Shown here piece by piece: positions 1-64,000 of a stretch of 64,000 nt of DNA (position 1 is its first letter; every line of letters begins with the position of its first letter). This stretch comes from a virus, in IMG/VR virus record IMGVR_UViG_3300045996_002572, positions 1 through 64,000 of that record, one strand, 5' to 3'. A program made the translations under genes and the position numbers. Below the pieces are notes generated by a model, which saw only the letters and a list, made by a program, of their open reading frames with translations, had not been told where the DNA came from and made no database searches.

Positions 1-402
1 GACGCCGGAGTGCGGCCGGTGGTTCGGATTGGCGCCGATTACCTTGCGGGAGGCGCCCACGGCCCGGTCGAGCGATTTCGAGATGTCCAACGACTTCGGG
101 AACCCCTGCCCATGTACCCAGGCCACCCCGACCGAGTCCCTCAGTTCCCACCCGGCGTCCTCGATCGCGCACGCCAGCCGATGAAAGGTCCGCGTGCCCC
201 CGAAGGCGAGCATCGGCGCCCCTGGCTTGCAGGCCCGGAGCACCTCGCGCCACACGCCCTCAGGCGGCACCCCCTTGTCCCACCCGAGCCCCATGAAGCC
301 GAGACCGTAGGGGGGATCGGTCAGCACCGCGTCGAAGTGCCCGGCCGGCAGGGTCGGCAGCACGTGCTCGACCTTGCCTCGGTAGATCGTCGCTCGCTTC
401 AC
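1..402 (-). CDS. DNA adenine/cytosine-N4 methyltransferase, partial (3' end outside window)
   Basis: Transfers methyl groups to exocyclic amino groups of DNA bases, probably protecting phage DNA from host restriction. The visible 134 residues hold motif IV (TDPPYGLGF), followed by a G-W-D segment and a region typical of phage site-specific DNA methyltransferases (HLACAIEDAG-like helix, strand, then a GFPKS loop). The start is GTG at 402, overlapping the TGA of the upstream gene by four bases. The S-adenosylmethionine motif I should lie in the part beyond the window, as in beta-class order. Last gene of the leftward early operon that can be seen. Confidence 0.85.
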   Translation of the reverse strand, partial: MKRATIYRGKVEHVLPTLPAGHFDAVLTDPPYGLGFMGLGWDKGVPPEGVWREVLRACKPGAPMLAFGGTRTFHRLACAIEDAGWELRDSVGVAWVHGQGFPKSLDISKSLDRAVGASRKVIGANPNHRPHSGV

Positions 403-725
403 CGCTCCCCCTTCCGGCGGATCACCCGCTCGTGGGGCTCGGCGAGCAGCCGTCGCCACGCTTCCCGCAGCAGCAGCCAAGCCATCGCTCGGAGGCTCGG
501 GCGCGGAATGACGATCGGCCCATTCCAAGCCTCGCCGCCCGGCGCGGAGGCGGCGACCAGCAGAGATAAGTCAACCTCAGTGAGGATGTTGCCCGCGATG
601 CGCCTTCCGCAGTGGGGGCAGGAGAGCCAGAGATCGGTGGCGTCCAGTAGCGTGCCGTCAAGCCGGCAGCGGTACCGATCCCGGCCGGCCACAGTGAAGA
701 AGTCCCCGTAGCAGTCGCGGTTCAC
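399..725 (-). CDS. Small zinc-ribbon protein of unknown function
   Basis: 108 residues from a GTG start that overlaps the upstream TGA. One clear CPHCGRR knuckle (about residues 36-42) follows an isolated upstream Cys pair, suggesting one zinc site. The C-terminal half holds an amphipathic Leu/Ala/Arg helix. No family recognised. The tight overlaps on both sides show it is translated as part of the early operon. Confidence 0.7.
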   Translation of the reverse strand: MNRDCYGDFFTVAGRDRYRCRLDGTLLDATDLWLSCPHCGRRIAGNILTEVDLSLLVAASAPGGEAWNGPIVIPRPSLRAMAWLLLREAWRRLLAEPHERVIRRKGER

Positions 726-1000
726 CGTCCGCCCTCCCGCTCCAGATAGGCCAGAGCAGCGCCCGTCACCTCGGCCACTTCATCGATCGGCTTCCAGGCG
801 TAGACCTTACGGAGGTAGCCGTTGTCTCCCCACCACTGGAAGCCCGGCGGCATCTCGGGCCGGAACTGCCCTTCGGTTCGACGCGGAGTCATGACCGGGT
901 CGAACCGGCCTGAGGAAACGAGAGTCAGCCTGGGCTCGACGTAGGAGATCTGGTAAGGGCCGCTGACCTCCGGGAGCTCCGGCAGATAGGTCCAGCTCAT
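722..1000 (-). CDS. Small phage protein, weak DUF551-like signature
   Basis: 92 residues, ATG start overlapping the upstream TGA (ATGA). It is rich in aromatic residues and has a KVYAWKPI stretch near residue 66, resembling the Trp-x-Pro end of the short DUF551 proteins common in phage early regions. At least three other genes here (997, 8770, 9617) share this weak pattern, so they may be divergent paralogues. Function unknown. Confidence 0.65.
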   Translation of the reverse strand: MSWTYLPELPEVSGPYQISYVEPRLTLVSSGRFDPVMTPRRTEGQFRPEMPPGFQWWGDNGYLRKVYAWKPIDEVAEVTGAALAYLEREGGR

Positions 1001-1356
1001 GAGCGCTTCTCCAGGCAGGCCAGAGCCTCAGGGGTGAGAGGCGGAGGTGCCGAAAGCGGCTGCCAGGCGATGATGTCCAAGAGAACCGCGCGATGCCGAT
1101 CGTGCGAATAGCTCCACGGCCAGGCGTCGGCGGCTCTGAAGCGAGCTTCTGCGGTCTTCACGATGCCGCGCCAATGCGTGGCGATCCGGTAAGTGCCGTC
1201 CTCGCTGGGCAGCGCCTCGTGGCAGTAAACCCAGGGCCTCTCCGGCTCCAGAAGCTCCGCGATCACCTCGGCGCCTCGGTATCGGAGCTGGGCGGCGACC
1301 TCGGGGAACTCGGAAGCCAGGGCTTCGGCGATGCGGTGGGCACGGGGGTCCGTCAC
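997..1356 (-). CDS. Small phage protein, DUF551-like
   Basis: 119 residues from GTG at 1356, overlapping the upstream TGA. The N-terminal 30 residues look like one helix. The second half carries a WPWSY...IIAWQPL pattern; the AWQPL end is the DUF551-like element. Function unknown; probably a paralogue of the neighbour at 722. Confidence 0.65.
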   Translation of the reverse strand: MTDPRAHRIAEALASEFPEVAAQLRYRGAEVIAELLEPERPWVYCHEALPSEDGTYRIATHWRGIVKTAEARFRAADAWPWSYSHDRHRAVLLDIIAWQPLSAPPPLTPEALACLEKRS

Positions 1357-2183
1357 GCCGCCACGTCCTTCCGCAGGCCGGAGGTCGAGCGCGGGCGGGT
1401 CACCTTCTCAGGGAGCGGGAAGGGATCACCAGTTGCGGCACGGAGCGGCTGCGCGTCTCGGCGGTCGAGAAATCTCCGCAGCGCATAGGCGGCCCGGGCG
1501 AACAGATCCGGACGACCCGGCTTCCGGCGATTGTCTCGGTTGGAGATGAGCCAGTCCCGGAGCCGGAGCGCCGCCGAGTCATCCGGGGTGTGCTGGGGGA
1601 TCCCGGAGCAGAGGATGCCCAAAAACTGGCGGATGCGCTCTCGATCCTCGGTGTACCAGGCACGGGCGGCGGCGGCGAGCACCGGGGCCACGGTAACGCC
1701 CCGGATGTGGGAGCCGATCGAGTCGAGGACGAATGCGGCTGCCGGGCCGTGAAGTTCCGATGCCTCGCGCAGTTCCTCCTTGGTGTACCGCAGCCGGCCG
1801 TTCCCGCTTTGAACCTCCATCATCGCGAGCACTGCCACGTAGAGCGTCGAAACGGAGGAGCCGGAGGCGATCGCCAGCACGTCCGCCCCGGACCGCGGAC
1901 GGTGGTCGTCCATCACGAGCTGCGCGTCATCCGGCAGATCCCAGCTCGCCAGCATCGGGACCGGCTTCCCGGCCATGACGATGGCGGCGAGCCGGTGCTG
2001 ACCGTCCACGAGCTGCCCAGCCGAATTGAAGGCGATGCCCTGGTGAGTGAGGCGCCAGCGGTCTGCAATGATGTCCCGAGCCAGGCCGAGCACGCGTCGA
2101 CTCTCTAGGGTGCGGTTCGCCGCGCGGCTTTCGAGCCATGTCTTCGCCTGCTCGGGGGTCACGGTTACTTGCTGGGTTCGCAT
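1353..2183 (-). CDS. ParB/sulfiredoxin-fold phage protein
   Basis: 276 residues. The diagnostic stretch is GQLVDGQHRLAAIVMAG at about residues 56-72, the DGQHR core of ParB-like nuclease folds, placed N-terminally as usual for phage members. The remaining ~200 residues are helical, without catalytic motifs I recognise. Phage members of this superfamily often bind nucleotides or DNA; no partition partner (ParA) is present, so plasmid-style partition is unlikely. The ATG start lies 19 bases inside the upstream gene. Confidence 0.8.
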   Translation of the reverse strand: MRTQQVTVTPEQAKTWLESRAANRTLESRRVLGLARDIIADRWRLTHQGIAFNSAGQLVDGQHRLAAIVMAGKPVPMLASWDLPDDAQLVMDDHRPRSGADVLAIASGSSVSTLYVAVLAMMEVQSGNGRLRYTKEELREASELHGPAAAFVLDSIGSHIRGVTVAPVLAAAARAWYTEDRERIRQFLGILCSGIPQHTPDDSAALRLRDWLISNRDNRRKPGRPDLFARAAYALRRFLDRRDAQPLRAATGDPFPLPEKVTRPRSTSGLRKDVAA

Positions 2184-2806
2184 GCGAGAACCTCCGAAAT
2201 GAGCCCGGGGCGGTCGGCGGCGGGGATCGCCGCGAGCGCCTGGATTCGATGGATGTCAAGCGGCACCAGTTGCAGCACCTCGGCGAGAGGGGTGCCGAGG
2301 GCGAGGAACTGGAGAGCGAGGGCTTCGTCCTCGCTCAGGTGCCGACGCCCGGCCTTGGCCACCCGACGGAGGTAGGCTTGGCGAGGTGGGCTTTGGGCGA
2401 TGCGTGGGCCGCACCAGCCCAGGTGGTTGATCGGCTTACCGCAGCGGCACTCGACCGGCCGACCGAGAATCTCGGCGTAGGCTTCGGCGGTTCGCTTCGC
2501 AACACCGGCTGATCGCGCTGCGGCACGGATGGAGAGACCCTCGGCGAAGGCCGCACGCAAGGCGTCTTCTTTCTCAAGGGAAATCCGGTTGCCGCCGCGC
2601 CGCGGTTCCACGGTCCGCGTGGCGCCGCATCCTCGGCAGAGCACCCTCTGCGATCCGTGCCGATCCTTGCCGTAGCGGATCGCCCATCCCGAGCCGCAGT
2701 GGCCGCAGGTCAACCGCAGGGTCACGCCAGCCTCGATCTGCGCGAGGTTCTGGCGCAGTTCGGAGATCGTCAAGTAGACCGGCCGACCCTTTGGGATCTG
2801 GCTCAC
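2165..2806 (-). CDS. Zinc-ribbon / helix-turn-helix DNA-binding protein
   Basis: 213 residues from GTG at 2806; the frame stays open upstream but the GTGA overlap with the DUF1643 gene fixes this start. An N-terminal zinc ribbon (CGHCGSGW ... CRGCG, roughly residues 29-56) reads like the InsA/IS1-type ribbon. A helix-turn-helix follows (LSIRAAARSAGVAKRT), then a second Cys group (CRCGKPINHLGWCG). No transposase domain is present, so a sequence-specific regulator is more likely than a mobile element. Confidence 0.75.
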   Translation of the reverse strand: MSQIPKGRPVYLTISELRQNLAQIEAGVTLRLTCGHCGSGWAIRYGKDRHGSQRVLCRGCGATRTVEPRRGGNRISLEKEDALRAAFAEGLSIRAAARSAGVAKRTAEAYAEILGRPVECRCGKPINHLGWCGPRIAQSPPRQAYLRRVAKAGRRHLSEDEALALQFLALGTPLAEVLQLVPLDIHRIQALAAIPAADRPGLISEVLACEPSK

Positions 2807-3369
2807 CCTCCCACCTCCTCGGCTGGGTACGGCACCGGCGTCAAGCTGTAGGGCAGGTAGAGTGGGTGCGAGGGGGTGCCGTCGCCGTTCAGCTTCAGGG
2901 CGGAGAGAGGCTTGCCGGCGAGCAGGCGGCGGACCTTGGCGGCGCGGCTCCGGTAGTCGCCGTGCTGGCCCCACGCGCAGACGATGACCTCGCATCCACG
3001 GAGAGCGTCGACCAGCAATTCGTCGTTCAGCGGCCCGACAGGATCAGCGCTTTGGCGCAAGGCCTTGGGGTCGGTGCTCCGAAACGCGAACAGGTTGACG
3101 ACCACCAGGCCGCCATAACCCCACTCGCGGGCCCGGCGCTCGCAGCGCTCCACCGTGGGGTCGTTCTCCTGCTCGGTCGCCGTGCTCGGGTTGAGCATGA
3201 CGAAGCCGCAGAGGGGAAGGCGCGGATCCCAGGAAATCCAGAGCAGATACCGGTAGCGCTCGCAATGCGAGTAGGTGGCTCCGCGGCATGTGCCGTCGAG
3301 AGCCTGGTGCTGCCGGAAGGTCGCCCACGTGGCGCCAGCCGGCGGCTTGATGAGGTCCGGGACGCTCAC
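2803..3369 (-). CDS. DUF1643 family protein
   Basis: 188 residues, GTG start at 3369 overlapping the upstream TGA. It carries the DUF1643 signatures: LLWISWDP, FVMLNPSTA, then NDPTVERCERRA, a VNLFAFRSTDP strand-loop, VCAWGQHG, and a C-terminal NGDGTPSHPLYLP. DUF1643 proteins are common on phages and in accessory islands; their biochemical role is not established. A longer in-frame extension upstream is composition-biased and rejected. Confidence 0.85.
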   Translation of the reverse strand: MSVPDLIKPPAGATWATFRQHQALDGTCRGATYSHCERYRYLLWISWDPRLPLCGFVMLNPSTATEQENDPTVERCERRAREWGYGGLVVVNLFAFRSTDPKALRQSADPVGPLNDELLVDALRGCEVIVCAWGQHGDYRSRAAKVRRLLAGKPLSALKLNGDGTPSHPLYLPYSLTPVPYPAEEVGG

Positions 3370-3671
3370 CCTCCCACCTCCTGCCGGGGCTCCGGCTTTG
3401 CGTACCCCACCTCCATGGCCGAGAGCGCGGCCGGGGACAGCCCCCGCGTTCGGGCCTCGGCTCCCAGCGAGACGCCACGCTCTTCTCGGTCGTCCCGCAT
3501 TCGCCGGCCGATCTCGCGCCAGCCCTGGAACTCGGCCCACCGCTCCTCCGAGGTCTCCTTCGCACCTCCGCAGGCATAGCAGTCCCGCCACTCCGGGCCT
3601 CCGCTGCCGTCGGTGCGCTGCACCAGGGCGAAGCCTCCGCCGTTGCCGTTGCAGGCCGGGCAGATCATCAA
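3366..3671 (-). CDS. Zinc-knuckle plus XRE helix-turn-helix fusion protein
   Basis: 101 residues. An N-terminal half DnaJ-type zinc finger (CPACNGNGG ... CYACGGAK, residues 4-37) is joined to a short XRE-like domain (IGRRMRDDREERGVSLGAEA ... LSPAALSAMEVG). It may be a small transcription regulator whose DNA binding is tuned by a metal site. Its C-terminal EVGG codons contain the ribosome-binding sequence for the next gene. Confidence 0.7.
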   Translation of the reverse strand: MMICPACNGNGGGFALVQRTDGSGGPEWRDCYACGGAKETSEERWAEFQGWREIGRRMRDDREERGVSLGAEARTRGLSPAALSAMEVGYAKPEPRQEVGG

Positions 3672-4075
3672 TCACCCTCCTGCCGGGGCTCGGTTCCTGG
3701 AGCAGGAGGGAGGTCGTACCAGAAGTCCACCTTCGACTCTGGCACCCATTCCCCGCACAGCTCGCAACTCCAAGCGCCCTCGTCGTCGCCAAGCTCGACG
3801 TCGGCACCCTCGGCGTCTACAGCGTCGAAGTACTGCCCGAAGCACACGCCGTGATCCGAGCAGGCCGAGGTCTCATCCTTGCGGTGGAACGGGACGGTGC
3901 GGGAGTCCGGAAGGACACCTTTGGAGGTGGGGATCCAGAGGGGGCCACTCTCCTCGGGGACATTCCGCTGGACGAACCACCAGAGGCGAGTTGCCAGAAG
4001 GTAGGCGATCATGGCAGCAGTGGCGGCAATCGCCACCGCAGCGCCAACGATCAGGATGGCCTCCCGTGTTTCCAT
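3668..4075 (-). CDS. Membrane-anchored Cys-rich protein
   Basis: 135 residues with one N-terminal transmembrane helix (about residues 5-30, Ala/Ile rich) and a soluble tail bearing four cysteines (CSDHGVC and CELCGEW) that could bind zinc or form disulfides. ATG at 4075 shares a base with the upstream TGA (TGATG). Unknown function; topology suggests an inner-membrane protein of the early phase. Confidence 0.6.
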   Translation of the reverse strand: METREAILIVGAAVAIAATAAMIAYLLATRLWWFVQRNVPEESGPLWIPTSKGVLPDSRTVPFHRKDETSACSDHGVCFGQYFDAVDAEGADVELGDDEGAWSCELCGEWVPESKVDFWYDLPPAPGTEPRQEGD

Positions 4076-4794
4076 CACGCCACCCCCTTGGTCTGCTGAG
4101 GGGTCCAGGTGTCGGGCTCTCCGGAGTAGTGAGCGAGAGCCCAATCGCGCTGGTACCTCGACATCGCCGCGTGCCACTGCCGGACGGAGCCGAGGTGGGA
4201 GCGAATAGCGGCGGAGTGCGTCCCCTCGGCGTACTTGCCTCGGCCGGCGAGCGCCATGTACTCCCGCGCCTCTCTCGACGCGATCACCCGGGGGATGTAG
4301 AGCCAGGCGGGCTCCAGCCAGGTCGCCAGCTTGTCGGCGTAGCAGAGCCGCGAGGGGGTCGCGCCGCACTGTTTGGCGAGGTAGCGGGAGTGCCAGAGGG
4401 TGAGGTCGTGCCACCGCAATCCAAGGCCCTTGCCGACCAGCGGGGGCTGGCGCTCTCTGGTCGCCAGATACACGATGTGCGCGCCCCAAGCTGGATGCCG
4501 CTCCCCCTCCTCCCCGTCCATGTTCGGACAACCCCAGTAGCCGAGGTCGTGGACGAAGAAGGCGAGCCAGAGCCGCCAGTCCCGAAGCGAGGTCGTCACC
4601 CCGGAAGCGGGGCAGGTGACCAGCCCGAAGCCCCAGAGCTTCCACCACCCGGCCGCCACGAACCAGGGATGGATGAACCAGCAGTGAGCCCCGTAGAGCA
4701 CGGAGCGGGTGCCGACCGGCTGGCGGACCGCCCAGCCGATGAAGAGGGCGAGCGGGATGCCGGCCCAGAGGGCGAGGTCGAAGACGAGGCTCAA
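4075..4794 (-). CDS. Membrane-associated protein with divergent HD-like motif
   Basis: 239 residues, apparently from a TTG start at 4794 that overlaps the upstream stop. An N-terminal hydrophobic helix is followed by FFVHDLGYWG (about residue 80), a conserved E-x-HP-x2-GA segment, and a later HSRYLAKQCG...YADKLA block. The spaced HD and terminal Asp recall HD-family metal phosphohydrolases, but this is inference from motif order alone; similar uncharacterised proteins occur in proteobacterial phages. Confidence 0.65.
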   Translation of the reverse strand: MSLVFDLALWAGIPLALFIGWAVRQPVGTRSVLYGAHCWFIHPWFVAAGWWKLWGFGLVTCPASGVTTSLRDWRLWLAFFVHDLGYWGCPNMDGEEGERHPAWGAHIVYLATRERQPPLVGKGLGLRWHDLTLWHSRYLAKQCGATPSRLCYADKLATWLEPAWLYIPRVIASREAREYMALAGRGKYAEGTHSAAIRSHLGSVRQWHAAMSRYQRDWALAHYSGEPDTWTPQQTKGVA

Positions 4795-5285
4795 GACGCC
4801 ACCTCCGCCGACGTCCCAGCGTTCGCCCGCATCAACCCGAACAGGTGCCGGGCCACCTTGGCCGCCGAGGCGTCGGAAAGCTCCAGCCCTTGAGGCTCCG
4901 GGAGCACCGGCCCCTCTACGGGCTCAGGCTGCTCCGCGAAGAGGATGCGGGCTTGCGGGCCGAGGGCTTGGAGCGCAGGCTGCGGAGCCGGTTGAACCTC
5001 CCCGCACACGCAGGCTTCCCCGAGGACGGGGGCGTGCTTGATCTCCGCGCACCTCGCCTTGAGCCGCGAGACTCGGAACGCCTTCACCCCGTGCCGGTGC
5101 CGGGCCTTGGCGACGATTTCGCCCGTCAGGAGTCGAACCCCGGCCGCTCGACCCGCCACCTCCCGGAGCTTCGACGCCACCTCCTCGTCCCGAGCCTTGG
5201 AAGGCGGTAGGCCTGGAGCGTAGAAGCTCGCGATCGCCCCCGGGAACGCCTGCTCCAAGCGGTCCATGAACTCCTTGCCCGTCAT
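4791..5285 (-). CDS. Hypothetical early protein
   Basis: 164 residues. N-terminal helix-rich domain with a basic stretch (KARHRHGVKAFRVSRLKARC), a Pro/Glu-rich linker (residues ~95-135), and a short C-terminal helix (ASAAKVARHLFGLM). The basic helix could contact nucleic acid, but no family is recognised. Four-base overlap with the downstream gene. Confidence 0.6.
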   Translation of the reverse strand: MTGKEFMDRLEQAFPGAIASFYAPGLPPSKARDEEVASKLREVAGRAAGVRLLTGEIVAKARHRHGVKAFRVSRLKARCAEIKHAPVLGEACVCGEVQPAPQPALQALGPQARILFAEQPEPVEGPVLPEPQGLELSDASAAKVARHLFGLMRANAGTSAEVAS

Positions 5286-5288
5286 GTT

Positions 5289-6386
5289 CTACCTCCCCTC
5301 CGCCACGGGGGCGGGGAACTCGTCATGGGTGCGGCCGTCGAGCAGGCGTCCGGCTGCTTTCTTCCCGACGGGCCGAACCATTTCGCAGTCCTTCGTCTCC
5401 TCGCTGCGCGGCTGGTTGGGGCCGGCGACAGCTCCCGCGGCCGAGACGTAGACCCAGGGCTTCCTGGGCGCCAAGACCGGGGCCCACGCTCCCCACTGCT
5501 TAAAGTGGAAGGCCACCCCGGCCGCAGCGCATTGGTCACGAACCGAGCGCGCCCACTCCGAGTGCATCGGCCGAGCGCCGGGGCCGGACTCTCCGCCGAC
5601 GATCACCCAGTCGAGCCCGCCTTCGTTGCCGATCCAGTGGCCGAAAGACGCCTCCGTGTCGCACTCGACACACCAGGGCTGCGCTTCGCCACCTTCGACC
5701 ACGTGCTCGCCGCCGTGGTACTCGCACAGCGGCGGGTCTAAGTCGATCGGTCCCAGGAGCGGCTCTGCCGAGATGAACCTCACCGCCGCCGGCGTCGCGA
5801 GCAGGTGCGGGATCCGCTCGTCTGCGGTCTTCTGGTCTTCGACGGAGACGCCGAGCCAGACGTTCGGGAGGGGCCACCTCGGATGAGCCTGCACCACCCC
5901 GAGCCGCTCAGCTTGGCCGATCTTGCCGGCCTTCATGAGAAGGGCGTAGGCCGGACGACGGGCAGCGTCCCATTTGTCGTTGAAGCCATCGGCGAACCAC
6001 GCGAAGAACTCCGGCAGCCGTGCCGCCCGCTTCGTCAGGATCTGAAAGGTGTGCTGCGGGCAGGCCGCCATCACCCCGAACACCGCAGCGATCTGCTCGA
6101 ACGGCAAGCTCTCGTGGAACAGGTCGCTCATGGAGTTGACGAAAATCCGCTGCGGCTTACGCCACCGGAGCGGGTCAGCCAGGTGCTCGGGGACGAGCCG
6201 CACCTTCCCCGTCCAGCGCGGACCCTTGGGCCCGATCTCCGCCAGCCCCTCGTAGGGCATTCCCGGACCGGAGAATCGCGCTGCGACACGTTCGGCGTAG
6301 CACCGCGTACAGCCCTCGCTCACCCTAGAGCAGCCCCGTACCGGGTTCCAGGTCTTGTCGGTCCACTCGATACTCGTGTCGCCCAT
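5289..6386 (-). CDS. Phage Gp37/Gp68 family protein (DUF5131)
   Basis: 365 residues, standard size for the family. It starts with the hallmark IEWTDKTWNPVRGCSRVSEG and a C-x7-C-x2-CYAE cluster at about residues 19-31, a radical-SAM-like iron-sulfur arrangement. Other conserved blocks: IFVNSMSDLFH, FQILTKRAARL, WLGVSVEDQ, RFISAEPLLGP, WVIVGGESGPGARP and HFKQWGAW. The family is widespread on phages; its substrate is unknown. Three bases separate it from the next gene downstream and one from the gene upstream. Confidence 0.92.
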   Translation of the reverse strand: MGDTSIEWTDKTWNPVRGCSRVSEGCTRCYAERVAARFSGPGMPYEGLAEIGPKGPRWTGKVRLVPEHLADPLRWRKPQRIFVNSMSDLFHESLPFEQIAAVFGVMAACPQHTFQILTKRAARLPEFFAWFADGFNDKWDAARRPAYALLMKAGKIGQAERLGVVQAHPRWPLPNVWLGVSVEDQKTADERIPHLLATPAAVRFISAEPLLGPIDLDPPLCEYHGGEHVVEGGEAQPWCVECDTEASFGHWIGNEGGLDWVIVGGESGPGARPMHSEWARSVRDQCAAAGVAFHFKQWGAWAPVLAPRKPWVYVSAAGAVAGPNQPRSEETKDCEMVRPVGKKAAGRLLDGRTHDEFPAPVAEGR

Positions 6387-6617
6387 CTATCTACCCTCTC
6401 TCCGCGCCAACTCCTCGCGGGCCATGGCGCTCATGCGTTCGCCGCGCCGAATTCGTCGCTCCAACTGCTCGACCGTAAGCCCCCGCAGCTCCCACCGAGC
6501 GACCTGGATGCGCTGGCAGAGGACGCAGTAGCGGACGGTCTTGGCCTTGTAGAAGAGGTCGGGGCTGTGCTCTTCCTTGAGGCCGCACGCCGAACAGGTG
6601 CGGAGCTTGTCGCCCAT
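6387..6617 (-). CDS. Small zinc-ribbon protein
   Basis: 76 residues. CSACG (residues 8-12) and CVLCQ (31-35) form a single four-Cys site, followed by a basic helical tail. It may act as an RNA/DNA-binding or anti-host microprotein. Start ATG at 6617 shares its first base with the upstream stop. Confidence 0.65.
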   Translation of the reverse strand: MGDKLRTCSACGLKEEHSPDLFYKAKTVRYCVLCQRIQVARWELRGLTVEQLERRIRRGERMSAMAREELARREGR

Positions 6618-6886
6618 CAGCGGCTCTCCCCTGTGCAGATCTGCTTTCCGTTGCGGTCCAGGCGGGGCACGGGAGGACCGAACAGGCCGGAGAGCCAGTG
6701 GCAGCCGGTGCCGTGATCGATGTGGAGCTGGAGCCCGGAGCGCTCGCGCCAGCTTCGGTCAGTGGCGTCAATCGGCCGCCTTGCTCCTACCGTATGAGCC
6801 AACAGGAGCACGACCACTTTCACGGCGACGAGGGTGATGACCACGGCCAAAAGCATCAGCCCGAGATCTCTCACGAGCGACTTCAT
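6617..6886 (-). CDS. Single-pass membrane protein, DUF6440-like
   Basis: 89 residues: an N-terminal transmembrane helix (residues ~8-32, Leu/Val rich) and a soluble domain with IDHGTGCHWL and a terminal PRLDRNGKQIC. The D-x-x-TGC-x-Y/W-L plus D-x-NGK pattern matches short DUF6440-type phage proteins. Function unknown. Confidence 0.65.
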   Translation of the reverse strand: MKSLVRDLGLMLLAVVITLVAVKVVVLLLAHTVGARRPIDATDRSWRERSGLQLHIDHGTGCHWLSGLFGPPVPRLDRNGKQICTGESR

Positions 6887-7245
6887 CAGCGCTCCTCCTC
6901 TTGCGGCTGGAGGGCCGCGTTATCGGTTGCAGGGGTTGAGAGGCAAAGCATCCGCAAGTCGGCGAACTGGCGTCGCATCCATTCGCCCCTCGGCTGTCCC
7001 TCCTCCCATTCCTGGATGGCGGCAGTCAATCGCAGGAGTGCTGCGTCGATCGCGAACGCCTGCAACTGGCCGAGGGTCCGGAGCTTCAACTGCCGGAGGC
7101 GGCGCCCCACTACGGCCTGGTCGAGTTCCCTGAGAGCCTCACGGAACGCCACGAGATCGGCTTCTGTGGCGCCGGCCTGGACGGCCCGCTTCATCGCCTC
7201 ATTCAGCTCGCTCACGATCATGGTTCGCGAGATCTCGCAGGCCAT
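6886..7245 (-). CDS. Hypothetical helical protein
   Basis: 119 residues, predicted all-alpha with an alternating Leu/Arg pattern through the middle (residues 40-75), compatible with a coiled coil or helical bundle. No family recognised. One-base overlap with the neighbour upstream of 6886. Confidence 0.6.
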   Translation of the reverse strand: MACEISRTMIVSELNEAMKRAVQAGATEADLVAFREALRELDQAVVGRRLRQLKLRTLGQLQAFAIDAALLRLTAAIQEWEEGQPRGEWMRRQFADLRMLCLSTPATDNAALQPQEEER

Positions 7246-7563
7246 CTACCTCTCCTCCCCGAGACGGGCGAGGTGGGCGAGGACGTCAGCGTTGGTGCGC
7301 GGCGCGTCGATCTCGGCCATCTCGGAGGAAGGCATGGCCAGCACCCGCAGCACCGTTGACGGCAGACGGAAGGCCCGCTCCACCGCAGCCTGGAGAGTGG
7401 GCCCCGGCTTCCGGCTTCCATCCTCGACCCGCTTCAGGTGGGAGTCTGAGATCCCGCAGCGTTCGGCAAAGGCGGCGACCGTGAGCCCGGTGGCGCCGCG
7501 AACGATCCGGAGGGCGCGAGCATCTGCGGAGAAAGGCTTGGAGTTGCGGGGGTGGTTCGCCAT
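7246..7563 (-). CDS. XRE-family helix-turn-helix regulator
   Basis: 105 residues. The HTH is RIVRGATGLTVAAFAERCG followed by ISDSHLKRVEDGSRKPG (about residues 18-55), the standard XRE layout; a short C-terminal helix may dimerise. Placed mid-operon, it could dampen early transcription or act on a later promoter. Abuts the gene at 7563 without a gap. Confidence 0.8.
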   Translation of the reverse strand: MANHPRNSKPFSADARALRIVRGATGLTVAAFAERCGISDSHLKRVEDGSRKPGPTLQAAVERAFRLPSTVLRVLAMPSSEMAEIDAPRTNADVLAHLARLGEER

Positions 7564-8387
7564 CAGCCCTCCTCGCTTTCGGCCGAGATCCAGGGCTCGT
7601 CGCTGTTGTCCTCGGCGTCCGTCCTCGCGAGGTCTTCAGGCGGAATAGCTAGCGATGGATGCGGGTCCGGTCGGCCCTCGATAGAAGCTCGGAGGCAGTC
7701 GAGCCAGGGGGCCAGCTTGTCTGGTTGCGTTCCGTAGGTGTCGTAGGCGGAGCCGAAGTCGAGGACCGCGCCGGCAATGCGCTTGTAGTCGGGGCCGGGT
7801 TGGGCGGCCAGGGCCCGCCCGTACGCCACCTGTTCCGGCGTCAAGACAAGGGCTTGCGCCTCTTCCTTGGTTCCGAGATGCCAGCCCTCCCCGGAGAGAG
7901 CGATGGGCTCGCGCACCTCGTGACACGCGGGGCAGGTTCGGTCCGAGTCGTGGCCGCTCCAGTTGCAGGTGGCGATTGAGCAACCGAATAGCGTTTTCAC
8001 GGCGACCGGTTTCCGGGGGACCGGCAGCGCGTCCTCTGCCCGGAGGGTGAGGTAGGCGACAACTCGACCACTGAACTCGTCGTCAACGAAGATGTTTCGC
8101 TCGTCCCGCCCCTGCACGTAGCGGACGAACCGCTTGCCGGAGTAGTTCTCGACAAGGCAAGCGAGACCCTCGCGCTGCTCAAGAAAAACCTGATCTCGCG
8201 GCATCGCTTCTTGCCAGCTCACGAGCGGCGGCAACTTCCCGCCCGTCACCTCCCGGTCTAAGGCGAGGAGGGCGGCGCGGAAGGCTGCGAGGTTCTCGGG
8301 AGACGGCTGCTCGTACGCCAGGAAGGTGGCGTTGGCGAGCTTGTTCCAGGTGGCGTGCGTCCAGCTCGGCTTGGGAATCTCCATCAC
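7563..8387 (-). CDS. Hypothetical early protein with zinc-knuckle
   Basis: 274 residues. N-terminal helical region, then a beta-rich part (FVRYVQGRDERNIFVDDE) and a Cys/His cluster (CSIATCNWSGHDSDRTCPAC) at about residues 132-151 that would make one zinc site. The acidic C-terminal tail is low complexity. No known family. Confidence 0.65.
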   Translation of the reverse strand: MMEIPKPSWTHATWNKLANATFLAYEQPSPENLAAFRAALLALDREVTGGKLPPLVSWQEAMPRDQVFLEQREGLACLVENYSGKRFVRYVQGRDERNIFVDDEFSGRVVAYLTLRAEDALPVPRKPVAVKTLFGCSIATCNWSGHDSDRTCPACHEVREPIALSGEGWHLGTKEEAQALVLTPEQVAYGRALAAQPGPDYKRIAGAVLDFGSAYDTYGTQPDKLAPWLDCLRASIEGRPDPHPSLAIPPEDLARTDAEDNSDEPWISAESEEG

Positions 8388-8770
8388 GCCGGCTCCTTTC
8401 GTACCGCAGCATCAACTCGACCGAGTGCCGCGTGGATCTCCGCGAGAGACCGGTCTTCGTCCCACTCTTCGCCGCCGTCCTCGGCGATTTCGAGCAGCTT
8501 CAGGAACTCCGCGGCGAGAGAAACCCTCCAGTCGGGCTGCGCGCCGGCAGCGGCGACCGCCTCGACCCACCCGGCACACGCTCGCGGTTGCGTGCCTTCC
8601 TTCTGGCGATAGACCGGCTCGCCGTCCACCATCTCGGCCTCGACCTCCTCGTGGCAGAAGAACGGATCCCGAGCCAGGACGCAGAGCTGCGCCTTGAACA
8701 CCGTGTGTGCGCTCTTACTGGCGGAGGTGCCAGGCGTGAAGGCGCAATCGGAGCAACGCGAGGGCGCCAT
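8384..8770 (-). CDS. Cys-rich hypothetical protein
   Basis: 128 residues, ATG at 8770 overlapping the upstream TGA (TGATG). The N-terminal half has CSDCAFTPGT, a later CVLARDPFFCHEE and RACAGW, spaced like short phage zinc or iron proteins. The second half is an acidic helix pair. Function unknown. Confidence 0.6.
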   Translation of the reverse strand: MAPSRCSDCAFTPGTSASKSAHTVFKAQLCVLARDPFFCHEEVEAEMVDGEPVYRQKEGTQPRACAGWVEAVAAAGAQPDWRVSLAAEFLKLLEIAEDGGEEWDEDRSLAEIHAALGRVDAAVRKEPA

Positions 8771-9237
8771 CACCGCAGCGCCTCTCCGCCCTCTTGGGGC
8801 AGGGCTGGAGCGGGCCGCCAACGTCCGACGCTGCTCCACGGAAGCACCACCGAATCCCGGACGCGCCGAGTCAGGCAGGTCTCCAGGCTGTTGCGCATCT
8901 GAGCCTCGATCAGGAGGCCCTCGGGAGCAAGCTCGCCATGGCAAGACCAGTCGTGACCCGACCCGGATTCGATCGCTGGCGCCGGCAGCTCGCGCCACTG
9001 CGTGACCTGGGAGGACATCCGCCACCAGTCCGCCTCCTGGTCGTGCTCGTGCGACTGCTCGTACCAGCCTTCTGGCCAGTAGTAGGTGTCGGTCGCTTCG
9101 TCGTAGTCGGCGCCTTCAGCATGGGCGGCATCCCACCCTTGGACATCTTCCTTGAATCGCTCTGGGATCCACTGAGCGATTACCCACCTTTTGCCGGCCT
9201 GAGCGAGCACGGGGGTGTCGGGCTCGGGAAGCCTCAC
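8770..9237 (-). CDS. DUF551-like phage protein
   Basis: 155 residues. The core WYEQSHEHDQEADWWRMSSQ then VTQWRELPAP matches the DUF551 pattern of a Trp-rich strand followed by VTHW-x-PLP. It is the clearest of four similar genes in this operon. Function of the family is unknown. Confidence 0.65.
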   Translation of the reverse strand: MRLPEPDTPVLAQAGKRWVIAQWIPERFKEDVQGWDAAHAEGADYDEATDTYYWPEGWYEQSHEHDQEADWWRMSSQVTQWRELPAPAIESGSGHDWSCHGELAPEGLLIEAQMRNSLETCLTRRVRDSVVLPWSSVGRWRPAPALPQEGGEALR

Positions 9238-9620
9238 TTCGCCACCCCCTCGGGAAGAACATCGAATTCGCTCGGATGGACGTTGCCGGAGTAGTCGCGG
9301 CCATCAATGAGCACTTCGAAGTTGCAAGAGTCGTTGTGCCCTGTGACCGTTCCCTTCCAGGTGCCATCCTTGGCGACGACCCGGGAGCCGCACCGCAGGT
9401 TCGGAAGGCCCCTCATCGCCGCGACCCGCAGGAAGGCGGCGGAGGTCGCCCGGCTGCCCATCTTCCGGGCCCGGAGCATCGTCCACGGGAACTCCCAGCC
9501 GGCGTCTTGCAAGCTGAGGAACCGCTCCCGCTTCGCCTTGCCACGCGATGCCTGGTTGATGACCGTCGGCGGCCAGTCCACGCCAGCAATAGAAACCTCG
9601 TAAGCGCAGACCTCGCTCAC
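9234..9620 (-). CDS. Hypothetical protein with SH3/KOW-like barrel
   Basis: 128 residues, GTG start overlapping the previous stop. The last 50 residues (LRCGSRVVAKDGTWKGTVTG...FEVLIDG...VHPSEFDVL) have the strand-turn spacing of a small beta-barrel of the SH3/KOW type. N-terminal half is basic and helical. Its C-terminal GVAK codons contain the ribosome-binding region of the next gene. Confidence 0.6.
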   Translation of the reverse strand: MSEVCAYEVSIAGVDWPPTVINQASRGKAKRERFLSLQDAGWEFPWTMLRARKMGSRATSAAFLRVAAMRGLPNLRCGSRVVAKDGTWKGTVTGHNDSCNFEVLIDGRDYSGNVHPSEFDVLPEGVAK

Positions 9621-10024
9621 TTCGCCACCCCCTTCCCGATCACCGCCTCTACGTGTTCAGGTCGGAGCGCCAAATAGGCGATCGGCACCCATCTCCTGGG
9701 CGGTACCGGCCGCTCTTCGTCGTCCCGCCAGCACGCCCCGTCCCATTTGCAGAAGAAGAACGCCTGATCGGACCCGTCGTGATACGCGCATCGGAAGACG
9801 GCCTCCTCGTCCGGGAAGGCACCGTCCGGGATCGAGCCGCTCAGAGAGGTCCAAGCCGGCGACGTAGATGGCGTGACCCCGTGCTGGCAAGGGATCAGGC
9901 GAAGATCGCGCCGTGGAGCCCACCAAAGGCTATCCCGTGCAGGCGCCACCCTGAAGACCATGTCCTTCGGCATTGGCATCGAGTCCGGCACGTCGATCTC
10001 GTACTGCACCAGGTAGCGGGTCAT
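9617..10024 (-). CDS. DUF551-like phage protein
   Basis: 135 residues. The FFFCKWDGACWRDDEE strand pair and PRRWVPIAYL give the weak DUF551-like pattern. The C-terminus (GKGVAK) repeats that of the next gene downstream, an example of a recurrent gene-junction sequence in this operon. Confidence 0.6.
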   Translation of the reverse strand: MTRYLVQYEIDVPDSMPMPKDMVFRVAPARDSLWWAPRRDLRLIPCQHGVTPSTSPAWTSLSGSIPDGAFPDEEAVFRCAYHDGSDQAFFFCKWDGACWRDDEERPVPPRRWVPIAYLALRPEHVEAVIGKGVAK

Positions 10025-10025
10025 C

Positions 10026-10496
10026 TCAGTGCACCACCCCGGAGACCACGGGCCGCCGGTTCATTCCGCAAGCTTCCGAACTCCAGAGCGCCACTCGATC
10101 GGCAAGTAGGTAGGTGAAGAAGGCCTCTTCGATCCAGGCGACGCGAGCCGGCGGGGCCGCCTTCACCCCGTGCTGCATGGCAATCAGCGAGGTCAGGAAG
10201 AACGCCACCTCGTTCCGCTCGGCCAATCCCTTGGCGGCGTGTACCTGGACGCTTGCCGGCAGGGTCCACCAGGTAACGCCCCCGAGGTCGCAGGTCGAGA
10301 TGAAGAGCGTGAGCTGCTGAAGCCACAGATCAGCATCGACCGCGCACATGGAAAGCGGCGACGCCGACACCCCGGAGGAGCCGTGAACGCCCGGATCCAG
10401 CAGCGGATCTCCAGGCGCAGAGGTGGGAGCAGGCACCATATCTTCGGGCCGCTTCGTGGGGCTTGGGGATGGGACTATTTCGGGGAACGTCTTCAT
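10026..10496 (-). CDS. Hypothetical protein
   Basis: 156 residues. The start is ATG at 10496, chosen because it overlaps the TGA of the gene ending at 10493. A Pro/Ser-rich N-terminus (about 45 residues) precedes a helical domain with two hydrophobic helices (FFLTSLIAMQHG, AFFTYLLADRVAL). Possibly membrane-associated; no family recognised. Confidence 0.6.
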   Translation of the reverse strand: MKTFPEIVPSPSPTKRPEDMVPAPTSAPGDPLLDPGVHGSSGVSASPLSMCAVDADLWLQQLTLFISTCDLGGVTWWTLPASVQVHAAKGLAERNEVAFFLTSLIAMQHGVKAAPPARVAWIEEAFFTYLLADRVALWSSEACGMNRRPVVSGVVH

Positions 10497-10705
10497 GGCA
10501 GGGTCTCCTCGGGGGTGCCGGCGGAACCGGCAGGCTTGGAATCGGAATCGGGACGGTCGAAGGTCGCAGCGATCGCGGCGCGGCAGCGGGCGCACGTCGG
10601 CGGCCAGATCGGGCTCGAGCCGCCGCCCATCAGGTGGAGCTCCAGGGCGCGGGCGTACTCGGTTGCCCGGCAGCGGCAGCAGAGGCCGTCAGGAAACACG
10701 AGCAC
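10493..10705 (-). CDS. Small zinc-knuckle protein
   Basis: 70 residues from GTG at 10705, starting 17 bases inside the upstream nuclease gene. CCRCRATEYARALELH and CARCRAAI form one C4 zinc site in a C-x2-C ... C-x2-C layout. Many such microproteins sit in this operon. Function unknown. Confidence 0.6.
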   Translation of the reverse strand: MLVFPDGLCCRCRATEYARALELHLMGGGSSPIWPPTCARCRAAIAATFDRPDSDSKPAGSAGTPEETLP

Positions 10706-11042
10706 GCACCTCCAGGCCCCATGACAACAGGGCGTCCTCGGCTTCGTCGATCGAGCGGACGATGCGGCAGGGGATACCGAGGCGGTCGCACTCCGCGAAG
10801 AACGCCACCTGCGCCGCGCTGGGGTTGCGCTTGCCGGCCTTCAGCTCCAGGAAGCCGGCGAACCCTTGGCCGACGATCACCAGGTCAGGAACGCCGGCCC
10901 GGACACCAAGACCCGAGAGGATCGAAGCCTCGACCTTGCTCCTCGCCCCGCCGTTGGGGATGTGGAGCACCAGGTGGCGCGGCAAGGCGTAGCCGAGGTA
11001 CTCCAGGACTTGGCGTTGAAGGGACTGCTCTGGGCGTTTCAA
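10689..11042 (-). CDS. VRR-NUC domain nuclease
   Basis: 117 residues, almost exactly one VRR-NUC domain. Blocks seen: HIPNGGARSK (residues 27-36), GVRAGVPDLVIVG with the catalytic Asp, FLELKAGKRNPSAAQ with the E-x-K of the PD-(D/E)xK fold, and a C-terminal IVRSIDEA. Phage stand-alone VRR-NUC proteins are structure-selective nucleases thought to resolve branched DNA. It sits next to the helicase loader, fitting a replication/recombination role. Confidence 0.88.
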   Translation of the reverse strand: MKRPEQSLQRQVLEYLGYALPRHLVLHIPNGGARSKVEASILSGLGVRAGVPDLVIVGQGFAGFLELKAGKRNPSAAQVAFFAECDRLGIPCRIVRSIDEAEDALLSWGLEVRARVS

Positions 11043-11794
11043 GCTGCGCCTCCCTGAGCCGGAGCCGTCCAGGCGGTCTTGAAGTAAACGACGGCAGCGT
11101 CTTCCACAATCCTGCTGTAGAGCGGTGGGTGCTCATCCACAAGACCGAGCACCGGTGGCTTCGTTTTTGAGTTGCCCCGAAGGGGGCGGTTCGTGGTCAC
11201 CAACGTCCGCCGGACGCCGCGATGTCGAGCGGCCAGAAGGTTGGCGAGCGCACCCCAGGTGTTGCCGCTGTGGCCGAGCCCGAGGTCATCCACGAGCAGC
11301 AGGTCGCAGGTTTCCAGCCGCTCGGCCTCGTCTTCGTCACCGCGGTAAATGACGCGCACGGCGTCTGCCGCGGCGATCCACACTGCGCTTTTGGCCGCGC
11401 CGAGGTTCCGCGCGAACAGCTCCGTAGCCATCGCGGTCTTGCCGCCCCTGGAGATGCCGAAGAACGTGACGCACCAGGGCTCGCCGCGCCACGTTGCGAG
11501 GTCAATCCCGGGGCGGTTGGCCACCCTCGGCCAGGTCGCCGGCTCTTGATACACGCACCGCGCATACCTTTCGGGGCAACCGGTAGCGAGGAGGGCGGAA
11601 GTGCGGTCCAGGGCGGCGCGTGTCTTCTTGGGCTCGCAATTCCCGCAAGGCTGGCCCACTGAGCACTCGAACGCCGCAACGCCTTCCGGCTGCATCAGCG
11701 TTTCTTTGCAGCCGGGGCACTCCCAGGTGTTCCAGCCGTCTCCGGGCTTAGGCATCGCCCCCTGGAGCACGTTGCGGAGCCAATTCCAGCTCAC
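11039..11794 (-). CDS. DnaC-like helicase loader ATPase
   Basis: 251 residues, GTG start at 11794 overlapping the initiator gene's TGA. An N-terminal zinc module (CPGC, CGNC) is followed by an AAA+ core: Walker A GISRGGKTA at about residue 107, Walker B DLLLVDDLGLG near residue 154, and sensor-1 TLVTTNRPL. This is the DnaC/IstB type that deposits the host replicative helicase on the origin. The upstream initiator and this loader are arranged like lambda O and P. Confidence 0.85.
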   Translation of the reverse strand: MSWNWLRNVLQGAMPKPGDGWNTWECPGCKETLMQPEGVAAFECSVGQPCGNCEPKKTRAALDRTSALLATGCPERYARCVYQEPATWPRVANRPGIDLATWRGEPWCVTFFGISRGGKTAMATELFARNLGAAKSAVWIAAADAVRVIYRGDEDEAERLETCDLLLVDDLGLGHSGNTWGALANLLAARHRGVRRTLVTTNRPLRGNSKTKPPVLGLVDEHPPLYSRIVEDAAVVYFKTAWTAPAQGGAA

Positions 11795-12597
11795 GCCTCG
11801 ACCTCCTGCTGAAGGCGTTCCGCAGCGTCGCGTTGCGCGACCGATCCTCCGGCCGGCAGGGCTGCCTCGGTGGGAGATTTTCGACCACGAAAGAGCTGCG
11901 CAAACTTCTCGACCTGGCTCCCGTCGCGCAGCAGGACGGCGAGGTCGTTGTGCCCCGGCCGGTCCTCCCACGGATCGAAAGGCCATCCGCGAACGGCGTC
12001 CAGCAGGTCGGCTTGCTTGTAGCCCTCCCGTCGGCGGGCCCGGAGCTTCTCCCGTCGCTTGGCGTTCAGGCGGTAGCCGGCCCCTCCGTGCGGCAGGGTC
12101 TCGCACCAAGCTGTGAACACCTCGCGGTCCTGCGCCGAGTCGGTGAGTTCGCCCGTTGCGCCGCCCTCCTCCTGCACCTCCTCCCTGCCTGTCTCTCCAG
12201 CCAGGGGGAGAGATATAGAGAGGGGGGAGGAGGGGTGCAGGGGAGGAGGGGGTGCGGGCTCCTCGTGTTCCCCGGTGCGTACCGGTGCGTACCGGTGCGT
12301 ACCGGTGTTCCCCGGTGCGTACGCGTGCGTACCGGTTGGCAAGCCTGCGAGAAACCGTTCAACGGCCTTTTCCTGTTGGGACGCCTCTTCTTCCTGCGTA
12401 CCGGTGCGTACCGGTGCGTACGCGTGCGCACCGGTACGCACAACCGATTCGCCGCGGATCGCTCGGCGCCGCTTCAACGCCTCGGCCAGTTCCGCCCGGA
12501 CGATGTCCTGCGGGTCAACGCCCTGCTCTCTGGCCTCTACCAGCAGTGCTTCAAAAACGTTGACATCCAGGCTCAGGCTCATCCGCGTCTTCCGCAA
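11791..12597 (-). CDS. Replication initiator with origin-like iterons inside the gene
   Basis: 268 residues. The N-terminus (MRKTRMSLSLDVNVFEALLV) looks like a ribbon-helix-helix DNA-binding unit. Residues ~52-110 are a low-complexity section whose peptide repeats arise from two 10-bp DNA arrays. The C-terminal ~90 residues (LNAKRREKLRARRREGY ... VEKFAQLFRG) match the C-terminal domain common in phage replisome-organiser proteins. Followed at once by the DnaC-like loader, it is best read as the phage initiator, binding the repeats inside its own gene. Confidence 0.75.
   Translation of the reverse strand: MRKTRMSLSLDVNVFEALLVEAREQGVDPQDIVRAELAEALKRRRAIRGESVVRTGAHAYAPVRTGTQEEEASQQEKAVERFLAGLPTGTHAYAPGNTGTHRYAPVRTGEHEEPAPPPPLHPSSPLSISLPLAGETGREEVQEEGGATGELTDSAQDREVFTAWCETLPHGGAGYRLNAKRREKLRARRREGYKQADLLDAVRGWPFDPWEDRPGHNDLAVLLRDGSQVEKFAQLFRGRKSPTEAALPAGGSVAQRDAAERLQQEVEA
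12272..12441. repeat. Two iteron-like arrays of a 10-bp repeat; candidate replication origin
   Basis: Units of CCGGTGCGTA occur head to tail at 12272, 12282, 12292 and 12312, with variants CCGGTGTTCC (12302) and CGCGTGCGTA (12322). A second array has TTCCTGCGTA (12391), exact units at 12401 and 12411, CGCGTGCGCA (12421) and CCGGTACGCA (12431). A 50-bp spacer lies between. The 10-bp phase places every site on the same helix face. Each unit junction contains the palindrome ACCGGT. As in lambdoid phages, the array sits inside the initiator gene. Confidence 0.7.
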
Positions 12598-12725
12598 GCA
12601 GCGACTCCTCAGAGGTCAGGCCAGTACCCGAGGGCACCAGCACCAGCGTGTTGTCCTATCCACTCAAGAGGGGGCCGGAGCGATCATGCTGAGGGGCGCC
12701 GGCCCTGGCTTCAGGGGATGGGCGG

Positions 12726-12965
12726 TCAGACGGCGTTGGTCGCGCTTGACCTGGAGAGCCGACGTCGGACCTCGGCAGCATCCTCGGCCTCCTCGACAGC
12801 GCGCCGGATCCGCATCTCGCGGAGAACCTTGCGCTTCCGGGCCGGCGAGAGGCTGACGAAAACCCCCTCTCCGGCCATGAAGGCGTCCACCATGTCGCTC
12901 CGTTCGGGAGTCGTGGCGGCGTACTGCGCGAGGGCTGCAGCGACGGCTCGTTGTTGCTCCTTCAT
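12726..12965 (-). CDS. Hypothetical small helical protein
   Basis: 79 residues, strongly helical with an Arg-rich centre (SPARKRKVLREMRIRRA) and acidic flank. The 128 bases separating it from the initiator gene are the longest gap in this part of the operon and could hold a secondary promoter, though none is convincing. No family recognised. Confidence 0.55.
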   Translation of the reverse strand: MKEQQRAVAAALAQYAATTPERSDMVDAFMAGEGVFVSLSPARKRKVLREMRIRRAVEEAEDAAEVRRRLSRSSATNAV

Positions 12966-13001
12966 GTCTCTTTCCTCGGGGCTCCCGCCCCGGTCTCAGG
13001 T

Positions 13002-13175
13002 CTAATCCAAGCTCCGGAGCGCCACCACCAGCAGCACCGCTCCGCCAGTCACGAGCATCACCATCGCCACTCCCAAGAGGCACCCCCAGACAGTCCCCTC
13101 CTGGTACTGGGGATCGGGACAGAGGGGCTGGGGATCCTCGGCTTCGAAGTGGTCGAGCTCGGTGGGCCGGGTCAT
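13002..13175 (-). CDS. Small single-pass membrane protein
   Basis: 57 residues. ATG at 13175 overlaps the methyltransferase stop (ATGA), which fixes the start. A Pro/acid-rich N-terminal half is followed by one C-terminal transmembrane helix (about residues 30-53, GVAMVMLVTGGAVLLVVAL). Unknown role; possibly membrane-targeted anti-host or superinfection protein. Confidence 0.6.
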   Translation of the reverse strand: MTRPTELDHFEAEDPQPLCPDPQYQEGTVWGCLLGVAMVMLVTGGAVLLVVALRSLD

Positions 13176-15418
13176 GAGGAAGATTCCTCCGGCTCGACCG
13201 CTAGCGCGATGGCGAGCATGCGGTCCTGCGGCGTCACCCAAACGTCGGTGTTGCTCATCAGCATGAAGCCGTGGCCGAGGTCGGCGGAGAGTAGCGTCCG
13301 CAGCATCACGCACCCCACGGCGCGCGCCGCCGCCGGCGGCACCGCGTTGCCGATGCGCTCCCGGTGGGCGGTGTCCCGGTCGCCGACGAGGCTCCAGGGC
13401 GTTCCGTCCGGCTGCCAGAGATCCTCCGTGGTGACGAGGGACTGCAGGGCAGCCAGTTCCAAGGTGGTGAAGGGCCGGTGCCAGGTGTCGTCGTCCGAGA
13501 TGATGACCACCTCGCACCGCTCGTCCGCGCCGGGCAGGGCGACGAGGCCCGGCTCGAGGTCGGCGACGCCGGCGCGCGGGTCGGCAACGTTCCAGGCCCC
13601 GTTGTCGTGCCCGGCCGACGCTGTGACGGTGCCGCTCGCCGCCTCCCAGTCCCGGACGCCGTAGTGCCCGGCGCTGCTCCAGTCGCCGGCCGGGTCGAGC
13701 CCGACACGCGGATCCGCGACGGAGAAGGCTCCGTTCGAAGGCAGCGTCTGCCCGGCCACGGTCCCGCACGGCTCGTCCCACCGCCTCACGCCCGTGGCGC
13801 CAGCATAGCCGCCGGCGCCAGGCCGGGGGTCCGCTACGGCCTGCCCGCCGCTCGACGGCCCGGCGCCGGCCGTCACTGCCTGCGACGGTGCGTCCCATCG
13901 GACCACCCGGAAGACGTTGCGGAAGCGGGCAACGTCGGACGTTCCGCGCGGGTCGGCCACCGCGTAGGCGCCATTCCCGGTTGCCGCCGCCCCGATCACA
14001 GCGCCCGCCGGCTCCGGCCACCTGACGATCCTGTACTTGCCGCGACCGCCCCAGGTGGTGCCCACCCGCGGATCAGCGACGGATTGCCCGCCGCTCGCCG
14101 GGTGCTGGCTCTTGCCGATCACTGTGCCCGCCGGCTGGTCGTGCGCCACGAGGCGGAACTTGTTGCGGTGGGCGCCAGGTTTCCAGGCGAAGCGTGGGTC
14201 GGCGACGACGCCGGCGCCGCCGCCAACGGCCCGCGCCGCGGTGATCGTCCCCATGGGCCCCTCCCACTCCCGGACCTTGAAGACGTTGCTGTGCGCCCGC
14301 TCCACGCCGAGGTTGACGCGGGGGTCCGCCACCGAGTAGCGGCCGCCGCCCGGGAGCGACTGCGCCGTCACAGTGCCGGCCGGCTGCTCCCAGGCGCCGA
14401 CGCCCAGCGAGCGGTAGTCGCCGAGCTCGCCCGTGCGAGGGTCGGCGACCGCGAAGCCGCCCTGGTGTGGCCGGCCGCCGCCGGTCACCACGCCCGCCGG
14501 GTCGGTCCAGGGCACCACCCCCATCGCACCGTTGTGCCAGCGGCCCACCGGCTCGATCGACACGTCGCGTAGGAAGCCGTCCTGGACGGCCAGGTCCTGG
14601 AGAGCGCGCCAGTCCTTGCCGGCCGGGATCAGCGCCAGCCGCACCCAGGTGAGCCACCGCAGCCGGCGGAGGGCGTGCATCGGGCCCGCAGAGGGATCGC
14701 CCGGCAGCGGCAGCCGCTCGAGCACCTCGCCGACGCCGCGCAGCGGGTGAGTCTCAGGCTGGTAGAGGAACGGCGGCACCGTGGCACGATGCCGTGCGAC
14801 CAGCAGCAGGCGGCGGCGGGTCTGCGCGAGCCCTCCGATTTCCCCGCAGTCGTGGGCGGTCTCCGCCACGGCGTAGCCCTCGGCGGCGAGCAGCGCCTTC
14901 ACCTGGTCGAGGAAGCGCCGCCCGCGCTGGGCCATCATGGGGACGTTCTCGAAGACGACCAGCCGCGGCGGCTGCGCCTTGAACGCCTCCAGGGTGAGCC
15001 ACATGCCGCGGATGGTGAGCCGGTTGAGGGCCTGGTAGCGGGGGGTGACGGACTTCGCCTTGGCGAGGAGGGCCGAGAACCCCTTGCAGGGTGCGGACAG
15101 GAAGACGACGTCGGGGTAGCGGCCCTGCGCTGCGCGAAGGATGTCGGCCGGCTGGGCCTCTCGCCAGCCCTTCGGCGGCTCGTGCCCCCAGAAGTCCTGG
15201 TACTGCTCACGGTCGAAGAGGTCGAGCGTCGTCGCGTGCGTCCCGGTGGCGGCGTAGAAGTCGGCGCAGCCCTCCGGGTCGACGTCGACGCCGCCCAGGC
15301 AGACCAGCCGGCCCCGGACCCCGTCGACCATCTCCTCGGCCTGGTTCATCCCCTTCGCGCCGCCGCCGAGGCCGCAGAAGACGTGGAAGTGCGAGTACTC
15401 CCTGACGGTCCCGATCAC
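13172..15418 (-). CDS. Cytosine-5 DNA methyltransferase with repeated target-recognition region
   Basis: 748 residues, about twice the usual Dcm length. GTG start at 15418 overlaps the upstream stop. Motif I HVFCGLGGGAKGM (residues ~12-24), motif IV SAPCKGFS with the nucleophile Cys (~110), motif VI FENV (~155), motif VIII QTRRRLLLV (~200), motif X GNAVPP (~692). Residues ~285-620 are eight units of about 40 residues, each with a W-x2-P-x2-TV core and ending in VADPR. The repeats replace the ordinary single target-recognition region. Probably protects phage DNA from host restriction, perhaps at several sites. Confidence 0.9.
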   Translation of the reverse strand: MIGTVREYSHFHVFCGLGGGAKGMNQAEEMVDGVRGRLVCLGGVDVDPEGCADFYAATGTHATTLDLFDREQYQDFWGHEPPKGWREAQPADILRAAQGRYPDVVFLSAPCKGFSALLAKAKSVTPRYQALNRLTIRGMWLTLEAFKAQPPRLVVFENVPMMAQRGRRFLDQVKALLAAEGYAVAETAHDCGEIGGLAQTRRRLLLVARHRATVPPFLYQPETHPLRGVGEVLERLPLPGDPSAGPMHALRRLRWLTWVRLALIPAGKDWRALQDLAVQDGFLRDVSIEPVGRWHNGAMGVVPWTDPAGVVTGGGRPHQGGFAVADPRTGELGDYRSLGVGAWEQPAGTVTAQSLPGGGRYSVADPRVNLGVERAHSNVFKVREWEGPMGTITAARAVGGGAGVVADPRFAWKPGAHRNKFRLVAHDQPAGTVIGKSQHPASGGQSVADPRVGTTWGGRGKYRIVRWPEPAGAVIGAAATGNGAYAVADPRGTSDVARFRNVFRVVRWDAPSQAVTAGAGPSSGGQAVADPRPGAGGYAGATGVRRWDEPCGTVAGQTLPSNGAFSVADPRVGLDPAGDWSSAGHYGVRDWEAASGTVTASAGHDNGAWNVADPRAGVADLEPGLVALPGADERCEVVIISDDDTWHRPFTTLELAALQSLVTTEDLWQPDGTPWSLVGDRDTAHRERIGNAVPPAAARAVGCVMLRTLLSADLGHGFMLMSNTDVWVTPQDRMLAIALAVEPEESSS

Positions 15419-15621
15419 TTCGCCACTCCCGCCACTCGGATGCGGCGCACCACGGGGGGCTTCTGATTCCGCTCGGGAGCCACCTTGGCCTCGCAGTTGA
15501 CGATCACGCGGCAGGACAGGCAGGTGGCGGGGCCGGCGACGATAGGGGCCCATGGATCGGCGAGCACCGAACGCAAGGTGAAGGGCACCAGGTCGGTACA
15601 GTCGTGGCAGGTGACGCTCAC
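15415..15621 (-). CDS. Small zinc-ribbon protein
   Basis: 68 residues from GTG at 15621, overlapping the ATPase stop. CHDC (residues 5-8) and CLSC (~35-38) make a C4 site, then a basic tail ending GVAK, whose codons form the ribosome-binding region of the methyltransferase gene. Unknown function. Confidence 0.6.
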   Translation of the reverse strand: MSVTCHDCTDLVPFTLRSVLADPWAPIVAGPATCLSCRVIVNCEAKVAPERNQKPPVVRRIRVAGVAK

Positions 15622-16685
15622 GCTGCGGGCTCCACCAAGTTGAGGTCCAGCGGCCGATGATTGGCCTTGAGGTAGAGCTGCAGCGAGGAGAGTCCCTCGT
15701 TGAGCAGGCTGAGGGGCGATGCAAGGAGGTCGTCCTCCGTCACCGCGCCGGCGAAGTGCTCGCCCAGCATCTGCGCCCGGAGCACCTTGGACCGGTTCGC
15801 GTTGGTGCCCAGGCCGTAGAAGCTCCAGAGCGTCTTGACGGTCTCGACGATCCGGTGACGCTCGCCGGACTCTGCCGTGTCCACGGCCTCGGGCCAGTAC
15901 TCCACGGGCTCGTTGACGTTCTGCCATGCCGCGGCGTCCTCGTCGCCTGCTCGAATCAGGTCCTCGATCGAGTGCCGGAGGAGCTTGCGGAGCATCTGGA
16001 GCGCCGCGGACCGATCGTCCGCGCCCCGGAAGTCGGGGAGGATCCGCACCGCGCCCACTTCCTTGCCGCTCGCGTCCACGGTCACCACCATCGAACGTTC
16101 CCGGCTGGCGGAACGCACGCCGCGGACCTGGAGCCAGAAGCCCGGGGCAATGGGCCCCTCGTTCCGGCCGCGGGGCTTGTACCCTTCGGTTTCGACGGTC
16201 GCCCCTTGCCCGTCTTGCAACACCAGCGCGGCCTGGTTGTGGACCTCGATCACGTCCACTCCTGGGGTGAGCATTACGGTCCGGTATCGATCGTTGATGG
16301 CGCCCCACGCGGAGGTCGGGACGCCGTGGAGGGGCGGGCGCCCAAGCCGGTTGAGCTCGGCGTTCGCATGATCGAGGTAGCTCCGCACCCCCAGCAGGTA
16401 GAGGTTCGGGGCAGAGTCAACGATCGCAACGCCACCCGCCGCCGAAGCCAGCGCTTGGGCGGTCCGGTTGAAGGTGCGGCAGCGGACGATCTGCTCGGCG
16501 CCGAAGCCGGCGGACTGGTAGACCGGGGCCGCGCCGAGCTCGTTGAGGATGGCGACCAGCGGCGCCCACTCGCGAGCCGCCCCCTTCTTCGCCCGAGGCG
16601 TCCTCACCTCGCGGATCAACGTGCCCAGCATCGCGGCGACCGTGGACTTTCCGGCGCCGGTGTGTCCTGAAACGGCGGCTCTCAT
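15618..16685 (-). CDS. P-loop ATPase, RecA/Sak4-like recombination protein
   Basis: 355 residues. Walker A GHTGAGKST at residues 7-15; GVAIVDSAPNLYLL (~87-100) fits a Walker B strand. The following arrangement (RYRTVMLTPGVDVIEVHNQ, then a loop and strands) resembles the AAA_24/Sak4 type of phage single-strand annealing or RecA-fold ATPase, though it is longer than Sak4. It is coupled to a DnaQ-like exonuclease and an HNH nuclease, supporting a DNA recombination or repair role. Confidence 0.65.
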   Translation of the reverse strand: MRAAVSGHTGAGKSTVAAMLGTLIREVRTPRAKKGAAREWAPLVAILNELGAAPVYQSAGFGAEQIVRCRTFNRTAQALASAAGGVAIVDSAPNLYLLGVRSYLDHANAELNRLGRPPLHGVPTSAWGAINDRYRTVMLTPGVDVIEVHNQAALVLQDGQGATVETEGYKPRGRNEGPIAPGFWLQVRGVRSASRERSMVVTVDASGKEVGAVRILPDFRGADDRSAALQMLRKLLRHSIEDLIRAGDEDAAAWQNVNEPVEYWPEAVDTAESGERHRIVETVKTLWSFYGLGTNANRSKVLRAQMLGEHFAGAVTEDDLLASPLSLLNEGLSSLQLYLKANHRPLDLNLVEPAA

Positions 16686-17281
16686 GAAGGCACCTCGATC
16701 CGGCTCATGAGCCGCCGCGCAAGCTCCGCGGTCGCCCTTACATCTGCCAGGGCGTCGTGAGCGTTATCTGCTGCGATGCCGGCCCATGAGCAAAGCGAGC
16801 CGAGCTTGTGATCCACGGGAGGTGCCGAAGTGCCCAGCGTCAGCCAGCGGGCGAGATTCAGCGTGCAAAGCGCCTCGAAGCAGGCCGCTGGCAGAAACTC
16901 GCCCGCGCTCTTGAACCAGGCCGCGAGAAACTCCGCATCGAACCGAGAGTTGTGACCGCAGAGCCGGGCCACCCGATACGTCTTTCCGCCCCGCGACGTC
17001 TTCTCCACGGTGGCATGCCGCCGCAGGAAGTCAGCGATTTTGCCGCGAGCAATGGGACCGGCGACGGCTTCTCGAGCCCAGACCGATGGGTCGTAGTGGT
17101 TCAGCGCGAGCGCCTCGGCGTCGGCGAGAGTTTCTTCGAAGGCCACTTTGACCTCGACCGCCTCAACCTCAGACCATTCCCCATCGCAGGCCACGGCGGC
17201 GAACTGGATTACTGGATGGCGGTAGGGGTCGAGCCCCCCCGTCTCCACATCGAAAACGACGACTCGATCTCCGGGATTCAT
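16682..17281 (-). CDS. DnaQ-like 3'-5' exonuclease (DEDD family)
   Basis: 199 residues. ATG at 17281 overlaps the upstream TGA. Exo I FDVETGGLDP (~10-19), Exo II GHNSRFDAEFL (~108-118), Exo III AHDALADVRAT (~175-185) place all four acidic catalytic residues and the His of the DEDDh subtype. It would degrade DNA or RNA ends during recombination or nucleotide recycling. Same coupled block as the P-loop ATPase. Confidence 0.88.
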   Translation of the reverse strand: MNPGDRVVVFDVETGGLDPYRHPVIQFAAVACDGEWSEVEAVEVKVAFEETLADAEALALNHYDPSVWAREAVAGPIARGKIADFLRRHATVEKTSRGGKTYRVARLCGHNSRFDAEFLAAWFKSAGEFLPAACFEALCTLNLARWLTLGTSAPPVDHKLGSLCSWAGIAADNAHDALADVRATAELARRLMSRIEVPS

Positions 17282-17811
17282 ATCGGTCCCTCCGGGGCGC
17301 ACTTCGCGGTGCAGACCCTGGTCTTGGAATCGGTTTTGGGATCAACGAGGTCGACCATGTAGCGCTGCGAGTGCCAGGTGCCGCAGCTCTCGCATTGCTC
17401 GACTGGGAGAAAGCCCTGGGCGTAGGCGGCCTGGGCGAGCTCCGCGGCTTTCGCGGTCAGATCGACGCCGAACTGCTCCTCAAGCTCGCGGAAGCTGTGA
17501 TACGGGCTGTCGCCCTTGACGTGGCAATGCCGGCAGAGCGGAACCTGATCGGCTGCCTTACCCAGGCGCCGTCGGGTCGTGACGTGGTGGATGTCGCACG
17601 GCCCGCGCCACCGTCCGCAGAGGCAGCAACCGTGGTCGTTGTAGTAATCCTTGAGGGCGCCCTTGTACTCACACCCTTCGACCTCGGCCAGCTTCTGGGC
17701 CTCCCGTGCTCGATCCCGCTTTCGCGAGGCGAGCACCATGGCCCGCTTATTCCCCTTCAACTTGGGGACCGAGCGATTCCAGGGTCCGGGCTTGAGGGCG
17801 CTGCGCAGCAT
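17278..17811 (-). CDS. HNH endonuclease (Ref/DUF968-like)
   Basis: 177 residues. Central motif CCLCGRWRGPCDIHHV ... VPLCRHCHVKGD (about residues 60-105) is an HNH core with two zinc knuckles, as in the P1 Ref and DUF968 phage recombination nucleases. A second C-terminal C4 knuckle (CESC ... CTAKC) is extra. The basic N-terminus (KRDRAREAQK) may contact DNA. Confidence 0.75.
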   Translation of the reverse strand: MLRSALKPGPWNRSVPKLKGNKRAMVLASRKRDRAREAQKLAEVEGCEYKGALKDYYNDHGCCLCGRWRGPCDIHHVTTRRRLGKAADQVPLCRHCHVKGDSPYHSFRELEEQFGVDLTAKAAELAQAAYAQGFLPVEQCESCGTWHSQRYMVDLVDPKTDSKTRVCTAKCAPEGPI

Positions 17812-17814
17812 GGC

Positions 17815-18015
17815 TCAGGCTCCGGCGAAGATGCGGGCAATCTGCTGGCGCTGCTCGGGCTTGCCGTCGGTCAGGGCGCAGAGCAGGGTGGTGAGCGTCT
17901 CGACGCGGGCGAGGTCGGCCTCCTCGGTTACCTCCTCCGCGGGTCGTGGGCGCCACGCGGCGCTCGACTCCAGGAGCCGGCGGGCATGGCGGCGGAGCAC
18001 GTCGTCGCCTCTCAC
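17815..18015 (-). CDS. Hypothetical small protein
   Basis: 66 residues, all helical, with an Arg-rich N-terminus and acidic middle. Three bases from the HNH gene; four-base overlap with the gene upstream. No family recognised. Confidence 0.55.
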   Translation of the reverse strand: MRGDDVLRRHARRLLESSAAWRPRPAEEVTEEADLARVETLTTLLCALTDGKPEQRQQIARIFAGA

Positions 18016-18341
18016 AGCGCACCGCCGGGGTTCTCGTCAGGGGCGTGGAAGAGGCCCATGACCGGGACCTCGATCTCGGCCAAGTCGACACCTTCGACTG
18101 TCCGGAACGGCGAGGCAGGAAGAACGGCGTCCACCACCTCGGAGGCGTCGACGTCCGCAGCCTTCGGCATCACCAGGACCGGCACAGGGCGGCCAAGGAT
18201 GGCGGCCTGCAGGCGGGCCAGCAGCTCGAGTCGGCGATTGTCCCCTTCTACCGAGCGGTCCTCTGCGTCCGGAGCACCGAGGAAGGCGAGGGCGGCAAGC
18301 GCCTCGCGGGCCTGGTAGGCGTGCAGGTGGCGGACGCTCAC
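18012..18341 (-). CDS. Hypothetical early protein
   Basis: 109 residues from a GTG start. N-terminal helix pair (HAYQAREALAALAFLG) and a beta-rich second half (VPVLVMPKAADVDASEVV). It lies between the recombination genes and a long helical protein, all by 4-bp overlaps, so it is probably made with them. No family recognised. Confidence 0.55.
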   Translation of the reverse strand: MSVRHLHAYQAREALAALAFLGAPDAEDRSVEGDNRRLELLARLQAAILGRPVPVLVMPKAADVDASEVVDAVLPASPFRTVEGVDLAEIEVPVMGLFHAPDENPGGAL

Positions 18342-19279
18342 GCCTCACCGCCTTCGTGCCGGAGGTAGGAGGCGATCACCCAGGCGCTCGTCAGGTAGGA
18401 GGCGAGGTTCTGGACGCGGGGCGAGGTCGGAAGCGTCTCGACCAGTTCCTGGGCCTCAGAGATCAGAGCAGCCAGCTCCCGGAAGTCCGCGGCGTCACCC
18501 GTCAATGCCCGAGCGGCGCCGGCGCGCTCCACCGCGGAGAGGTAACGCGCGAAGGCAATGCCGGCCTCGGCGATCTCATCGGAGGAGGCCATCCCGTCCA
18601 GGTCGAAGCTGGCGAGAAGCTCCCGGGTTGAGTCGGCAAGCTTGCCAGCAGAGATGCGGACTCGGCGCTCGGCGCGGTCGAGGAGGGCCGTCGCTCGATC
18701 CTTGTCGAGGAACGCCGAAGGATCGGCCGACATGAGGTTGTGCGTCGCTGCCACTACCGACTTGAGGGCCTCGGTAGCGCGGGGTGAGTGGCCAGCAGCT
18801 TCGATCGCGCTGTCCAGTTCGAAGGGCTGCAGGGCGAGCTCCAGGGCTGTCTCGGCGTCCGCCATGTACTCGCCGGTTCGGAGCGCCTGAAACGCCGCCT
18901 GGGCCGCGTGGACGAGTTGCTGGACCGCTGCGTCGCGGGGCGTGGACTCGCCCGTGACCCGCTCCACGAACGCCTCGGCGTCCTCATCGCCGGTCAGGTC
19001 GAGCCAAGGTGTCGCGTCCGCCGCTTCCGCGATGCTCTCGACAGGCGCAGGCGCAGCCTCCGCCGCCTCTGTGGACTCGGCGGGTGCCGGTCCTGGCTGG
19101 GCGAGGCTGGCCTTCAGGGCCTGGCCGTTCTGCGCGATGTCCTGGGCGAGGTAGTCGACGTGGTCAGGGTCGAGTCCTCCCCAGCGAACGAGCTGCGGGG
19201 ACACGGCAAGGCCGGCTATTTCCTCGCCCTCGAATTTGAAGGCGTCGGTCCTCTTGGCTCCGGCGAGCTGGGTAGGCAT
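18338..19279 (-). CDS. Large helical early protein
   Basis: 313 residues. Residues 20-55 (ISP/VSPQLVRWGGLDPDHVDYL then AQDIAQNGQ) faintly resemble the N-terminal ParB box, followed by an Ala/Glu/Pro linker and about 200 residues of long helices. Could be a scaffold-like partner of the recombination ATPase, but this is a guess. ATG start with an AAGGAC ribosome site, 18 bases from the previous reading frame. Confidence 0.6.
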   Translation of the reverse strand: MPTQLAGAKRTDAFKFEGEEIAGLAVSPQLVRWGGLDPDHVDYLAQDIAQNGQALKASLAQPGPAPAESTEAAEAAPAPVESIAEAADATPWLDLTGDEDAEAFVERVTGESTPRDAAVQQLVHAAQAAFQALRTGEYMADAETALELALQPFELDSAIEAAGHSPRATEALKSVVAATHNLMSADPSAFLDKDRATALLDRAERRVRISAGKLADSTRELLASFDLDGMASSDEIAEAGIAFARYLSAVERAGAARALTGDAADFRELAALISEAQELVETLPTSPRVQNLASYLTSAWVIASYLRHEGGEA

Positions 19280-19297
19280 GGTCGTTCGTGTCCTTGA

Positions 19298-20248
19298 TTA
19301 CCGGCCCGGGCGGATCCCGAGCCGCAAGACTTCGTAGATATCCGCCGCTTCCGGATAGGTTCTGAGGACGGCGTCCAGGGCAGCGCGAAGCTCGACCGCG
19401 GTAGCGCCAAGGGCCTGGATCTCTGCGAACTCGACCTGGCCCACCGCCCAGCCCGCCCAGGTGTCCGGGTAGTCCGTCCAGTTGGCGAAGGAGGGCGACA
19501 GGGCAGCGATCGCGAGCGCCTGCACGGTGGAGGGCCCGGCCGGAGTTGAACCGGCGACATCCGACTTACAAGGACGGCGCTCTACCGTCTGAGCTACAGG
19601 CCCAATGCACGGGGCTCCCACCCGCTGCCCGGGATCGCCGGTCTGTCCCGCCCGCTGACTGCCAGGCTTCACCGCAGAGGGGAACGGCTGCGGCTCGCTG
19701 TCCCGAGGGAGCGAGGCCTCATCGCGAGGTCCAAGCACCTCGACTCCAGCGGTTCGCGGTGGCCGGTGCGAGGAGGGCGACTCACGAAATAGCGGTGCCC
19801 CATCAAGAGGCTCCAGGCGGACATCGAAGCAGATGTCGGGCTTCCACCGACCGCGGGGCGCTACCCCCTCTGCGCTATCGCCCGAAGCCACCCCCGCTGG
19901 CGCGCTCGCAAGTACAACTGTCGCCAGCGTCTCCCTCTCGCCCCCGGGCTGGGGCAACCTCCCGAGCGGGGCTTGGGCCCCGTACGAAACGATAGATGCT
20001 CCGGACGGCTCGCTTACAGGCTCTGCGGAGTCGGGCCGGGCGGCCTGAGCCATCGAGCGAGCCTCACTCCCTGAGGTTGCAGGGGCCGTGGCGCCGTAGC
20101 TCGCCACGGGATGTACACCGCGATTGCCGAAGCCGCGGTTGTCGGTCAAGGCAGAGAGACGGGCGCCGACCCGGTCATGGGCCGTAGCCCGCGCAAGCTC
20201 CAAACTCCGGAGGTCCGGGTCCGTGTCGACGATCACGGGGCGGTTCAC
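19298..20248 (-). CDS. Hypothetical reading frame containing an embedded tRNA-Thr gene
   Basis: 316 residues, GTG at 20248 overlapping the upstream TGA. The frame stays open through the tRNA at 19531-19603, which is on the same strand and reads as GPVAQTVERRPCKSDVAG. The N-terminal 215 residues are Pro/Ser/Gly-rich with two similar SYGA-x-AP segments; the last 75 (WTDYPDTWAGWAVGQVEFAE onward) look like a folded domain. An alternative is two genes: a 5' gene whose end has been overrun and a 75-residue gene from GTG at 19525. No family recognised. Confidence 0.5.
   Translation of the reverse strand: MNRPVIVDTDPDLRSLELARATAHDRVGARLSALTDNRGFGNRGVHPVASYGATAPATSGSEARSMAQAARPDSAEPVSEPSGASIVSYGAQAPLGRLPQPGGERETLATVVLASAPAGVASGDSAEGVAPRGRWKPDICFDVRLEPLDGAPLFRESPSSHRPPRTAGVEVLGPRDEASLPRDSEPQPFPSAVKPGSQRAGQTGDPGQRVGAPCIGPVAQTVERRPCKSDVAGSTPAGPSTVQALAIAALSPSFANWTDYPDTWAGWAVGQVEFAEIQALGATAVELRAALDAVLRTYPEAADIYEVLRLGIRPGR
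19531..19603 (-). tRNA. tRNA-Thr (anticodon UGU)
   Basis: 73 nt without encoded CCA. Acceptor GGGCCTG pairs fully with CGGGCCC (one G-U). D arm GCTC/GAGC. Anticodon loop CTTGTAA gives UGU (Thr, ACA codon). T arm GCCGG-TTCAACT-CCGGC is perfect. The anticodon stem (CCGTC/GTCGG) has one U-U mismatch. It sits inside an open reading frame in the early operon. Confidence 0.85.
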
Positions 20249-20460
20249 GGGCGAACCTCCTCAAGGCGGAAGGTTCCGTAGCGCACCACCGGATTCCGAG
20301 CGGCCCAGGCAGCAGCGTCCCGGTTCTTGGTCTTGACCAGGATCTCGGCGCCCTCTCGGGTGTGGCTCACTGAGCCAAGGTCGACCCAGGGACCGGAGTT
20401 GTCGACCCGAACAGCGGCGATGACCACCGCGCCTTCGATCGGCTGAGTGATCGCGCTCAC
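20245..20460 (-). CDS. Hypothetical small protein
   Basis: 71 residues, GTG start. Beta-rich (AVVIAAVRVDNSGPWVDLG) then a helix (DAAAWAARNP) and strand. The C-terminal EVRP codons hold the ribosome-binding site GGAGGT for the next gene; the same ending recurs in the gene upstream. Possibly a paralogue of it. Confidence 0.55.
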   Translation of the reverse strand: MSAITQPIEGAVVIAAVRVDNSGPWVDLGSVSHTREGAEILVKTKNRDAAAWAARNPVVRYGTFRLEEVRP

Positions 20461-20681
20461 GGGCGGACCTCCCAGAGGCCAAGGCTCCCGATCTGCCGGA
20501 TCTGTTTGTCGGTCAAGCCGCCGATGAAGGCGGTGTCATCCCTCTGGTTCCCGGCCCCACGACGAAGCGTCCAGCTCCAGGCCCCGGCGCTTGAGCGCTC
20601 GCGAACGAGGGTCACCGGTTGGCCGTAGATGTTTCGCCCGAGGTCGTATTCGACGCGGCTCGGCATCGGCGCGGTACTCAC
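20457..20681 (-). CDS. Hypothetical small protein
   Basis: 74 residues from GTG at 20681. YDLGRNIYGQPVTLVRERS and a helix (LTDKQIRQIGSLG) suggest a small alpha/beta fold. Ends in WEVRP, like its downstream neighbour. GTGA overlaps on both sides. Unknown function. Confidence 0.55.
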   Translation of the reverse strand: MSTAPMPSRVEYDLGRNIYGQPVTLVRERSSAGAWSWTLRRGAGNQRDDTAFIGGLTDKQIRQIGSLGLWEVRP

Positions 20682-20890
20682 GGGCGAGCCTCCATCTCCG
20701 GGAACAGCGGCAGCGTTAAGCCGTAGAGCCAGACCTCGGCCGCCGTGATCGCCACCGGGCGGCGAGCTACGGACGGAGCCGTCTTGCAGTGCTTCGCTAG
20801 CCCGTGCCCCTGGACGCAGACCAGCACTCCAGACCGACCAGGACGGGGGATCTGCGGGAACCCGCAAGCAGGACAGGCCGGGGCGCTCAC
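20678..20890 (-). CDS. Small zinc-ribbon protein
   Basis: 70 residues from GTG at 20890. CPACGF (residues 6-11), then CVQGHGLAKHC, giving a mixed Cys/His zinc site. C-terminal helix WLYGLTLPLF. The reading frame extends further upstream but that part is Pro-rich and belongs to another gene's antisense, so the coupled GTG is preferred. Confidence 0.6.
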   Translation of the reverse strand: MSAPACPACGFPQIPRPGRSGVLVCVQGHGLAKHCKTAPSVARRPVAITAAEVWLYGLTLPLFPEMEARP

Positions 20891-21048
20891 CGGCTGCTCC
20901 TCAGCCAGAAGGGGCGGCGGAGGGCGGCGAGCAGGCCACGGCGGCGGGCCCGGTCCAGGAAGGTCCAGGTGGACTCGACCAGGGGCACCATGGGGTGCCA
21001 CCACGCCGTCGGCTCTTCACCCGCATTGGCACTGGCGAGCCACCTCAC
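20887..21048 (-). CDS. Microprotein of 53 residues
   Basis: Called from its GTG start at 21048 overlapping the upstream stop and its own TGA overlapping the next GTG, the same coupling used by every neighbour. The peptide has a Trp-rich first half (TAWWHPMVPLVESTWTF) and an Arg/Leu C-terminus. Its first codons lie in a 22-bp direct repeat shared with the upstream gene. Function unknown. Confidence 0.55.
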   Translation of the reverse strand: MRWLASANAGEEPTAWWHPMVPLVESTWTFLDRARRRGLLAALRRPFWLRSSR

Positions 21049-21115
21049 GCCGCCACCCCGTATTGCCCTTCGCCCGGCCGTCGACCGTCTTGGCGCATTG
21101 GCACTGGCGAGCCAC
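21022..21115. repeat. 22-bp direct repeat pair
   Basis: An identical 22-bp sequence starting CGCATTGGCACTGGCG occurs at 21022-21043 and 21094-21115, 72 bp apart. It spans two genes read in different frames, so protein similarity does not explain it. It could be a protein-binding site pair or the trace of a short duplication. Confidence 0.7.
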
Positions 21116-21380
21116 GCAACGCCTCTTGAAGTGCAAGGCGGTCGTAGAGGTAGGGAGCGTCGATCGACCGGTTCCCGTCACACCGGGGGCACTCAACCGG
21201 GTCTTGGTCGTAGATCCCCGAGCGGTCCTGGTAGATCGCGGTCCCGGTGGAGACGCCGCGCACTTTGCAGTCGGGGCAGTCGATGCACTCAGCCGCCGGA
21301 TCGGCACCGCAGCGCGGGCAGGAGGTGGCGCTGGCCTCAACATCGCCGCAACACGAGGAGCAAAAGAGGAGGGCGCTCAC
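21045..21380 (-). CDS. Multi-zinc-ribbon protein
   Basis: 111 residues with at least three C-x2-C knuckles: CSSCCG, CPRCGADPAAEC, CPDC and CPRCDG, giving two or more zinc sites. A short helical tail follows. Such double-ribbon proteins often bind nucleic acid or RNA polymerase; no partner is visible. GTG start overlapping the HTH gene's stop. Confidence 0.7.
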   Translation of the reverse strand: MSALLFCSSCCGDVEASATSCPRCGADPAAECIDCPDCKVRGVSTGTAIYQDRSGIYDQDPVECPRCDGNRSIDAPYLYDRLALQEALRGSPVPMRQDGRRPGEGQYGVAA

Positions 21381-21925
21381 CGGCGGCCCCCGATCTTGAG
21401 GGCAGCCTCGACTGCATGGAGCTCGGCCGAGCTCGCCTGCCGGAGCCGGCGGCGGATGACCGTGAGCCGGATCGACTTGTCACGAGCCGGAGTCGTCTTA
21501 CCGCGTCCGAGCTCGGCCACGTCGCTGGCGTCGAGGTCTACGCCGAGAGCGCTGAGCTTGCCCGCGTATTTCGGGGTCGGGCGCTGGACGTCCCGCTCCC
21601 AAGCTCCCAAGGTCTGGACCGAGCAGCCGACCCGGACGGCGAAGACCTTCGTAGGCAGCTCGCCCCGGACGGCCCGGATCCGCTCTCCCGTGGAGGGCCG
21701 GCCCGGGACCATGGTGTCCGAGGTCACCGAGCAGCCCTCCCGGTGGAACTGGTAGGCGCCGCATTCCTCGCAGGGTGGCAAGGTCAGGCGGCGGACCTCG
21801 ATGGGCTCGCGGACCCTGACCACCCGGATGGAGTTGCGGAGGTTGTCGAGCACCTCGCGGGCGGCGGAGCGGTTCGCTTCCGGCCCGAACTCGACCCGAC
21901 CGACGGGGATCGCCGAGCCGCTCAC
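21377..21925 (-). CDS. MqsA/YgiT-like zinc-finger XRE regulator
   Basis: 182 residues. A Cys cluster (CEECGAYQFHREGC, about 52-65) precedes an XRE domain (GERIRAVRGELPTKVFAVRV then CSVQTLGAWERDVQRPTP, ~80-120). The zinc-then-HTH order with the W-E-R-G/D-x2-P ending is that of YgiT/MqsA-type regulators. No cognate toxin is adjacent, so it is likely a stand-alone transcription factor of the early operon. Confidence 0.72.
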   Translation of the reverse strand: MSGSAIPVGRVEFGPEANRSAAREVLDNLRNSIRVVRVREPIEVRRLTLPPCEECGAYQFHREGCSVTSDTMVPGRPSTGERIRAVRGELPTKVFAVRVGCSVQTLGAWERDVQRPTPKYAGKLSALGVDLDASDVAELGRGKTTPARDKSIRLTVIRRRLRQASSAELHAVEAALKIGGRR

Positions 21926-22176
21926 TGCAAGCTCTCCAGCATCTCGGCATGGGCCTCGTCACTCGCAAGGCACCAGACGTTGCGCCGCAGGTTCACCCAC
22001 CAGGCGATCTCCGCCTTGCGGTCGACCTCGGTGGGCCGGAGCAACTGCCCGTCCGTTGAGGCCGCCGCCTGCTCGATGATCCGGAGATCGGACTCGGTCA
22101 GCGCCGGCTCAGGGTTCGGACCCTGCAGGGGGGCGAGATCCTGCGGCCATACTCGGGAGAGGGTCGCGAGGATCAT
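21922..22176 (-). CDS. Hypothetical protein
   Basis: 84 residues, second gene of the leftward operon, overlapping the Cro-like gene by four bases. Pro-rich N-terminus then two helices (ESDLRIIEQAAAS, AEIAWWVNLRRNVW). No family recognised. Position suggests an immediate-early role. Confidence 0.55.
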   Translation of the reverse strand: MILATLSRVWPQDLAPLQGPNPEPALTESDLRIIEQAAASTDGQLLRPTEVDRKAEIAWWVNLRRNVWCLASDEAHAEMLESLQ

Positions 22177-22388
22177 GCGGACCTCCGGGCCCAGCTGCCG
22201 GCCGGCACCTTGGTCACGGCCTCAAGCCGGGCGGCGAGATCCAGCGAGGGCTTGTCGTGCCCGTTCAGAACGTTGCAGAGGTGTACCCGCGATACGCCCA
22301 GCTCGCGGGCGAGGCTGGTTTGGGAGCGCCGTACCTTCTTGAGAAAGGTCCGCACTCTCTCGGGAGCGTCGATCTCGTGAGGTGCCAT
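22173..22388 (-). CDS. Cro/CI-like XRE repressor, first gene of the leftward operon
   Basis: 71 residues, one XRE domain: RVRTFLKKVRRSQTSLAREL then GVSRVHLCNVLNGHDKPSLD. Too short for a full CI, so Cro-like. ATG at 22388 begins seven bases after a strong -10 element, so its mRNA has essentially no leader. It would bind the CAAC-N2-GTTG operators in the divergent region and tune both directions. Confidence 0.82.
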   Translation of the reverse strand: MAPHEIDAPERVRTFLKKVRRSQTSLARELGVSRVHLCNVLNGHDKPSLDLAARLEAVTKVPAGSWARRSA

Positions 22389-22395
22389 TGGGCAT

Positions 22396-22424
22396 AATGT
22401 AGGACTGATCCAACCTGTTGTCAA
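22396..22424 (-). promoter_or_regulatory. Leftward early promoter, leaderless
   Basis: Minus-strand TTGACA (22424-22419), 17-bp spacer, TACATT (22401-22396). The ATG of the Cro-like gene starts seven bases after the -10, so transcription should begin within a base or two of the start codon. The spacer contains an operator palindrome. Confidence 0.8.
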
Positions 22425-22476
22425 GCCCCAACTAGGCCTGATGCGGCCTCTTGTGTATGACCACTCCAACCTGTTA
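22411..22476. promoter_or_regulatory. Operator pair CAAC-N2-GTTG
   Basis: CAACCTGTTG at 22411-22420 is a palindrome with a two-base centre, overlapping the -35 and spacer of the leftward promoter. CAACCTGTTA at 22467-22476 repeats it with one change, 56 bp away and 13 bp before the rightward repressor ATG. Both share a preceding C. They are the likely sites of one or both XRE repressors. Confidence 0.7.
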
Positions 22477-22488
22477 GGCTTCCCGGCC

Positions 22489-22905
22489 ATGCCTCCTCTG
22501 GAGACACTTGGCCCGGCGTTGCGCGCGCTTAGGGAAGCCGCTGGCCTTTCGCAGGACCAGGTCGCGGCGGCTATGGGTGCGGGCCAAAGGCAGGTCAGCA
22601 GGTACGAGGCCGGCGACGCCGACCCGCGCACCCGCACTTTGCTGCGGTTCCTTGATGCCGTGGGCTCAGATCTCGCGGAGCTTCAACGCGCCATGGAGGG
22701 ACAATCCATACAGCCTCGCGGCGGAGGTCATGGTCAGGCAGGTAGCGGGGGCGGACAGGAGATAGACGGCTCGACCGCGGCCCGCAGCCTTCAGGCCTTG
22801 GCGGAGGCGTTGGCGCGTCCCCCGGTCACGGAGGAGCGGCTGAGGGAGATCGTGAAGGAAGAAGTGGCGCGCCAGCTACCGCCGAGCGCCAGCGCGTCGA
22901 AGTGA
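22489..22905 (+). CDS. XRE-family repressor (CI-like candidate)
   Basis: 138 residues from ATG at 22489; an upstream in-frame ATG at 22441 would add a segment covering the operator and is less likely. HTH: LGPALRALREAAGLSQDQVA then GAGQRQVSRYEAGDADPR (residues ~6-48). A Gly-rich linker leads to a C-terminal helix (VTEERLREIVKEEVARQL) suited to dimerisation. No LexA-type peptidase motif, so induction would need a different signal. Divergent from the Cro-like gene. Its last 30 bases overlap the antisense TPR gene. Confidence 0.78.
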   Translation: MPPLETLGPALRALREAAGLSQDQVAAAMGAGQRQVSRYEAGDADPRTRTLLRFLDAVGSDLAELQRAMEGQSIQPRGGGHGQAGSGGGQEIDGSTAARSLQALAEALARPPVTEERLREIVKEEVARQLPPSASASK

Positions 22906-23928
22906 CGCCCCGGCCCTCAGGAGACAGTCGGCGGCGCGGTATTCGAACTGGGCAGCGGCCGCCCTCCGGAGAAGGCGAGCCGCTATTGCTTCGGACGGGA
23001 TTGCCGCCCCCTCGAAGGCCGACTCGACCAGCGCCGCGGAGTGCTCCGCCTCGCTCGATCGGCCGAGCACCACTAAGAGATGCGACAGTTCGAGGCCTAC
23101 GAACGCAGCCTCGTACCAGACGCGGGCCGCAAGGTAGCCGTCTAGCGCGCCGCGCAGCTTCAGTTCCGCCAGGGCGGAGCAGCCCAGCTCTCGTGCCACC
23201 CGGCCGTGAATCCACAGACGCCGCAGAGCGAGCAGATGATCGCCCACCTCTTTGTAGAGCGACTCGGCGCCGTCCAGGGCGACCAAGGCATCGGCAGGCC
23301 TCTTGCCGTCGAGTAGATACTCGGCCAGATTGTGCGCCGCCGCTAGCATCAGGCGCGGATCCCGGTGTCGATCGATTAGCGGCATGGCCTCGGTCAAAGA
23401 GTCGACCGCATCGCGATGGTTCCCCAGCTCGTTTTCGGCCACGGACCGGCGCACCAAGGAGAACGCGAGCGCGTGTGGGTTATCCTGCGACCGCCGCACG
23501 GCCACGACGCCGTTGAGCAGTCGGAGCGCCGAGCGCAACCGACGCTGCCGGAGATAGATCGCCGCGCGCTCTTCTCGGAGGTTTGCTGCGACCACCGGAG
23601 AGCCGGTGCCGCTGAGCGCGAAGCGCATAGCCGCGTCGATAGCGGAGTGAGCGGCCGAGAAGTCGCCAGCCACCCTCAGGCCGGCACCGAACGCTCGATG
23701 GGCATCGGCCGCCAGATCCGAGATTTCGGGGCGCTGATCAAGGCGGGACAGGGCATCGGCGGACGCTGCTGCAGTACGAGCAAGCTGCAGCATCCGAGCG
23801 GGCTCCACGAACCGCGCAGCGAAGCTTTCGGCGATCAGGGAGGAGATCACCTCTGGCCGCTGGCAGCGAGTAGAGCTAGCGAGAGCCAGACTTGTCCCCC
23901 GTGGGACGCGGCGAACGGCGAACTGCAT
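22876..23928 (-). CDS. TPR-repeat protein, Acidobacteriota-type; candidate sensor or regulator
   Basis: 350 residues from ATG at 23928. After 60 residues (EVISSLIAESFAARF) come 7-8 helical pairs of the TPR type: e.g. AAIYLRQRRLRSALRLLNGV, AENELGNHRDAVDSLTEAM, DPRLMLAAAHNLAEYLLDG and GRVARELGCSALAELKL. Long TPR arrays with a DPR-L-x-AAxHN segment are, to my knowledge, typical of Thermoanaerobaculia genomes. There is no N-terminal HTH. It overlaps the repressor tail to tail and lies just downstream of a secreted-peptide gene, so it may read a peptide signal. Confidence 0.7.
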   Translation of the reverse strand: MQFAVRRVPRGTSLALASSTRCQRPEVISSLIAESFAARFVEPARMLQLARTAAASADALSRLDQRPEISDLAADAHRAFGAGLRVAGDFSAAHSAIDAAMRFALSGTGSPVVAANLREERAAIYLRQRRLRSALRLLNGVVAVRRSQDNPHALAFSLVRRSVAENELGNHRDAVDSLTEAMPLIDRHRDPRLMLAAAHNLAEYLLDGKRPADALVALDGAESLYKEVGDHLLALRRLWIHGRVARELGCSALAELKLRGALDGYLAARVWYEAAFVGLELSHLLVVLGRSSEAEHSAALVESAFEGAAIPSEAIAARLLRRAAAAQFEYRAADCLLRAGASLRRAGARR

Positions 23929-23968
23929 GATGGCGCGGAGTCTATCACGAAGCGGTGAAAAGCGGCGA

Positions 23969-23996
23969 GGCTCCGCCTGGTGAAAATGGCGGAGCC
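23969..23996. other. Perfect 9-bp inverted repeat, 10-base loop
   Basis: GGCTCCGCC at 23969-23977 and GGCGGAGCC at 23988-23996 are exact complements. No T-run follows on either strand, so it is not a standard terminator. It lies between the secreted-peptide gene and the TPR gene and may attenuate read-through or process their mRNA. Confidence 0.6.
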
Positions 23997-24009
23997 CCAT
24001 CGTGTCGGC

Positions 24010-24372
24010 TTAGGGCTGCTTGGGGCAGAGAATGCCGCCCGGATCGATCGCGCAGCCGGTGTCCCCGCCGCCGCTCTGCGTGGTCGAGCCTCCGCCCGCA
24101 CCCGAGGTGCCGCCGCTGCCGTCTGCCGGCGGCGTGGTCTCTGCCCCGGTGACGTAGGTCCAGAAACTGGAGAGAGCATCAGAGAGCAGGTTCCAGATGG
24201 AATCAGCAGCCACACTTGTGTCCGCGGCGAGCAGCGGTGAACCGATCCCCGCCAGCGCGACACAGATGACCAGGGCGCCGGCAAGTGATCGGCGCGAGCG
24301 CGCTCCAGACGGGTCGACACCAGATCCACAGGGCTTGAGCTTCGGCATCCGGGTCGTGCTAGACTTTTTCAT
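24010..24372 (-). CDS. Small secreted protein with C-terminal Cys-bracketed loop
   Basis: 120 residues from ATG at 24372 (GGGAGG ribosome site). A basic n-region with SRRSL precedes a hydrophobic core (LAGALVICVALAGIG) and an LLAAD cleavage site, so export by Sec or possibly Tat. The mature ~60 residues have a Gly/Ser/Thr linker and end CAIDPGGILCPKQP, two Cys bracketing eight residues. Small secreted proteins with a terminal DP-x-G are, as I recall, common in Acidobacteriota. Could be a signal pro-peptide or a surface protein. Confidence 0.6.
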   Translation of the reverse strand: MKKSSTTRMPKLKPCGSGVDPSGARSRRSLAGALVICVALAGIGSPLLAADTSVAADSIWNLLSDALSSFWTYVTGAETTPPADGSGGTSGAGGGSTTQSGGGDTGCAIDPGGILCPKQP

Positions 24373-24503
24373 CAGAGTCTCCCTCCCCCGCAGACGCACA
24401 CCTCCCCTGCCATAGGGGACCGGCTCGCGGGGGTCATGCAGTCGATTGTACGGTGCTCAACCGCGTCCGCGACGTGACAACATTATTTTCCGGAGACATC
24501 GCA

Positions 24504-25037
24504 ATGTTGCAATTCCGCCATGTTGTCGTGTCAGGAGCACTCCTGCTATGTGCGATGGGGTGCGGAGATGGCGAGGAGGTGGATGTCTCGCCCCTGCCGC
24601 AGCTCCAGCAGGTGAAGGCCGCGCAGGCGAAGGCAGCCGCTCCCGCGGTGCTTCCCGGGGTGCGTCTCGCCGAGGTCCGGCGGCTGCTCACAGACAGTTA
24701 CACCGCCTGCTTGAAAGCAGTCGAGGCCACGGACGTTTGCTGGGACATCCTCGGCGCGAAGCTCGTCTTCGAGCACTGCATGAAGGATCGCGACCAGGTG
24801 CGGGCCGACCACGATCTGGCAGCGAGCGAAGCCGCGACGCTGATCCGGGATTTCTCCGGGGCCGCCCGCGATCCTCTCGTTCGGCTCGCCGCACTCGAGA
24901 GCCGGATGTGCCGCCTTGCCACGGATCCAGAGGGCGAAACGCTCGTCTCCTATCGGCAGAAGCGGACAGGATTGGAAGACGAGCGCAGGGGGTTAGAGGC
25001 CGAGCTGGACATCCTGGGATCGGGGGTGGCGCCGTGA
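24504..25037 (+). CDS. Putative lipoprotein
   Basis: 177 residues from ATG at 24504 with CGGAGA upstream. A signal peptide with hydrophobic VVVSGALLL ends at the lipobox CAMGC, so the mature protein starts at Cys and would be lipid-anchored. The rest is helical with four further Cys (SYTACLKAVEATDVCW, EHCMKD). Encoded away from the structural genes, next to the repressor, it fits a lysogenic-conversion gene. No family recognised. Confidence 0.65.
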   Translation: MLQFRHVVVSGALLLCAMGCGDGEEVDVSPLPQLQQVKAAQAKAAAPAVLPGVRLAEVRRLLTDSYTACLKAVEATDVCWDILGAKLVFEHCMKDRDQVRADHDLAASEAATLIRDFSGAARDPLVRLAALESRMCRLATDPEGETLVSYRQKRTGLEDERRGLEAELDILGSGVAP

Positions 25038-25672
25038 CGAGGTGGTTTGTCGTGCTGTTGCTCCTGCTGCCGTCGGCGGCCCAGGGTGGCTGGATTGTGC
25101 TCCGCAACGGAACCTCCATCGAAACGAAGGGTGTCTGGGTGGCCTCAAAGACCCACGTCGCCTACTACGACCCCAAGACCGGCAAGGCGAACGTCGTCCC
25201 CGTAGGCTTCGTAGATCTTGAAAAGAGCCGGGCAGCGACCAAGGCGGGCTCTCCTCCCCCAGCGCCCGCTCGAGAGAAGGTCGTCATCACAGATGCAGAC
25301 GTAGGAAACTACCCGGCCGCGGTCGCGGCGGCGCTCGCTCGCTTCAATGATGCCGTGGCCGCCGACAACATCGCCGCAGCTCTGGCGGCGCTAGACGAGA
25401 TGGTGAAGGCCGGCGGAGCGAGCCTTAGGCTCAACATGGTCGCGGAGCGCTGCGCTATCTCGTATGCGAATCCTCAAGCGCAAGCTCTTTGCCGAGTCGG
25501 CCGCCCGGTTCCTACCTACATGGCTGGCGAATACGATCCTGCAGCTCAGGCTAAAGCGGACCTCCTAGGCGTCAGAGAGGCCTATTTGAGCTGCTATGAA
25601 TCGTCGAGCGTACCGATGGAGCGTAGGAAGTGTATCGAGCGGGTGCGACGGGAATCAGGAGGCGCACCGTGA
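25034..25672 (+). CDS. Secreted protein with 'LRNG...VDL' domain
   Basis: 212 residues from GTG at 25034, overlapping the previous TGA. Signal peptide RWFVVLLLLLPSAAQG. Residues ~20-70 (WIVLRNGTSIETKGVWV ... VGFVDLEKS) form a small beta domain of a kind I associate with Acidobacteriota envelope proteins. A Pro/Ala linker and a helical C-terminal domain with four Cys follow. Co-transcribed with the lipoprotein; both would sit in the envelope of a lysogen. Confidence 0.62.
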   Translation: MTRWFVVLLLLLPSAAQGGWIVLRNGTSIETKGVWVASKTHVAYYDPKTGKANVVPVGFVDLEKSRAATKAGSPPPAPAREKVVITDADVGNYPAAVAAALARFNDAVAADNIAAALAALDEMVKAGGASLRLNMVAERCAISYANPQAQALCRVGRPVPTYMAGEYDPAAQAKADLLGVREAYLSCYESSSVPMERRKCIERVRRESGGAP

Positions 25673-25675
25673 CTC

Positions 25676-27781
25676 TCAGCCGCCGTACGGCGCCACCAGC
25701 CACGTCGGTACGGCTGCGTACCGGTCGGGGAACGCATTGACCGTGGCCTTGTGCATCGCCGCGTAGTACTCGTCCGCTCGCGGCAGGCCCCAGCTCACCG
25801 CCGCAGCGAGGGCCGCCTGAGCGATGGCCTGGTAATGCTGCGGGTCGCGCGGGTTGAAGACCCCCGGGTCCGGCGGCCGGACGAAGCGGACGAGCGTTTC
25901 CCAATCCCGGATCCGCCCGCCGACCTTGAGCTCCCCGGGAAGGTCGTAGGGAGTGCAGTTCGGCTCCAAGACCCCGAAGGTGGCGCACCGGCCGAGCAGG
26001 TTGCCGACGATCCACGTGCCCACCTGCCGGACGAGCTCCGCCGGCAGTGCCCCCATGCGCTCGATCCACGGCAGCGTGGCGGCGTACATGTCCTCCTGCC
26101 AGCTCCGGTAGAAGGAGGCGAGAGCAGTAATACCGGCCTTGGTGTACCGGTCCATGGTGTCGGTATTGCGCCCGATGATCCCGAGCGGCGAGGTGGGCGC
26201 CTCGACCTCCATGTACCAGCGGAAGCTCCGCTCCAGCACTGCCGAGAAGAACTTCTTCGCCGGCTCCTCCCAGTGGGGCGCAAAGGCTGCCGTGACGGCG
26301 ATCGTCCTGACGACCCATGCCTCGGCTCGGGTGGTGCCATGGGCAGGGCCGATCAGTCCGAGAGACTCCTTGCGGTACTTCCAATTCCGGGCGTAGAGGT
26401 TGAAGTGGGAGAGCATCACGAGCCCGGTGTGGTATTGCTGGAATCCGGTCAGGAGCCAGGGGCCGAGGCCGAGCGCCGGCTGGTGCTCACTGTCCAGCCT
26501 GTAGACATCGGAGTAGGCCACGGGGGGGAGGCGGTCTGCGGCCGGCACGTTGTCGCCCGGGTTTGAGAGCGTCGCCCGTGGGTGCTGCTCGATCGAGTAG
26601 GGGTCGTCGGTCACTGGGTCGCGCAAGGCGGCGCCGAACAGGCCCAGCGCCTCGCCAGCCTTGAGGGACACCGGGAAGAGCCGCGGGTCGCCGGTCAGCA
26701 GGAGCAGCACATCCCAGCCGGGCAGCGGCCCGATATCTTTTCGGCCGCCCGGCGTCCCCATCGCGGGAAGCACCAGGCCATGGGGCTTGGCATTGCTCTC
26801 GGCCACGAGGTCAAGAATGGTCTTCTCGGAGACCGGCGCCGGCAGGGCGGCATAGTTCGGGATGGCGCCGGCCGCCTTCCACCGGGCGAGGTCTGGCGCC
26901 ACGAAGCCCAGCTTGTCGGGATGGCTGTGGAAGATCCGCCGCTCTCGGTAGGGCAGCGACACGGCACCGCCGCCGGCGACCGTGCCCCCGATCGTCAGCT
27001 CCCAGGTGCAGGCGACGGTTCCCGGCAGAACGTCCAGCGTGGCCAGGCTGTTGTCGATCGACACGCACCAGGTGGAGGAGCCGTCCGGGTAGTGGCGCAA
27101 GGTCACCTCGCCACACAGCTTGCCGGCTTGCCAGGTGAAGTCCCGCAGGCAGATGTCGGGGCCGTGAACGAGCCGCCGGAGTTGCCCCTGAACCTCTCGC
27201 CCGTCGATTCGGAAGAACGTTCCGACCGGCATCGTCGCGGATCGCGGATCGGGGACCGCCAGCGCTTCGATGGTGAGGTGTCCTTGAGCTGCCTCGGCAG
27301 AGAGCAGGGCGTGGCGCACGCTCCCGTCCGGCCAGTAGGAATAGGCGATCAGGGTCGCGGGGGCCTCCCCGGCGAAGAGGCGGTCGACCTCGCGGACCTC
27401 CCCCTGCCGGAAGAAGTGCCCGAAGCTAACGTAGGTCGCCGAGCCCGGGTGCATCGTAACCTCGCCGACAACGCGCCTCTCCGGCTCCGGATTACCCCCG
27501 CCACGCTGGCACTCCCCGATCTGTGCCTCCAGCTCTGCCACCCGGGCGAGGGCCGCACCGAGGCGCTCCTCTGCCGCAGCAAGCAGCGCCTGCTTTTCGG
27601 CCACCGCGGCCTCGAGCCACGTCTCCCGCTCAACGGCTTCCGCAAGATCGGCCGCCAATCGGACCCGCTCTCCTTCCACCCGTCGCACCTCATCTTGTGC
27701 AGCGGCAAGGGATCCGAGGTCGGCTTGCCACTGCACAGCAGCAGCTTCCACGGAGGAGGCGAGGAGGTCCGGCGTGGTCAT
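25676..27781 (-). CDS. RIFT-barrel / polysaccharide-lyase-like protein (candidate depolymerase)
   Basis: 701 residues from ATG at 27781 (GAGGTG ribosome site). Residues 5-95 form a coiled coil. Then FGHFFRQGEVREVDRLFAGE ... YWPDGSVRHALLS resembles the N-terminal RIFT barrel of the PcRGLX/YetA-like rhamnogalacturonan lyases. The C-terminal ~400 residues are helix-rich and carry several aromatic pairs, like an alpha/alpha-barrel glycan-active domain. Antiparallel to the late genes with its own promoter, so it may be expressed in lysogens or act as a surface depolymerase. Confidence 0.55.
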   Translation of the reverse strand: MTTPDLLASSVEAAAVQWQADLGSLAAAQDEVRRVEGERVRLAADLAEAVERETWLEAAVAEKQALLAAAEERLGAALARVAELEAQIGECQRGGGNPEPERRVVGEVTMHPGSATYVSFGHFFRQGEVREVDRLFAGEAPATLIAYSYWPDGSVRHALLSAEAAQGHLTIEALAVPDPRSATMPVGTFFRIDGREVQGQLRRLVHGPDICLRDFTWQAGKLCGEVTLRHYPDGSSTWCVSIDNSLATLDVLPGTVACTWELTIGGTVAGGGAVSLPYRERRIFHSHPDKLGFVAPDLARWKAAGAIPNYAALPAPVSEKTILDLVAESNAKPHGLVLPAMGTPGGRKDIGPLPGWDVLLLLTGDPRLFPVSLKAGEALGLFGAALRDPVTDDPYSIEQHPRATLSNPGDNVPAADRLPPVAYSDVYRLDSEHQPALGLGPWLLTGFQQYHTGLVMLSHFNLYARNWKYRKESLGLIGPAHGTTRAEAWVVRTIAVTAAFAPHWEEPAKKFFSAVLERSFRWYMEVEAPTSPLGIIGRNTDTMDRYTKAGITALASFYRSWQEDMYAATLPWIERMGALPAELVRQVGTWIVGNLLGRCATFGVLEPNCTPYDLPGELKVGGRIRDWETLVRFVRPPDPGVFNPRDPQHYQAIAQAALAAAVSWGLPRADEYYAAMHKATVNAFPDRYAAVPTWLVAPYGG

Positions 27782-27835
27782 AGGCGATGCACCTCTACGG
27801 CTGTGCGTTGTGGGGCAGGATGTCGCGCGCCTCCC

Positions 27836-27864
27836 AGGATAGCGCGGCATTTTGACCAAGGCAA
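27836..27864 (-). promoter_or_regulatory. Promoter of the RIFT-barrel gene
   Basis: Minus-strand TTGCCT (27864-27859), 17-bp spacer, TATCCT (27841-27836), each 4/6 to consensus. The predicted start gives a leader of about 48 nt to ATG 27781. Overlapped by an inverted repeat at 27848-27873. Confidence 0.5.
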
Positions 27865-27873
27865 GGCAAAATG
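27848..27873. promoter_or_regulatory. Operator-like inverted repeat CATTTTG-N12-CAAAATG
   Basis: Perfect 7-bp arms at 27848-27854 and 27867-27873 overlap the -35 and spacer of the leftward promoter. The AT-rich arms stand out in this GC-rich region. Likely site for a dimeric repressor controlling the depolymerase-like gene. Confidence 0.5.
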
Positions 27874-27921
27874 TCGCAGTCCGGTGGTACGATTGTGCCG
27901 TGCCTACTGGAGGGACAAGGA

Positions 27922-28056
27922 ATGTTTGAGGCTCGTATCGGATGGTATAGCCCCGGTCGCGCGGGCGGATGGCGCCGGTGGATCGCCGACTACTATTCGC
28001 TCTCGCTCATCGTAGGCTGGGGCAACTCCGGCGCCGTCGAGCCCGACTGGGCCTGA
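27922..28056 (+). CDS. Trp-rich microprotein
   Basis: 44 residues from ATG at 27922 with an AAGGA ribosome site. GWYSPGRAGGWRRWIADYYS is aromatic-rich. It overlaps the start of the next gene by 88 bases in another frame, so one of the two starts may be wrong. No family recognised. Confidence 0.4.
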   Translation: MFEARIGWYSPGRAGGWRRWIADYYSLSLIVGWGNSGAVEPDWA

Positions 28057-28475
28057 ATGCTCCGCGCTGGCGTAATCAGCTCCGCGAGCGAGCCCGCAAG
28101 GAGGTCGAGAAGCGCACCGCCCCTGGCCGCGCCGCCCCCGCTGCATGGTGTTGGAGCGGCGGCTGCGACACCGGAGGAGCTGGAAGCGTGGTGCGTCGGG
28201 AGTCTCGCCTTCTCCCGGGCCGATTCTGGACGTTGGACCTGGTGCTCCGACGCCGGACCGCCGGCGTCGGCATCCTTTGGGAGCTGCTCCCTTATCCCGA
28301 AGACCCCGAGCTCCAGGCTGATCGCCTCCGCGTCTTCCTCGGCCCCATCGCCGTCACTCCCTGGGGAGAGGTCGAGGGGCTTGGAGCTGAACGTCGGGTT
28401 CGGTGGCTCGGTGAGGTGGTGAGGTGCAGGCCCTCGTATTTGACCCCCGCATGGCCGATTCGAGAATCCACCTGA
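27969..28475 (+). CDS. Hypothetical protein before terminase
   Basis: 168 residues; the frame has strong third-position GC. A basic N-terminus (RRRRARLGLNAPRWRNQLRE), then a beta-rich domain (FWTLDLVLRR, ILWELLPYPEDPELQAD, FLGPIAVTPWGEVE). The start is uncertain: ATG 27969 overlaps the preceding microprotein, and internal starts are possible. Sits at the head of the packaging module. Confidence 0.5.
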   Translation: MAPVDRRLLFALAHRRLGQLRRRRARLGLNAPRWRNQLRERARKEVEKRTAPGRAAPAAWCWSGGCDTGGAGSVVRRESRLLPGRFWTLDLVLRRRTAGVGILWELLPYPEDPELQADRLRVFLGPIAVTPWGEVEGLGAERRVRWLGEVVRCRPSYLTPAWPIREST

Positions 28476-28615
28476 TCGACCTCTCCACGTTGACGCTCGG
28501 CGCGGCCACCACCGAGCAGGCCGGCTGGAACGAGGCCATCTCTCACCTCCCGGCTGAATACTTCTGCTGGCTCGTCGACTGGAGCGAGCTGGGCAAGAGC
28601 GAGGGGCTCAGGTAG
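28424..28615 (+). CDS. Hypothetical small protein
   Basis: 63 residues from GTG at 28424, overlapping the previous gene by 52 bases. IHLIDLSTLTLGAATTE and a C-terminal AEYFCWLVDWSELGK suggest a small mixed fold. It ends four bases before the terminase small subunit start. No family recognised. Confidence 0.5.
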   Translation: MQALVFDPRMADSRIHLIDLSTLTLGAATTEQAGWNEAISHLPAEYFCWLVDWSELGKSEGLR

Positions 28616-28619
28616 ATAG

Positions 28620-29111
28620 ATGCCCAAGCGCTCGCCCACCACACAGGAGAAGACCGCCGCACGGCCCGCGAAGCCCCGGGACGAGACGAGCCAGAAGGGT
28701 CGCCCATCGATCTACACTGCCGAGTTGGCTGAGAGGATCTGTGAGAGGGTTGCTGCCGGCGACAGCTTGCGGACGATCGATACGACCGCAGATCTGCCGG
28801 CCGTGACGACCATCGTTCGCTGGCTCGCAGAGCGTCCGGATTTTCGGGCACAGTACGCGCACGCCAAGGCAGTGCTCGCCGACCATTTCGCCGAGGACGT
28901 TGTGGGAATCCCGGACGCCCTGCGGCCGGATGCCGACTGGGAGCCCTCCGCCCTGGTCCAGCTCGCCAAGCTCCAAGTGGACGCCCGGAAGTGGGCGGCC
29001 GAGAAGCTCGCCCCCAGGAAGTACGGCAACAAACTGGAGATCGAAACAGGCGCCAGCCTCGAGGACGCCCTCCGGCAGATCGCGGAGAAGAGGGGCCTTG
29101 CTCGGGGTTGA
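28620..29111 (+). CDS. terS: Terminase small subunit
   Basis: 163 residues. A basic N-terminal tail precedes a TerS-type HTH (GRPSIYTAELAERICERVAA ... TTIVRWLAERPDFRAQYAHA, ~27-80), then the standard helical oligomerisation part and a C-terminal helix (EDALRQIAEKRG). It recognises phage DNA and recruits the large subunit for packaging. Directly followed by TerL. Confidence 0.88.
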   Translation: MPKRSPTTQEKTAARPAKPRDETSQKGRPSIYTAELAERICERVAAGDSLRTIDTTADLPAVTTIVRWLAERPDFRAQYAHAKAVLADHFAEDVVGIPDALRPDADWEPSALVQLAKLQVDARKWAAEKLAPRKYGNKLEIETGASLEDALRQIAEKRGLARG

Positions 29112-29112
29112 G

Positions 29113-30699
29113 GTGACTCGGGGAGGACTCTCGCCGCGTGCCATGGCGGCGCTTGAGCTGCTGGTCGATGACTGGACCGTTTGGGCGGAAGAGCTGTACA
29201 AGATCCGAGTGCAGGGGGGGCGCCTGGAGCCGCTCATCGCGAAGGCCGTCCAACGCGCAATCTATGAGGAGGAGCTCCGGCAAATCCGGGAGAAGGGGCA
29301 GGCCGAGATCTTCTGCCTGAAGGCTCGGCGGGCCGGCGTGAGCACCGCCGAGCAGTCAAAGAGCCTGCATCAGGCGTGGAGACAGCCCTACTTCGACTGC
29401 ATCACCTTGGCCCATACCGGCGGCGCCGCCTACGAGCTGTTCGAGATCACCCGCCGGGCAGTGCGAGCCTTTCCGGGCGCTCTCCTCCCCGACACCGGCG
29501 ACAAGGACACCTATCAAGTCTCCTTCCCGCGCATGGATTCGAACTTCTTCACCGGCACGGCTGGGTCGAAGAAGGGGGTTGGCCGCGGCGCCACACTGAA
29601 GCGGGCTCACCTGTCGGAGTTCGCCCATTACGAGGATCCGATCGGCACGCTCGGCTCCCTCCTGCCGGCTCTAGAAGGCGTCCCCGAGAGCGTCGTCGTC
29701 CTGGAGACCACCGCCACCGGCTCCGAAACGCCTGCCCATGTCTACTGGCAGGAGGCGGTGGATGGGAAGAACGGCTACGCCCCCATGTTCTTCCCATGGT
29801 GGGTTTGCGACCCGGTCAAGTACCGTCGTCCGCTTCTTGCTCCGGACGAGCTCGGGGCATTAACGGAGGAAGAAAAACTTCTCATCGCGGCTCACGGCCT
29901 AGACCTGGAGCAGATCAAGTGGCGCCGCGCGATGATCGGCAAGATGCACCGCGACATGTTCCTGACCGAGTACGCGGAAAGCTCGGAAGGGTGTTGGACG
30001 GCGCCGGGTGGTATGTTCTTCGAACACGACCTGGTGACCAAGCTCCTCCACCTCGCCCCCGAGCCGCGGGCGGTGCTGCTCAACGGTTCGCTGGAGCTGT
30101 ACGATGAGAGGCCTGAGAGCGAGAGCGTAGTCATAGGCTGTGACACGGCGGAAGGAAGCAGGGATGGGCGAGGCGACCGGTCCGCCTGGGTAGCCCGGGC
30201 CGTACCTTCGGGGCGCCTGCTGGCGACCTTCGCCGACTCCGCCATCACGCCTGGCGATCTCGGTGATCTGCTCTCGACATGGGGAACCAAGTTCTCGCAT
30301 AACGGCATGCCGGCCTTCCTCGTGATCGAGAAGAATGCCCACGGCATTACGGTGCTGCGCAAGCTTCTGACACTCGACTACCCGGCCCGAAGCATCTACC
30401 ACCGCACGCCCTTGGACCGCGAGCGCGACGAGAAAACAGAACGCATCGGTTGGGCCACGACGGCCGAGAGCAAGCCGCTGATGCTCGGTGCCGGAAGGGA
30501 ACTGCTCGCCGCTGCTGCCGAGGGCTTCACGGGTACCCCCTCGGCAGCAGCCCTTCGAGATGCCTTTCGAGTCCGCAAGGACGAGCATGGGCGGGTTGAC
30601 CTCAACGGACGCGACGTGCTCGTTGCAGAGATGTTGGCCTGGATCGGCCGCACCGCGATCCCGGCTCCGGGCGAACTCCGCGTAACACGCGCCCGCTGA
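29113..30699 (+). CDS. terL: Terminase large subunit
   Basis: 528 residues from GTG at 29113 (TTG at 29098 is an alternative). ATPase: a degenerate Walker A CLKARRAGVSTAEQ (~70-83), Walker B SVVVLETTATG (~194), coupling region NGYAPMFFPWWV. Nuclease: first acidic motif VVIGCDTAEGS (~339) and later Asp/Glu patches. This is the packaging motor. The relaxed R-A-G-V-S-T P-loop is usual in many TerL families. Confidence 0.92.
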   Translation: MTRGGLSPRAMAALELLVDDWTVWAEELYKIRVQGGRLEPLIAKAVQRAIYEEELRQIREKGQAEIFCLKARRAGVSTAEQSKSLHQAWRQPYFDCITLAHTGGAAYELFEITRRAVRAFPGALLPDTGDKDTYQVSFPRMDSNFFTGTAGSKKGVGRGATLKRAHLSEFAHYEDPIGTLGSLLPALEGVPESVVVLETTATGSETPAHVYWQEAVDGKNGYAPMFFPWWVCDPVKYRRPLLAPDELGALTEEEKLLIAAHGLDLEQIKWRRAMIGKMHRDMFLTEYAESSEGCWTAPGGMFFEHDLVTKLLHLAPEPRAVLLNGSLELYDERPESESVVIGCDTAEGSRDGRGDRSAWVARAVPSGRLLATFADSAITPGDLGDLLSTWGTKFSHNGMPAFLVIEKNAHGITVLRKLLTLDYPARSIYHRTPLDRERDEKTERIGWATTAESKPLMLGAGRELLAAAAEGFTGTPSAAALRDAFRVRKDEHGRVDLNGRDVLVAEMLAWIGRTAIPAPGELRVTRAR

Positions 30700-30717
30700 T
30701 CTCTAGGAGAGAAGACC

Positions 30718-32304
30718 ATGGCCGAGCCCTCGAAGGTTGACGTCAACACCCCCGGCGATGTCGGCGGCAGCACGTACGAAGCCCTGGAGACTGCGCGCCG
30801 CCCCTGTCGCCACCTCATGGGCGGAACGTCCACGGTGCGTGCGAACGTAGGCACTTACCTCCCCATGCTCCCCGAGGAGGCGGGCCCCGAGTACCAAGAG
30901 CGCTACATGGGCGCGGTGGTGAAGCCGTGGTATCCGGACGCCGTCGACGACCTGGTGGGCAAGCCGTTCTCCGGAGAGATCCGGCTCGAGTCGGACGTGC
31001 CGCTCGCCATCCGAGGCCAGAAGGCGACGGACAATGTGCCGGCCGTCAGGGGGTGGGCTGAAAACGCCGACATGGCCAAGGCGGACTTCCAAACGTTCCT
31101 CTCGCGGGTCTTCCATGAGGCCGTGGCGGAGGGCGGTGGCGCGGTCCTGATCGAACACCCTCCCACGGATCTCCCCACCAACCCGAGCAAGGCCGACAAC
31201 AAGGCCTCCCAAAAGCGGCCCTACCTCGTGCATCTCCACCCCGAGCAGATCATCGAAGCCTCCACTGCGACGGTGGACGGCAACGAGGTACTCGAGGTGC
31301 TCCGCTACCGGAGCAGTCGCAAGGGAGCCAAGACGCAACTCGGCGGCTGCCGTCCGGTGATCCCTCAGGTCTGGGTGCTTCATCGGGGGAAGCCCGATGT
31401 CGAGGGAGGTTGGGTGCGGTGGGAACTTTACGAGCCCAACGCGAAGGGGAACTGGAGCGAGGCTCCCATCGAAAAGGGCACGCGAGAGCCCTTCACCGAG
31501 ATCCCGGTCGAGCCGGCGATCGAATGGGACCTCTTGCCACCGCTGCGGAACCTCGCCGACCTAGTCTTCGAGGACTGGCGGGCTGAAATTGGGATGGCGG
31601 GCCACATCACCACGGGTCTGCGGATGACGGTCGGAACCTACGGTTTTGACACCGACAAGGTTATCGCAGCCTTCCGGTACAGCGCTGGCCTTCGCATCCT
31701 CTCCACCCCGAAGGGCCCCAACGATGCCAAGATGGAGATCCTCGAATCATCCGGAGCGGTGGTGGCAGCATGGCAGGGAGAGCGCGACAAGAGGCACGAA
31801 GCCATCCGCCTGGCCTCGAAGCGGCCCGAGATGCCCGAGAAGACGCAGACACTCGGCGAGAAGCGGATCGACACCGCCGGCGCCAATGCCGCCCTTCGTC
31901 GGATGGTTGACCGCTTCAAGGACCGGATGGAGTCCATCCTTCGACTGTGGGCGGAGGCCGGAGCCTGGGCTCTTGAGGCCAACGAAACCCCCGGCGGTAC
32001 GATCACCTTCCCCGACGACTACCTGAAGGAGGGCGCTAACCCGGCCGTGCTTCAGGATCTTCAGGCGATGCGCAACCGGCCGGAGGGACCCGACATCTCC
32101 CGGCTCACAGCATGGGAGCGGCGGGCAGCGCTTGGAGCACTGCCCCCCGACTTCGACTACAAGCAAGAGTTAGCGAGGCTCGCAGAGGAGGCTAAGGAGG
32201 ACGACCCCGGCCTCTTGCGCACTGCGCGAGAACTGCTCGACACGCCGAAACCTCCCCGGGCGGGAGAGCCGAAGCCAGAGACGGAACCGCCGGCCGCGAA
32301 CTAG
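30718..32304 (+). CDS. Portal protein (DUF4055 family)
   Basis: 528 residues, normal for the family. DUF4055 signatures: GTYLPMLPEEAGPEYQER, then PDAVDDLVGKPFSG (~80-95), HPEQIIE and NEVLEVLRYRS in the middle, and DLVFEDWRAEIGMAGHITT. The long C-terminal helix region and acidic tail are typical. It makes the dodecameric DNA portal. An AGGAGA ribosome site precedes the ATG. Confidence 0.9.
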   Translation: MAEPSKVDVNTPGDVGGSTYEALETARRPCRHLMGGTSTVRANVGTYLPMLPEEAGPEYQERYMGAVVKPWYPDAVDDLVGKPFSGEIRLESDVPLAIRGQKATDNVPAVRGWAENADMAKADFQTFLSRVFHEAVAEGGGAVLIEHPPTDLPTNPSKADNKASQKRPYLVHLHPEQIIEASTATVDGNEVLEVLRYRSSRKGAKTQLGGCRPVIPQVWVLHRGKPDVEGGWVRWELYEPNAKGNWSEAPIEKGTREPFTEIPVEPAIEWDLLPPLRNLADLVFEDWRAEIGMAGHITTGLRMTVGTYGFDTDKVIAAFRYSAGLRILSTPKGPNDAKMEILESSGAVVAAWQGERDKRHEAIRLASKRPEMPEKTQTLGEKRIDTAGANAALRRMVDRFKDRMESILRLWAEAGAWALEANETPGGTITFPDDYLKEGANPAVLQDLQAMRNRPEGPDISRLTAWERRAALGALPPDFDYKQELARLAEEAKEDDPGLLRTARELLDTPKPPRAGEPKPETEPPAAN

Positions 32305-32310
32305 AGTCCC

Positions 32311-33255
32311 GTGGCTACCCCCTTTCAGCGGAGAGCCATCGCGGCGGCTCTACGCCGCGGTGATGTGGTACGCCTGGACCGGATCGCCGGAGCCCGAGAG
32401 GATCTGATCACAGCCCTCTTCCTGGCTTCTATGGAGGGAGCATCCCGGGCCGTGGACGTCGCTGCCCTGGAGAAGGCACTCGAGCAGGGAGACGAGGCCG
32501 CCCTGATCCGGCTCATGCCGGCCGGCGAGTACGCCACGGCAGCCCGGATCCTCGCGAACGGCCTCAGCCCCACGCTCTCGGCAGCGGCCCGGCTGGGCCT
32601 GGAGCAGGTGGCGGCGCAGATCGGCGACGCCGGCACGATCGATCCGGCAGGGCTCACCCGGTGGCTCAGGCGCTACCGCCTCCGGCTGGGCACCTACCTG
32701 GTGAAGACCTCGGGAGAGGCGGCGCTGGAGATCCTTCGGGAGCAGGTGGGCAAGGGGTTGCTCGATCCGAAAGCGGCGGCGCGGGCGATCAAGGACGGCA
32801 TCGGCCTGTCCAAGCCGCAGGCAGTCGAGATCGGCAGGAAGGCCATCAACTGGAAGGCGCAGGGCCTGCCGGACAGCGTCATCGCGGAGCGCATGCAGGC
32901 TGAGAGGGACAAGACGCTCCTCGAACGGGCCCGCCTCTTCGGATCCGATCAGGCGTACGTGACTGCCGAGCAGGGTCAGCTTGAAGCCTGGAGGCAGCAG
33001 CTCGCGGATGGCCGCCTTGCCCCTGAAACGAGGCGGTTTTGGGGGACCCGGCAGGACGATCGAGTCTGCCCCGTGTGCGAGCCCATGAACGGGCAGACCC
33101 GTCCGCTCGGGAGGAAGTTCCGCTCGACCGAGCACAACGGCCTGGGCGAGGAAGCTTTCGACTCACCGGGGCCCCCGCCGTACGGGCCTCACACTTTCTG
33201 CCGATGCTACGTGGTGCTGTTGGCGGTGGCGGGAGAGGTGAGGCTGGCGGCGTGA
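32311..33255 (+). CDS. Minor head protein (MuF / SPP1 gp7-like)
   Basis: 314 residues, GTG start. Helical N-terminal 180 residues, then the diagnostic C-terminal box: RRFWGTRQDDRVCPVCEPMN (about 238-257) and PPYGPHTFCRCYV near the end. MuF-like proteins bind the portal and are packaged with the DNA. Its last 49 bases overlap an antisense gene. Confidence 0.88.
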   Translation: MATPFQRRAIAAALRRGDVVRLDRIAGAREDLITALFLASMEGASRAVDVAALEKALEQGDEAALIRLMPAGEYATAARILANGLSPTLSAAARLGLEQVAAQIGDAGTIDPAGLTRWLRRYRLRLGTYLVKTSGEAALEILREQVGKGLLDPKAAARAIKDGIGLSKPQAVEIGRKAINWKAQGLPDSVIAERMQAERDKTLLERARLFGSDQAYVTAEQGQLEAWRQQLADGRLAPETRRFWGTRQDDRVCPVCEPMNGQTRPLGRKFRSTEHNGLGEEAFDSPGPPPYGPHTFCRCYVVLLAVAGEVRLAA

Positions 33256-33582
33256 TCCGCTTCGAAGACCTTCGAGTGCCAGGGCGCGCGGGCAATCAGG
33301 GCTTCTAATGGGTCTCGGCTAAAATCGATCACCCGCGCCACGGTGCCGTCCGCTTTGTGGATGTAGACCTTATCGGCCCTTGCCTTGGCCCATGCTGTAG
33401 CTGCCCGCCTTGTGGGGAACAGGCGCGAAGCGCGTCGCTCCTTGACGCCTCGCTGCCCATCGGCCTCCTGAGGGGTACACATGGTACGCGACGATCAACC
33501 CGTCAGAACGGCACCACAGGATCCCGCAGTCGGTACTGCCGCAACGGAAGCACACCAGACGCCCCACGTCGCCTGCCGTCAC
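33207..33582 (-). pseudogene. DUF2188-like gene split by a one-base frameshift
   Basis: The first frame, from GTG at 33582, encodes a Cys cluster (LVCFRCGSTDCGILWC) and the start of a DUF2188 domain (YHVYPSGGRWAARRQGA). The domain then continues only in the next frame (SRLFPTRRAATAWAKARAD, VYIHKADGTVARVIDF) to the stop at 33207. A +1 shift near 33415-33435 rejoins them. Either a true broken gene or a one-base assembly insertion. Last gene of the antisense cassette in the head module. Confidence 0.6.
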
Positions 33583-33806
33583 TTCGACCTCCGCCGCAGT
33601 TCGTGAATCGCGGCCGAGGTCATCTCCCTGATCTTGATGCCGTAGAGTCGCTCCAGTTCGATCTCTGCCTTTATCGCGATACCGAGATCGATAGGGATGG
33701 GCACCAGTTTTCCGCCCTCTCGCCGGCACGGAGTAGTCACGGAGTTCGGGTCGGCTCGCGCGATCAGTACCCGCTGCCAGAGGAGGTCCGCGTACCCGTC
33801 GCTCAC
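33579..33806 (-). CDS. Hypothetical protein of the antisense head-module cassette
   Basis: 75 residues from GTG at 33806, coupled by GTGA overlaps on both sides. Beta-rich N-terminal half with LVPIPIDLGIAIKAEIELER and a C-terminal basic helix (SAAIHELRRRSK). Made with the HTH regulator, it may be its partner. No family recognised. Confidence 0.6.
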   Translation of the reverse strand: MSDGYADLLWQRVLIARADPNSVTTPCRREGGKLVPIPIDLGIAIKAEIELERLYGIKIREMTSAAIHELRRRSK

Positions 33807-34072
33807 GACGCAGACGCCCCACCAAAGCCAACGGCATCCAGCACGACCGTCGGCGGCACCCCAATCGCCTCCAGCACGAAACGTAGCGGATCCTCCGGAT
33901 CGTCGACGCTCATGGTCGAGCGGTTCCTGAGGTCGCGCACCTGCCGCTCGGTGATCTCTCCGCCGGGCGCTCCGGCTTTCCTGCGCAGTGCCGACGCGCG
34001 CTCTGCCACCTTCGCAGCACTGAGCTTCCGCTCCCGCATCTTGTCCCGCATCGCCTCGCCTATCGTGGTCAT
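33803..34072 (-). CDS. Small helix-turn-helix regulator
   Basis: 89 residues from ATG at 34072, with GAGGAG six bases upstream. The HTH (MRDKMRERKLSAAKVAERAS ... GEITERQVRDLRNRST) is XRE-like with an insertion between the first two helices. A C-terminal helix (LRFVLEAIGVPPTVVLDAVG) could dimerise. It probably represses its own promoter, whose -10 lies within the GACGCAA/TTGCGTC inverted repeat. Confidence 0.65.
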   Translation of the reverse strand: MTTIGEAMRDKMRERKLSAAKVAERASALRRKAGAPGGEITERQVRDLRNRSTMSVDDPEDPLRFVLEAIGVPPTVVLDAVGFGGASAS

Positions 34073-34091
34073 TCGACGCTCCTCACGTAGC

Positions 34092-34133
34092 TGACGCAAG
34101 TATACCACCTGTCGTTACTGACGGAAGTTGCGT
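34092..34133 (-). promoter_or_regulatory. Promoter/operator of the antisense head-module cassette
   Basis: Minus-strand TATACT at 34103-34098 preceded by TGG (extended -10) gives a start about 20 nt before ATG 34072. GACGCAA at 34092-34098 and TTGCGTC at 34127-34133 are exact inverted arms flanking the promoter. No good -35 is visible. Confidence 0.55.
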
Positions 34134-34242
34134 CTCGTGCCCGCCACTATATGTGGTGTCCCATTAGAGGTGATGGTTCTCCACCTTCACCCGGCGTACG
34201 CGCGAGTTGCCGTCACGTCGTGGAGCGAAAGGCTCTCGCGGT

Positions 34243-34338
34243 CGAGCAGTGCTCGCCATGCAGTGACAGGTAGTGATCCATCCGGCGCCTCCCCGGCGTC
34301 GTCCTCGGGCCAGTGGCCCACCGACCGGTCAGTGACCG
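34243..34338 (+). other. Cluster of three mini-hairpins with identical AGT triloops
   Basis: CGAGC-AGT-GCTCG at 34243-34255, GGGCC-AGT-GGCCC at 34307-34319 and CGGTC-AGT-GACCG at 34326-34338. Stem sequences differ but each has five pairs, a C-G closing pair and the same AGT loop. The last ends 13 bases before the scaffold ATG. In RNA this would be a row of alike protein-binding or translational control stems. Confidence 0.55.
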
Positions 34339-34351
34339 CGGAGATTCCCCG

Positions 34352-35146
34352 ATGAAGCCGAAGGTGTTGAAGGTGGCCCTCGATGGCCAAGAGGTCGAGG
34401 TGTGCCCGGTCCGCAACGGCTGGCCCGTCTGCGTGGATCCGGATGGCAACGAGCGCGAATTCAACACCGAGGACGCCTTTACCAAGCTGAAGAAGCACCC
34501 CGAGGAGCGCACAACCCTTCAGAAGCGAGCCGAGACCGCGGAGCAGGCCCTCGCCGGCCTGGCTGCGCTCGGTGACGTCGACACGATCAAGGCAGCGCTC
34601 GAAACCCAGAAGAACCTCAAGGCCGGCCAATTGATGGCGGCAGGGGAAGCCCAGAAGGTCCGTGACGACGCGGTCCGTGAGGCGACCGAGCGCATCAGGA
34701 CGATGGAGGCGGACCTCTCGGCGGCGCGATCGGAAACCGACCGCCTGGCGATCAGCCACGCCTTCCACGCATCCAAGCACTTCGCCAAGGACGACAAGGG
34801 CAACACCAAGATCCGGCTGAAGCCGTCGGCCGTCCAGGCACTCTTCGGTCACCTTTTCCGCCGCGAGGCGGACGGCACAGTTGCGGCCTACAACGGCGAC
34901 AGCCGCGTGATGTCCCACCAGAACATCGGCGACCCTGCCGACTTCGATGAAGCCCTTCAGATCCTGATCGATAAATCCGAACACCGAGACGACGTCTGGG
35001 CAGGTGTGGCTGCCAACGGCAGCGGTGCAACCGGCGGTGGTCGTGGCGGCGGCGACGGCAAGAGCATCCCGCGCAAGCAGTTCGAATCCATGAGCACGGC
35101 TGAGAGAAACAAGTTCCTCGCCAACGGCGGGGTTCCCACGGACTAG
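34352..35146 (+). CDS. Head scaffolding protein
   Basis: 264 residues from ATG at 34352. A small beta N-terminus (LDGQEVEVCPVRNGWPVC) is followed by coiled coil (~60-150, EERTTLQKRAETAEQALAGL and onward), a short conserved region (IRLKPSAVQALFGHLF) and a Gly-rich tail with a terminal helix. Position just before the coat and this make-up are those of phage scaffolds. Preceded by the triloop hairpins. Confidence 0.75.
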   Translation: MKPKVLKVALDGQEVEVCPVRNGWPVCVDPDGNEREFNTEDAFTKLKKHPEERTTLQKRAETAEQALAGLAALGDVDTIKAALETQKNLKAGQLMAAGEAQKVRDDAVREATERIRTMEADLSAARSETDRLAISHAFHASKHFAKDDKGNTKIRLKPSAVQALFGHLFRREADGTVAAYNGDSRVMSHQNIGDPADFDEALQILIDKSEHRDDVWAGVAANGSGATGGGRGGGDGKSIPRKQFESMSTAERNKFLANGGVPTD

Positions 35147-35193
35147 TCACAGAGGCCGCGAGCGACGCAGCCCCGGCCAGGGAGAACAAGTCA

Positions 35194-36357
35194 ATGCCAG
35201 ATCCGACGAACACCCTGACGGGGCTGATTCCCCACATCCATGCTGGCCTGAACATGGTCGCCCGCGAGCGCACCGGCTTCGTCGCCGCGGTCGCCCGGAA
35301 CAGCGACGCCGAGCGCGCGGCCGTGGGCCAGTCGATTCGGTACCCCATCGTGGGCACGAATCCCGCCGTGACCATCGTCCCCTCCATGACGCCGCCGACT
35401 CCGCCGGGCCAGAACATCACCTACGGAGAGATGACGATCTCCAACATGAAGGCGGTGGAGATCCCGTGGAACGGCGAGGAGACTCGCGGCCTGGAGAACG
35501 CTGGATCTTTCGAGGACGTCATGGCGCAGCAGTTCGCTCAGGGCTTCCGCACGCTCGCCAACGAGATCGAGGCCGACCTCGGCGGCGCCTACGCCTACGC
35601 CTCGCGCGCGGTCGGCACCGCTGGCACGGCTCCCTTCGGCACGCCCGAGGATCTCACGGACGGCGCTCTCGCCATGGCCGTTATGGAAGACAACGGCGCG
35701 CCGACCAACGACCTCCACATGGTGCTCGGCACCGCCGCGATGACCAACATCCGCGGCAAGCAGACCGTCCTCTACAAGGCCAATGAGGCCGGCACCGACG
35801 AGCTGCTCCGCAAGGGCACCATCGGCGAGCTCCAGGGCTTCCAGCTTCACAACTCGGGGTTTGTCAAGGCGCACACCAAGGGCACGGCGGCCAGCTACCT
35901 GGTCGATCTGCTCGCGGGCTACGCGGTCGGCACCTCCACGGTCCATCTCGACACCGGCACCGGCACGCATGTGGCCGGCGATGTGATCACCTTCGCAGGT
36001 GACACCAACAAGTACGTGATCACCACCGGCGCCGCGGGCGACGGCGACAAGGACATCGTCCTCGGCGCCCCGGGCCTGCGTGCGGCGCTCGCCGACGGCG
36101 TCGCGGCCACGACCGGCAACTCCTACCGGGCCAACATCTTCTTCCACCGGAGCGCGATCCAGCTTGTGACGCGCCTCCCCGCCATGCCCCGCGGCGGCGA
36201 CCTCGCCGTCGACACCTACACCGTCCGGGACGAGCACTCCGGCCTGGTCTTCGAGATCGCCCTCTACAAGGGCCACCTGATGAACGCCATCTACATCCGC
36301 ATCTGCTGGGGCTGGGAAGTCGTGAAGCCGGAGTTTCTCGGCATCCTGCTCGGCTAA
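35194..36357 (+). CDS. Major capsid protein, P22 gp5-like
   Basis: 387 residues. The start TLTGLIPHIHAGLNMVARER and AERAAVGQSIRYPIV match the P22-type HK97-fold coat family. A glycine/threonine-rich inserted region (residues ~245-310, with DVITFAGDTNKYVI) corresponds to the I-domain of that family. It builds the procapsid with the preceding scaffold. P22-like coats normally mature without a protease, notable beside the Ntn hydrolase downstream. Confidence 0.85.
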   Translation: MPDPTNTLTGLIPHIHAGLNMVARERTGFVAAVARNSDAERAAVGQSIRYPIVGTNPAVTIVPSMTPPTPPGQNITYGEMTISNMKAVEIPWNGEETRGLENAGSFEDVMAQQFAQGFRTLANEIEADLGGAYAYASRAVGTAGTAPFGTPEDLTDGALAMAVMEDNGAPTNDLHMVLGTAAMTNIRGKQTVLYKANEAGTDELLRKGTIGELQGFQLHNSGFVKAHTKGTAASYLVDLLAGYAVGTSTVHLDTGTGTHVAGDVITFAGDTNKYVITTGAAGDGDKDIVLGAPGLRAALADGVAATTGNSYRANIFFHRSAIQLVTRLPAMPRGGDLAVDTYTVRDEHSGLVFEIALYKGHLMNAIYIRICWGWEVVKPEFLGILLG

Positions 36358-36372
36358 GGAGGAGCCTACATC

Positions 36373-36774
36373 ATGGCTGACACACTGAAGTTGTACGCCG
36401 CGGGCGAGCCGGTCAACGGCAAGCTCTCTGTGATCGTGGATCCCGGCTCGGAGGCGGAGGCCCTCTGGCGAGAGAACGGCTATCTGCCCGAGGACGAGCT
36501 GGCCAAGCGCAAGCTCCACTCGCTCCAGGCCAAGGAGGAGAAGGAGGCGCAGGAGGCTGAGGCTGCCGCCAAGAAGGCGGAGGCGGCAGAGCAGCGCGCG
36601 GCGGTCAAGCTGGCCGAGCAGGCGGCTGCCGAGGCAGCGCTCCGAGATGCACCGCATGTCCCCGAGCCTCCCCTGGTGCCGTCGGCTCCTGTCGAGGAGG
36701 TCGAGCCGGCTCCTAAGGCCACCACTACTCCGAACAAGGGCGGTCGTCCTCGCAAGGAGAAGGGGAAGGCGTGA
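36373..36774 (+). CDS. Hypothetical head-module protein with basic tail
   Basis: 133 residues. A short beta N-terminus (LKLYAAGEPVNGKLSVIV) then an Ala/Glu/Lys coiled coil (~48-95), a Pro-rich stretch, and GGRPRKEKGK, an AT-hook-like basic end. It may bind packaged DNA or decorate the capsid. Overlaps the Ntn-hydrolase gene by four bases. Confidence 0.6.
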   Translation: MADTLKLYAAGEPVNGKLSVIVDPGSEAEALWRENGYLPEDELAKRKLHSLQAKEEKEAQEAEAAAKKAEAAEQRAAVKLAEQAAAEAALRDAPHVPEPPLVPSAPVEEVEPAPKATTTPNKGGRPRKEKGKA

Positions 36775-37379
36775 CCTGCATCGTTGGGGTGGATCTCGGG
36801 GATCGGGTGGTGATCGCTGCGGACCGGCGAGTCACCTGCGGTGACGAGTTGATTTCCGACTCCGAGGAGAAGCTGCTTGCGTTCGGGCCCTGGGTGCTGG
36901 GGCTAGCCGGCACCGTGGCCGCCAAGCAGGCCTTTCTGAAGGCAGCAGGTCCGCTGACGGCAGCCACGAGCGTTGATGAGTTCACCGCCGCCGCCAGCGA
37001 CGCACTAAGGGCCGCCGACTTCAATCTGCACAGTGACCGCGGCGGCCCAAAGGATCACGGTACGTCCTGCGTGCTCGCTTCGCGATTCGGTATCGGGATC
37101 CTGTACTCGTCCGGCGGGGTCACGATGCTCGAGCAGGGCCGGCCCGTGGCGGTCGGCTGCGGATCGCCGTACGCCCTGGGCTACCTGACCGGACGAAAGA
37201 TCGATGAGACGGAGGTGGCGGGCGCCATTCGAGCCGCATGCGATTGGAGTGTCTTCTGCGGCGGTGAGGCGGTAGTCAAGGTGGTGCACCGAGCAGGGCT
37301 GATTGGCCGAGGGCTCGCGTGCGCTCCTGCAGTTTCCTGGACTGCAAACCTGGCGACGGTCGCCCTCGTGGAGCAGTGA
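36771..37379 (+). CDS. Proteasome-beta/HslV-like Ntn hydrolase
   Basis: 202 residues, GTG start. After Met removal the chain begins TCIVGVD, giving an N-terminal Thr. Asp lies at position 17 (VIAADRR) and Lys at 33 (SEEKLLAF), the exact T1-D17-K33 catalytic spacing of proteasome beta and HslV. Later AVGCGSPYALGYL and AACDWSVFCGG match the Ser129 and Asp166 regions. No propeptide or ATPase partner. Encoded between coat and head-completion genes, so a capsid maturation or virion-associated peptidase is plausible. Confidence 0.82.
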   Translation: MTCIVGVDLGDRVVIAADRRVTCGDELISDSEEKLLAFGPWVLGLAGTVAAKQAFLKAAGPLTAATSVDEFTAAASDALRAADFNLHSDRGGPKDHGTSCVLASRFGIGILYSSGGVTMLEQGRPVAVGCGSPYALGYLTGRKIDETEVAGAIRAACDWSVFCGGEAVVKVVHRAGLIGRGLACAPAVSWTANLATVALVEQ

Positions 37380-37816
37380 TGGCCCTCACGGTCGAGGACG
37401 GCACCGGCATCACGGGCGCAGACTCCCCCAACTCGTTGGAGGAGATCACTGCGTACTGTGCCGCTCGACCGAGGATGGCGGGCTGGGCGTCGCTTTCGGA
37501 GGCGCGGCAGGAAGCTGCAGCGCGGGACGCTTCCCGCCGCATGGAGAAGGTGTTTCGCCACCGGATCACAGGGCGGCGAGTGACGGCGGACCAGGGCCTT
37601 TCCTTCCCGAGCGCCGGCGCCTGGGATGCTCGGGGGCTGTCCATCCTCGGCACGTCGGTCCCAGCAGCGTGGAAGGAGGCGCACTGCGAGATGACCTACA
37701 GGGTCGCTTTCGAAGAGCAAGCGCCGATCGAAAGCGTGTCGGATCTCCTTGAGGAGTTCCTCTTCGACCTGGTACAGCCTGCCGGGAAAGTGCTCGTGCA
37801 GCAGGGGTGGGCCTGA
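37379..37816 (+). CDS. Head-completion protein (DnaT-like annotated family)
   Basis: 145 residues. VEDGTGITGADSPNSLEEIT at the start, ASRRMEKVFRHRITGRRV and LSFPSAGAWDARG in the middle match the phage family often labelled DnaT-like ssDNA-binding; its position after the coat marks it as a head-tail connector. Start ATG overlaps the previous stop (TGATG). Confidence 0.72.
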   Translation: MALTVEDGTGITGADSPNSLEEITAYCAARPRMAGWASLSEARQEAAARDASRRMEKVFRHRITGRRVTADQGLSFPSAGAWDARGLSILGTSVPAAWKEAHCEMTYRVAFEEQAPIESVSDLLEEFLFDLVQPAGKVLVQQGWA

Positions 37817-37818
37817 CC

Positions 37819-38190
37819 GTGGCAGCCTACATTACCGCCGAGGAGCTTCGCCTGGATCTTTCCGGAAGGGGCAAGCGCCTTGAGACCCTGATGCCGCCGG
37901 GCGCTTCCTCGCCGGCCGACATCACTCGGCTTTGCGCAACCGCCTCCGCGGTCCTGGATGGAAGGCTCGCGGCCTGCCCCTACGTGGTGCCCATCGACAC
38001 CACGGGCAACGAGCCGCTCGCGGCCCTGCTGCGAGCTCGCGCCACAGATCAGGCGCTGATCGAGTTGAGCGACGGGCTCGACGTGCGCCCGGATTTCATC
38101 CGCGCCGCACAAGAGCGGGTGGACGCCTGGATCAAAGATCTTGCCGCCCGGAAGGCTCACCTTCCCGGCTACACGAGGATCGTGCCGTGA
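37819..38190 (+). CDS. Head-tail joining protein, DUF1320-like
   Basis: 123 residues from GTG at 37819; GTG at 37807 would add four residues. AAYITAEELRLDLSG, then an alpha-helical core (DITRLCATASAVLDGRL) and ARATDQALIELSD fit DUF1320-type connector proteins. Small, in the right place between head and tail genes. Confidence 0.6.
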   Translation: MAAYITAEELRLDLSGRGKRLETLMPPGASSPADITRLCATASAVLDGRLAACPYVVPIDTTGNEPLAALLRARATDQALIELSDGLDVRPDFIRAAQERVDAWIKDLAARKAHLPGYTRIVP

Positions 38191-38909
38191 GCAATGTGGC
38201 GCGCATCAACGTGCAGTACCAGCGGGCGGGCCAGGTGCTCGACTCAGTGGCGGCCCGAGCGAGGAATCCGGCGCCGGCCCGGGCGAAGGTGCCAAAAATC
38301 GCGCGGGCTGGCCGGCAGTCACTGATGGAGGCGGTCACCACCCGCCGCTACATCAACCGGGAGGGAGTCGCAACTGTCTGGCAGGAGCCGGCGCACCTTC
38401 AGGGCCGCCCGATCCCAGACCGCATCCGGGCAGGCGAGCAGATCATGTGGGACGCGCTCACCGGCCGAGGCCCGGGCACTGTCACCCGGATCGGATCGCG
38501 TGGCGTGGAGATCGGCGCCAACGACCTGGTGATCCGCGTGTTGGCGGCCCAGATCGGCAACCGCATCGTGTCGGGAGAGGAGTACCTCCCCTTTGTGACC
38601 GGCCGCTTCACGGAGCGCACGACGCCGGCAAGGTCACGGTTCAGCAAGCCCTCCCTGTGGCGCACCGGACGCGCGCCGCGGCAGGGTCCGCGGCGCGCCA
38701 TCTCCACGCCACCCAAAGGCTTCGACCCGCGTGCGGCGCGGCTGGCAGTTTGGTGGCTCCTCGGGCTCAGCCTGGACCTCTGGTTGAGCTACGACCAGAT
38801 CCGCACCGGTCTCCTCGTGCCGCCCAAGAACATCAATGCCTGGACGCCCGGGGTGCTCACCCGGATTTCGGACACCTACGGCCGCTACATCGTCACGGGG
38901 AAGGCATGA
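38187..38909 (+). CDS. Probable tail-completion protein
   Basis: 240 residues, GTG overlapping the prior TGA. A long helix with basic patches (RARNPAPARAKVPKIARAGR) and a region typical of virion morphogenesis proteins (ANDLVIRVLAAQIGNRIVSG), then VTGRFTERTT. The length and position suggest a head-tail or tail-completion factor. No firm family match. Confidence 0.55.
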   Translation: MSNVARINVQYQRAGQVLDSVAARARNPAPARAKVPKIARAGRQSLMEAVTTRRYINREGVATVWQEPAHLQGRPIPDRIRAGEQIMWDALTGRGPGTVTRIGSRGVEIGANDLVIRVLAAQIGNRIVSGEEYLPFVTGRFTERTTPARSRFSKPSLWRTGRAPRQGPRRAISTPPKGFDPRAARLAVWWLLGLSLDLWLSYDQIRTGLLVPPKNINAWTPGVLTRISDTYGRYIVTGKA

Positions 38910-39448
38910 GGTTCCTGCAGGGTCACTTCTCCGACCGGGACCTCTCGGCCGGCGACCTCGCCCGAGAGGATCTATTCGCGGTCTTCGAGGGCGATCCGAA
39001 GATGCAGGCGATTTTCGGGCCGAACCTGCACACGACGCCGCTCATGCCCTCCACTGTGGATGGAGCTCTCCCGGACTTTTGGGTAACCAACCTGCTGACA
39101 TCAGCGGAGGACCGACCGGGTTGGGTGCAAGGCCAGATCACGCTGCACCTGGTGACGCGGTTCCCCTGGCCGACGCACGAGCCTGTGAGGCGCGGCCAGC
39201 CCGGCCTTGACACGCTCCGGGCTTACTACTGGCGCCTGATCCAGGAGCGGGCGCAGATCCTCTACCGCGAAGTGAACAGCGTCCGAATCCCCTACACCAA
39301 GGCGCCCAAGCCGGGCGGCACCGGCTACGGCCAGATCTCTTTCGACCCCGATCAGTACCTCTTCCGCCTCGCCACTGAGGTGCGGATCGACATCGACGTT
39401 CACGCCGAGAGCGGCAAGCCGCTGAACCTCGTCAACGCAGGCTGGTAA
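38906..39448 (+). CDS. Probable tail terminator
   Basis: 180 residues. AREDLFAVFEGDPKMQAIFG, a strand-rich centre (WVQGQITLHLVTRF) and ATEVRIDIDVHAES are of the kind seen in tail terminator proteins, which cap the tail tube. Follows the completion gene by a four-base overlap. No confident family. Confidence 0.5.
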   Translation: MRFLQGHFSDRDLSAGDLAREDLFAVFEGDPKMQAIFGPNLHTTPLMPSTVDGALPDFWVTNLLTSAEDRPGWVQGQITLHLVTRFPWPTHEPVRRGQPGLDTLRAYYWRLIQERAQILYREVNSVRIPYTKAPKPGGTGYGQISFDPDQYLFRLATEVRIDIDVHAESGKPLNLVNAGW

Positions 39449-39457
39449 GGAGTTCCC

Positions 39458-39709
39458 ATGCTCTACACGATCAAACGCGGAGCGAGCGTGCAGGCCGGCG
39501 TGCCTGAGGTGAAGCTTGAAATCGAAGGCGGCCTGATCTTCGGCGCACCCAACACGACCGGTCACCAGGTCGAGCTGGAGCCTGATCGGGCCGCCAGCCT
39601 TGCCGCCGACGGTTGGCTCGTCGAAGCCGTCAAAACCGCGAAGAAAAAGTCCGAGCCGGAGTCTCCGGCCGAGCCGCCGGCTAAGCGCCGGGGAGGTAGC
39701 GACCGATGA
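39458..39709 (+). CDS. Hypothetical small tail-region protein
   Basis: 83 residues. A small beta domain (LYTIKRGASVQAGVPEVKLE) and a lysine/proline-rich tail (KKKSEPESPAEPPAKRRG). Overlaps the major tail gene by four bases. Function unknown. Confidence 0.55.
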   Translation: MLYTIKRGASVQAGVPEVKLEIEGGLIFGAPNTTGHQVELEPDRAASLAADGWLVEAVKTAKKKSEPESPAEPPAKRRGGSDR

Positions 39710-41043
39710 GCCTCGGCTTCTTCCAGAACCAGACCGGCAACCCGGCGGCGGAGTTCCTGCGCCGCATGGCCGTACAGACAGACGCCGGCATTCCCGCGAC
39801 TTCGGGGTGGGTGGACTTCTACAGCAACGGCGGGCCCTTCGCCATCACGCCGACGGTGATCCCGCGAGGCATCATCGGTCGGAGCGGCGAGCGCCAAGCG
39901 CCGATGCTGGGCCCTATCGAGATCGGCAACACACCGATGGACATGGGCGATCTCAATGTGGGCAAGGAACAGCTCCTCGCGATCGCGGCCTACCACCGGA
40001 AGTACACGGCCACCACGCCGACTGCTGGCGTCTACCGCTACGTCATCTCGAGCGCCGGCGCCACGGACGCCGAGACGCTTCTCTCGATCCTCACTCACTC
40101 CGGGACCGGTAAGCCCTTCCGCTTGACCGACTGCATGCCAGCGGGCTACAGCCTCGCGGCCCAGCCGAGCCAGAACCTCCGCCTGATCGTCAACATGCTG
40201 GCGACTCGGGCCGACTTCTATGGGTTCGCCACTCAGACCGAGGGCACGGGATCCACGCTCCCGATCTTCCGAGGTCAGGTGGCGGCCTGGTCGGCCAGCG
40301 ACAAGGATGTCGTCATCCTCGTGGTGGACGATACGCCTCTGTCCGTCAAGTCGAAGATCGCGGCAGCTACCACCTTCGACGGTGCCGCGATCTCCGGCAC
40401 GGCGGGCGAGTGGATCCTCCTGAACGATGGAACCGCGGTCAGCATGCCGCTGGGCGGCTGGGCCGACCAGGGTTCGATCTACTGGCCGGCGAGCCCGACG
40501 CTCGCAGCTAACGACGAGTTTCTGATCCCGGCGACTATTCCTCTCTGGACGCCGTCCTTCGCGACGGTTCAGCCACTGCCGGTGATCAACACGCGCGTGC
40601 TCATCAACGGCTCCGTGGTCAACACCGAGGGCTGGACGATCACGGCCAACAAGCCCGGCGCCGTCGTTCTGCGTGGTACCAACAAGCAGGGGTACGCAGT
40701 CCTCGACCGCGGCGAGTCGCAGATCTCGGTGCAGATTCAGCGGCGCCTCGTGGACCTGGACCTGCAGAATGCCCTGCTCCACGGTACGCCGGTCCAGATG
40801 GTCCAGGAGTGCCGCGGCGGCCAGATCGGCTCGACCTCCTACTACTACCGGCAGGTGGCGCTCTTCCCGAAGCTCATCGCCGAGGGCGCTCTCTTCGACA
40901 CTCCGGCCGGCGGTCAGGACGACCAGGAGAACCTCACCCTGCAGGCCTACGAGTCGAGCACCAACCTCTCCTACGAGGGCAACAACTACACCAAGCCCGT
41001 CACCTGGCTGATCGACACCGACGTCGCCAGCATCGCTTCGTAA
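39706..41043 (+). CDS. Major tail protein (tail tube)
   Basis: 445 residues. Long beta-rich protein with repeated Gly/Thr segments and Ig-like middle part (NEGWTITANKPGAVVLRG). Ends VTWLIDTDVASIAS then TAA. Size, position and lack of a sheath-type motif suggest the tail-tube subunit of a long flexible tail. The tape-measure frame follows in the same phase after the stop. Confidence 0.65.
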   Translation: MSLGFFQNQTGNPAAEFLRRMAVQTDAGIPATSGWVDFYSNGGPFAITPTVIPRGIIGRSGERQAPMLGPIEIGNTPMDMGDLNVGKEQLLAIAAYHRKYTATTPTAGVYRYVISSAGATDAETLLSILTHSGTGKPFRLTDCMPAGYSLAAQPSQNLRLIVNMLATRADFYGFATQTEGTGSTLPIFRGQVAAWSASDKDVVILVVDDTPLSVKSKIAAATTFDGAAISGTAGEWILLNDGTAVSMPLGGWADQGSIYWPASPTLAANDEFLIPATIPLWTPSFATVQPLPVINTRVLINGSVVNTEGWTITANKPGAVVLRGTNKQGYAVLDRGESQISVQIQRRLVDLDLQNALLHGTPVQMVQECRGGQIGSTSYYYRQVALFPKLIAEGALFDTPAGGQDDQENLTLQAYESSTNLSYEGNNYTKPVTWLIDTDVASIAS

Positions 41044-41055
41044 GGGGGATCTGTC

Positions 41056-43923
41056 CTGGGGAACAACGACCTCGTCTTCACCCTAAGGGAAGACGACCAG
41101 GCGTCCGCCGGCATCGTTGCGGCGAATGAACGCATCCAAGACGCGGTCAAGGAGACGGCTGCGGTCTCGGATGCGGCAGCGGACGCTCAGGTCCAACGCC
41201 TACGGGAAGAGGATGAACAGCTTGAGATAATAGCAGCACAGTACGGCATCACCGCCGAAAAGGTAGAGGAACTCGGCCGGGCGGGCAAGGTCGCCGGCGA
41301 AACCCTGGGGCAGGGGCTCGAGTCAGCCACCAATGATGCGCGCCTGCTTGCCGATGAAGCGGAGCGCGCGCGGAGGGAACTGGAGAAACTGCCTGCTGGG
41401 CCTGCTGTTCGTCCCGCGACGCCGTTCGAAACCGCGATGGTGCGGCGCGGAGACAAGCCGCTACCGCCGGTCGCATCGCCCGGCATTGATCTGCTCCCTG
41501 CAGAGGAGCGCGCCCTTTCCGGAGCGGAGACGGCGATCAAGCGCCTCGGTCGCGCTAGTTCCCAGCGCGGATTTGAGACGAGCCTGACCCTCGCCGCGGT
41601 TGCCGCCCAAGAGCTTGAGAAGGCGATCGACAAGGCCCGGCGCGCGGGCGTCTCGGATATTTCAGCGCTCGAGACGCAGAGCGATCGGCTGCGCCAATCC
41701 ATCCAGGACGGGACGGCTCAAGCCGGCACGTTCCGGGCCGCTCAAAAAGACGTTTCGGACGAGCTGAAGCGCTCCACGACCGGCGCCGGCGAATTCCAGG
41801 GTCAGCTTGGCGGGATCGACCAAATCCTCGGGCAGATCAACCCCAAGCTTGGCAACATGGCAGGGAACGCCCTCGCCGTGGGCGGCGCGCTGGCGATCGT
41901 GCAGGGGGCGGGCCGCGAACTTGCGACCGGGGTATCCGACCTAGCCTTGAGCCTGGGCGCTACGCAGGAGTTTGCGAATAGCCTTGGCTCCAGGATTGAG
42001 ACTGCCTTTAGTATCAATCCGATCAAGGTCTTCTCTGCCTCCCTAAGAGAGGCCGACTCTGCGCAAGAGAAATTCTTCGGTAACCTCGCGGAGAAGTATG
42101 TCGAGATCACCGCGGCCGGCGACGAACTACTGAACCTTCAGCGACTGCTTGCCCGCGAGGGCTTCGAAGTAATTGGCAAGAGCGTAGAGCAGTTGCGGGG
42201 CGAGTACGAGCGCCTCCGCACGGAAGGCAAGCTTCAGGTCCAGGTTCAGCAGGATATCCACGCCGCCGGCCAAGCATTCGCAGACCAGGTGGAGGGCAAC
42301 ACCGAGCGGCTCAGGACTCGCAACAAAGAATTGGCCGATGGAATAGCGATCGCCGAGAAGGATGGCGAAGTCAGCTACCAGGCCGCGCGGCTCATCGTCA
42401 CGGCGCTGGATGAGCAGCTCGCCGCTCTGAGGCGGAACGGCGAGGAATCGGATCCCCTGCTCGAGCGAAAGCGCGCTCAGTATGTCGCGATCGCCGAAGC
42501 TGGCGAGGCGGCGGCCAAGGCGGCTCAGGAGCTGGCGGATCGCGAAAAGCGGATCGAGGAGTCCGCCGCGGGGCTCTCCGCTGCATGGGAGGGCAACGCC
42601 GCCAGGCTGGACGAACGTACGGAGGCGGTTCGACGCTCGGTCGCTCAGGTTGAGCAGGATGGTGTGGTCACAGCCGCGGCGGGCGCAGCGCTGCTAAAGG
42701 ATATTGATGCGCAGATCAAGGCTTACGAGCTCCTCGGTCAAGAAGCTCCAGCGGATTTGCGTAGACTGGCCGGTGAGTATCGGGGCATAGAAGCTGCGGC
42801 GCGGGCAGCCGATCTGGCAGCGCAAGGCTTGTCAGAGACGAGCCGGCAGAAGCTCGGGGTTCAAACGCCAGCGGCCATCCGCGAAAACATCACCGCCCTC
42901 AAGGAATACGAGGCCGAAGTCATCCGAGGCGGAGAACTGACAAAGGAGGCCGCCGAGAAGCTGGCACAGGATTACCGCCAGCGCCTGGTCGACATCTCTC
43001 TTCTCACCGCCGCAGAGCGTGAGGCTATGGGCGAAGAGGTAGCCTTCCTGCGCGAGCGGTCGAGCTATTACGCCAAATACGCCGAAGACCGCAAGTCGTT
43101 CGCTCGCGACGCCGCCGCCGAGGAGCGCAAGCTAGCTGCAGAGGTAGCCGAGGCCGAGAAGAAGGCGCTAGAGGAGCGCGCCGAGCAGCAACAGAAATAC
43201 GTGGAGTCGCTGGCGTCGGCGCTGGAGCAAATTCGTTCCGACATTGCCGCGGCCACGCCGCCCGGACCCGACACCTCGGCCCTGCAAAAGGAACTGGTCG
43301 AGCTCCAGAAAAAACGACGGGACTCCGCCGTGCTCACGCAGGAGGAGCTGACCCGGCTTGACGAACTGGAAACTCAGTACCGCGACACAGGGGCCGCAAC
43401 CAGGGATCTGACCAAGGAGATCGCCGGCCTTGGAGATGCCAACACGGAGGCGGTGGTTTCGTCGGAACGGGTCAGTACTGCCCTCAACGGCGTGGTCGAT
43501 ACCATCCGCAACGCGCCTGAGGCATTCCAAAAGCTGGACCAATCCTCGCGGGAGGCCCTCGGGAACATCGCCGATGGCCTGCAAGCGACAGCAGATTCCG
43601 GCCGGGCTACGCAGCAAGCGGTGGACGACGCCTTCAGCCAGATGGCGAACGTTCTTGAAGGCGCCGGGGTGGACGCTAGTTTTCTTAGGGCCGAGATCTC
43701 GAAGGCCGGGGGCAGCGCCGAGTCATTCAGCAAGCAGCTATCTAACATTTCCAACGGCCTAGACCCCATGACGAAGAAGCTGAAGAAGCTTTCTGACGAG
43801 GAGAAGGGCATCGCCAAAATTTCCGAGACCACGAAGGGATGGGCCACGAACATGCAGGTGGTCGCGCAGCAGAGCGCGCGCGCCCTCGGCATCATCACGC
43901 AGATTTCCAAGGTGCAACTGTAA
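41056..43923 (+). CDS. Tail tape-measure protein, apparent CTG start
   Basis: 955 residues. The frame has no ATG, GTG or TTG between the preceding TAA (41041-41043) and ATG 41437. AGGGGGA sits six bases before CTG 41056, and the codons from there read as a good helical N-terminus (NNDLVFTLREDDQASAGIVA), so CTG is preferred. The rest is almost all coiled coil with one hydrophobic segment (~270-300). Length predicts a tail of roughly 140 nm at 0.15 nm per residue. Confidence 0.8.
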   Translation: MGNNDLVFTLREDDQASAGIVAANERIQDAVKETAAVSDAAADAQVQRLREEDEQLEIIAAQYGITAEKVEELGRAGKVAGETLGQGLESATNDARLLADEAERARRELEKLPAGPAVRPATPFETAMVRRGDKPLPPVASPGIDLLPAEERALSGAETAIKRLGRASSQRGFETSLTLAAVAAQELEKAIDKARRAGVSDISALETQSDRLRQSIQDGTAQAGTFRAAQKDVSDELKRSTTGAGEFQGQLGGIDQILGQINPKLGNMAGNALAVGGALAIVQGAGRELATGVSDLALSLGATQEFANSLGSRIETAFSINPIKVFSASLREADSAQEKFFGNLAEKYVEITAAGDELLNLQRLLAREGFEVIGKSVEQLRGEYERLRTEGKLQVQVQQDIHAAGQAFADQVEGNTERLRTRNKELADGIAIAEKDGEVSYQAARLIVTALDEQLAALRRNGEESDPLLERKRAQYVAIAEAGEAAAKAAQELADREKRIEESAAGLSAAWEGNAARLDERTEAVRRSVAQVEQDGVVTAAAGAALLKDIDAQIKAYELLGQEAPADLRRLAGEYRGIEAAARAADLAAQGLSETSRQKLGVQTPAAIRENITALKEYEAEVIRGGELTKEAAEKLAQDYRQRLVDISLLTAAEREAMGEEVAFLRERSSYYAKYAEDRKSFARDAAAEERKLAAEVAEAEKKALEERAEQQQKYVESLASALEQIRSDIAAATPPGPDTSALQKELVELQKKRRDSAVLTQEELTRLDELETQYRDTGAATRDLTKEIAGLGDANTEAVVSSERVSTALNGVVDTIRNAPEAFQKLDQSSREALGNIADGLQATADSGRATQQAVDDAFSQMANVLEGAGVDASFLRAEISKAGGSAESFSKQLSNISNGLDPMTKKLKKLSDEEKGIAKISETTKGWATNMQVVAQQSARALGIITQISKVQL

Positions 43924-44190
43924 ATGGGGATCGTGGCGCAGTCGGCCAATTTGGCCTCCAAGATGGCCGCTTTCGCCGACGCGCTGCAGGCGAAGCTCAA
44001 CGCGCAGCAGGAGCAGGAGGAGCGGGAGGAGCGCAAGCGCCGCCGTCGCCACCAAGGCCCATTCCAGGGCATGCCGCCGTGGGCCTTCGGAGGGCACAAC
44101 CCTTTCTCGGGCGTGGACTACGGCGACCTCGACAAGGATCGCCCGACGGACGAAGACCTGCTCCGCGGTGGACTGGTGAGGCTCGATTGA
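43924..44190 (+). CDS. Hypothetical tail protein
   Basis: 88 residues. Helix with a Glu/Arg block (QEQEEREERKRRRRH), then a Gly/Phe-rich segment (FQGMPPWAFGGHNPFSG). Starts directly after the tape measure stop. May bridge the tape measure and tail tip. No family recognised. Confidence 0.55.
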   Translation: MGIVAQSANLASKMAAFADALQAKLNAQQEQEEREERKRRRRHQGPFQGMPPWAFGGHNPFSGVDYGDLDKDRPTDEDLLRGGLVRLD

Positions 44191-44191
44191 C

Positions 44192-44713
44192 ATGGGCCTA
44201 ATCGACCAACTGGAAGCGCTGAACCGCCTTGCCGAAGATGCTGTTGGGATCTCGGAGCGTCAGGCCGAGGTGGACGAGCGTCAGGTTGCCATCGCTGAAC
44301 GCGGCGTTGCGGTGCTCAGGGAGGCCGCAACGATCGCGCCGGTTGTTCCTGTCGCCGGCGGCACCGGTCCGCAGCCGTTCCGGTTCGCACGCCTCGACCC
44401 GATCTCGACCGGCGGCGGTGGCGAGGGCGGAGGCAACAGCCGCGTCGTCCCGGGAGGCCAGGCAGGGTCGGGCGGCGCCTCGCGCAGCACCGGAGGAGGC
44501 GGTGAAGGTGGCGGCAACTCGCGCATCCCGACCGGTCGTGCACAGCCGGACCCTGGCTCTCAGGCCATCGTGCGGGCGATCGGAGGGCTTCGGCAGGACG
44601 TCACCCGAACGAGCACCGGCGTGGAGCGGGCAGTCGGTCAACTCAACCGAGATCTTCAGCGCACAGTAGGACGCCTCGGCTCCGTGGACCTTCGCGGGGA
44701 GGGCCTCGATTGA
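44192..44713 (+). CDS. Hypothetical tail-tip protein with Gly-rich duplicated linker
   Basis: 173 residues. N-terminal coiled coil (EALNRLAEDAVGISERQAEV), a linker in which a segment GGGGEGGGNSR appears twice about 33 residues apart, and a C-terminal helix (LRQDVTRTSTGVERAVGQLN). Likely a flexible link between tail components. Confidence 0.55.
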   Translation: MGLIDQLEALNRLAEDAVGISERQAEVDERQVAIAERGVAVLREAATIAPVVPVAGGTGPQPFRFARLDPISTGGGGEGGGNSRVVPGGQAGSGGASRSTGGGGEGGGNSRIPTGRAQPDPGSQAIVRAIGGLRQDVTRTSTGVERAVGQLNRDLQRTVGRLGSVDLRGEGLD

Positions 44714-45366
44714 GCGGCATTGAGAGCTGGGTGACGCCGCATCTCCGAGGGGTTTACCTCGGTGGGGTGAAGCTTTACGTCTTAGAGGGCGGCTTCAGTC
44801 AGGCAAGGCCGCAGGCCGGTGGCGTCGTTCGAATGCACGGTGGCCCCGATGTAGTGCAGTACGAGTTCACCGGCGCCACGGGGCCACTCTACGTCCAGCG
44901 GCTGGAGTGGTCCGGCCTATCCTTCGACGTTTCGAGCGAGGAGGCCTACCGCGCTGTCGACCGAGCGACCCGCGCGGCCCAGACCACCTGGTTTCCTGAA
45001 CTGGCGATCGAGGATGAATGGTCCGCAACAGGGGGCCAGACGCTGTTCTCGCTCTCCCGCGTGGCGGCCTACGGGGCCGTGACCGGCGTCACGCTGGCGT
45101 CGCACCCGCCGTCTGCCACGCTCAACGGCACCGCCCTGACCCGCGTCACGGGCACGCCGGGCGCCGGAGAGTTCAAGGTGTCGGCGACTGCCGGCGCTCA
45201 GTGGGGGGCGATCACTACCCCCGCGCTAACCGCCGGAGACGTGCTGCGGGTGATCTATCACCCTCTCTTCGCCGTAACCGGCGAGATGGGCGTCGAGTAC
45301 CCGGTCTTCAACGGGTTGGCCGCGGACGCGTCAATGCGCGAGATCCGGGTCGGGAGGTTCGATTGA
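44710..45366 (+). CDS. Distal tail-like protein
   Basis: 218 residues. Beta-rich; GGVVRMHGGPDVVQYEFTG then SLSRVAAYGAVTGVTLAS. Position right after the tape measure block and before a long hub-like protein fits the distal tail protein ring. Homology not seen directly. Confidence 0.5.
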   Translation: MSGIESWVTPHLRGVYLGGVKLYVLEGGFSQARPQAGGVVRMHGGPDVVQYEFTGATGPLYVQRLEWSGLSFDVSSEEAYRAVDRATRAAQTTWFPELAIEDEWSATGGQTLFSLSRVAAYGAVTGVTLASHPPSATLNGTALTRVTGTPGAGEFKVSATAGAQWGAITTPALTAGDVLRVIYHPLFAVTGEMGVEYPVFNGLAADASMREIRVGRFD

Positions 45367-47528
45367 TCCTCCTCGGTCGCCTCCCCGTCGTCGCTCAGGT
45401 CGTCGCTGTCTCTGGCGTGGCCGTGCTCTCGGCCTCGATCCAGGTGGTTGCCGATCCGCCCTCGCCTCTCACCCTGGAAATCCAGGTCGAACCCGGGGCC
45501 GCAGCAGCCGCGCTCGCCCAAAAGCAGTGCGTCGGCTGGTCAGCCGCTCTCGACGGCGCCTCGGTCCCCGTGATCCAGGATAGCGTCACCGTAACGCCTG
45601 GAAGCCTCGACAACCGCCTGGGCACCTGGAGCCTGGGGTTGCCCAGTCCCTCGGCGTTCGGCGATCCAGTGAGCTACAGAGGCGCCGCGCCGCCGGGTCT
45701 GCGGTCCGTTGGAATCTCGGGGATCTACAAGACGGACGCCGGAATCTTCGAGGTGCCGCTGATCACCAACGGCATCGTGGAGACCGAGAGCCGCGAGCTC
45801 AACGACAACGGCGTGCTGACGGCAACCTACTCCGGCCGTTGCGCCATCGGCCGGTACGACCGCGCGATCGGCGACCTCAGGCTCCCTCCTGGCCACGGCC
45901 TCTCGCGGGCTGAGGAAGTGCGGCGGCTCTTCGTCTCGGCGGGCATCCCGAGCACGGCACTCCCTCACGGCGGAAGCTGCATGAAGCCTCTCCAGACGAG
46001 AGGGGAGGCGGCGATCGAGCTGGCCGAGCAGATCATGCGCGTCCCGGGCTACGTGCTCCGGATGGATCCCTTCGGCCGCATCGAGGCGCTGGTCGACGGC
46101 TACAACCCAGGGCGCCCGGTGGACATGCAGATGTACGTGGCGGCCGGGAGCTTCCGCAGTGGCCCCGCGAACGCCGACGCCGGCACCCGCATCACCCTGA
46201 CCGGCACGGGCCAGGTGACCCGCGATTCGTGCGCTCGCACGCAGAAGCCCGTCCACGAGCAGGAGACGCGCGCCACCGTTGCCCCGGTGATCCAAGGATT
46301 TGAGCAGCAGGGCGACGGCTCGCTGACGCCGGTCACCGGCATCACCAGCGAACCCTACGAGCAGACCGTCTCGCTGGTGGTGACCTCGGGCGAGGAGGAG
46401 TGCGGCGCCGCCATCCTCGACCGTACCGTGACGTGGGGGCTCTACAACCAAGGCGCGGCAAGGTACCAGCAGGACGGCGACGGCAACCGCACGCCGCAGC
46501 AGTTCGTGTTCCTGCCGACCGATGCGGTCGAGGCGGATGACTCGCTCGGCGTGCGGGACCGCTACGAGACCTTGCAGGTGATCGGGCACGAGGAGGTCCG
46601 GCACTACTACGACGCGGAAGGCTACCTCTCGCGGCGCGTCACCCGCCGGCAGGCTCCCCGCTTCACGCAGGCCGCGCTCCAGCTCCGGTCCAGCGTCCTG
46701 GTCGATTGGGACGCAGCCGGGTACGAGCCGGATCAGTACCTGCTAGGAAATGGTGCAGGCGTCCTGGAGCCCGAGGAGTGGATGCCGATCGCCGAGCAGA
46801 TCCCGGCGGGGATGGAGTCGGAGATAATCGAGGAGACCTTCCACCGCGACGGCGCCTTCCTCACCGGCACGACCTCGGCCCGCAGCACCTGGTGGCGCCC
46901 CTCGGGGCGGTTCTACCTCTACTCCGATGGGGAGTTCGGTGCGCCCGCCGCCACCTTCGGCGCCTACGAGACCGTCTACGTCAACTACCTCGCCGACGGC
47001 AAGGGCTCGCACTACTCGGTCACCTCCACTGTCACGGGCGAGGATAAGCCTCGCATCGAGATTGACCGCGGAACCCGGGGTTACCAGCCGCCGGCGCCGC
47101 GCAAGCCCGGGCTCGAGCCGGACCCCGCGCTCTTCGACAACGAAGCCCAGGCCTCCTCTGCCCGCCCAGCGCACCGTCAAGAGGTCCAGCCGATCGAGGC
47201 CACCTACGTCAATTGGGCGCGGGAGGCGGTGGCGGGCATCCACGAGCTGCCAACACGGGCCGAGCAGTTGGCCGAGAACGAGATCGAACTGGCGGCGATG
47301 GCGCAGCGGGAGATCCGCGAGGCTGGGGCAATCCCCGTCACCTGGGATCATCCGGTCGTGTTCCAGGCGCGGCCCGGCTGGCACGTCAAGCTCCAGGTGC
47401 CGGGCGTCAACCTGCTCGGCCACGGCTCCGGCGTGCCCTTCTCCGTCTATGTGCGCTCGGTGACGCACAAGAGCAGCAACGGCGGTCGGACGTGGATCTC
47501 GTCGTTCACGGGGCGGGTCTATGTCTAG
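45363..47528 (+). CDS. Tail hub / tail-tip protein
   Basis: 721 residues from TTG at 45363, overlapping the previous TGA. N-terminal beta domain (PLTLEIQVEPG), central hub-like region (AEQIMRVPGYVLRMDPFGRI), and a C-terminal beta-rich part ending RTWISSFTGRVYV. These resemble siphovirus tail-tip or central hub proteins that carry the fibres. No peptidase motif seen. Confidence 0.6.
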   Translation: MILLGRLPVVAQVVAVSGVAVLSASIQVVADPPSPLTLEIQVEPGAAAAALAQKQCVGWSAALDGASVPVIQDSVTVTPGSLDNRLGTWSLGLPSPSAFGDPVSYRGAAPPGLRSVGISGIYKTDAGIFEVPLITNGIVETESRELNDNGVLTATYSGRCAIGRYDRAIGDLRLPPGHGLSRAEEVRRLFVSAGIPSTALPHGGSCMKPLQTRGEAAIELAEQIMRVPGYVLRMDPFGRIEALVDGYNPGRPVDMQMYVAAGSFRSGPANADAGTRITLTGTGQVTRDSCARTQKPVHEQETRATVAPVIQGFEQQGDGSLTPVTGITSEPYEQTVSLVVTSGEEECGAAILDRTVTWGLYNQGAARYQQDGDGNRTPQQFVFLPTDAVEADDSLGVRDRYETLQVIGHEEVRHYYDAEGYLSRRVTRRQAPRFTQAALQLRSSVLVDWDAAGYEPDQYLLGNGAGVLEPEEWMPIAEQIPAGMESEIIEETFHRDGAFLTGTTSARSTWWRPSGRFYLYSDGEFGAPAATFGAYETVYVNYLADGKGSHYSVTSTVTGEDKPRIEIDRGTRGYQPPAPRKPGLEPDPALFDNEAQASSARPAHRQEVQPIEATYVNWAREAVAGIHELPTRAEQLAENEIELAAMAQREIREAGAIPVTWDHPVVFQARPGWHVKLQVPGVNLLGHGSGVPFSVYVRSVTHKSSNGGRTWISSFTGRVYV

Positions 47529-48693
47529 GCTCAAAGACCTGCTCAACCGCAACGCGCAGAAGACGCGCGACCTGATCGTCGCCCGTGCCGTCGAGCCGGT
47601 CGGGGCTGGTGGTCTGTACGTGATCGAGATCATCGGCACGGGGCAGCGGGTCACGGCGCAAGCCCCGCCGGGGGTCACATGGGAGCCGGGCGCTCAGGTG
47701 CTCGCGAGCCAGGATCTGGGATACGCCGCGCACCACGTGCTCTCGGCTCCGCCCTCGGGCCAAGGCGGCGAGACGGTCTACCCGACCATCAAATACCCGC
47801 CGGCCCCTGCTCCGGTCCTGACAAAGCGCTACCTCGCCCTGTGCTGGACGCCAGACGGCGAGACGGTGACGGCAGTGCTCTACCGCGACGGCACCCAGCA
47901 TTCCGACCTCGCCACCCGCGCATTCTCCTACTTCTCCCTGAGCCATCCCGAGGTGATCGGGACCGACCCGCCGTCCGTGCTCTTCGTCGAGACCGCCGAA
48001 GGTGAGCCCGTCGGCATACGGGCATGGGACACCGGTGCGGACGTGATCCACGAGTACGAGCCGGCTGGGGGCACCCTCTTCTCGGTCCCGCACTACGTAG
48101 GCGGGCACGTGTATTGGATGGAGTACCCGGAGCAAGTCGTGGCGCCGGCTGCAGCAGCGATCAACCTGATCCGCGCCCTGCCGAACCTTTCGTCGCCAAC
48201 CCTGGTCGGCACCTACTCGCTCGTGGCAACGGAGGAGATCGGGCCGACCGTCACCTTCACCAACGGAGCCGACACGGCCGCCAGCTCCTCGGCCATGACG
48301 GCCTTCCTGATTTGGGCGGCGGGAGGCGGCGGGGCTGGCGCGCCGGCGGTGCGCCTCCAGCTGGACGGCGGCAGCGGTGCGGAGGCGGCATCCAGCGCGC
48401 AAGCCTCCGGCCTCGCCGCCGAGGACCGCTCGGTGATGGCGATTTGGCACGAGGGATTCTCGTCTCTCGCAGTGCGCCTTGACGAAATCGCCGCCACCTA
48501 CTCCGTCATCTGGCCGACGGTTGTTGGCGACCCCTGGCAGAACGCGTCGATCGCGGGATCCGCCGTAGTGATCTACGGCAACGCCATCGCCGCTCGCGGT
48601 TCAGTCTTCCTTTCGACCGCTACCTCGACTTTCGAGGTCACGGCGCATCCGACCACCGCCACGGTGCCGGATTACTTCTTCGCCCTGGAGTAG
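47521..48693 (+). CDS. Tail-tip associated structural protein
   Basis: 390 residues. N-terminal barrel (IGTGQRVTAQAPPGVTWEPG) like an OB-type adaptor, a long beta-rich body, and a Gly/Ala-rich section (FLIWAAGGGGAGAPAVRL). Overlaps the hub gene by eight bases. Function not established. Confidence 0.5.
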   Translation: MSRLKDLLNRNAQKTRDLIVARAVEPVGAGGLYVIEIIGTGQRVTAQAPPGVTWEPGAQVLASQDLGYAAHHVLSAPPSGQGGETVYPTIKYPPAPAPVLTKRYLALCWTPDGETVTAVLYRDGTQHSDLATRAFSYFSLSHPEVIGTDPPSVLFVETAEGEPVGIRAWDTGADVIHEYEPAGGTLFSVPHYVGGHVYWMEYPEQVVAPAAAAINLIRALPNLSSPTLVGTYSLVATEEIGPTVTFTNGADTAASSSAMTAFLIWAAGGGGAGAPAVRLQLDGGSGAEAASSAQASGLAAEDRSVMAIWHEGFSSLAVRLDEIAATYSVIWPTVVGDPWQNASIAGSAVVIYGNAIAARGSVFLSTATSTFEVTAHPTTATVPDYFFALE

Positions 48694-48695
48694 AC

Positions 48696-50189
48696 ATGGC
48701 TCCGCTTCTCGCCTGGTATGACGACACCGACACACTCCTGGCGAGCTTCGTCATGCCGACGGACGTGACGGCCGGTGTTGCCACAGCAGCGACGGAACTG
48801 CGGTACTGGAACCACAAGGGCGCGCCGGGCGGAGACGAGGCCCCGGACGTGGCGCTGCAAGCCCAAGTGGAGTTCCCGGCCGCGAGCGGAACGTTCGTCG
48901 CAAGCGGGGCCCCGCCCGTCGATGAGAGATGGATGCAACTGCGCGTGGAGGGCGGCGACTGGGTGCCGATGGGGTTCGGGTCGATGCTCTCGGTCGGCAA
49001 CATCCCGGCCGATAGCTACGCCGCGGTGTATGTCCGCTGGCTCCTCCCCATGACGGCGAACGCCTTGAACTCGGCGGCTTGGCGCTGGGATCTTGTCGGC
49101 TGGTCGCGGGCGGTGATCTCCCTGGGGGTGGGGCACTCCGAGTCCTCGCCAGACGGGGTGCTCCGGCGCATCGGCGATCGTTCCTTCTCCGGCCTGATCG
49201 TGGGCTCGACCGCGTACACCGACGGCGGCACCTCGGTGGGCGCGCCTTACGAGGCGTGGTGCGTCGACGGCGTCCCCTACGCAGCGCCCGCCGAGACCAT
49301 CACCGTCAACGACACCGACAGTGCCGCCGCCACCCTCTCGGCCGGGCAGGAGTACACCGCCCTCGTGGTGATGTCGGCGAGCGGGCGCACCTTGCTCAAG
49401 GGGGTCAAGGCGGCGATCGGCGCGAGTGTTGACCCGACGGTGCCGGCGGGCAGCTTCGCCCGGGCTCGCATCGTCCGGGACGACACCGAGGTCACCAGCA
49501 TCGAGATGTTGGTGAACCCCGACCGCTTTTCGTTCTGGGCGACCGGCGGGCTCAACGGCAAGCTCGGCCCCGGGGCAGCCCGGCAGGCGAACGCGCTCAC
49601 GGGCACGCGCCTCTCGCGCGAGGTCTCGTTCACCGCGAGCTCCACGAACCGCATCTGGGCGCTCCCGGACAATGAGGTGGACGTGACTACGACGGCCGCG
49701 GTCCCGACTCCAGGCGCGCTCCTGCTCTGGGAGGCAGTGACCGACGGCAGCGCCATCACCTCGATCGTAGACCGCCGGCGCTTCATCGGCCCGGAACCGG
49801 TGCGCTTCTCGCTGCGGCTCGGGTCCACCTTGGCGGCCGACGCGGTCTCCGGCCCCGAGGTCAACAACACCGGGGCGGATCTCTACCTGGACCCGGAGCG
49901 CTCGATCACGGTAGCGCTTGACGACCTCGGCTCGAGCGCGGCATCCGGCGAGACCCGCATCGATCTGCAGACCTCGGCGGCCGGAGCGGCGTGGGCATCG
50001 CTCTACGCGGGAGACAACGATATGCCGGATCTTGCTTGGGACGGTACCGACCCGGTGGTGACCGAGGGATTCCCGGATGTCCTGGTGATCGCGAAGGGTG
50101 CGCGGTTTCGGGCGCGGGTGGACGCGATCCCGAGCGGGGGAACGGCGCCGAGCGGAGCCGTGGTGGTGGTGGAGGGCTATCAGCGATGA
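48696..50189 (+). CDS. Tail-tip / receptor-proximal structural protein
   Basis: 497 residues. Beta-rich, with repeated Ser/Thr/Gly strands and ending VVVVEGYQR. The last 22 bases are nearly duplicated at 50277-50298. Two bases separate it from the previous gene. Likely one of the last tail-tip components; no domain recognised. Confidence 0.5.
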   Translation: MAPLLAWYDDTDTLLASFVMPTDVTAGVATAATELRYWNHKGAPGGDEAPDVALQAQVEFPAASGTFVASGAPPVDERWMQLRVEGGDWVPMGFGSMLSVGNIPADSYAAVYVRWLLPMTANALNSAAWRWDLVGWSRAVISLGVGHSESSPDGVLRRIGDRSFSGLIVGSTAYTDGGTSVGAPYEAWCVDGVPYAAPAETITVNDTDSAAATLSAGQEYTALVVMSASGRTLLKGVKAAIGASVDPTVPAGSFARARIVRDDTEVTSIEMLVNPDRFSFWATGGLNGKLGPGAARQANALTGTRLSREVSFTASSTNRIWALPDNEVDVTTTAAVPTPGALLLWEAVTDGSAITSIVDRRRFIGPEPVRFSLRLGSTLAADAVSGPEVNNTGADLYLDPERSITVALDDLGSSAASGETRIDLQTSAAGAAWASLYAGDNDMPDLAWDGTDPVVTEGFPDVLVIAKGARFRARVDAIPSGGTAPSGAVVVVEGYQR

Positions 50190-50298
50190 ACTTCAGGGGC
50201 CCCCGGCGATGGAGTTGAACCATCCTGCGCCCGTCGGCGACAGTCCGCTAAGCCGAGAGCCCTGGAAAGTCTATCAGGTGGAGGGCTACGCGCGATGA
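50168..50298. repeat. Imperfect 22-bp direct repeat flanking tRNA-like sequence
   Basis: GGTGGAGGGCTATCAGCGAT... at 50168-50189 and GGTGGAGGGCTACGCGCGAT... at 50277-50298 match at 19 of 22 bases. The first copy is the end of the tail gene, the second would encode an alternative VEGYAR ending. Between them lies a perfect tRNA-type T arm on the minus strand without a matching acceptor stem. Confidence 0.5.
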
Positions 50299-50474
50299 TC
50301 GTCCGAGCCGAGGCCAGTGCGCCATTGCGGAAAGTCTTTGTAGGGCATCGAGGCGCAAACCGTGTCGAGGAAGGATTCGAGCAATGTGGCCAGATCCCGG
50401 TAGTCATCCGCCTGCTGCTGGCGCACTTCAAGGAGGCGAAGGCATTCTTGCTTGGCGGCGGCGTCAGATTCCAT
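50286..50474 (-). CDS. Leaderless small helical protein
   Basis: 62 residues, all helical (AKQECLRLLEVRQQQADDYR, DLATLLESFLDTV). The ATG at 50474 comes seven bases after a perfect TATAAT. No ribosome-binding site is possible at that distance, so it would be a leaderless mRNA. Antisense to the tRNA-flanking region. No family recognised. Confidence 0.5.
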   Translation of the reverse strand: MESDAAAKQECLRLLEVRQQQADDYRDLATLLESFLDTVCASMPYKDFPQWRTGLGSDDHRA

Positions 50475-50481
50475 GTCCGGG

Positions 50482-50487
50482 ATTATA
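50482..50487 (-). promoter_or_regulatory. Perfect -10 element (TATAAT) of a leaderless gene
   Basis: Minus-strand TATAAT followed by CCCGGAC then ATGG. The same TAT-x-AT-CCCG-n-AC-ATGG layout occurs before 61103. The -35 region, inside the tRNA gene, does not match consensus. Confidence 0.5.
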
Positions 50488-50492
50488 TCCGA

Positions 50493-50565
50493 CGCAGGGT
50501 GGCGCAGTCGTTAGCGCGCGGGGTTCATACCCCAGAGGTCGCAGGTTCAAGTCCTGCCCCTGCAA
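50493..50565 (+). tRNA. tRNA-Met (CAU) with initiator features
   Basis: 73 nt without encoded CCA. The acceptor (CGCAGGG with CCCTGCA) pairs fully except position 1-72, which is C-A, the defining bacterial initiator mismatch. The anticodon stem has three G-C pairs (GGG/CCC) under the CAT loop, again initiator-like, although position 28-42 is G-A. D arm GCGC/GCGC, T arm GCAGG-TTCAAGT-CCTGC. Confidence 0.85.
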
Positions 50566-50710
50566 GCAACGCCCTCCCTCGCGGCGAGGGCCTTCTGCGC
50601 TCCCATGGTGATTGCAGGTTGTACTCGGCCCGCCGGAAGCCGCACTTCTTCATCACCGCTTCCACCTCGCGCAGCACCTTCAACGCTTCGGTCACATCAG
50701 TCGCTTTCAT
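50525..50710 (-). CDS. Possible small antisense protein
   Basis: 61 residues from ATG at 50710, with GAGGAGGAG seven bases upstream. N-terminal amphipathic helix (VTEALKVLREVEAVMKKCGF) and an Arg-rich tail ending in the tRNA gene. It runs antisense to the start of the fibre gene, so one of the two calls may be a chance frame. Confidence 0.4.
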   Translation of the reverse strand: MKATDVTEALKVLREVEAVMKKCGFRRAEYNLQSPWERRRPSPRGRALLAGAGLEPATSGV

Positions 50711-52550
50711 CGCGCTCCTCCTCGCACACCTAATTGTAACGCCGACTGCTGCCCAGCCCGGCACCTGGACTCCCGGCCCCGGCCTCTCGGGCGACCCGCA
50801 CTGGCGCCCGCCGGTAGCAACCTCGGCCGCTCTCCCCCTGACCGGAAACCTGGTGGGCGACACCCGGCTGGTCATCGACTCGATCACCATCTACGCCTGG
50901 GACGGAGACTCCTGGGAGGTGCCGCCGGCGGGTCCTCCGGGCGGCTCGGCTGGTGGTGACCTGGCCGGCACCTACCCGAATCCGACAGTTGCGCCGAACG
51001 CCGTAGCGCTTGGCACGGACACCACCGGGGGATACGCGACCTCGGCATCTGAAGGCGGACCCGCAACAACGGCTCTTGCCTTCGCTTCCGACCCCGCCGA
51101 TTGCGATTCGGGCGAGGTCGCCGTCGGCATCACCACCTCCGGATCCCTGATCTGTGCGCCCGACGCGGGCGGAGTCACAGGCCCCGTCTCGGCCGAGGAC
51201 CGGCAAGTCCCCAGCTTCGACGGCACGGACGGGCAGGCGATCGAGGCCTCGGTCCTTCGGGCTACCGACGTCGACATCGCCTCGACCTCGGACTACAACC
51301 ACCCGGCGCTGCTCCAGCTCGGATCGTCGCGACCGTTCGGACCGAGCGGGGCAATGATCCCGGCCCCCTGCTTCAGCCGGTTCCCCTCGCAATTCACGCC
51401 GAACTCCTCGGCCTTCGCGGTCGAGAGCTGCCAGGACGGCGGGCCCGGTCCGGCAACGGGGGAAATCCTCGCGATCCACTTCAGCGACGAAGGCGGGCAG
51501 CCGCCGAGTTTCGCCTTGACCTCCGACATCTACCAGACGGGCGGCGGCGGGCTGGTGCTCGCGGGCTACTACGACACCTTCTCGAGCCAGGCGTACCGCT
51601 TCATTTCCTGGACCTCCGATGACTTCGTGCCGGCGATTGGAAGCGGGAGCACGGGCAACGTCGGAATCATCCGGAAGGGCGACGGCCTGCTCCAGGTCAA
51701 CGACGGCACCCGATCGGGAACAGCCTTCCGCGACATCCAAGTGCGCAACTTGATCGCGGCCAACGTTCGCATCACCCCAAGCGCTCCACCGGCCAGCGAG
51801 ACCGCCGCATGCGCGGCCGGCGATGCCGCATGGGATGCTCTCTATGACTACCGCTGCATCTCGGATGACACGTGGACCCGCGCTCCTCACGCTTGGACGG
51901 TGCCGACCTACGCAGGAAGCGCGACGGCAGGCGGACCCGCAACGACGGCGCTCGCCCTCAACGCCAACGGGACGAACTGCTCGGCAGGGAGCTATCCCGT
52001 CGGCACCGATGCCGCCGGCAACGCCGAGGGATGCACGGCGGCTTCGGGCGGCGTCACGGACCACGGCGCGCTCACCGGCCTCCTCGACAACGACCACCCG
52101 CATTACCAGCTCACGTCCGGGCAGTACCTGGTGCCCGCCGGAACCGTCATGACTCCGGGCTGGTCTTTCGCTGCGCAGCCGAGTCTCGGCATGAGGCGGC
52201 GCGCGGAAGACCAAATGGAGATGACCTTCGGGGGCACCAACTCGGTGGCCTTCCTGTACAACCTGATCGCGATCGAGAGGACTGACGGCGCCTTCTGTGC
52301 GGCAGATGGTGACGGGGTTCTCGACGTCTGCTTCAAGCGGACCGGCGCGAACGAGGCCACCGTATCCAACGGCGGATCCGGTAAGGGCAAGCTGCTCGCC
52401 GATGCCTTCCGCGCCTCGCCGCGCGCTACCGAGCCCTTTGCCTGCGGCGCCGGCACCGAGGGTTACACCTACACGAACAGCGTCTCCCACGAACTCTGCT
52501 TTTGCGATGGCACGTCTTGGACCGGCCTGAAGGCTGGCGGGGCTTGCTGA
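50619..52550 (+). CDS. Tail fibre-like protein with N-terminal signal sequence
   Basis: 643 residues from TTG at 50619, the last usable start before the coding sequence. A hydrophobic stretch (VAFIALLLAHLIVTPTAAQP) resembles a signal peptide. Body repeats GDLAGTYPNPTV (~110) and a GGPATTALA segment twice (near 145 and 445), typical of low-complexity fibres. C-terminal Cys-containing domain (GYTYTNSVSHELCFCDG). Probably receptor-binding. The start is uncertain because of an antisense gene. Confidence 0.6.
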   Translation: MYSARRKPHFFITASTSRSTFNASVTSVAFIALLLAHLIVTPTAAQPGTWTPGPGLSGDPHWRPPVATSAALPLTGNLVGDTRLVIDSITIYAWDGDSWEVPPAGPPGGSAGGDLAGTYPNPTVAPNAVALGTDTTGGYATSASEGGPATTALAFASDPADCDSGEVAVGITTSGSLICAPDAGGVTGPVSAEDRQVPSFDGTDGQAIEASVLRATDVDIASTSDYNHPALLQLGSSRPFGPSGAMIPAPCFSRFPSQFTPNSSAFAVESCQDGGPGPATGEILAIHFSDEGGQPPSFALTSDIYQTGGGGLVLAGYYDTFSSQAYRFISWTSDDFVPAIGSGSTGNVGIIRKGDGLLQVNDGTRSGTAFRDIQVRNLIAANVRITPSAPPASETAACAAGDAAWDALYDYRCISDDTWTRAPHAWTVPTYAGSATAGGPATTALALNANGTNCSAGSYPVGTDAAGNAEGCTAASGGVTDHGALTGLLDNDHPHYQLTSGQYLVPAGTVMTPGWSFAAQPSLGMRRRAEDQMEMTFGGTNSVAFLYNLIAIERTDGAFCAADGDGVLDVCFKRTGANEATVSNGGSGKGKLLADAFRASPRATEPFACGAGTEGYTYTNSVSHELCFCDGTSWTGLKAGGAC

Positions 52551-52562
52551 AAGGAGGCTCCC

Positions 52563-53012
52563 TTGAAGAGATTCGCCTGCCTGCTGCTCCTGCTTCTGCT
52601 GATCCCCGTCGCCCCGGCCGTGGCCGCGGACACGGACTTGCTGCTCTCGAAGATCACCTACGCCCTTGCCGGCCTGGTGGACGCCATCGCTTCGGAGTCC
52701 GAGTCGACGCCCGATCACGCCGAACGCCTCGCCACGGCACGGACGATCGACGCGAACCTCGCCCAGCAAGCAAGGCGCTACTGGACCCGCGTGGCGAAAG
52801 CCTACCCGGCCTCCCAGGACGTGTGCGTCACCGACACCTTGACCGGCGAACGCAACTGCATGAACAGCGTCACGCAGGCCACGATCGACGGCCAGGTGAT
52901 CGCGCTGTTCGGGAACTCCGTCAAGCTCCAGGCGCTGGCGAACGCGATGAACGCGGAGCCGGAGCAGCGGGCCAAGGTCGGGAGTCCTCCGGTGCTGGCA
53001 CGGAGGCCTTGA
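52563..53012 (+). CDS. Secreted late protein
   Basis: 149 residues from TTG at 52563, with GGAGG upstream. Clear signal peptide (FACLLLLLLLIPVAPAVAA). Mature part helical with two Cys (VCVTDTLTGERNC). No family recognised. Lies between fibre and further exported proteins. Confidence 0.55.
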   Translation: MKRFACLLLLLLLIPVAPAVAADTDLLLSKITYALAGLVDAIASESESTPDHAERLATARTIDANLAQQARRYWTRVAKAYPASQDVCVTDTLTGERNCMNSVTQATIDGQVIALFGNSVKLQALANAMNAEPEQRAKVGSPPVLARRP

Positions 53013-53014
53013 CG

Positions 53015-53722
53015 ATGCGCCGCCTCGTTCTGCTCGCGCTGCTCCTGCTGGCCGCCCCCCTCGGCGCCGCCCAGACCACCCCAGCCGTCCACCTGGGAGC
53101 AGAGGGGCTCGACCTCGAGCTGAGCCTGCTTCTGGTCGAGGTGGGCGCGAGCGAGGCCGGGGAACTGGCGGTGGACGACGTGCAGGTGATCGAGATTGGC
53201 GAGGGCGCCTACATGTTCGCCGGTCTTCCGGACGCAGGCGGGACGGATCGAATCACCTTCTCGGTGGCCTCCTCGAACGATCCGCTGCGGCCCCTCTACA
53301 GCTACACGTACGGAGCGGAGCCGGGCACAAGCGTGATCTTCCGGAGCGAGGTCTCAGCGGTCACCGGGAGCACACTGGTGGAGGACGACACCTTCGGGAC
53401 GGTCCAGGTGGTGGTGCGCTCCGGACTCCCGGAGGTGATCGGCGATCCGAGCACGACGGTAACCTTCACGGCTGCGAACGCCGACTCTGGCGCCGCCGTC
53501 GTGACCGCGCGTCCGGCCACGATCAGCAACGTGGTGCAGGACGTGGCGACGGGCTCCTGGGGTTGCACCTTGGCCTACCAGGTAGAGGCGGCTCTAACGG
53601 CCAACCCGGCCACCCTGTCGGCTAATTTCGTGATCGCCTTCCCCTCGGGCTGCGCCTCGCCGCCGTGCCCGTTCACCCAGCCTGACGAACCTCTGCGGAT
53701 CTTGGTGAGGCGGAAGCTGTGA
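53015..53722 (+). CDS. Secreted late beta-rich protein
   Basis: 235 residues from ATG at 53015. Signal peptide LVLLALLLLAAPLGAAQ. The mature part is beta-rich with Ig-like repeats (VQVIEIGEGAYMFAGLPDAG and TVQVVVRSGLPEVIG) and a Cys pair (CASPPC) near the end. Could be a surface or virion decoration. Unknown family. Confidence 0.55.
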   Translation: MRRLVLLALLLLAAPLGAAQTTPAVHLGAEGLDLELSLLLVEVGASEAGELAVDDVQVIEIGEGAYMFAGLPDAGGTDRITFSVASSNDPLRPLYSYTYGAEPGTSVIFRSEVSAVTGSTLVEDDTFGTVQVVVRSGLPEVIGDPSTTVTFTAANADSGAAVVTARPATISNVVQDVATGSWGCTLAYQVEAALTANPATLSANFVIAFPSGCASPPCPFTQPDEPLRILVRRKL

Positions 53723-53920
53723 CAGGTCCCCCGGCGGCTCGCCCGGCTCGCGGCAATTTTCAGCGACCATTCGGTCCTGACCGCTTGCCTCGTGTTCCGT
53801 GTCCTGCCTCCCCCCGGGGGCCCGGGGGCTTGGATTCGCCAGCGTCCGGTGGAGTCGGCCTTACCACTGACTGCCCGGCGCCGCTCCAAGCTGGGCGGCT
53901 AAAAACCATTTCTATCACCG

Positions 53921-53940
53921 CTCCGGATCACGGTCCGGAG
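53921..53940 (+). other. Perfect 7-bp hairpin upstream of the 53959 gene
   Basis: CTCCGGA (53921-53927) and TCCGGAG (53934-53940) around a six-base loop, nine bases before the GGAGG site. The rest of the 236-base gap from 53723 has G/C runs (CCCCCCGGGGGCCCGGGGGC) but no T-run, so no clear terminator. Confidence 0.5.
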
Positions 53941-53958
53941 GAAGCTCTAGGAGGCTCA

Positions 53959-54510
53959 ATGTCTAACGGTGAACCGCTCGGACGGCCTGAGGCCCGGCTC
54001 TATCAACCGGTGACAGCTTGTGCACCCGATTCGCTGTCCGCAGCCATTGATCGGCTGACGACGCGAATTGCGGCGCTGGAGGCGAAGATCCCGGATCCGG
54101 TGGACCTTTCGGAGATCGCCTGCACGATCGGTGAGTTCTCGGTTGACCCGAGGGTTGATGCGCGGCTGTGCTCGATCGAGGGCGAGCTGCTGTCCCAGGC
54201 GGACTACTTCGGCTCGAATTGGCAACCGTGGCGTCCTCCGTCGGGCCCGCCCCCTTCTCCGGAAGAGGTCGGCGCCGCGTTGGAGAGTGTTGCCGCGTCG
54301 GCTCGCTCTCTCGCGAACGTTCACGCCGAATTCGGCAACGATCCGGCAGTTCTGGGCGAGTACCTGGAGGGGCTCGGCCGGGCACTGGACCTGTTCTCGG
54401 ACCTGCTTGGGCGCCTAGCCGATGCCGACCCCGGGCCGCTCCAAAACACCGTCGGCGAGGCCGGCATCGCCCACTATGCCACTCGACAGGAAGCCGAGGT
54501 GCCCAAGTGA
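53959..54510 (+). CDS. Hypothetical late protein, coiled coil
   Basis: 183 residues from ATG at 53959 with GGAGG. Helical (SAAIDRLTTRIAALEAKIPD), Pro-rich middle, then helices (YLEGLGRALDLFSDLLGRLA). No signal peptide. Overlaps the next gene by four bases. No family recognised. Confidence 0.5.
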   Translation: MSNGEPLGRPEARLYQPVTACAPDSLSAAIDRLTTRIAALEAKIPDPVDLSEIACTIGEFSVDPRVDARLCSIEGELLSQADYFGSNWQPWRPPSGPPPSPEEVGAALESVAASARSLANVHAEFGNDPAVLGEYLEGLGRALDLFSDLLGRLADADPGPLQNTVGEAGIAHYATRQEAEVPK

Positions 54511-56594
54511 CCACCGGCCGCCGCTCCACCTTCGGCCGCGGCGCTCTCGGGCTGGCGCTCCTCCTCGCGGCCCTCGTGGCCCCCTGCGCCCTGAGAGCCG
54601 ACGTCGGCTACAACCCCCAGGCCCTCGGTCAGGCAACGGCGAAGTGGTACACCAAGGACGCTACGGGGAAGCTCCAGTCGCGATCTGCCTTGATCAACTT
54701 CGCCGCAGTGCCGTCGACCTTCACGGGCCCGGCGACCGAGGCTCAGTTCGATGCCCGCTGGGGGACCGGTTCGTTCAGGCGGTTCCGGTGGCAGGGCTTG
54801 GACAACGAGAGCCGCCTCTCGGTCAAGGCCGCGATGGAGTGGGCCTGCAACGCCGGCCGGGGCGACCTGCTGGGGTGGCGCTCGGGACGACCGCCGGGAG
54901 TCTCCTGTGTGGCCTCCGAGGTCGAGGTGGTGGACGCTCTCGCCGTGGGCTACGGAGGGACGCTAGGGGCTGCTCACCAGGTGGCGGAAGGGGCGGCCGG
55001 CACGACGCCGGAGCTGGCGATCCCGGTTCGGGACTCTCTCGACAAGAAGGGGCTGCCGCGCCCTGCGGGCCTCTTCTCCGAGCGAGACCCGACCTGGCCC
55101 CTCACCCGGTGGTACCTCAACACCGTCACAGCGTCGACGGTGCCGACACCGGTCGACCCGCATCCAGTGCCGGACCCTGAGCCGCCTGTCACGCCGACTC
55201 AAGATCCCGCCACCGAGGAGCGCCTGGCTGCAGCCGAGGCCAAGCTGGCGGACCTGACGGCAGCAATCGGAGCCGGAGTACGTCGCCTAGAGGCGGCTGA
55301 GCGGTCGGTCCTCGACCTCTCGCGGAAGGATGCCGCGCTGGAAACCGAGCTGGCGCGCGTCGAGGCCCTGGTCAAGGCGCTCACGGCCCCGGCTCCAAAG
55401 GTGGTCCCAGGCGACCCGCCGAAGCTGCCGCGCCCTCCGCCGACCAAGCCCGGCGCCAAGCCTCCGCTCAAGGATCCGCTCGCCGCCTTCCCCGCAGATC
55501 GGAGGGGATCTGCAGAGATCTGGGGGCCCATCTGGCTCCTGCATTTGTCCGGCGTCCAGCCGGTCGACGAGCCGGCACAGGCGCAACTTCAGAAGCTCGC
55601 GGACGCTCACGCGGCGGGCGCCGGCGCAAGAGCACTGGCCCGCCTCATGAACACCGACGGCTCGTGGAACGTGCCGTTCATCGACCTCGCCGTCCGCCTG
55701 TTCGAGGGCCGCCCGGGCGCCCGTAGCGACTGGATCAAGCTCCTGAAGTGGCAACTCCGGGATGAGCCGCCGCCCACAGGCTCGCGGTTCGTCGATTTGC
55801 TCGGCGGTTCCGAATCGGTCTCGGCAAACTACGCTCCTTGGAGAGCTGGCGCGGTCGGGGGTGTTTGGCTCTGGGCCGTACGCAACGGCGATGAGGAACT
55901 CGCGGAACTGGTGCGGCGCTACACCCTCCGGGCCGCCGCCCTCGCCACTCTCCTCTCGACCGAGCAGGTCCCCGACGGGGAGCTCGGCAGGAACAAGAAG
56001 GGCGAGCTGCTCGCGACCTCCCGTCATATGGCCTCGGTCTCCAACCGCTCGAACCCGGCCCACGCCTGGACCGCCTCCGGCACGCTGCTCGACCTGGTGC
56101 TCGGCCGCGGAACCAAGCTGCGCCGGCAGCCGGAGTGGTTCTTCACCATCATCGAGGCGGCAAACGACGCGCGCCCCATGATCCGCGCCGAGGACCGCGC
56201 TGTGCTGGAGCGCTACTTCCGCGAGCCCATGGCTTCCGGTGCCTCGGAGGACGTCGCCCGCCTCGTCTCGCCATCCGGGATCCACGGCACCATCCGTGTC
56301 CTGTGGTGGGACGGCTATCGCGCGGTTATTCTCGACAAGAGGTTGAACGGCAACACCCCCGCGATCATGTTTGAGGGCTTCGACCTCCGCACCGGGAAGG
56401 TCTTTATGGCCTACCCGTGGCCGGAGGGACGCTGCTTCAAATGCGGCGGGCAGGCAACTGCAGGATGGCGGCCTGGAGCGCTCTGGACGACATCGCCGTT
56501 TTCGGAGATCACCTACCCGGCGCCGGCGAATGACCCCACCGTCGAGATCGTCATTGACGGGCAGGGCGCCCGCGTCACCAGGAGGGCTGCGTAG
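54507..56594 (+). CDS. Large exported late protein, two domains with coiled coil
   Basis: 695 residues from GTG at 54507. Signal peptide (LGLALLLAALVAPCALRA). N-terminal domain with paired Cys (WACNAGRGDLLGWRSGRPPG), a coiled coil (ERLAAAEAKLADLTAAIGAG), a Pro-rich linker, then a 300-residue helical domain with many Trp/Arg, like alpha/alpha-barrel glycan-active proteins. The end has CFKCGG. No catalytic motif identified. Unusual for a virion protein. Confidence 0.5.
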   Translation: MTTGRRSTFGRGALGLALLLAALVAPCALRADVGYNPQALGQATAKWYTKDATGKLQSRSALINFAAVPSTFTGPATEAQFDARWGTGSFRRFRWQGLDNESRLSVKAAMEWACNAGRGDLLGWRSGRPPGVSCVASEVEVVDALAVGYGGTLGAAHQVAEGAAGTTPELAIPVRDSLDKKGLPRPAGLFSERDPTWPLTRWYLNTVTASTVPTPVDPHPVPDPEPPVTPTQDPATEERLAAAEAKLADLTAAIGAGVRRLEAAERSVLDLSRKDAALETELARVEALVKALTAPAPKVVPGDPPKLPRPPPTKPGAKPPLKDPLAAFPADRRGSAEIWGPIWLLHLSGVQPVDEPAQAQLQKLADAHAAGAGARALARLMNTDGSWNVPFIDLAVRLFEGRPGARSDWIKLLKWQLRDEPPPTGSRFVDLLGGSESVSANYAPWRAGAVGGVWLWAVRNGDEELAELVRRYTLRAAALATLLSTEQVPDGELGRNKKGELLATSRHMASVSNRSNPAHAWTASGTLLDLVLGRGTKLRRQPEWFFTIIEAANDARPMIRAEDRAVLERYFREPMASGASEDVARLVSPSGIHGTIRVLWWDGYRAVILDKRLNGNTPAIMFEGFDLRTGKVFMAYPWPEGRCFKCGGQATAGWRPGALWTTSPFSEITYPAPANDPTVEIVIDGQGARVTRRAA

Positions 56595-56619
56595 GTGGGC
56601 CGTCAGGTTGGAGAACCAG

Positions 56620-57039
56620 ATGAAACTGATTCTTCAGCGAGGGCCAATCGATTGCGGAGTCGCGACCCTGGCCATGGTCGCTGGTGTGTCCTACGAGGAG
56701 GCGGAGAGAGAGGTCGCGCCGCACATTGGGAAGGGCGGCCTCCACGCAATCGCTATTGAGGGCGCTCTCGCTCGTATGGGCTTCGCTGTGCAGACGTTCT
56801 GGCGTCCGCCGATCTTCGGGGTGACCACATTCTCACCTTGTCCCTTCGGCTGGCCACCGCGGCCATTCGCGCCGGCTCACATCGCCTTCATGCTCGCTCG
56901 CGGCGCTCACTTCGTGGCGGTCGACCACGAGGGCACGATCCTCGACCCGTCTGGCGCGGCGCCTCCCGATCCATCGTTGATGGAAACCATCATGGGTGTG
57001 TGGCGAACCGCCGACATCACCGCACGGAAGGGGGACTGA
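56620..57039 (+). CDS. C39-like cysteine peptidase
   Basis: 139 residues. QRGPIDCGVATLAMVAG (residues ~6-22) has the catalytic Cys in the C39-type context, and GAHFVAVDHEG plus ILDPSG supply His and Asp. Stand-alone, without ABC transporter. Next to the holin-like gene it may cut peptidoglycan peptides or act on envelope proteins. Confidence 0.68.
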   Translation: MKLILQRGPIDCGVATLAMVAGVSYEEAEREVAPHIGKGGLHAIAIEGALARMGFAVQTFWRPPIFGVTTFSPCPFGWPPRPFAPAHIAFMLARGAHFVAVDHEGTILDPSGAAPPDPSLMETIMGVWRTADITARKGD

Positions 57040-57042
57040 CCA

Positions 57043-57291
57043 ATGCCTATTCGCAAGTCACATCAGCGTCGCCGCTCCCCCCGTGTCCAAGTGGGACGCT
57101 GGTCTGTCTTGCTAACGAGCAAGACCGTTTGGGCGAACGTGCTCTCCGCGCTCGCGGCGTTCCTGGCCCTGCCCGAGCTCCAGTCGCGAGGTATCGATGA
57201 GCGGGATCTACTGCTCGCCTTGGCCGCTATCAACATAGTCCTGCGATTCCTGCCGCGGGAACCCCTGGTGGAGCGCCGCCCGCGGCGGTAA
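57043..57291 (+). CDS. Holin-like membrane protein
   Basis: 82 residues. A basic N-terminus and two hydrophobic segments: TVWANVLSALAAFLALP and LLLALAAINIVLRFLP, the S-K-T-x-W-x-N ... N-x-x-L-R-F layout of small phage holin-type proteins. It would form lesions in the inner membrane for endolysin release. Confidence 0.65.
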   Translation: MPIRKSHQRRRSPRVQVGRWSVLLTSKTVWANVLSALAAFLALPELQSRGIDERDLLLALAAINIVLRFLPREPLVERRPRR

Positions 57292-57297
57292 TTGCGC

Positions 57298-57759
57298 ATG
57301 GCGGCAATCAGCATTGATCCAACTCCGGCGTACCTCAATGATCGCGCTGTACGGCGAGGAGCATGGCGGGTCATGACACAGCGAGCGATCGACCTTAGCA
57401 AGGGGGTGCTGCCGGTGGGCCTCGTGGTGGCCTTGGTGCTGGGGGCAGCCGGCGCGATCTACGAGTCCGGCCGCCGAGCCGAGAAGCTCTCGCAGATCGA
57501 GGAGATGGCCAACGCAGCACCGACTGCCGCTGATCTGGAGAAGCTGAGCGGAGCCATCGCCGACCTCGATCAGCGCCTCGCCGAGTTGAAGGAAGAGAAC
57601 GACGACGTGGCGGCCATCAAGAACTGGATGATCGCCGTCTACGAACGAGCCAGCGCCCACGGGTGGGATCTTCCGCCGCTACCACAGGGAGTCCAAGATG
57701 AGCACGATCAAAAAAAAGCTGTGCAATCCCCCGGCGCAGCGCGTGGCCGCGGCCGGTGA
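57298..57759 (+). CDS. Membrane protein, possible inner-membrane spanin
   Basis: 153 residues from ATG at 57298; ATG at 57373 is an alternative. One transmembrane helix (LPVGLVVALVLGAAGAIY) followed by coiled coil (ADLEKLSGAIADLDQRLAEL). This is the usual i-spanin topology. No outer-membrane partner was recognised. Overlaps the next gene. Confidence 0.5.
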   Translation: MAAISIDPTPAYLNDRAVRRGAWRVMTQRAIDLSKGVLPVGLVVALVLGAAGAIYESGRRAEKLSQIEEMANAAPTAADLEKLSGAIADLDQRLAELKEENDDVAAIKNWMIAVYERASAHGWDLPPLPQGVQDEHDQKKAVQSPGAARGRGR

Positions 57760-57973
57760 CCCGCTGGTGCTCGGGATGTTCGAGGGGGCCGGCGCCGCCA
57801 TGGACGACGTGCCGCTGGCCATCCAGGCGAAGTGGGCCGCCGAGGTCGTCGCTGTGGAGGAGGACTACATCGCGCAGCGACGTGCTCTGGACGCACGGAC
57901 CTGCGAGGCGATGCAGAAGCTGTTCGCGTGGGCGGTCGAGTCCCCGGCCGCGAGCAAGGCCAGCAAGGAGTAG
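57698..57973 (+). CDS. Hypothetical lysis-region protein
   Basis: 91 residues. Ala-rich helical bundle (AAEVVAVEEDYIAQRRALDA). Starts within the previous gene. No transmembrane helix. Function unknown. Confidence 0.5.
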   Translation: MSTIKKKLCNPPAQRVAAAGDPLVLGMFEGAGAAMDDVPLAIQAKWAAEVVAVEEDYIAQRRALDARTCEAMQKLFAWAVESPAASKASKE

Positions 57974-58013
57974 GGCGCCGTGGCGCATTTCACAGTAACC
58001 AGTGTGGGCCTCC

Positions 58014-58361
58014 GTGGCCGATGACGTGCTCACGCACCTGGTGGCGCTAGTGGGAGGGGCGGCTGGCACATGGGCCGTCATCTCCCGGCTTCGGCCAGAA
58101 CGGGAGAAGCTCGAGGCCGAAGCCGAGCAGCTGCGGGTGAGGGCAGCCGCGGAGCAGGACGCCCGGATCGAGCGGCTGCACGAGCGCCTGGAGGCGGCAG
58201 AGTCTGCGCTCGGTGACGCCGAAGAGTCGGCTTGTGCGCTGGAGTCAACGGTCCGGGCACTGCGCGGGGATCTGTTAGCCCGAGGCGTCGAGCTGTCGCG
58301 GGCCCGGGAGGAGGTGGCGCGGCTTCGGTCCGAGGTGGCGCACGAGAGGAAAGAGCGGTGA
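58014..58361 (+). CDS. Membrane-anchored coiled-coil protein
   Basis: 115 residues from GTG at 58014 (GTG at 58002 would add four). One N-terminal membrane helix (LTHLVALVGGAAGTWAVI) followed by a long coiled coil to the end. Spanin-like or structural lysis-region protein. Its stop abuts the stop of the antisense HTH gene. Confidence 0.55.
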   Translation: MADDVLTHLVALVGGAAGTWAVISRLRPEREKLEAEAEQLRVRAAAEQDARIERLHERLEAAESALGDAEESACALESTVRALRGDLLARGVELSRAREEVARLRSEVAHERKER

Positions 58362-58607
58362 CTACGCCTGACCCTCCTTGCGGTCGGATGAACTCGGCAA
58401 CTCCTGCAGTACGTCTTCGACCTCCAGTAGCCGGATCTTCAGCAGACGCACCAGCTCCGGCCAGGTCGAAGGTGGGATCTGCCGATCCCCCGACGCCCAA
58501 CGCCTCACCTGTCGAGGAGGCACCCCAAGCTCGCTGGCTAGAGGGGTCTGCCACATCTCCCCGTAGAGGAGGGAGGCGGCGCGGGAGAGGAGGTCGGGGC
58601 CGGTCAC
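58362..58607 (-). CDS. Small HTH protein of the inverted lysis-region operon
   Basis: 81 residues. TPLASELGVPPRQVRRWASG is a clear helix-turn-helix followed by DRQIPPSTWPELVRLL. Likely the repressor acting at the palindromes upstream of its operon (59611-59648). Overlaps its upstream neighbour by four bases. Confidence 0.7.
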   Translation of the reverse strand: MTGPDLLSRAASLLYGEMWQTPLASELGVPPRQVRRWASGDRQIPPSTWPELVRLLKIRLLEVEDVLQELPSSSDRKEGQA

Positions 58608-59038
58608 CTCGCCTCCTTGGGCTTGATGGGGTCATCCAAGTCGTCCCAGGTCAGCGGGCGAAGCGGCAATTTGTGGAGCATGCACTCGGTCGGGAGGACG
58701 CCCTCCGGGCCCTCCCCCCAGGTGTCGCCCATCTCGTGAGGACAGAGCGCCCAGCGCCATCCGGTATCTACGTCCGGGAAGAGCAGGGCGAGGCGCATCC
58801 TCAAGTAGCCACGCCAAAGGTCTTCAGAGTTCGCGGCGTAGGGCTTCAGCGCGGCAACAGAAAGCGCGAGTGCGTCACCTCCCGGCCTCCCCTGCGCCCA
58901 GAATCCCTGACCCGGCGCGCCACTCTGGCGGTCGCAGGCGGCAAGTACGCCCGCAGCGTCTCGCAATGCTGCGTACATCCGTCGAACCTCGATCACCAAG
59001 TCCTCGCGACTCCAGTCGTCCCAGGGCGTTTGACTCAA
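58604..59038 (-). CDS. Hypothetical protein
   Basis: 144 residues from TTG at 59038. Helical N-terminus (LVIEVRRMYAALRDAAGVLA) and a Cys/His pair (ALCPHEMG). Between it and the upstream gene lies 141 bases without a gene or clear promoter. No family recognised. Confidence 0.5.
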   Translation of the reverse strand: MSQTPWDDWSREDLVIEVRRMYAALRDAAGVLAACDRQSGAPGQGFWAQGRPGGDALALSVAALKPYAANSEDLWRGYLRMRLALLFPDVDTGWRWALCPHEMGDTWGEGPEGVLPTECMLHKLPLRPLTWDDLDDPIKPKEAR

Positions 59039-59179
59039 GATTCCTCCTCTGGCGCCGCTGGCGCCTCCATCTCTACCCCGGAGAGCTGGAACCTGGATCG
59101 CCTTTCTGCTTACGGGTCGCTACGCCGCAGCCTACACTCAGCAGTCCAGGCCCCGGCGCTCCGGGGCAGAGTGGTGGCG

Positions 59180-59566
59180 TCAGTCCACCACGTCAAAACC
59201 ATCACGGTCGATCTGAGCGTAAAGGTCGCTGAGGCTGGCTGCGACATAGTCGGCGGCGTCGACGGCGGGAGCCGCGAACATCTCGCGCAGGCCGAACGTC
59301 GCGAGAAGATCGCCGCTTCCGCCCTCCCAAACGATGAGTGGGTCGCCACGGTCGTCGTCGCGGCTCTTGACGTGGAGAAGAAGCGGGAACTCAAGCTCGG
59401 TGACGTCCCACTCCGCTTCAGTTCTCACGCTCTCGGAACCGTATTCGCCGCCAGCATCCACGGCCATAGCCCGAAGAGCGGCCTCCGGGGAGCTGCCGGC
59501 CCAAACGCCATGGTCAACGCCAGCCTTCGAGGCGATGCGGAAGTAGCGATTCTGATCGGCCGTCAT
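59180..59566 (-). CDS. Hypothetical protein, first gene of inverted lysis-region operon
   Basis: 128 residues from ATG at 59566. RYFRIASKAGVDHGVWAG and SPEAALRAMAVDAG resemble short phage proteins with a conserved SKAGVD-G motif. An acidic C-terminus. Driven by the strong promoter at 59619-59647 with a ~46-nt leader. Confidence 0.6.
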   Translation of the reverse strand: MTADQNRYFRIASKAGVDHGVWAGSSPEAALRAMAVDAGGEYGSESVRTEAEWDVTELEFPLLLHVKSRDDDRGDPLIVWEGGSGDLLATFGLREMFAAPAVDAADYVAASLSDLYAQIDRDGFDVVD

Positions 59567-59618
59567 TGGGTTCTCTCCGGCATTATTAGTTTCGGAATGG
59601 TCAGTCGTGATGGACCTA

Positions 59619-59647
59619 ATAATAGGTCCACACTTGACAGGTGTCAA
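59619..59647 (-). promoter_or_regulatory. Near-consensus promoter covered by two palindromes
   Basis: Minus-strand TTGACA (59647-59642), 17-bp spacer, TATTAT (59624-59619). Palindrome CTTGACA-GG-TGTCAAG (59633-59648) covers the -35; TGGACCTA-ATAA-TAGGTCCA (59611-59630) covers the -10. Strong but clearly repressible. Confidence 0.75.
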
Positions 59648-59658
59648 GAGGCCAGATC

Positions 59659-60345
59659 ATGAGCGCCCCCATCAGGCTGGAAGCGTCGTTCCCTGCCCCG
59701 CTGCTCACGTGCAACCAGCTCCGGGCTGTGATGCCGAAGCTGCCCGTGCAGGACGCGACTCGCTACCTACCGCACCTCTGCGCCGCCTTCGAGGAGTTCG
59801 ACATCGCGTCGCCTGTCCGATGCGCGGCCGCACTCGCCCAGATGGCCCACGAGAGTGCCGAACTGCGCCGGTGGGAGGAGAACCTCCGGTATTCGGCCGG
59901 AGGGCTCCAGCGCACCTGGCCCAAGCGATTCCCGGCGCCGATCGCCCCGCGCTATGCCTACAAGCCGCAGCCCATCGCTAACCGAGCCTACGGCGGCAGG
60001 ATGGGCAACGGCCCGGAGTCGAGCGGCGACGGCTGGCGGTACCGCGGCCGCGGGCCCATCATGCTCACTGGGCGGGACAACTACCGCGACTACGGAGACC
60101 GGCTCGGCCTACCTCTCGAGGCGAGCCCGGACCTCGCCGCTTTGCCCGAGCACGGGTTCCGGATCTTCGGCTCCTACTGGAAGGGGCGGAGGCTCTGGGA
60201 GCCTGCAGACGCCGGGGACCTGGTCGAGCTGACGCGGAGAGTCAACGGCGGGACTATCGGATTGGAGGAGCGCCGGCGTTACTGGGTGCGGGCCCTTGAC
60301 GTGCTCGCCGCCCGACCAGGTGAGGACGGGGCCCGGGTTGGCTGA
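59659..60345 (+). CDS. Endolysin, glycoside hydrolase family 19
   Basis: 228 residues from ATG at 59659. GH19 signatures: ALAQMAHESAELRRWEENL with catalytic Glu (~56-60), TWPKRF, IANRAYGGRMGNG, GWRYRGRGPIMLTGRDNY (~132-149) and VNGGTIGLEERRRYW near the end. It cleaves peptidoglycan glycan strands. No signal peptide, so it needs the holin. Separated from the holin by the inverted operon. Confidence 0.92.
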   Translation: MSAPIRLEASFPAPLLTCNQLRAVMPKLPVQDATRYLPHLCAAFEEFDIASPVRCAAALAQMAHESAELRRWEENLRYSAGGLQRTWPKRFPAPIAPRYAYKPQPIANRAYGGRMGNGPESSGDGWRYRGRGPIMLTGRDNYRDYGDRLGLPLEASPDLAALPEHGFRIFGSYWKGRRLWEPADAGDLVELTRRVNGGTIGLEERRRYWVRALDVLAARPGEDGARVG

Positions 60346-60431
60346 GCTTCGCCGACGGTTCGAGCGGGGGACGTTGCTGCGGCCGGACTGAGGGTGGCGC
60401 TTCGGGAGTGGGTGCCGGCGACGGCAAATTC

Positions 60432-60737
60432 TCACGGGACAGGCCTCCTCGGCCGTCCACCCCGTTTCCCGTTCTCACGCGCGGCGGCGGCCTTAGCGTC
60501 GCTCCGCTTGCTTCCGCCGGCGCGACCCAGTTCTGCCGCGACCTCGCTACGGAGCAGCGCCGACACGCGGTCCTCGCGCCAATCCGCAAGCCGCTGTCGC
60601 GCTTCCCCGTGTGGCAGCTCGTGGCTCAGCCAGTAAGCCCCCTTCGCCTCGTCCCAGGTGCTCACGATCCAGCCTGAGCCCTGGCGGTACATGCTCGACT
60701 CCTTGACGGCTTGCTGGCGGGCGGCGGTGCGGCTCAT
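60432..60737 (-). CDS. Hypothetical small protein with basic C-terminus
   Basis: 101 residues. GSGWIVSTWDEAKGAYWLSH gives two strands; the tail SDAKAAAARENGKRGGRPR is the Ala/Arg K-GGRPR end common in small phage and plasmid proteins. Convergent with the endolysin; no terminator seen in the 86 bases between. Confidence 0.55.
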   Translation of the reverse strand: MSRTAARQQAVKESSMYRQGSGWIVSTWDEAKGAYWLSHELPHGEARQRLADWREDRVSALLRSEVAAELGRAGGSKRSDAKAAAARENGKRGGRPRRPVP

Positions 60738-60749
60738 GGCGGTCTCCTC

Positions 60750-61103
60750 TTAATCGGTAAGGGTTGCAACGTCGGCGGCGAACTCGGCGATCAGGGCCTC
60801 GTCCCACTCGGCGCCGATCCAGTCCGAGTACTCCTCGGGGAGGTCGGAGACGATCTGGACGGCCGGGAAGCCGAACTGGTCGCCGGTCAGATCGACGTGG
60901 AGCAGCTCGCCATCCACCTCGACAGCGGCCCACTCGTGCGAGTCGCCGCGGCAGAGGCCGGTCACCCGCTGGATGTCGTCGCCGAGTATCTCGCGGAGAG
61001 CCGCGGCGGCGAGGAAGCAGTTGCCGGCCGCGTCGAGGTCGGCTGCGTCAAGATTAGCGCGGACGCGAGCCGCGGCGGATTCGAGCTGTTCCCGGTCGAC
61101 CAT
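60750..61103 (-). CDS. Small Cys-His-Asp protein (transglutaminase/papain-like fold candidate)
   Basis: 117 residues from ATG at 61103, six bases after a TATTAT -10, so leaderless. GNCFLAAAALREILG with Cys, GDSHEWAAVEVDG with His and LLHVDLTGDQFGF with Asp form the Cys/His/Asp order of small transglutaminase-like proteins. Function unknown; may modify host proteins. Confidence 0.6.
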   Translation of the reverse strand: MVDREQLESAAARVRANLDAADLDAAGNCFLAAAALREILGDDIQRVTGLCRGDSHEWAAVEVDGELLHVDLTGDQFGFPAVQIVSDLPEEYSDWIGAEWDEALIAEFAADVATLTD

Positions 61104-61109
61104 GTCGGG

Positions 61110-61138
61110 ATAATAACCCAACCGTTTGGGTTCGTCAA
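61110..61138 (-). promoter_or_regulatory. Leaderless promoter with palindromic spacer
   Basis: Minus-strand TTGACG (61138-61133), 17-bp spacer, TATTAT (61115-61110), then CCCGAC and ATGG. The spacer region holds AACCCAA-CCGT-TTGGGTT (61115-61132), a perfect 7-bp palindrome, so repression is likely. Confidence 0.75.
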
Positions 61139-61422
61139 GTGGGTCGACCGAGCACCTTCCACCCGAGCGCCGTCACGTGCAACGCCTCCCCCTCGCCCTT
61201 GACCAGCCCAGCGGCCTGCAGCTCCTCGAGCGCGGCCCCGGTCGCCATCGTCTTTCCCTCAACCAGCTCCGCCCCCTGGTGCTCCACCAAGCCCAGTTCC
61301 TGGAGCATCTCCCAGGCCAGAGACGAGAGCGAGTTCCTGAGGGCGTACACGGTCACGACGTCGAGCTTGTCTCGGAGGTTGCGGCAGAGGTGGGCGATCT
61401 CTTGCCAGTCGCGGCGGGTCAT
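61135..61422 (-). CDS. Hypothetical winged-helix-like protein
   Basis: 95 residues. Helical with a LVEHQGAELVEGKTM then LEELQAAGLVKGEG...LHVTALGWKVLG wing-like end. Could be DNA-binding; resembles the short 62184 gene. Its 3' end lies under the -35 of the leaderless promoter. Confidence 0.5.
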   Translation of the reverse strand: MTRRDWQEIAHLCRNLRDKLDVVTVYALRNSLSSLAWEMLQELGLVEHQGAELVEGKTMATGAALEELQAAGLVKGEGEALHVTALGWKVLGRPT

Positions 61423-61773
61423 TTAGGTCTTCGGCGCCGCCACAGTCAACCAGCCTGCCGTGGTTTCTACCGTCGTCGTTTGCCGCTGCACCTCGACCAC
61501 CGTCCACGTTTCGGGCGCGGCGTACCACGGATGCGGATCCCAGCTGCGCATAAAATCGTCTGCCGCCTCGCGCGTCTCAAAAACCTTCGCTCTCGCAGGC
61601 AACGATCCGCTCTCGGCGAACGCCGCCGCTTCTTTCGGCCACAGTCGGCGTCCGGTCGCGCTCGCCCATCCCTCCGGGTCTACCGCCAGGAGCATCAGGG
61701 TCCCAGCAGGAGTGACCACTGCGTTCTCTAGTGCTGAGCGAGCTTCCTTGGCCCGGAACGTCACGGCGAACAT
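61423..61773 (-). CDS. Hypothetical protein
   Basis: 116 residues. Mixed alpha/beta with a conserved-looking FETREAADDFMRSWDPHPWY stretch. Start ATG with upstream GAGAGCACC. Function unknown. Confidence 0.5.
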   Translation of the reverse strand: MFAVTFRAKEARSALENAVVTPAGTLMLLAVDPEGWASATGRRLWPKEAAAFAESGSLPARAKVFETREAADDFMRSWDPHPWYAAPETWTVVEVQRQTTTVETTAGWLTVAAPKT

Positions 61774-61803
61774 GGTGCTCTCCTCATTGGCAGCCCTCGC
61801 CCC

Positions 61804-62187
61804 TCACTCTACCAGGAGAGGAGAGGGGCCGGCGTCGGCGGCATTCGCATCCCAGAGCACGGGTGCTTCCGGGCTCTCCCGCCAGCAGTAGATCCAAGCC
61901 GTGGTCTTGGAGCACGCTGCATCCACGAGCCAACGCCTGCCGTCCTCGCCCTCTGGAAGACCCCTGACGCTGATCGTGGTGAGGCCCCCGTCGGGAGCCA
62001 CCGCATCGGGGCCGACCGACTCCGGCTCGAAATACACCGCTTCGTTGTCCACGCCGCCGCTGAACGCGAGCACGGACGGTCGTTCGGAGAAATCCAGCGA
62101 CAACACCTTGCAATCAGGCGCCTCGGTCACGAGGCGGACGGAGTTGACGCGGGCTTGGCCTTGTACAACCTCGACCCTCAACTTCAT
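61804..62187 (-). CDS. Hypothetical beta-rich protein
   Basis: 127 residues from ATG at 62187. Beta-sandwich-like pattern (LRVEVVQGQARVNSVRLVT, LTTISVRGL) with one Cys pair. Overlaps the next gene upstream by four bases. No family. Confidence 0.5.
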   Translation of the reverse strand: MKLRVEVVQGQARVNSVRLVTEAPDCKVLSLDFSERPSVLAFSGGVDNEAVYFEPESVGPDAVAPDGGLTTISVRGLPEGEDGRRWLVDAACSKTTAWIYCWRESPEAPVLWDANAADAGPSPLLVE

Positions 62188-62378
62188 GCTGTCTCCCTCT
62201 CTGGGTGAGCGGCGAGCCAGGCCCGCCCCTTCGCGGTGATCTCGCACCAGCTGACGTGCGCCCAATCTCCAGGGCGCCAGATGGTCAGATGGTCTGGCAG
62301 GAGGACGTTCTCCCCCAGCTTCCGGAGCAAGGCCTCTTGGGGCCTGCTCAGCTTCAGGTCGTTCACAGGCTTCGTCAT
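62184..62378 (-). CDS. Small winged-helix-like protein
   Basis: 64 residues from ATG at 62378 (ATGA overlap). LSRPQEALLRKLGENVLLPD and CEITAKGRAWLAAHP are a compact winged-helix layout, similar to the gene at 61135. A possible DNA-binding microprotein. Confidence 0.5.
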   Translation of the reverse strand: MTKPVNDLKLSRPQEALLRKLGENVLLPDHLTIWRPGDWAHVSWCEITAKGRAWLAAHPERETA

Positions 62379-62803
62379 ACGAGATGGAAATCCGCCGGAT
62401 TCGCTTCTTCCGGCACGAAGAGGATTCGGCGCGTGCCCATTCTCGGCGTCAGCACTTTGAACACCTTGAGGCGACCGACCATCGGTTCCAGATCGGGATG
62501 GCTCACGCAGGTCACCTGCACTATCACATCGGTCCGGTGCCAGTATCCGCCCTGTTCTTCGTAGTCCAGGACGACGCAGAGCGCATACCCCTTCGTTCCC
62601 CGGGGCTTCCATTCCACGGCGCCGGGGTCGTAGATCTCAACAATCAGCTTCCTTCCGGGAAACAGGTCTGGCCTGCCGCGGTCGGCCGAGCCCTCCTTCT
62701 TGTACTTCGCTGCCGGAGGAACTCTTGGCTCCACGACGCCTTCGATTTGCTCCCTGTCGAGCAGGCGGGTGACGATGTCGCGCCTCTGCTGTTCATAGGC
62801 CAT
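62375..62803 (-). CDS. Hypothetical accessory protein
   Basis: 142 residues from ATG at 62803. Helix (AYEQQRRDIVTRLLDREQIE), then IVEIYDPGAVEWKPRGTKGY and VIVQVTCVSHPD. Beta-strand-rich second half. No catalytic motif identified. Confidence 0.5.
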   Translation of the reverse strand: MAYEQQRRDIVTRLLDREQIEGVVEPRVPPAAKYKKEGSADRGRPDLFPGRKLIVEIYDPGAVEWKPRGTKGYALCVVLDYEEQGGYWHRTDVIVQVTCVSHPDLEPMVGRLKVFKVLTPRMGTRRILFVPEEANPADFHLV

Positions 62804-63053
62804 GGTGCGCTCCTTCTGCGGCCTCCGCCGCCTCCAAGCTCCGGGCCATCTCCACCAGGGCCCTGGGGTTGTCCATCGCTCTCCACTCTCCGAGCTTCTC
62901 GCACCACCACTGTCCGGCCTTCCCATCTCCTCGAATGCGGTAGCGTCCCTCTGGAGCTCGGGGAGGAGTTGGGACTTCATGCCAGGCGAGGGGATCCCGG
63001 AGCGTTGGGGAAGGCGCTGGGGCTGAGACTTCGAAGAGGGATGGCTGGGTCAT
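62793..63053 (-). CDS. Hypothetical small protein downstream of integrase
   Basis: 86 residues. RYRIRGDGKAGQWWCEKLGE suggests two strands; the helix RALVEMARSLEAAEAAEG ends it. Four-base overlap with the integrase stop. May be an excision-related partner but carries no recombination-directionality signature. Confidence 0.45.
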   Translation of the reverse strand: MTQPSLFEVSAPAPSPTLRDPLAWHEVPTPPRAPEGRYRIRGDGKAGQWWCEKLGEWRAMDNPRALVEMARSLEAAEAAEGAHHGL

Positions 63054-63836
63054 GACTTCTGCGTCAGCAGGCGTGCGGCTGGGTTACACAGTGGGTGGCG
63101 TTCCTCTACGGAATCTAGAACGCCGGCGGCTGACCGGTGAGTGGTCATCGTGGCGATGTCTTTGACCGGTGTTCCTTCCCGTGCCGCGCTGGTGATGAAT
63201 CCGGAGCGCAGCGAGTGCCCCGCGAATTCGGCCGGGTCCAGGCCCGCGAGCTCGGCGCGGCTCTTCACCACCCGGGCAATGGAGTAGGGGTGTATCGCAG
63301 TCGCCTGGACCCGGCCCCATCGATCGATGGGGCGGAAGATCGGGCCCGACGTGATCCCGCTTGCCGCGAGCCAGGCCCGCAGCGCGACCGCGGCATCGCC
63401 GAGGACGGGGAGCGCCACCCCCTCGCCCGCCCTGATCTGACTTTGACCGTCGCAGGTGGAAGAGAAACCCCTCGCTGTCTACCGCCTCGAGGTCCTCGAC
63501 CGCGGCGCCGGCCACCTCTGAGCGCCGACGGCCGCCGGACTCCCAGGCGAACCGGAGCAAGGCAGCGTCCCGCAAGCCCGTGAGGTCCTCGCCGCACGTC
63601 GCGAGCATGGCCTCGAGGATCTCGCCGGTTGCCGCTCGCATCTTCCGGGGGCGCACCCCGCGCCGAGCGCCGATCCGCCGGAGGCTGGACAGCAGATCTC
63701 GGAGTGTTGCGCTCCGGCAGGTGTTCGCCTCTTTCGTAAAGCCGAGCATGTTGTGAGCCGCGCTGATCGAGGACAACCGCCGGTTGATCGTCGCGAGCGT
63801 CAACGGGCCGAGCTTCCGCTTGACCCCTCGCGCCAC
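63050..63836 (-). pseudogene. int: Tyrosine integrase, frameshifted, catalytic Tyr replaced by Ser
   Basis: First frame (GTG 63836; N-terminal homology extends upstream to about 63870): LATINRRLSSISAAHNMLG, GLRDAALLRFAWESGGRRRS with Arg I, HLRRSKSDQ with the beta-Lys. A one-base insertion in the G-run near 63415-63420 moves the rest to another frame: ALPVLGDAAVALRAWL, AGHSLRSGF (HxxR), MTTHRS, then VLDSVEER. In the family the residue aligned with this Ser is the nucleophile Tyr. Not functional as read, unless the shift is an assembly error and another Tyr serves. Confidence 0.8.
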
Positions 63837-63867
63837 TAGCTCGGCGTCGACGTGCTCCGGCAGCCCC

Positions 63868-63966
63868 TCATACCTGCTCGAAGCAGCCGGCGAGATCCCA
63901 GTCGAAATCGGTCCGCCACTCGTGGCGATATCCGGGCGGCGGATAGTCGGGGCTCCGCTCGTTCAT
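63868..63966 (-). CDS. Possible small ORF before the integrase
   Basis: 32 residues from ATG at 63966: rich in Pro, Trp and acidic residues (YPPPGYRHEWRTDFDWDL). It ends just before the integrase homology begins and might be a short coupled gene or a displaced integrase N-terminus. Very little support. Confidence 0.3.
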   Translation of the reverse strand: MNERSPDYPPPGYRHEWRTDFDWDLAGCFEQV

Positions 63967-64000
63967 CCCTCGTCTCCCGGGTCACGGTCGACCAAGTAGG

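Follow-up and report, generated by a model that had tools for sequence, protein, structure and literature searches.

What is a proteasome-type hydrolase doing among the head genes of a phage with a P22-like coat? The question is raised by a 202-amino acid open reading frame (ORF) in the window, a stretch of 64,000 nucleotides from the IMG/VR virus record IMGVR_UViG_3300045996_002572. The original prediction recognized in this ORF a proteasome/HslV-type Ntn hydrolase encoded within the head genes, and suggested that it might be an unusual head-maturation or injected peptidase. Family profiles and a confident predicted fold bear out the identification, while comparison with related phages points to another kind of role. 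In our preferred reading, to which we give about an even chance, the gene encodes a phage-borne Thr-peptidase and is a late-expressed, optional, cytosolic single-gene cassette (a moron), providing accessory proteolysis instead of obligatory coat or scaffold cleavage.

The Ntn gene and its head operon

Judged by its start, ribosome-binding sequence, overlaps and codon usage, the ORF at 36771-37379 on the plus strand is a real gene, and its coordinates, frame and start had been correctly predicted. It begins with a GTG codon at 36771, immediately preceded by AAGGAGAAGGGG, and its codon usage is coding-like. The ribosome-binding sequence sits inside the 3' end of an upstream gene for a 133-amino acid protein, whose TGA stop is overlapped by the first 4 nt of the Ntn gene. 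At the other end, the TGA of the Ntn gene and the ATG of the head-tail adaptor gene Ad1 overlap by 1 nt. By these overlaps and the position of the ribosome-binding sequence, the Ntn gene is translationally coupled to the post-coat gene before it and to Ad1 behind it. The operon reads, in order:

29143..30699, plus strand: probable terminase large subunit (TerL), by homology to TerL-position genes of relatives such as locus L072
30718..32304, plus strand: portal protein (phrog_145)
32311..33255, plus strand: head morphogenesis protein, Mu F-like (Pfam and PHROG profiles)
33582-34072, minus strand: two short genes of 75 and 89 amino acids, between head morphogenesis and scaffold
34352..35146, plus strand: scaffold-type protein (phrog_784 / phrog_206)
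35194..36357, plus strand: P22-like major coat protein (PF11651, 8.2e-11; phrog_283, 1.4e-87)
36373..36774, plus strand: Ala/Glu/Lys-rich protein of 133 amino acids, in the place of the relatives' small post-coat gene
36754..36770, plus strand: ribosome-binding sequence AAGGAGAAGGGGAAGGC, read directly from the sequence, before GTG 36771
36771..37379, plus strand: proteasome/HslV-type Ntn hydrolase of 202 amino acids (GTG start, family profiles, predicted fold)
37379..37816, plus strand: head-tail adaptor Ad1 (phrog_477, 2e-21; PF20557)
37807..38190, plus strand: second head-tail adaptor (phrog_195, weakly Mu gp36-like)

The coat and Ad1 matches confirm the predicted location between a P22-like coat gene and head-completion genes, and further tail-module genes, with the tape measure, lie 3' of the second adaptor. 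Profile searches of the phage's own 74-kb record, which is possibly incomplete, returned neither an HslU-like AAA_2 or ClpX-type ATPase (PF07724) nor an S78 prohead protease. PADLOC gave no match.

The 133-amino acid neighbor matches no family among the Pfam and PHROG profiles. Its C-terminus is basic (PNKGGRPRKEKGKA) and includes an AT-hook-like stretch, GGRPRKEKGKA, that is absent from the matching gene of relatives. We considered this tail as a conserved cleavage or DNA-binding element and rejected the idea because it is not common to the relatives' post-coat genes. Several other features of the region are recorded here for completeness. In Rhizobium phage P106B (L083), a trio of short genes on the reverse strand precedes the coat gene, in a place similar to that of the minus-strand pair in the window. 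Read by eye, the product of 63053-63418 on the minus strand resembles the C-terminal part of a tyrosine recombinase, suggesting a temperate phage, and the protein of 56620-57039, which begins MKLILQRGPIDCGVATLAMVAG, resembles a C39-type cysteine peptidase. Genes for tRNA-Thr(TGT) and tRNA-Met(CAT) are predicted at 19528-19603 and 50493-50565, respectively.

Predicted fold and active site

The homology of the Ntn protein to the proteasome family is, by sequence comparison, far above chance. It scores 32.1 bits (1.1e-7) against the Pfam Proteasome family PF00227, above the curated cutoff of 22.4, and 2.9e-19 against phrog_1040, annotated as peptidase HslV family. Its sequence matches in the PDB include spinach proteasome beta-5 and the BPH structure 5ovu. 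Structure prediction had been proposed as a check, and the AlphaFold2 model, built with 60 aligned sequences, has the Ntn fold of beta sheets with helices H1-H4 (mean pLDDT 86.7, about 97 in the core; pTM 0.82). The best Foldseek matches of the model are all HslV or proteasome subunits, with E values of about 1e-10 and a probability of 1.00. The core spans approximately residues 1-173, the C-terminal tail (177-202) is of low confidence, and a loop at the "pore loop" site (about 82-98) is poorly predicted.

In mature numbering, where the Thr directly after the initiator Met is residue 1, Thr1, Asp17 and Lys33 occupy the exact positions expected of the nucleophile set, as originally noted. Across an alignment of 60 viral relatives, Asp17 is kept in 59 and Lys33 in all 60; Thr1 is likewise kept in 60/60, partly by selection since the rows were trimmed at this residue. 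The supporting residues depart from what had been predicted. The residue taken for Ser129 is a Cys (the 60 relatives have Ser in 42 cases and Cys in 14), and the region described as Asp166-like aligns a Ser at mature position 159, followed by a Cys at position 162, the equivalent of Ser169. In place of the Ser129-Asp166-Ser169 set of the 20S beta subunit, which is not definitive of the wider PF00227 family, the protein thus carries Cys, Ser and Cys. Since the viral relatives differ from one another at these positions, the altered set is a trait of the group and not a defect of the window protein. It may nevertheless mean that the protein's activity is low or not proteolytic.

Such an active site could also belong to a non-proteolytic or regulatory Ntn protein, be it a connectase-like transpeptidase, an amidohydrolase, or a decoy competing with host HslV for HslU. 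Connectase is an example of this fold working as a ligase (PMC8665760), and the record encodes no unfoldase. Against this, the near-invariance of Thr1, Asp17 and Lys33 indicates that the nucleophile chemistry is retained, and nothing points to any specific other substrate, so that we consider a non-proteolytic role improbable.

If the protein is instead the accessory peptidase that we favor, its life history might run as follows. It would be made late, along with the coat and connector proteins, and host methionine aminopeptidase would remove the initiator Met to expose Thr1, there being no propeptide. The subunits would probably form a small HslV/BPH-like ring in which Thr1, activated by Lys33 and Asp17, could cleave peptides or unfolded protein, either without a phage-encoded unfoldase or with one borrowed from the host. 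Its accessory task in the infected cell may be the clearance of misfolded or surplus protein of phage or host origin.

Presence, absence and position in related phages

The obvious guess for a peptidase gene located beside the coat gene, in a record without an S78 prohead protease, is an obligatory maturation enzyme that cleaves coat or scaffold. A prohead protease of that kind is required by its phage and acts on a cleavable coat or scaffold segment. The most direct evidence on the first point comes from the relatives L004 and L019. Only the former carries an Ntn gene, yet their portals are 100% identical over 182 shared residues, their scaffolds 99.6% and their coats 99.3%. The Ntn gene of L004 lies between the genes c0 and c1 (94.7% and 96.2% identical between the two phages), whereas L019 has a clean junction in which c0 is followed directly by c1. 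No homolog was found elsewhere in the 39-kb L019 contig (G013), which may be incomplete. Because sister phages build near-identical heads without such a gene, it looks optional and not an essential head protease, with the proviso that this pair, as well as Sinorhizobium phage phiM5 discussed below, represents the PPH group of homologs and not the subfamily of the window protein, to which the conclusion carries over by inference.

On the second point, no difference at the N- or C-terminus of the coat tracks the presence of the Ntn gene, and scaffold lengths overlap between phages with and without it. Only one coat group carries an N-terminal extension, of 37 residues, which may be a gene-call artefact. 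It was considered as a sign of processing and rejected, as it occurs in this group whether or not the Ntn gene is present. In phiM5, the scaffold is annotated in particles despite an encoded PPH, and P22-type coats and scaffolds are not known to be cleaved. The pattern of presence, absence and position therefore argues against an essential head protease, and we regard obligatory maturation, as originally suggested, as highly improbable.

The same phage bears on the proposal of a peptidase that is packaged in the virion, or injected, and acts in the next host cell. The phiM5 record marks 15 gene products as particle proteins, including portal, scaffold, coat and a neighboring SGNH enzyme. The PPH gene, situated between TerL and portal, lacks the note "detected in phage particle proteome". 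While its position in the head module and the particle annotation of the coat-near SGNH hydrolase would suit a virion-borne enzyme, the unmarked phiM5 homolog and the placement of large-phage homologs among metabolic genes speak against it, and we found nothing direct in the literature on the detection of HslV-like phage proteins in virions. A virion-packaged or injected peptidase is, in our estimation, very unlikely.

Taking the coat as anchor, a phrog_1040 homolog is present in 9 of 50 whole coat-related contigs, one of the nine being cut short by the end of its contig, and none of them is more than 8 kb away from the coat gene. Mapped onto the coat tree, the Ntn gene undergoes 13 changes against a shuffled mean of 16.6, a scattered distribution that flips repeatedly, although the tree is a quick one and truncated contigs may make some absences false. 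Caulobacter phage DMCA (L082) has the order coat, small gene, Ad1 without an Ntn gene. The positions ("seats") occupied by the homologs, three of which are prophage-type loci from GTDB genomes, are:

before TerS/TerL: L072, L074, L241
flanked by the portal and head morphogenesis genes: L002
downstream of the coat and small genes: L004, L007, L008, L014, L053, L234, L240

In relatives without an Ntn gene, the gap between coat and Ad1 may instead hold an HNH nuclease, a GDSL esterase, or lectin-like or BNR proteins, and we therefore regard it as a cargo site. BNR, GDSL-esterase and laminin-G-like proteins are found there at 10749-12722 of L242, 10645-12024 of L227 and 11229-12914 of L037, and could be head decorations with sugar-directed activity. 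Homologs also occur outside head modules, as in E. coli phage Bas73, where a PPH gene (40115-40555) lies beside the holin gene, and in large phages. It is the absence from DMCA, the count of 9 in 50 contigs, the L004/L019 pair, the scattered coat tree, the cargo-prone gap and these non-head seats that lead us to prefer the optional cassette, a choice supported further by the search of the record of this phage, which found neither an HslU/ClpX-type ATPase nor an S78 protease.

Two further readings keep the enzyme closer to assembly. Given the over-representation of these genes in modules for head, packaging and neck, the product could be assembly-coupled but dispensable, processing or quality-controlling a minor head or neck component (the connector, a small post-coat protein, or misassembled scaffold or portal) and thereby raising yield. 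A scan for PPHs gave 80 loci, of which 61 lie no more than 5 kb from a gene for a head, packaging or connector protein, a proportion biased by seeding the scan with four coat-adjacent short PPHs. The frequent junctions are Ad1-PPH-Hc1 and c0-PPH-c1, and L146 and L179 retain the block c0-PPH-c1-c2 in combination with another type of coat. Different Ntn subfamilies also meet at like junctions: c1 is preceded by a PPH in L004, L008 and L146 and, directly, by an AAH-like protein in L240, while head morphogenesis is preceded by a PPH in L165 and, directly, by an AAH-like protein in L002 and L115. The translational coupling described above would fit as well. On the other side, c0 and c1 remain 95-96% identical with and without a PPH between them, unrelated cargo enters the coat-Ad1 gap, and many phages have their homologs elsewhere. 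On balance, we consider a dispensable assembly role unlikely, though it is the main rival. A scan with AAH-like proteins found head or TerL genes nearby in only 2 of 39 loci, within the limits of P22-coat-based profiles.

Judged from gene order, the head, packaging and neck bias and the occurrence of two subfamilies at like junctions are more than a neutral moron need show. A bolder reading, which we hold to be doubtful, is that several subfamilies of phage homologs, that of the window protein included, have been repeatedly and independently recruited to the same head-neck junctions as an assembly-linked neck/packaging peptidase, whose Ntn ring would act on connector or packaging intermediates. 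If true, virion assembly would for the first time have a proteasome-type enzyme dedicated to it. The recurrent seats, the two subfamilies at like junctions and the clean presence/absence sisters offer natural comparisons for tests of function.

Place among known proteasome homologs

The gene type is less unusual than had been supposed. Fuchs, Alva & Lupas described the phage proteasome homolog groups AAH and PPH in 2021, reported AAH in many phages and mentioned phage-derived genes flanking these homologs, whose function was then untested (PMC8665760). In the passages of that paper covered here, a bias towards head modules was not encountered. GenBank has PPHs in at least 430 records of phages, for the most part those of Salmonella and Escherichia. 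In four Aeromonas phages of the Plateaulakevirus type (L084, L086, L087 and L088, 7405-8858), two neighboring homologs from separate subfamilies, with lengths of 183 and 275-294 amino acids, may form a paired complex.

Among the established families, HslV (ClpQ) shares with the window protein the Thr1/Lys33 chemistry and provides its best Foldseek matches. The protein nevertheless falls far below the NCBIfam cutoffs for HslV (17.8 against 157.75 bits and 20.3 against 137) and has no HslU-like ATPase in its record. The archaeal or bacterial 20S beta equivalog cutoffs are similarly distant (32.1 against 224 and 17.2 against 191.9 bits), and on these curated thresholds both assignments are ruled out. 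BPH (5ovu/5ovs) gives the second-best PDB sequence match (2.3e-5) and a fold match with a TM score of 0.69, but identity is about 20% and BPH is a bacterial and not a phage gene.

Closer comparison is possible with the phage groups. By profile the protein is a clear member of phrog_1040, a wide grouping whose profile is matched by PPH- and RPC-like proteins too. With PPH and RPC, proteasome homologs of phages and hosts (PMC8665760), it has in common that it is a phage-borne group I proteasome homolog of a kind often found in head, packaging and neck modules. PPHs are only about 140 amino acids long, and both PPH and RPC lack helix H2 (PMC8665760), whereas the window protein has 202 residues and predicted helices at H1 and H2 (49-57, 59-64 and 68-81, before the second sheet). 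It receives an RPC-like score of 27.2 bits and no reported PPH-like score; length, helix content and profile together rule out a PPH.

The highest profile score, 50.3 bits (2.6e-13), is obtained with AAH-like sequences, a set assembled in the present analysis and not that of the 2021 authors, so that its equation with AAH is our inference. Single-protein scans of IMG/VR, GTDB genomes, GenBank phages and plasmids yielded no close relative, and in the tree the protein stands by itself on a long branch, of 2.11 changes per column, with the AAH-like set on one side and the PPH-like set on the other. It resembles AAH in its Thr1-Cys-Ile start, its approximate length (180-200 amino acids in the collected set), the lack of a propeptide and the core helices H1-H4; it differs in its deep branching and in sharing at most 28% identity with any relative found. 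By these profile comparisons, the window protein scores best as AAH-like and is a very divergent representative of the phage proteasome homologs known since 2021.
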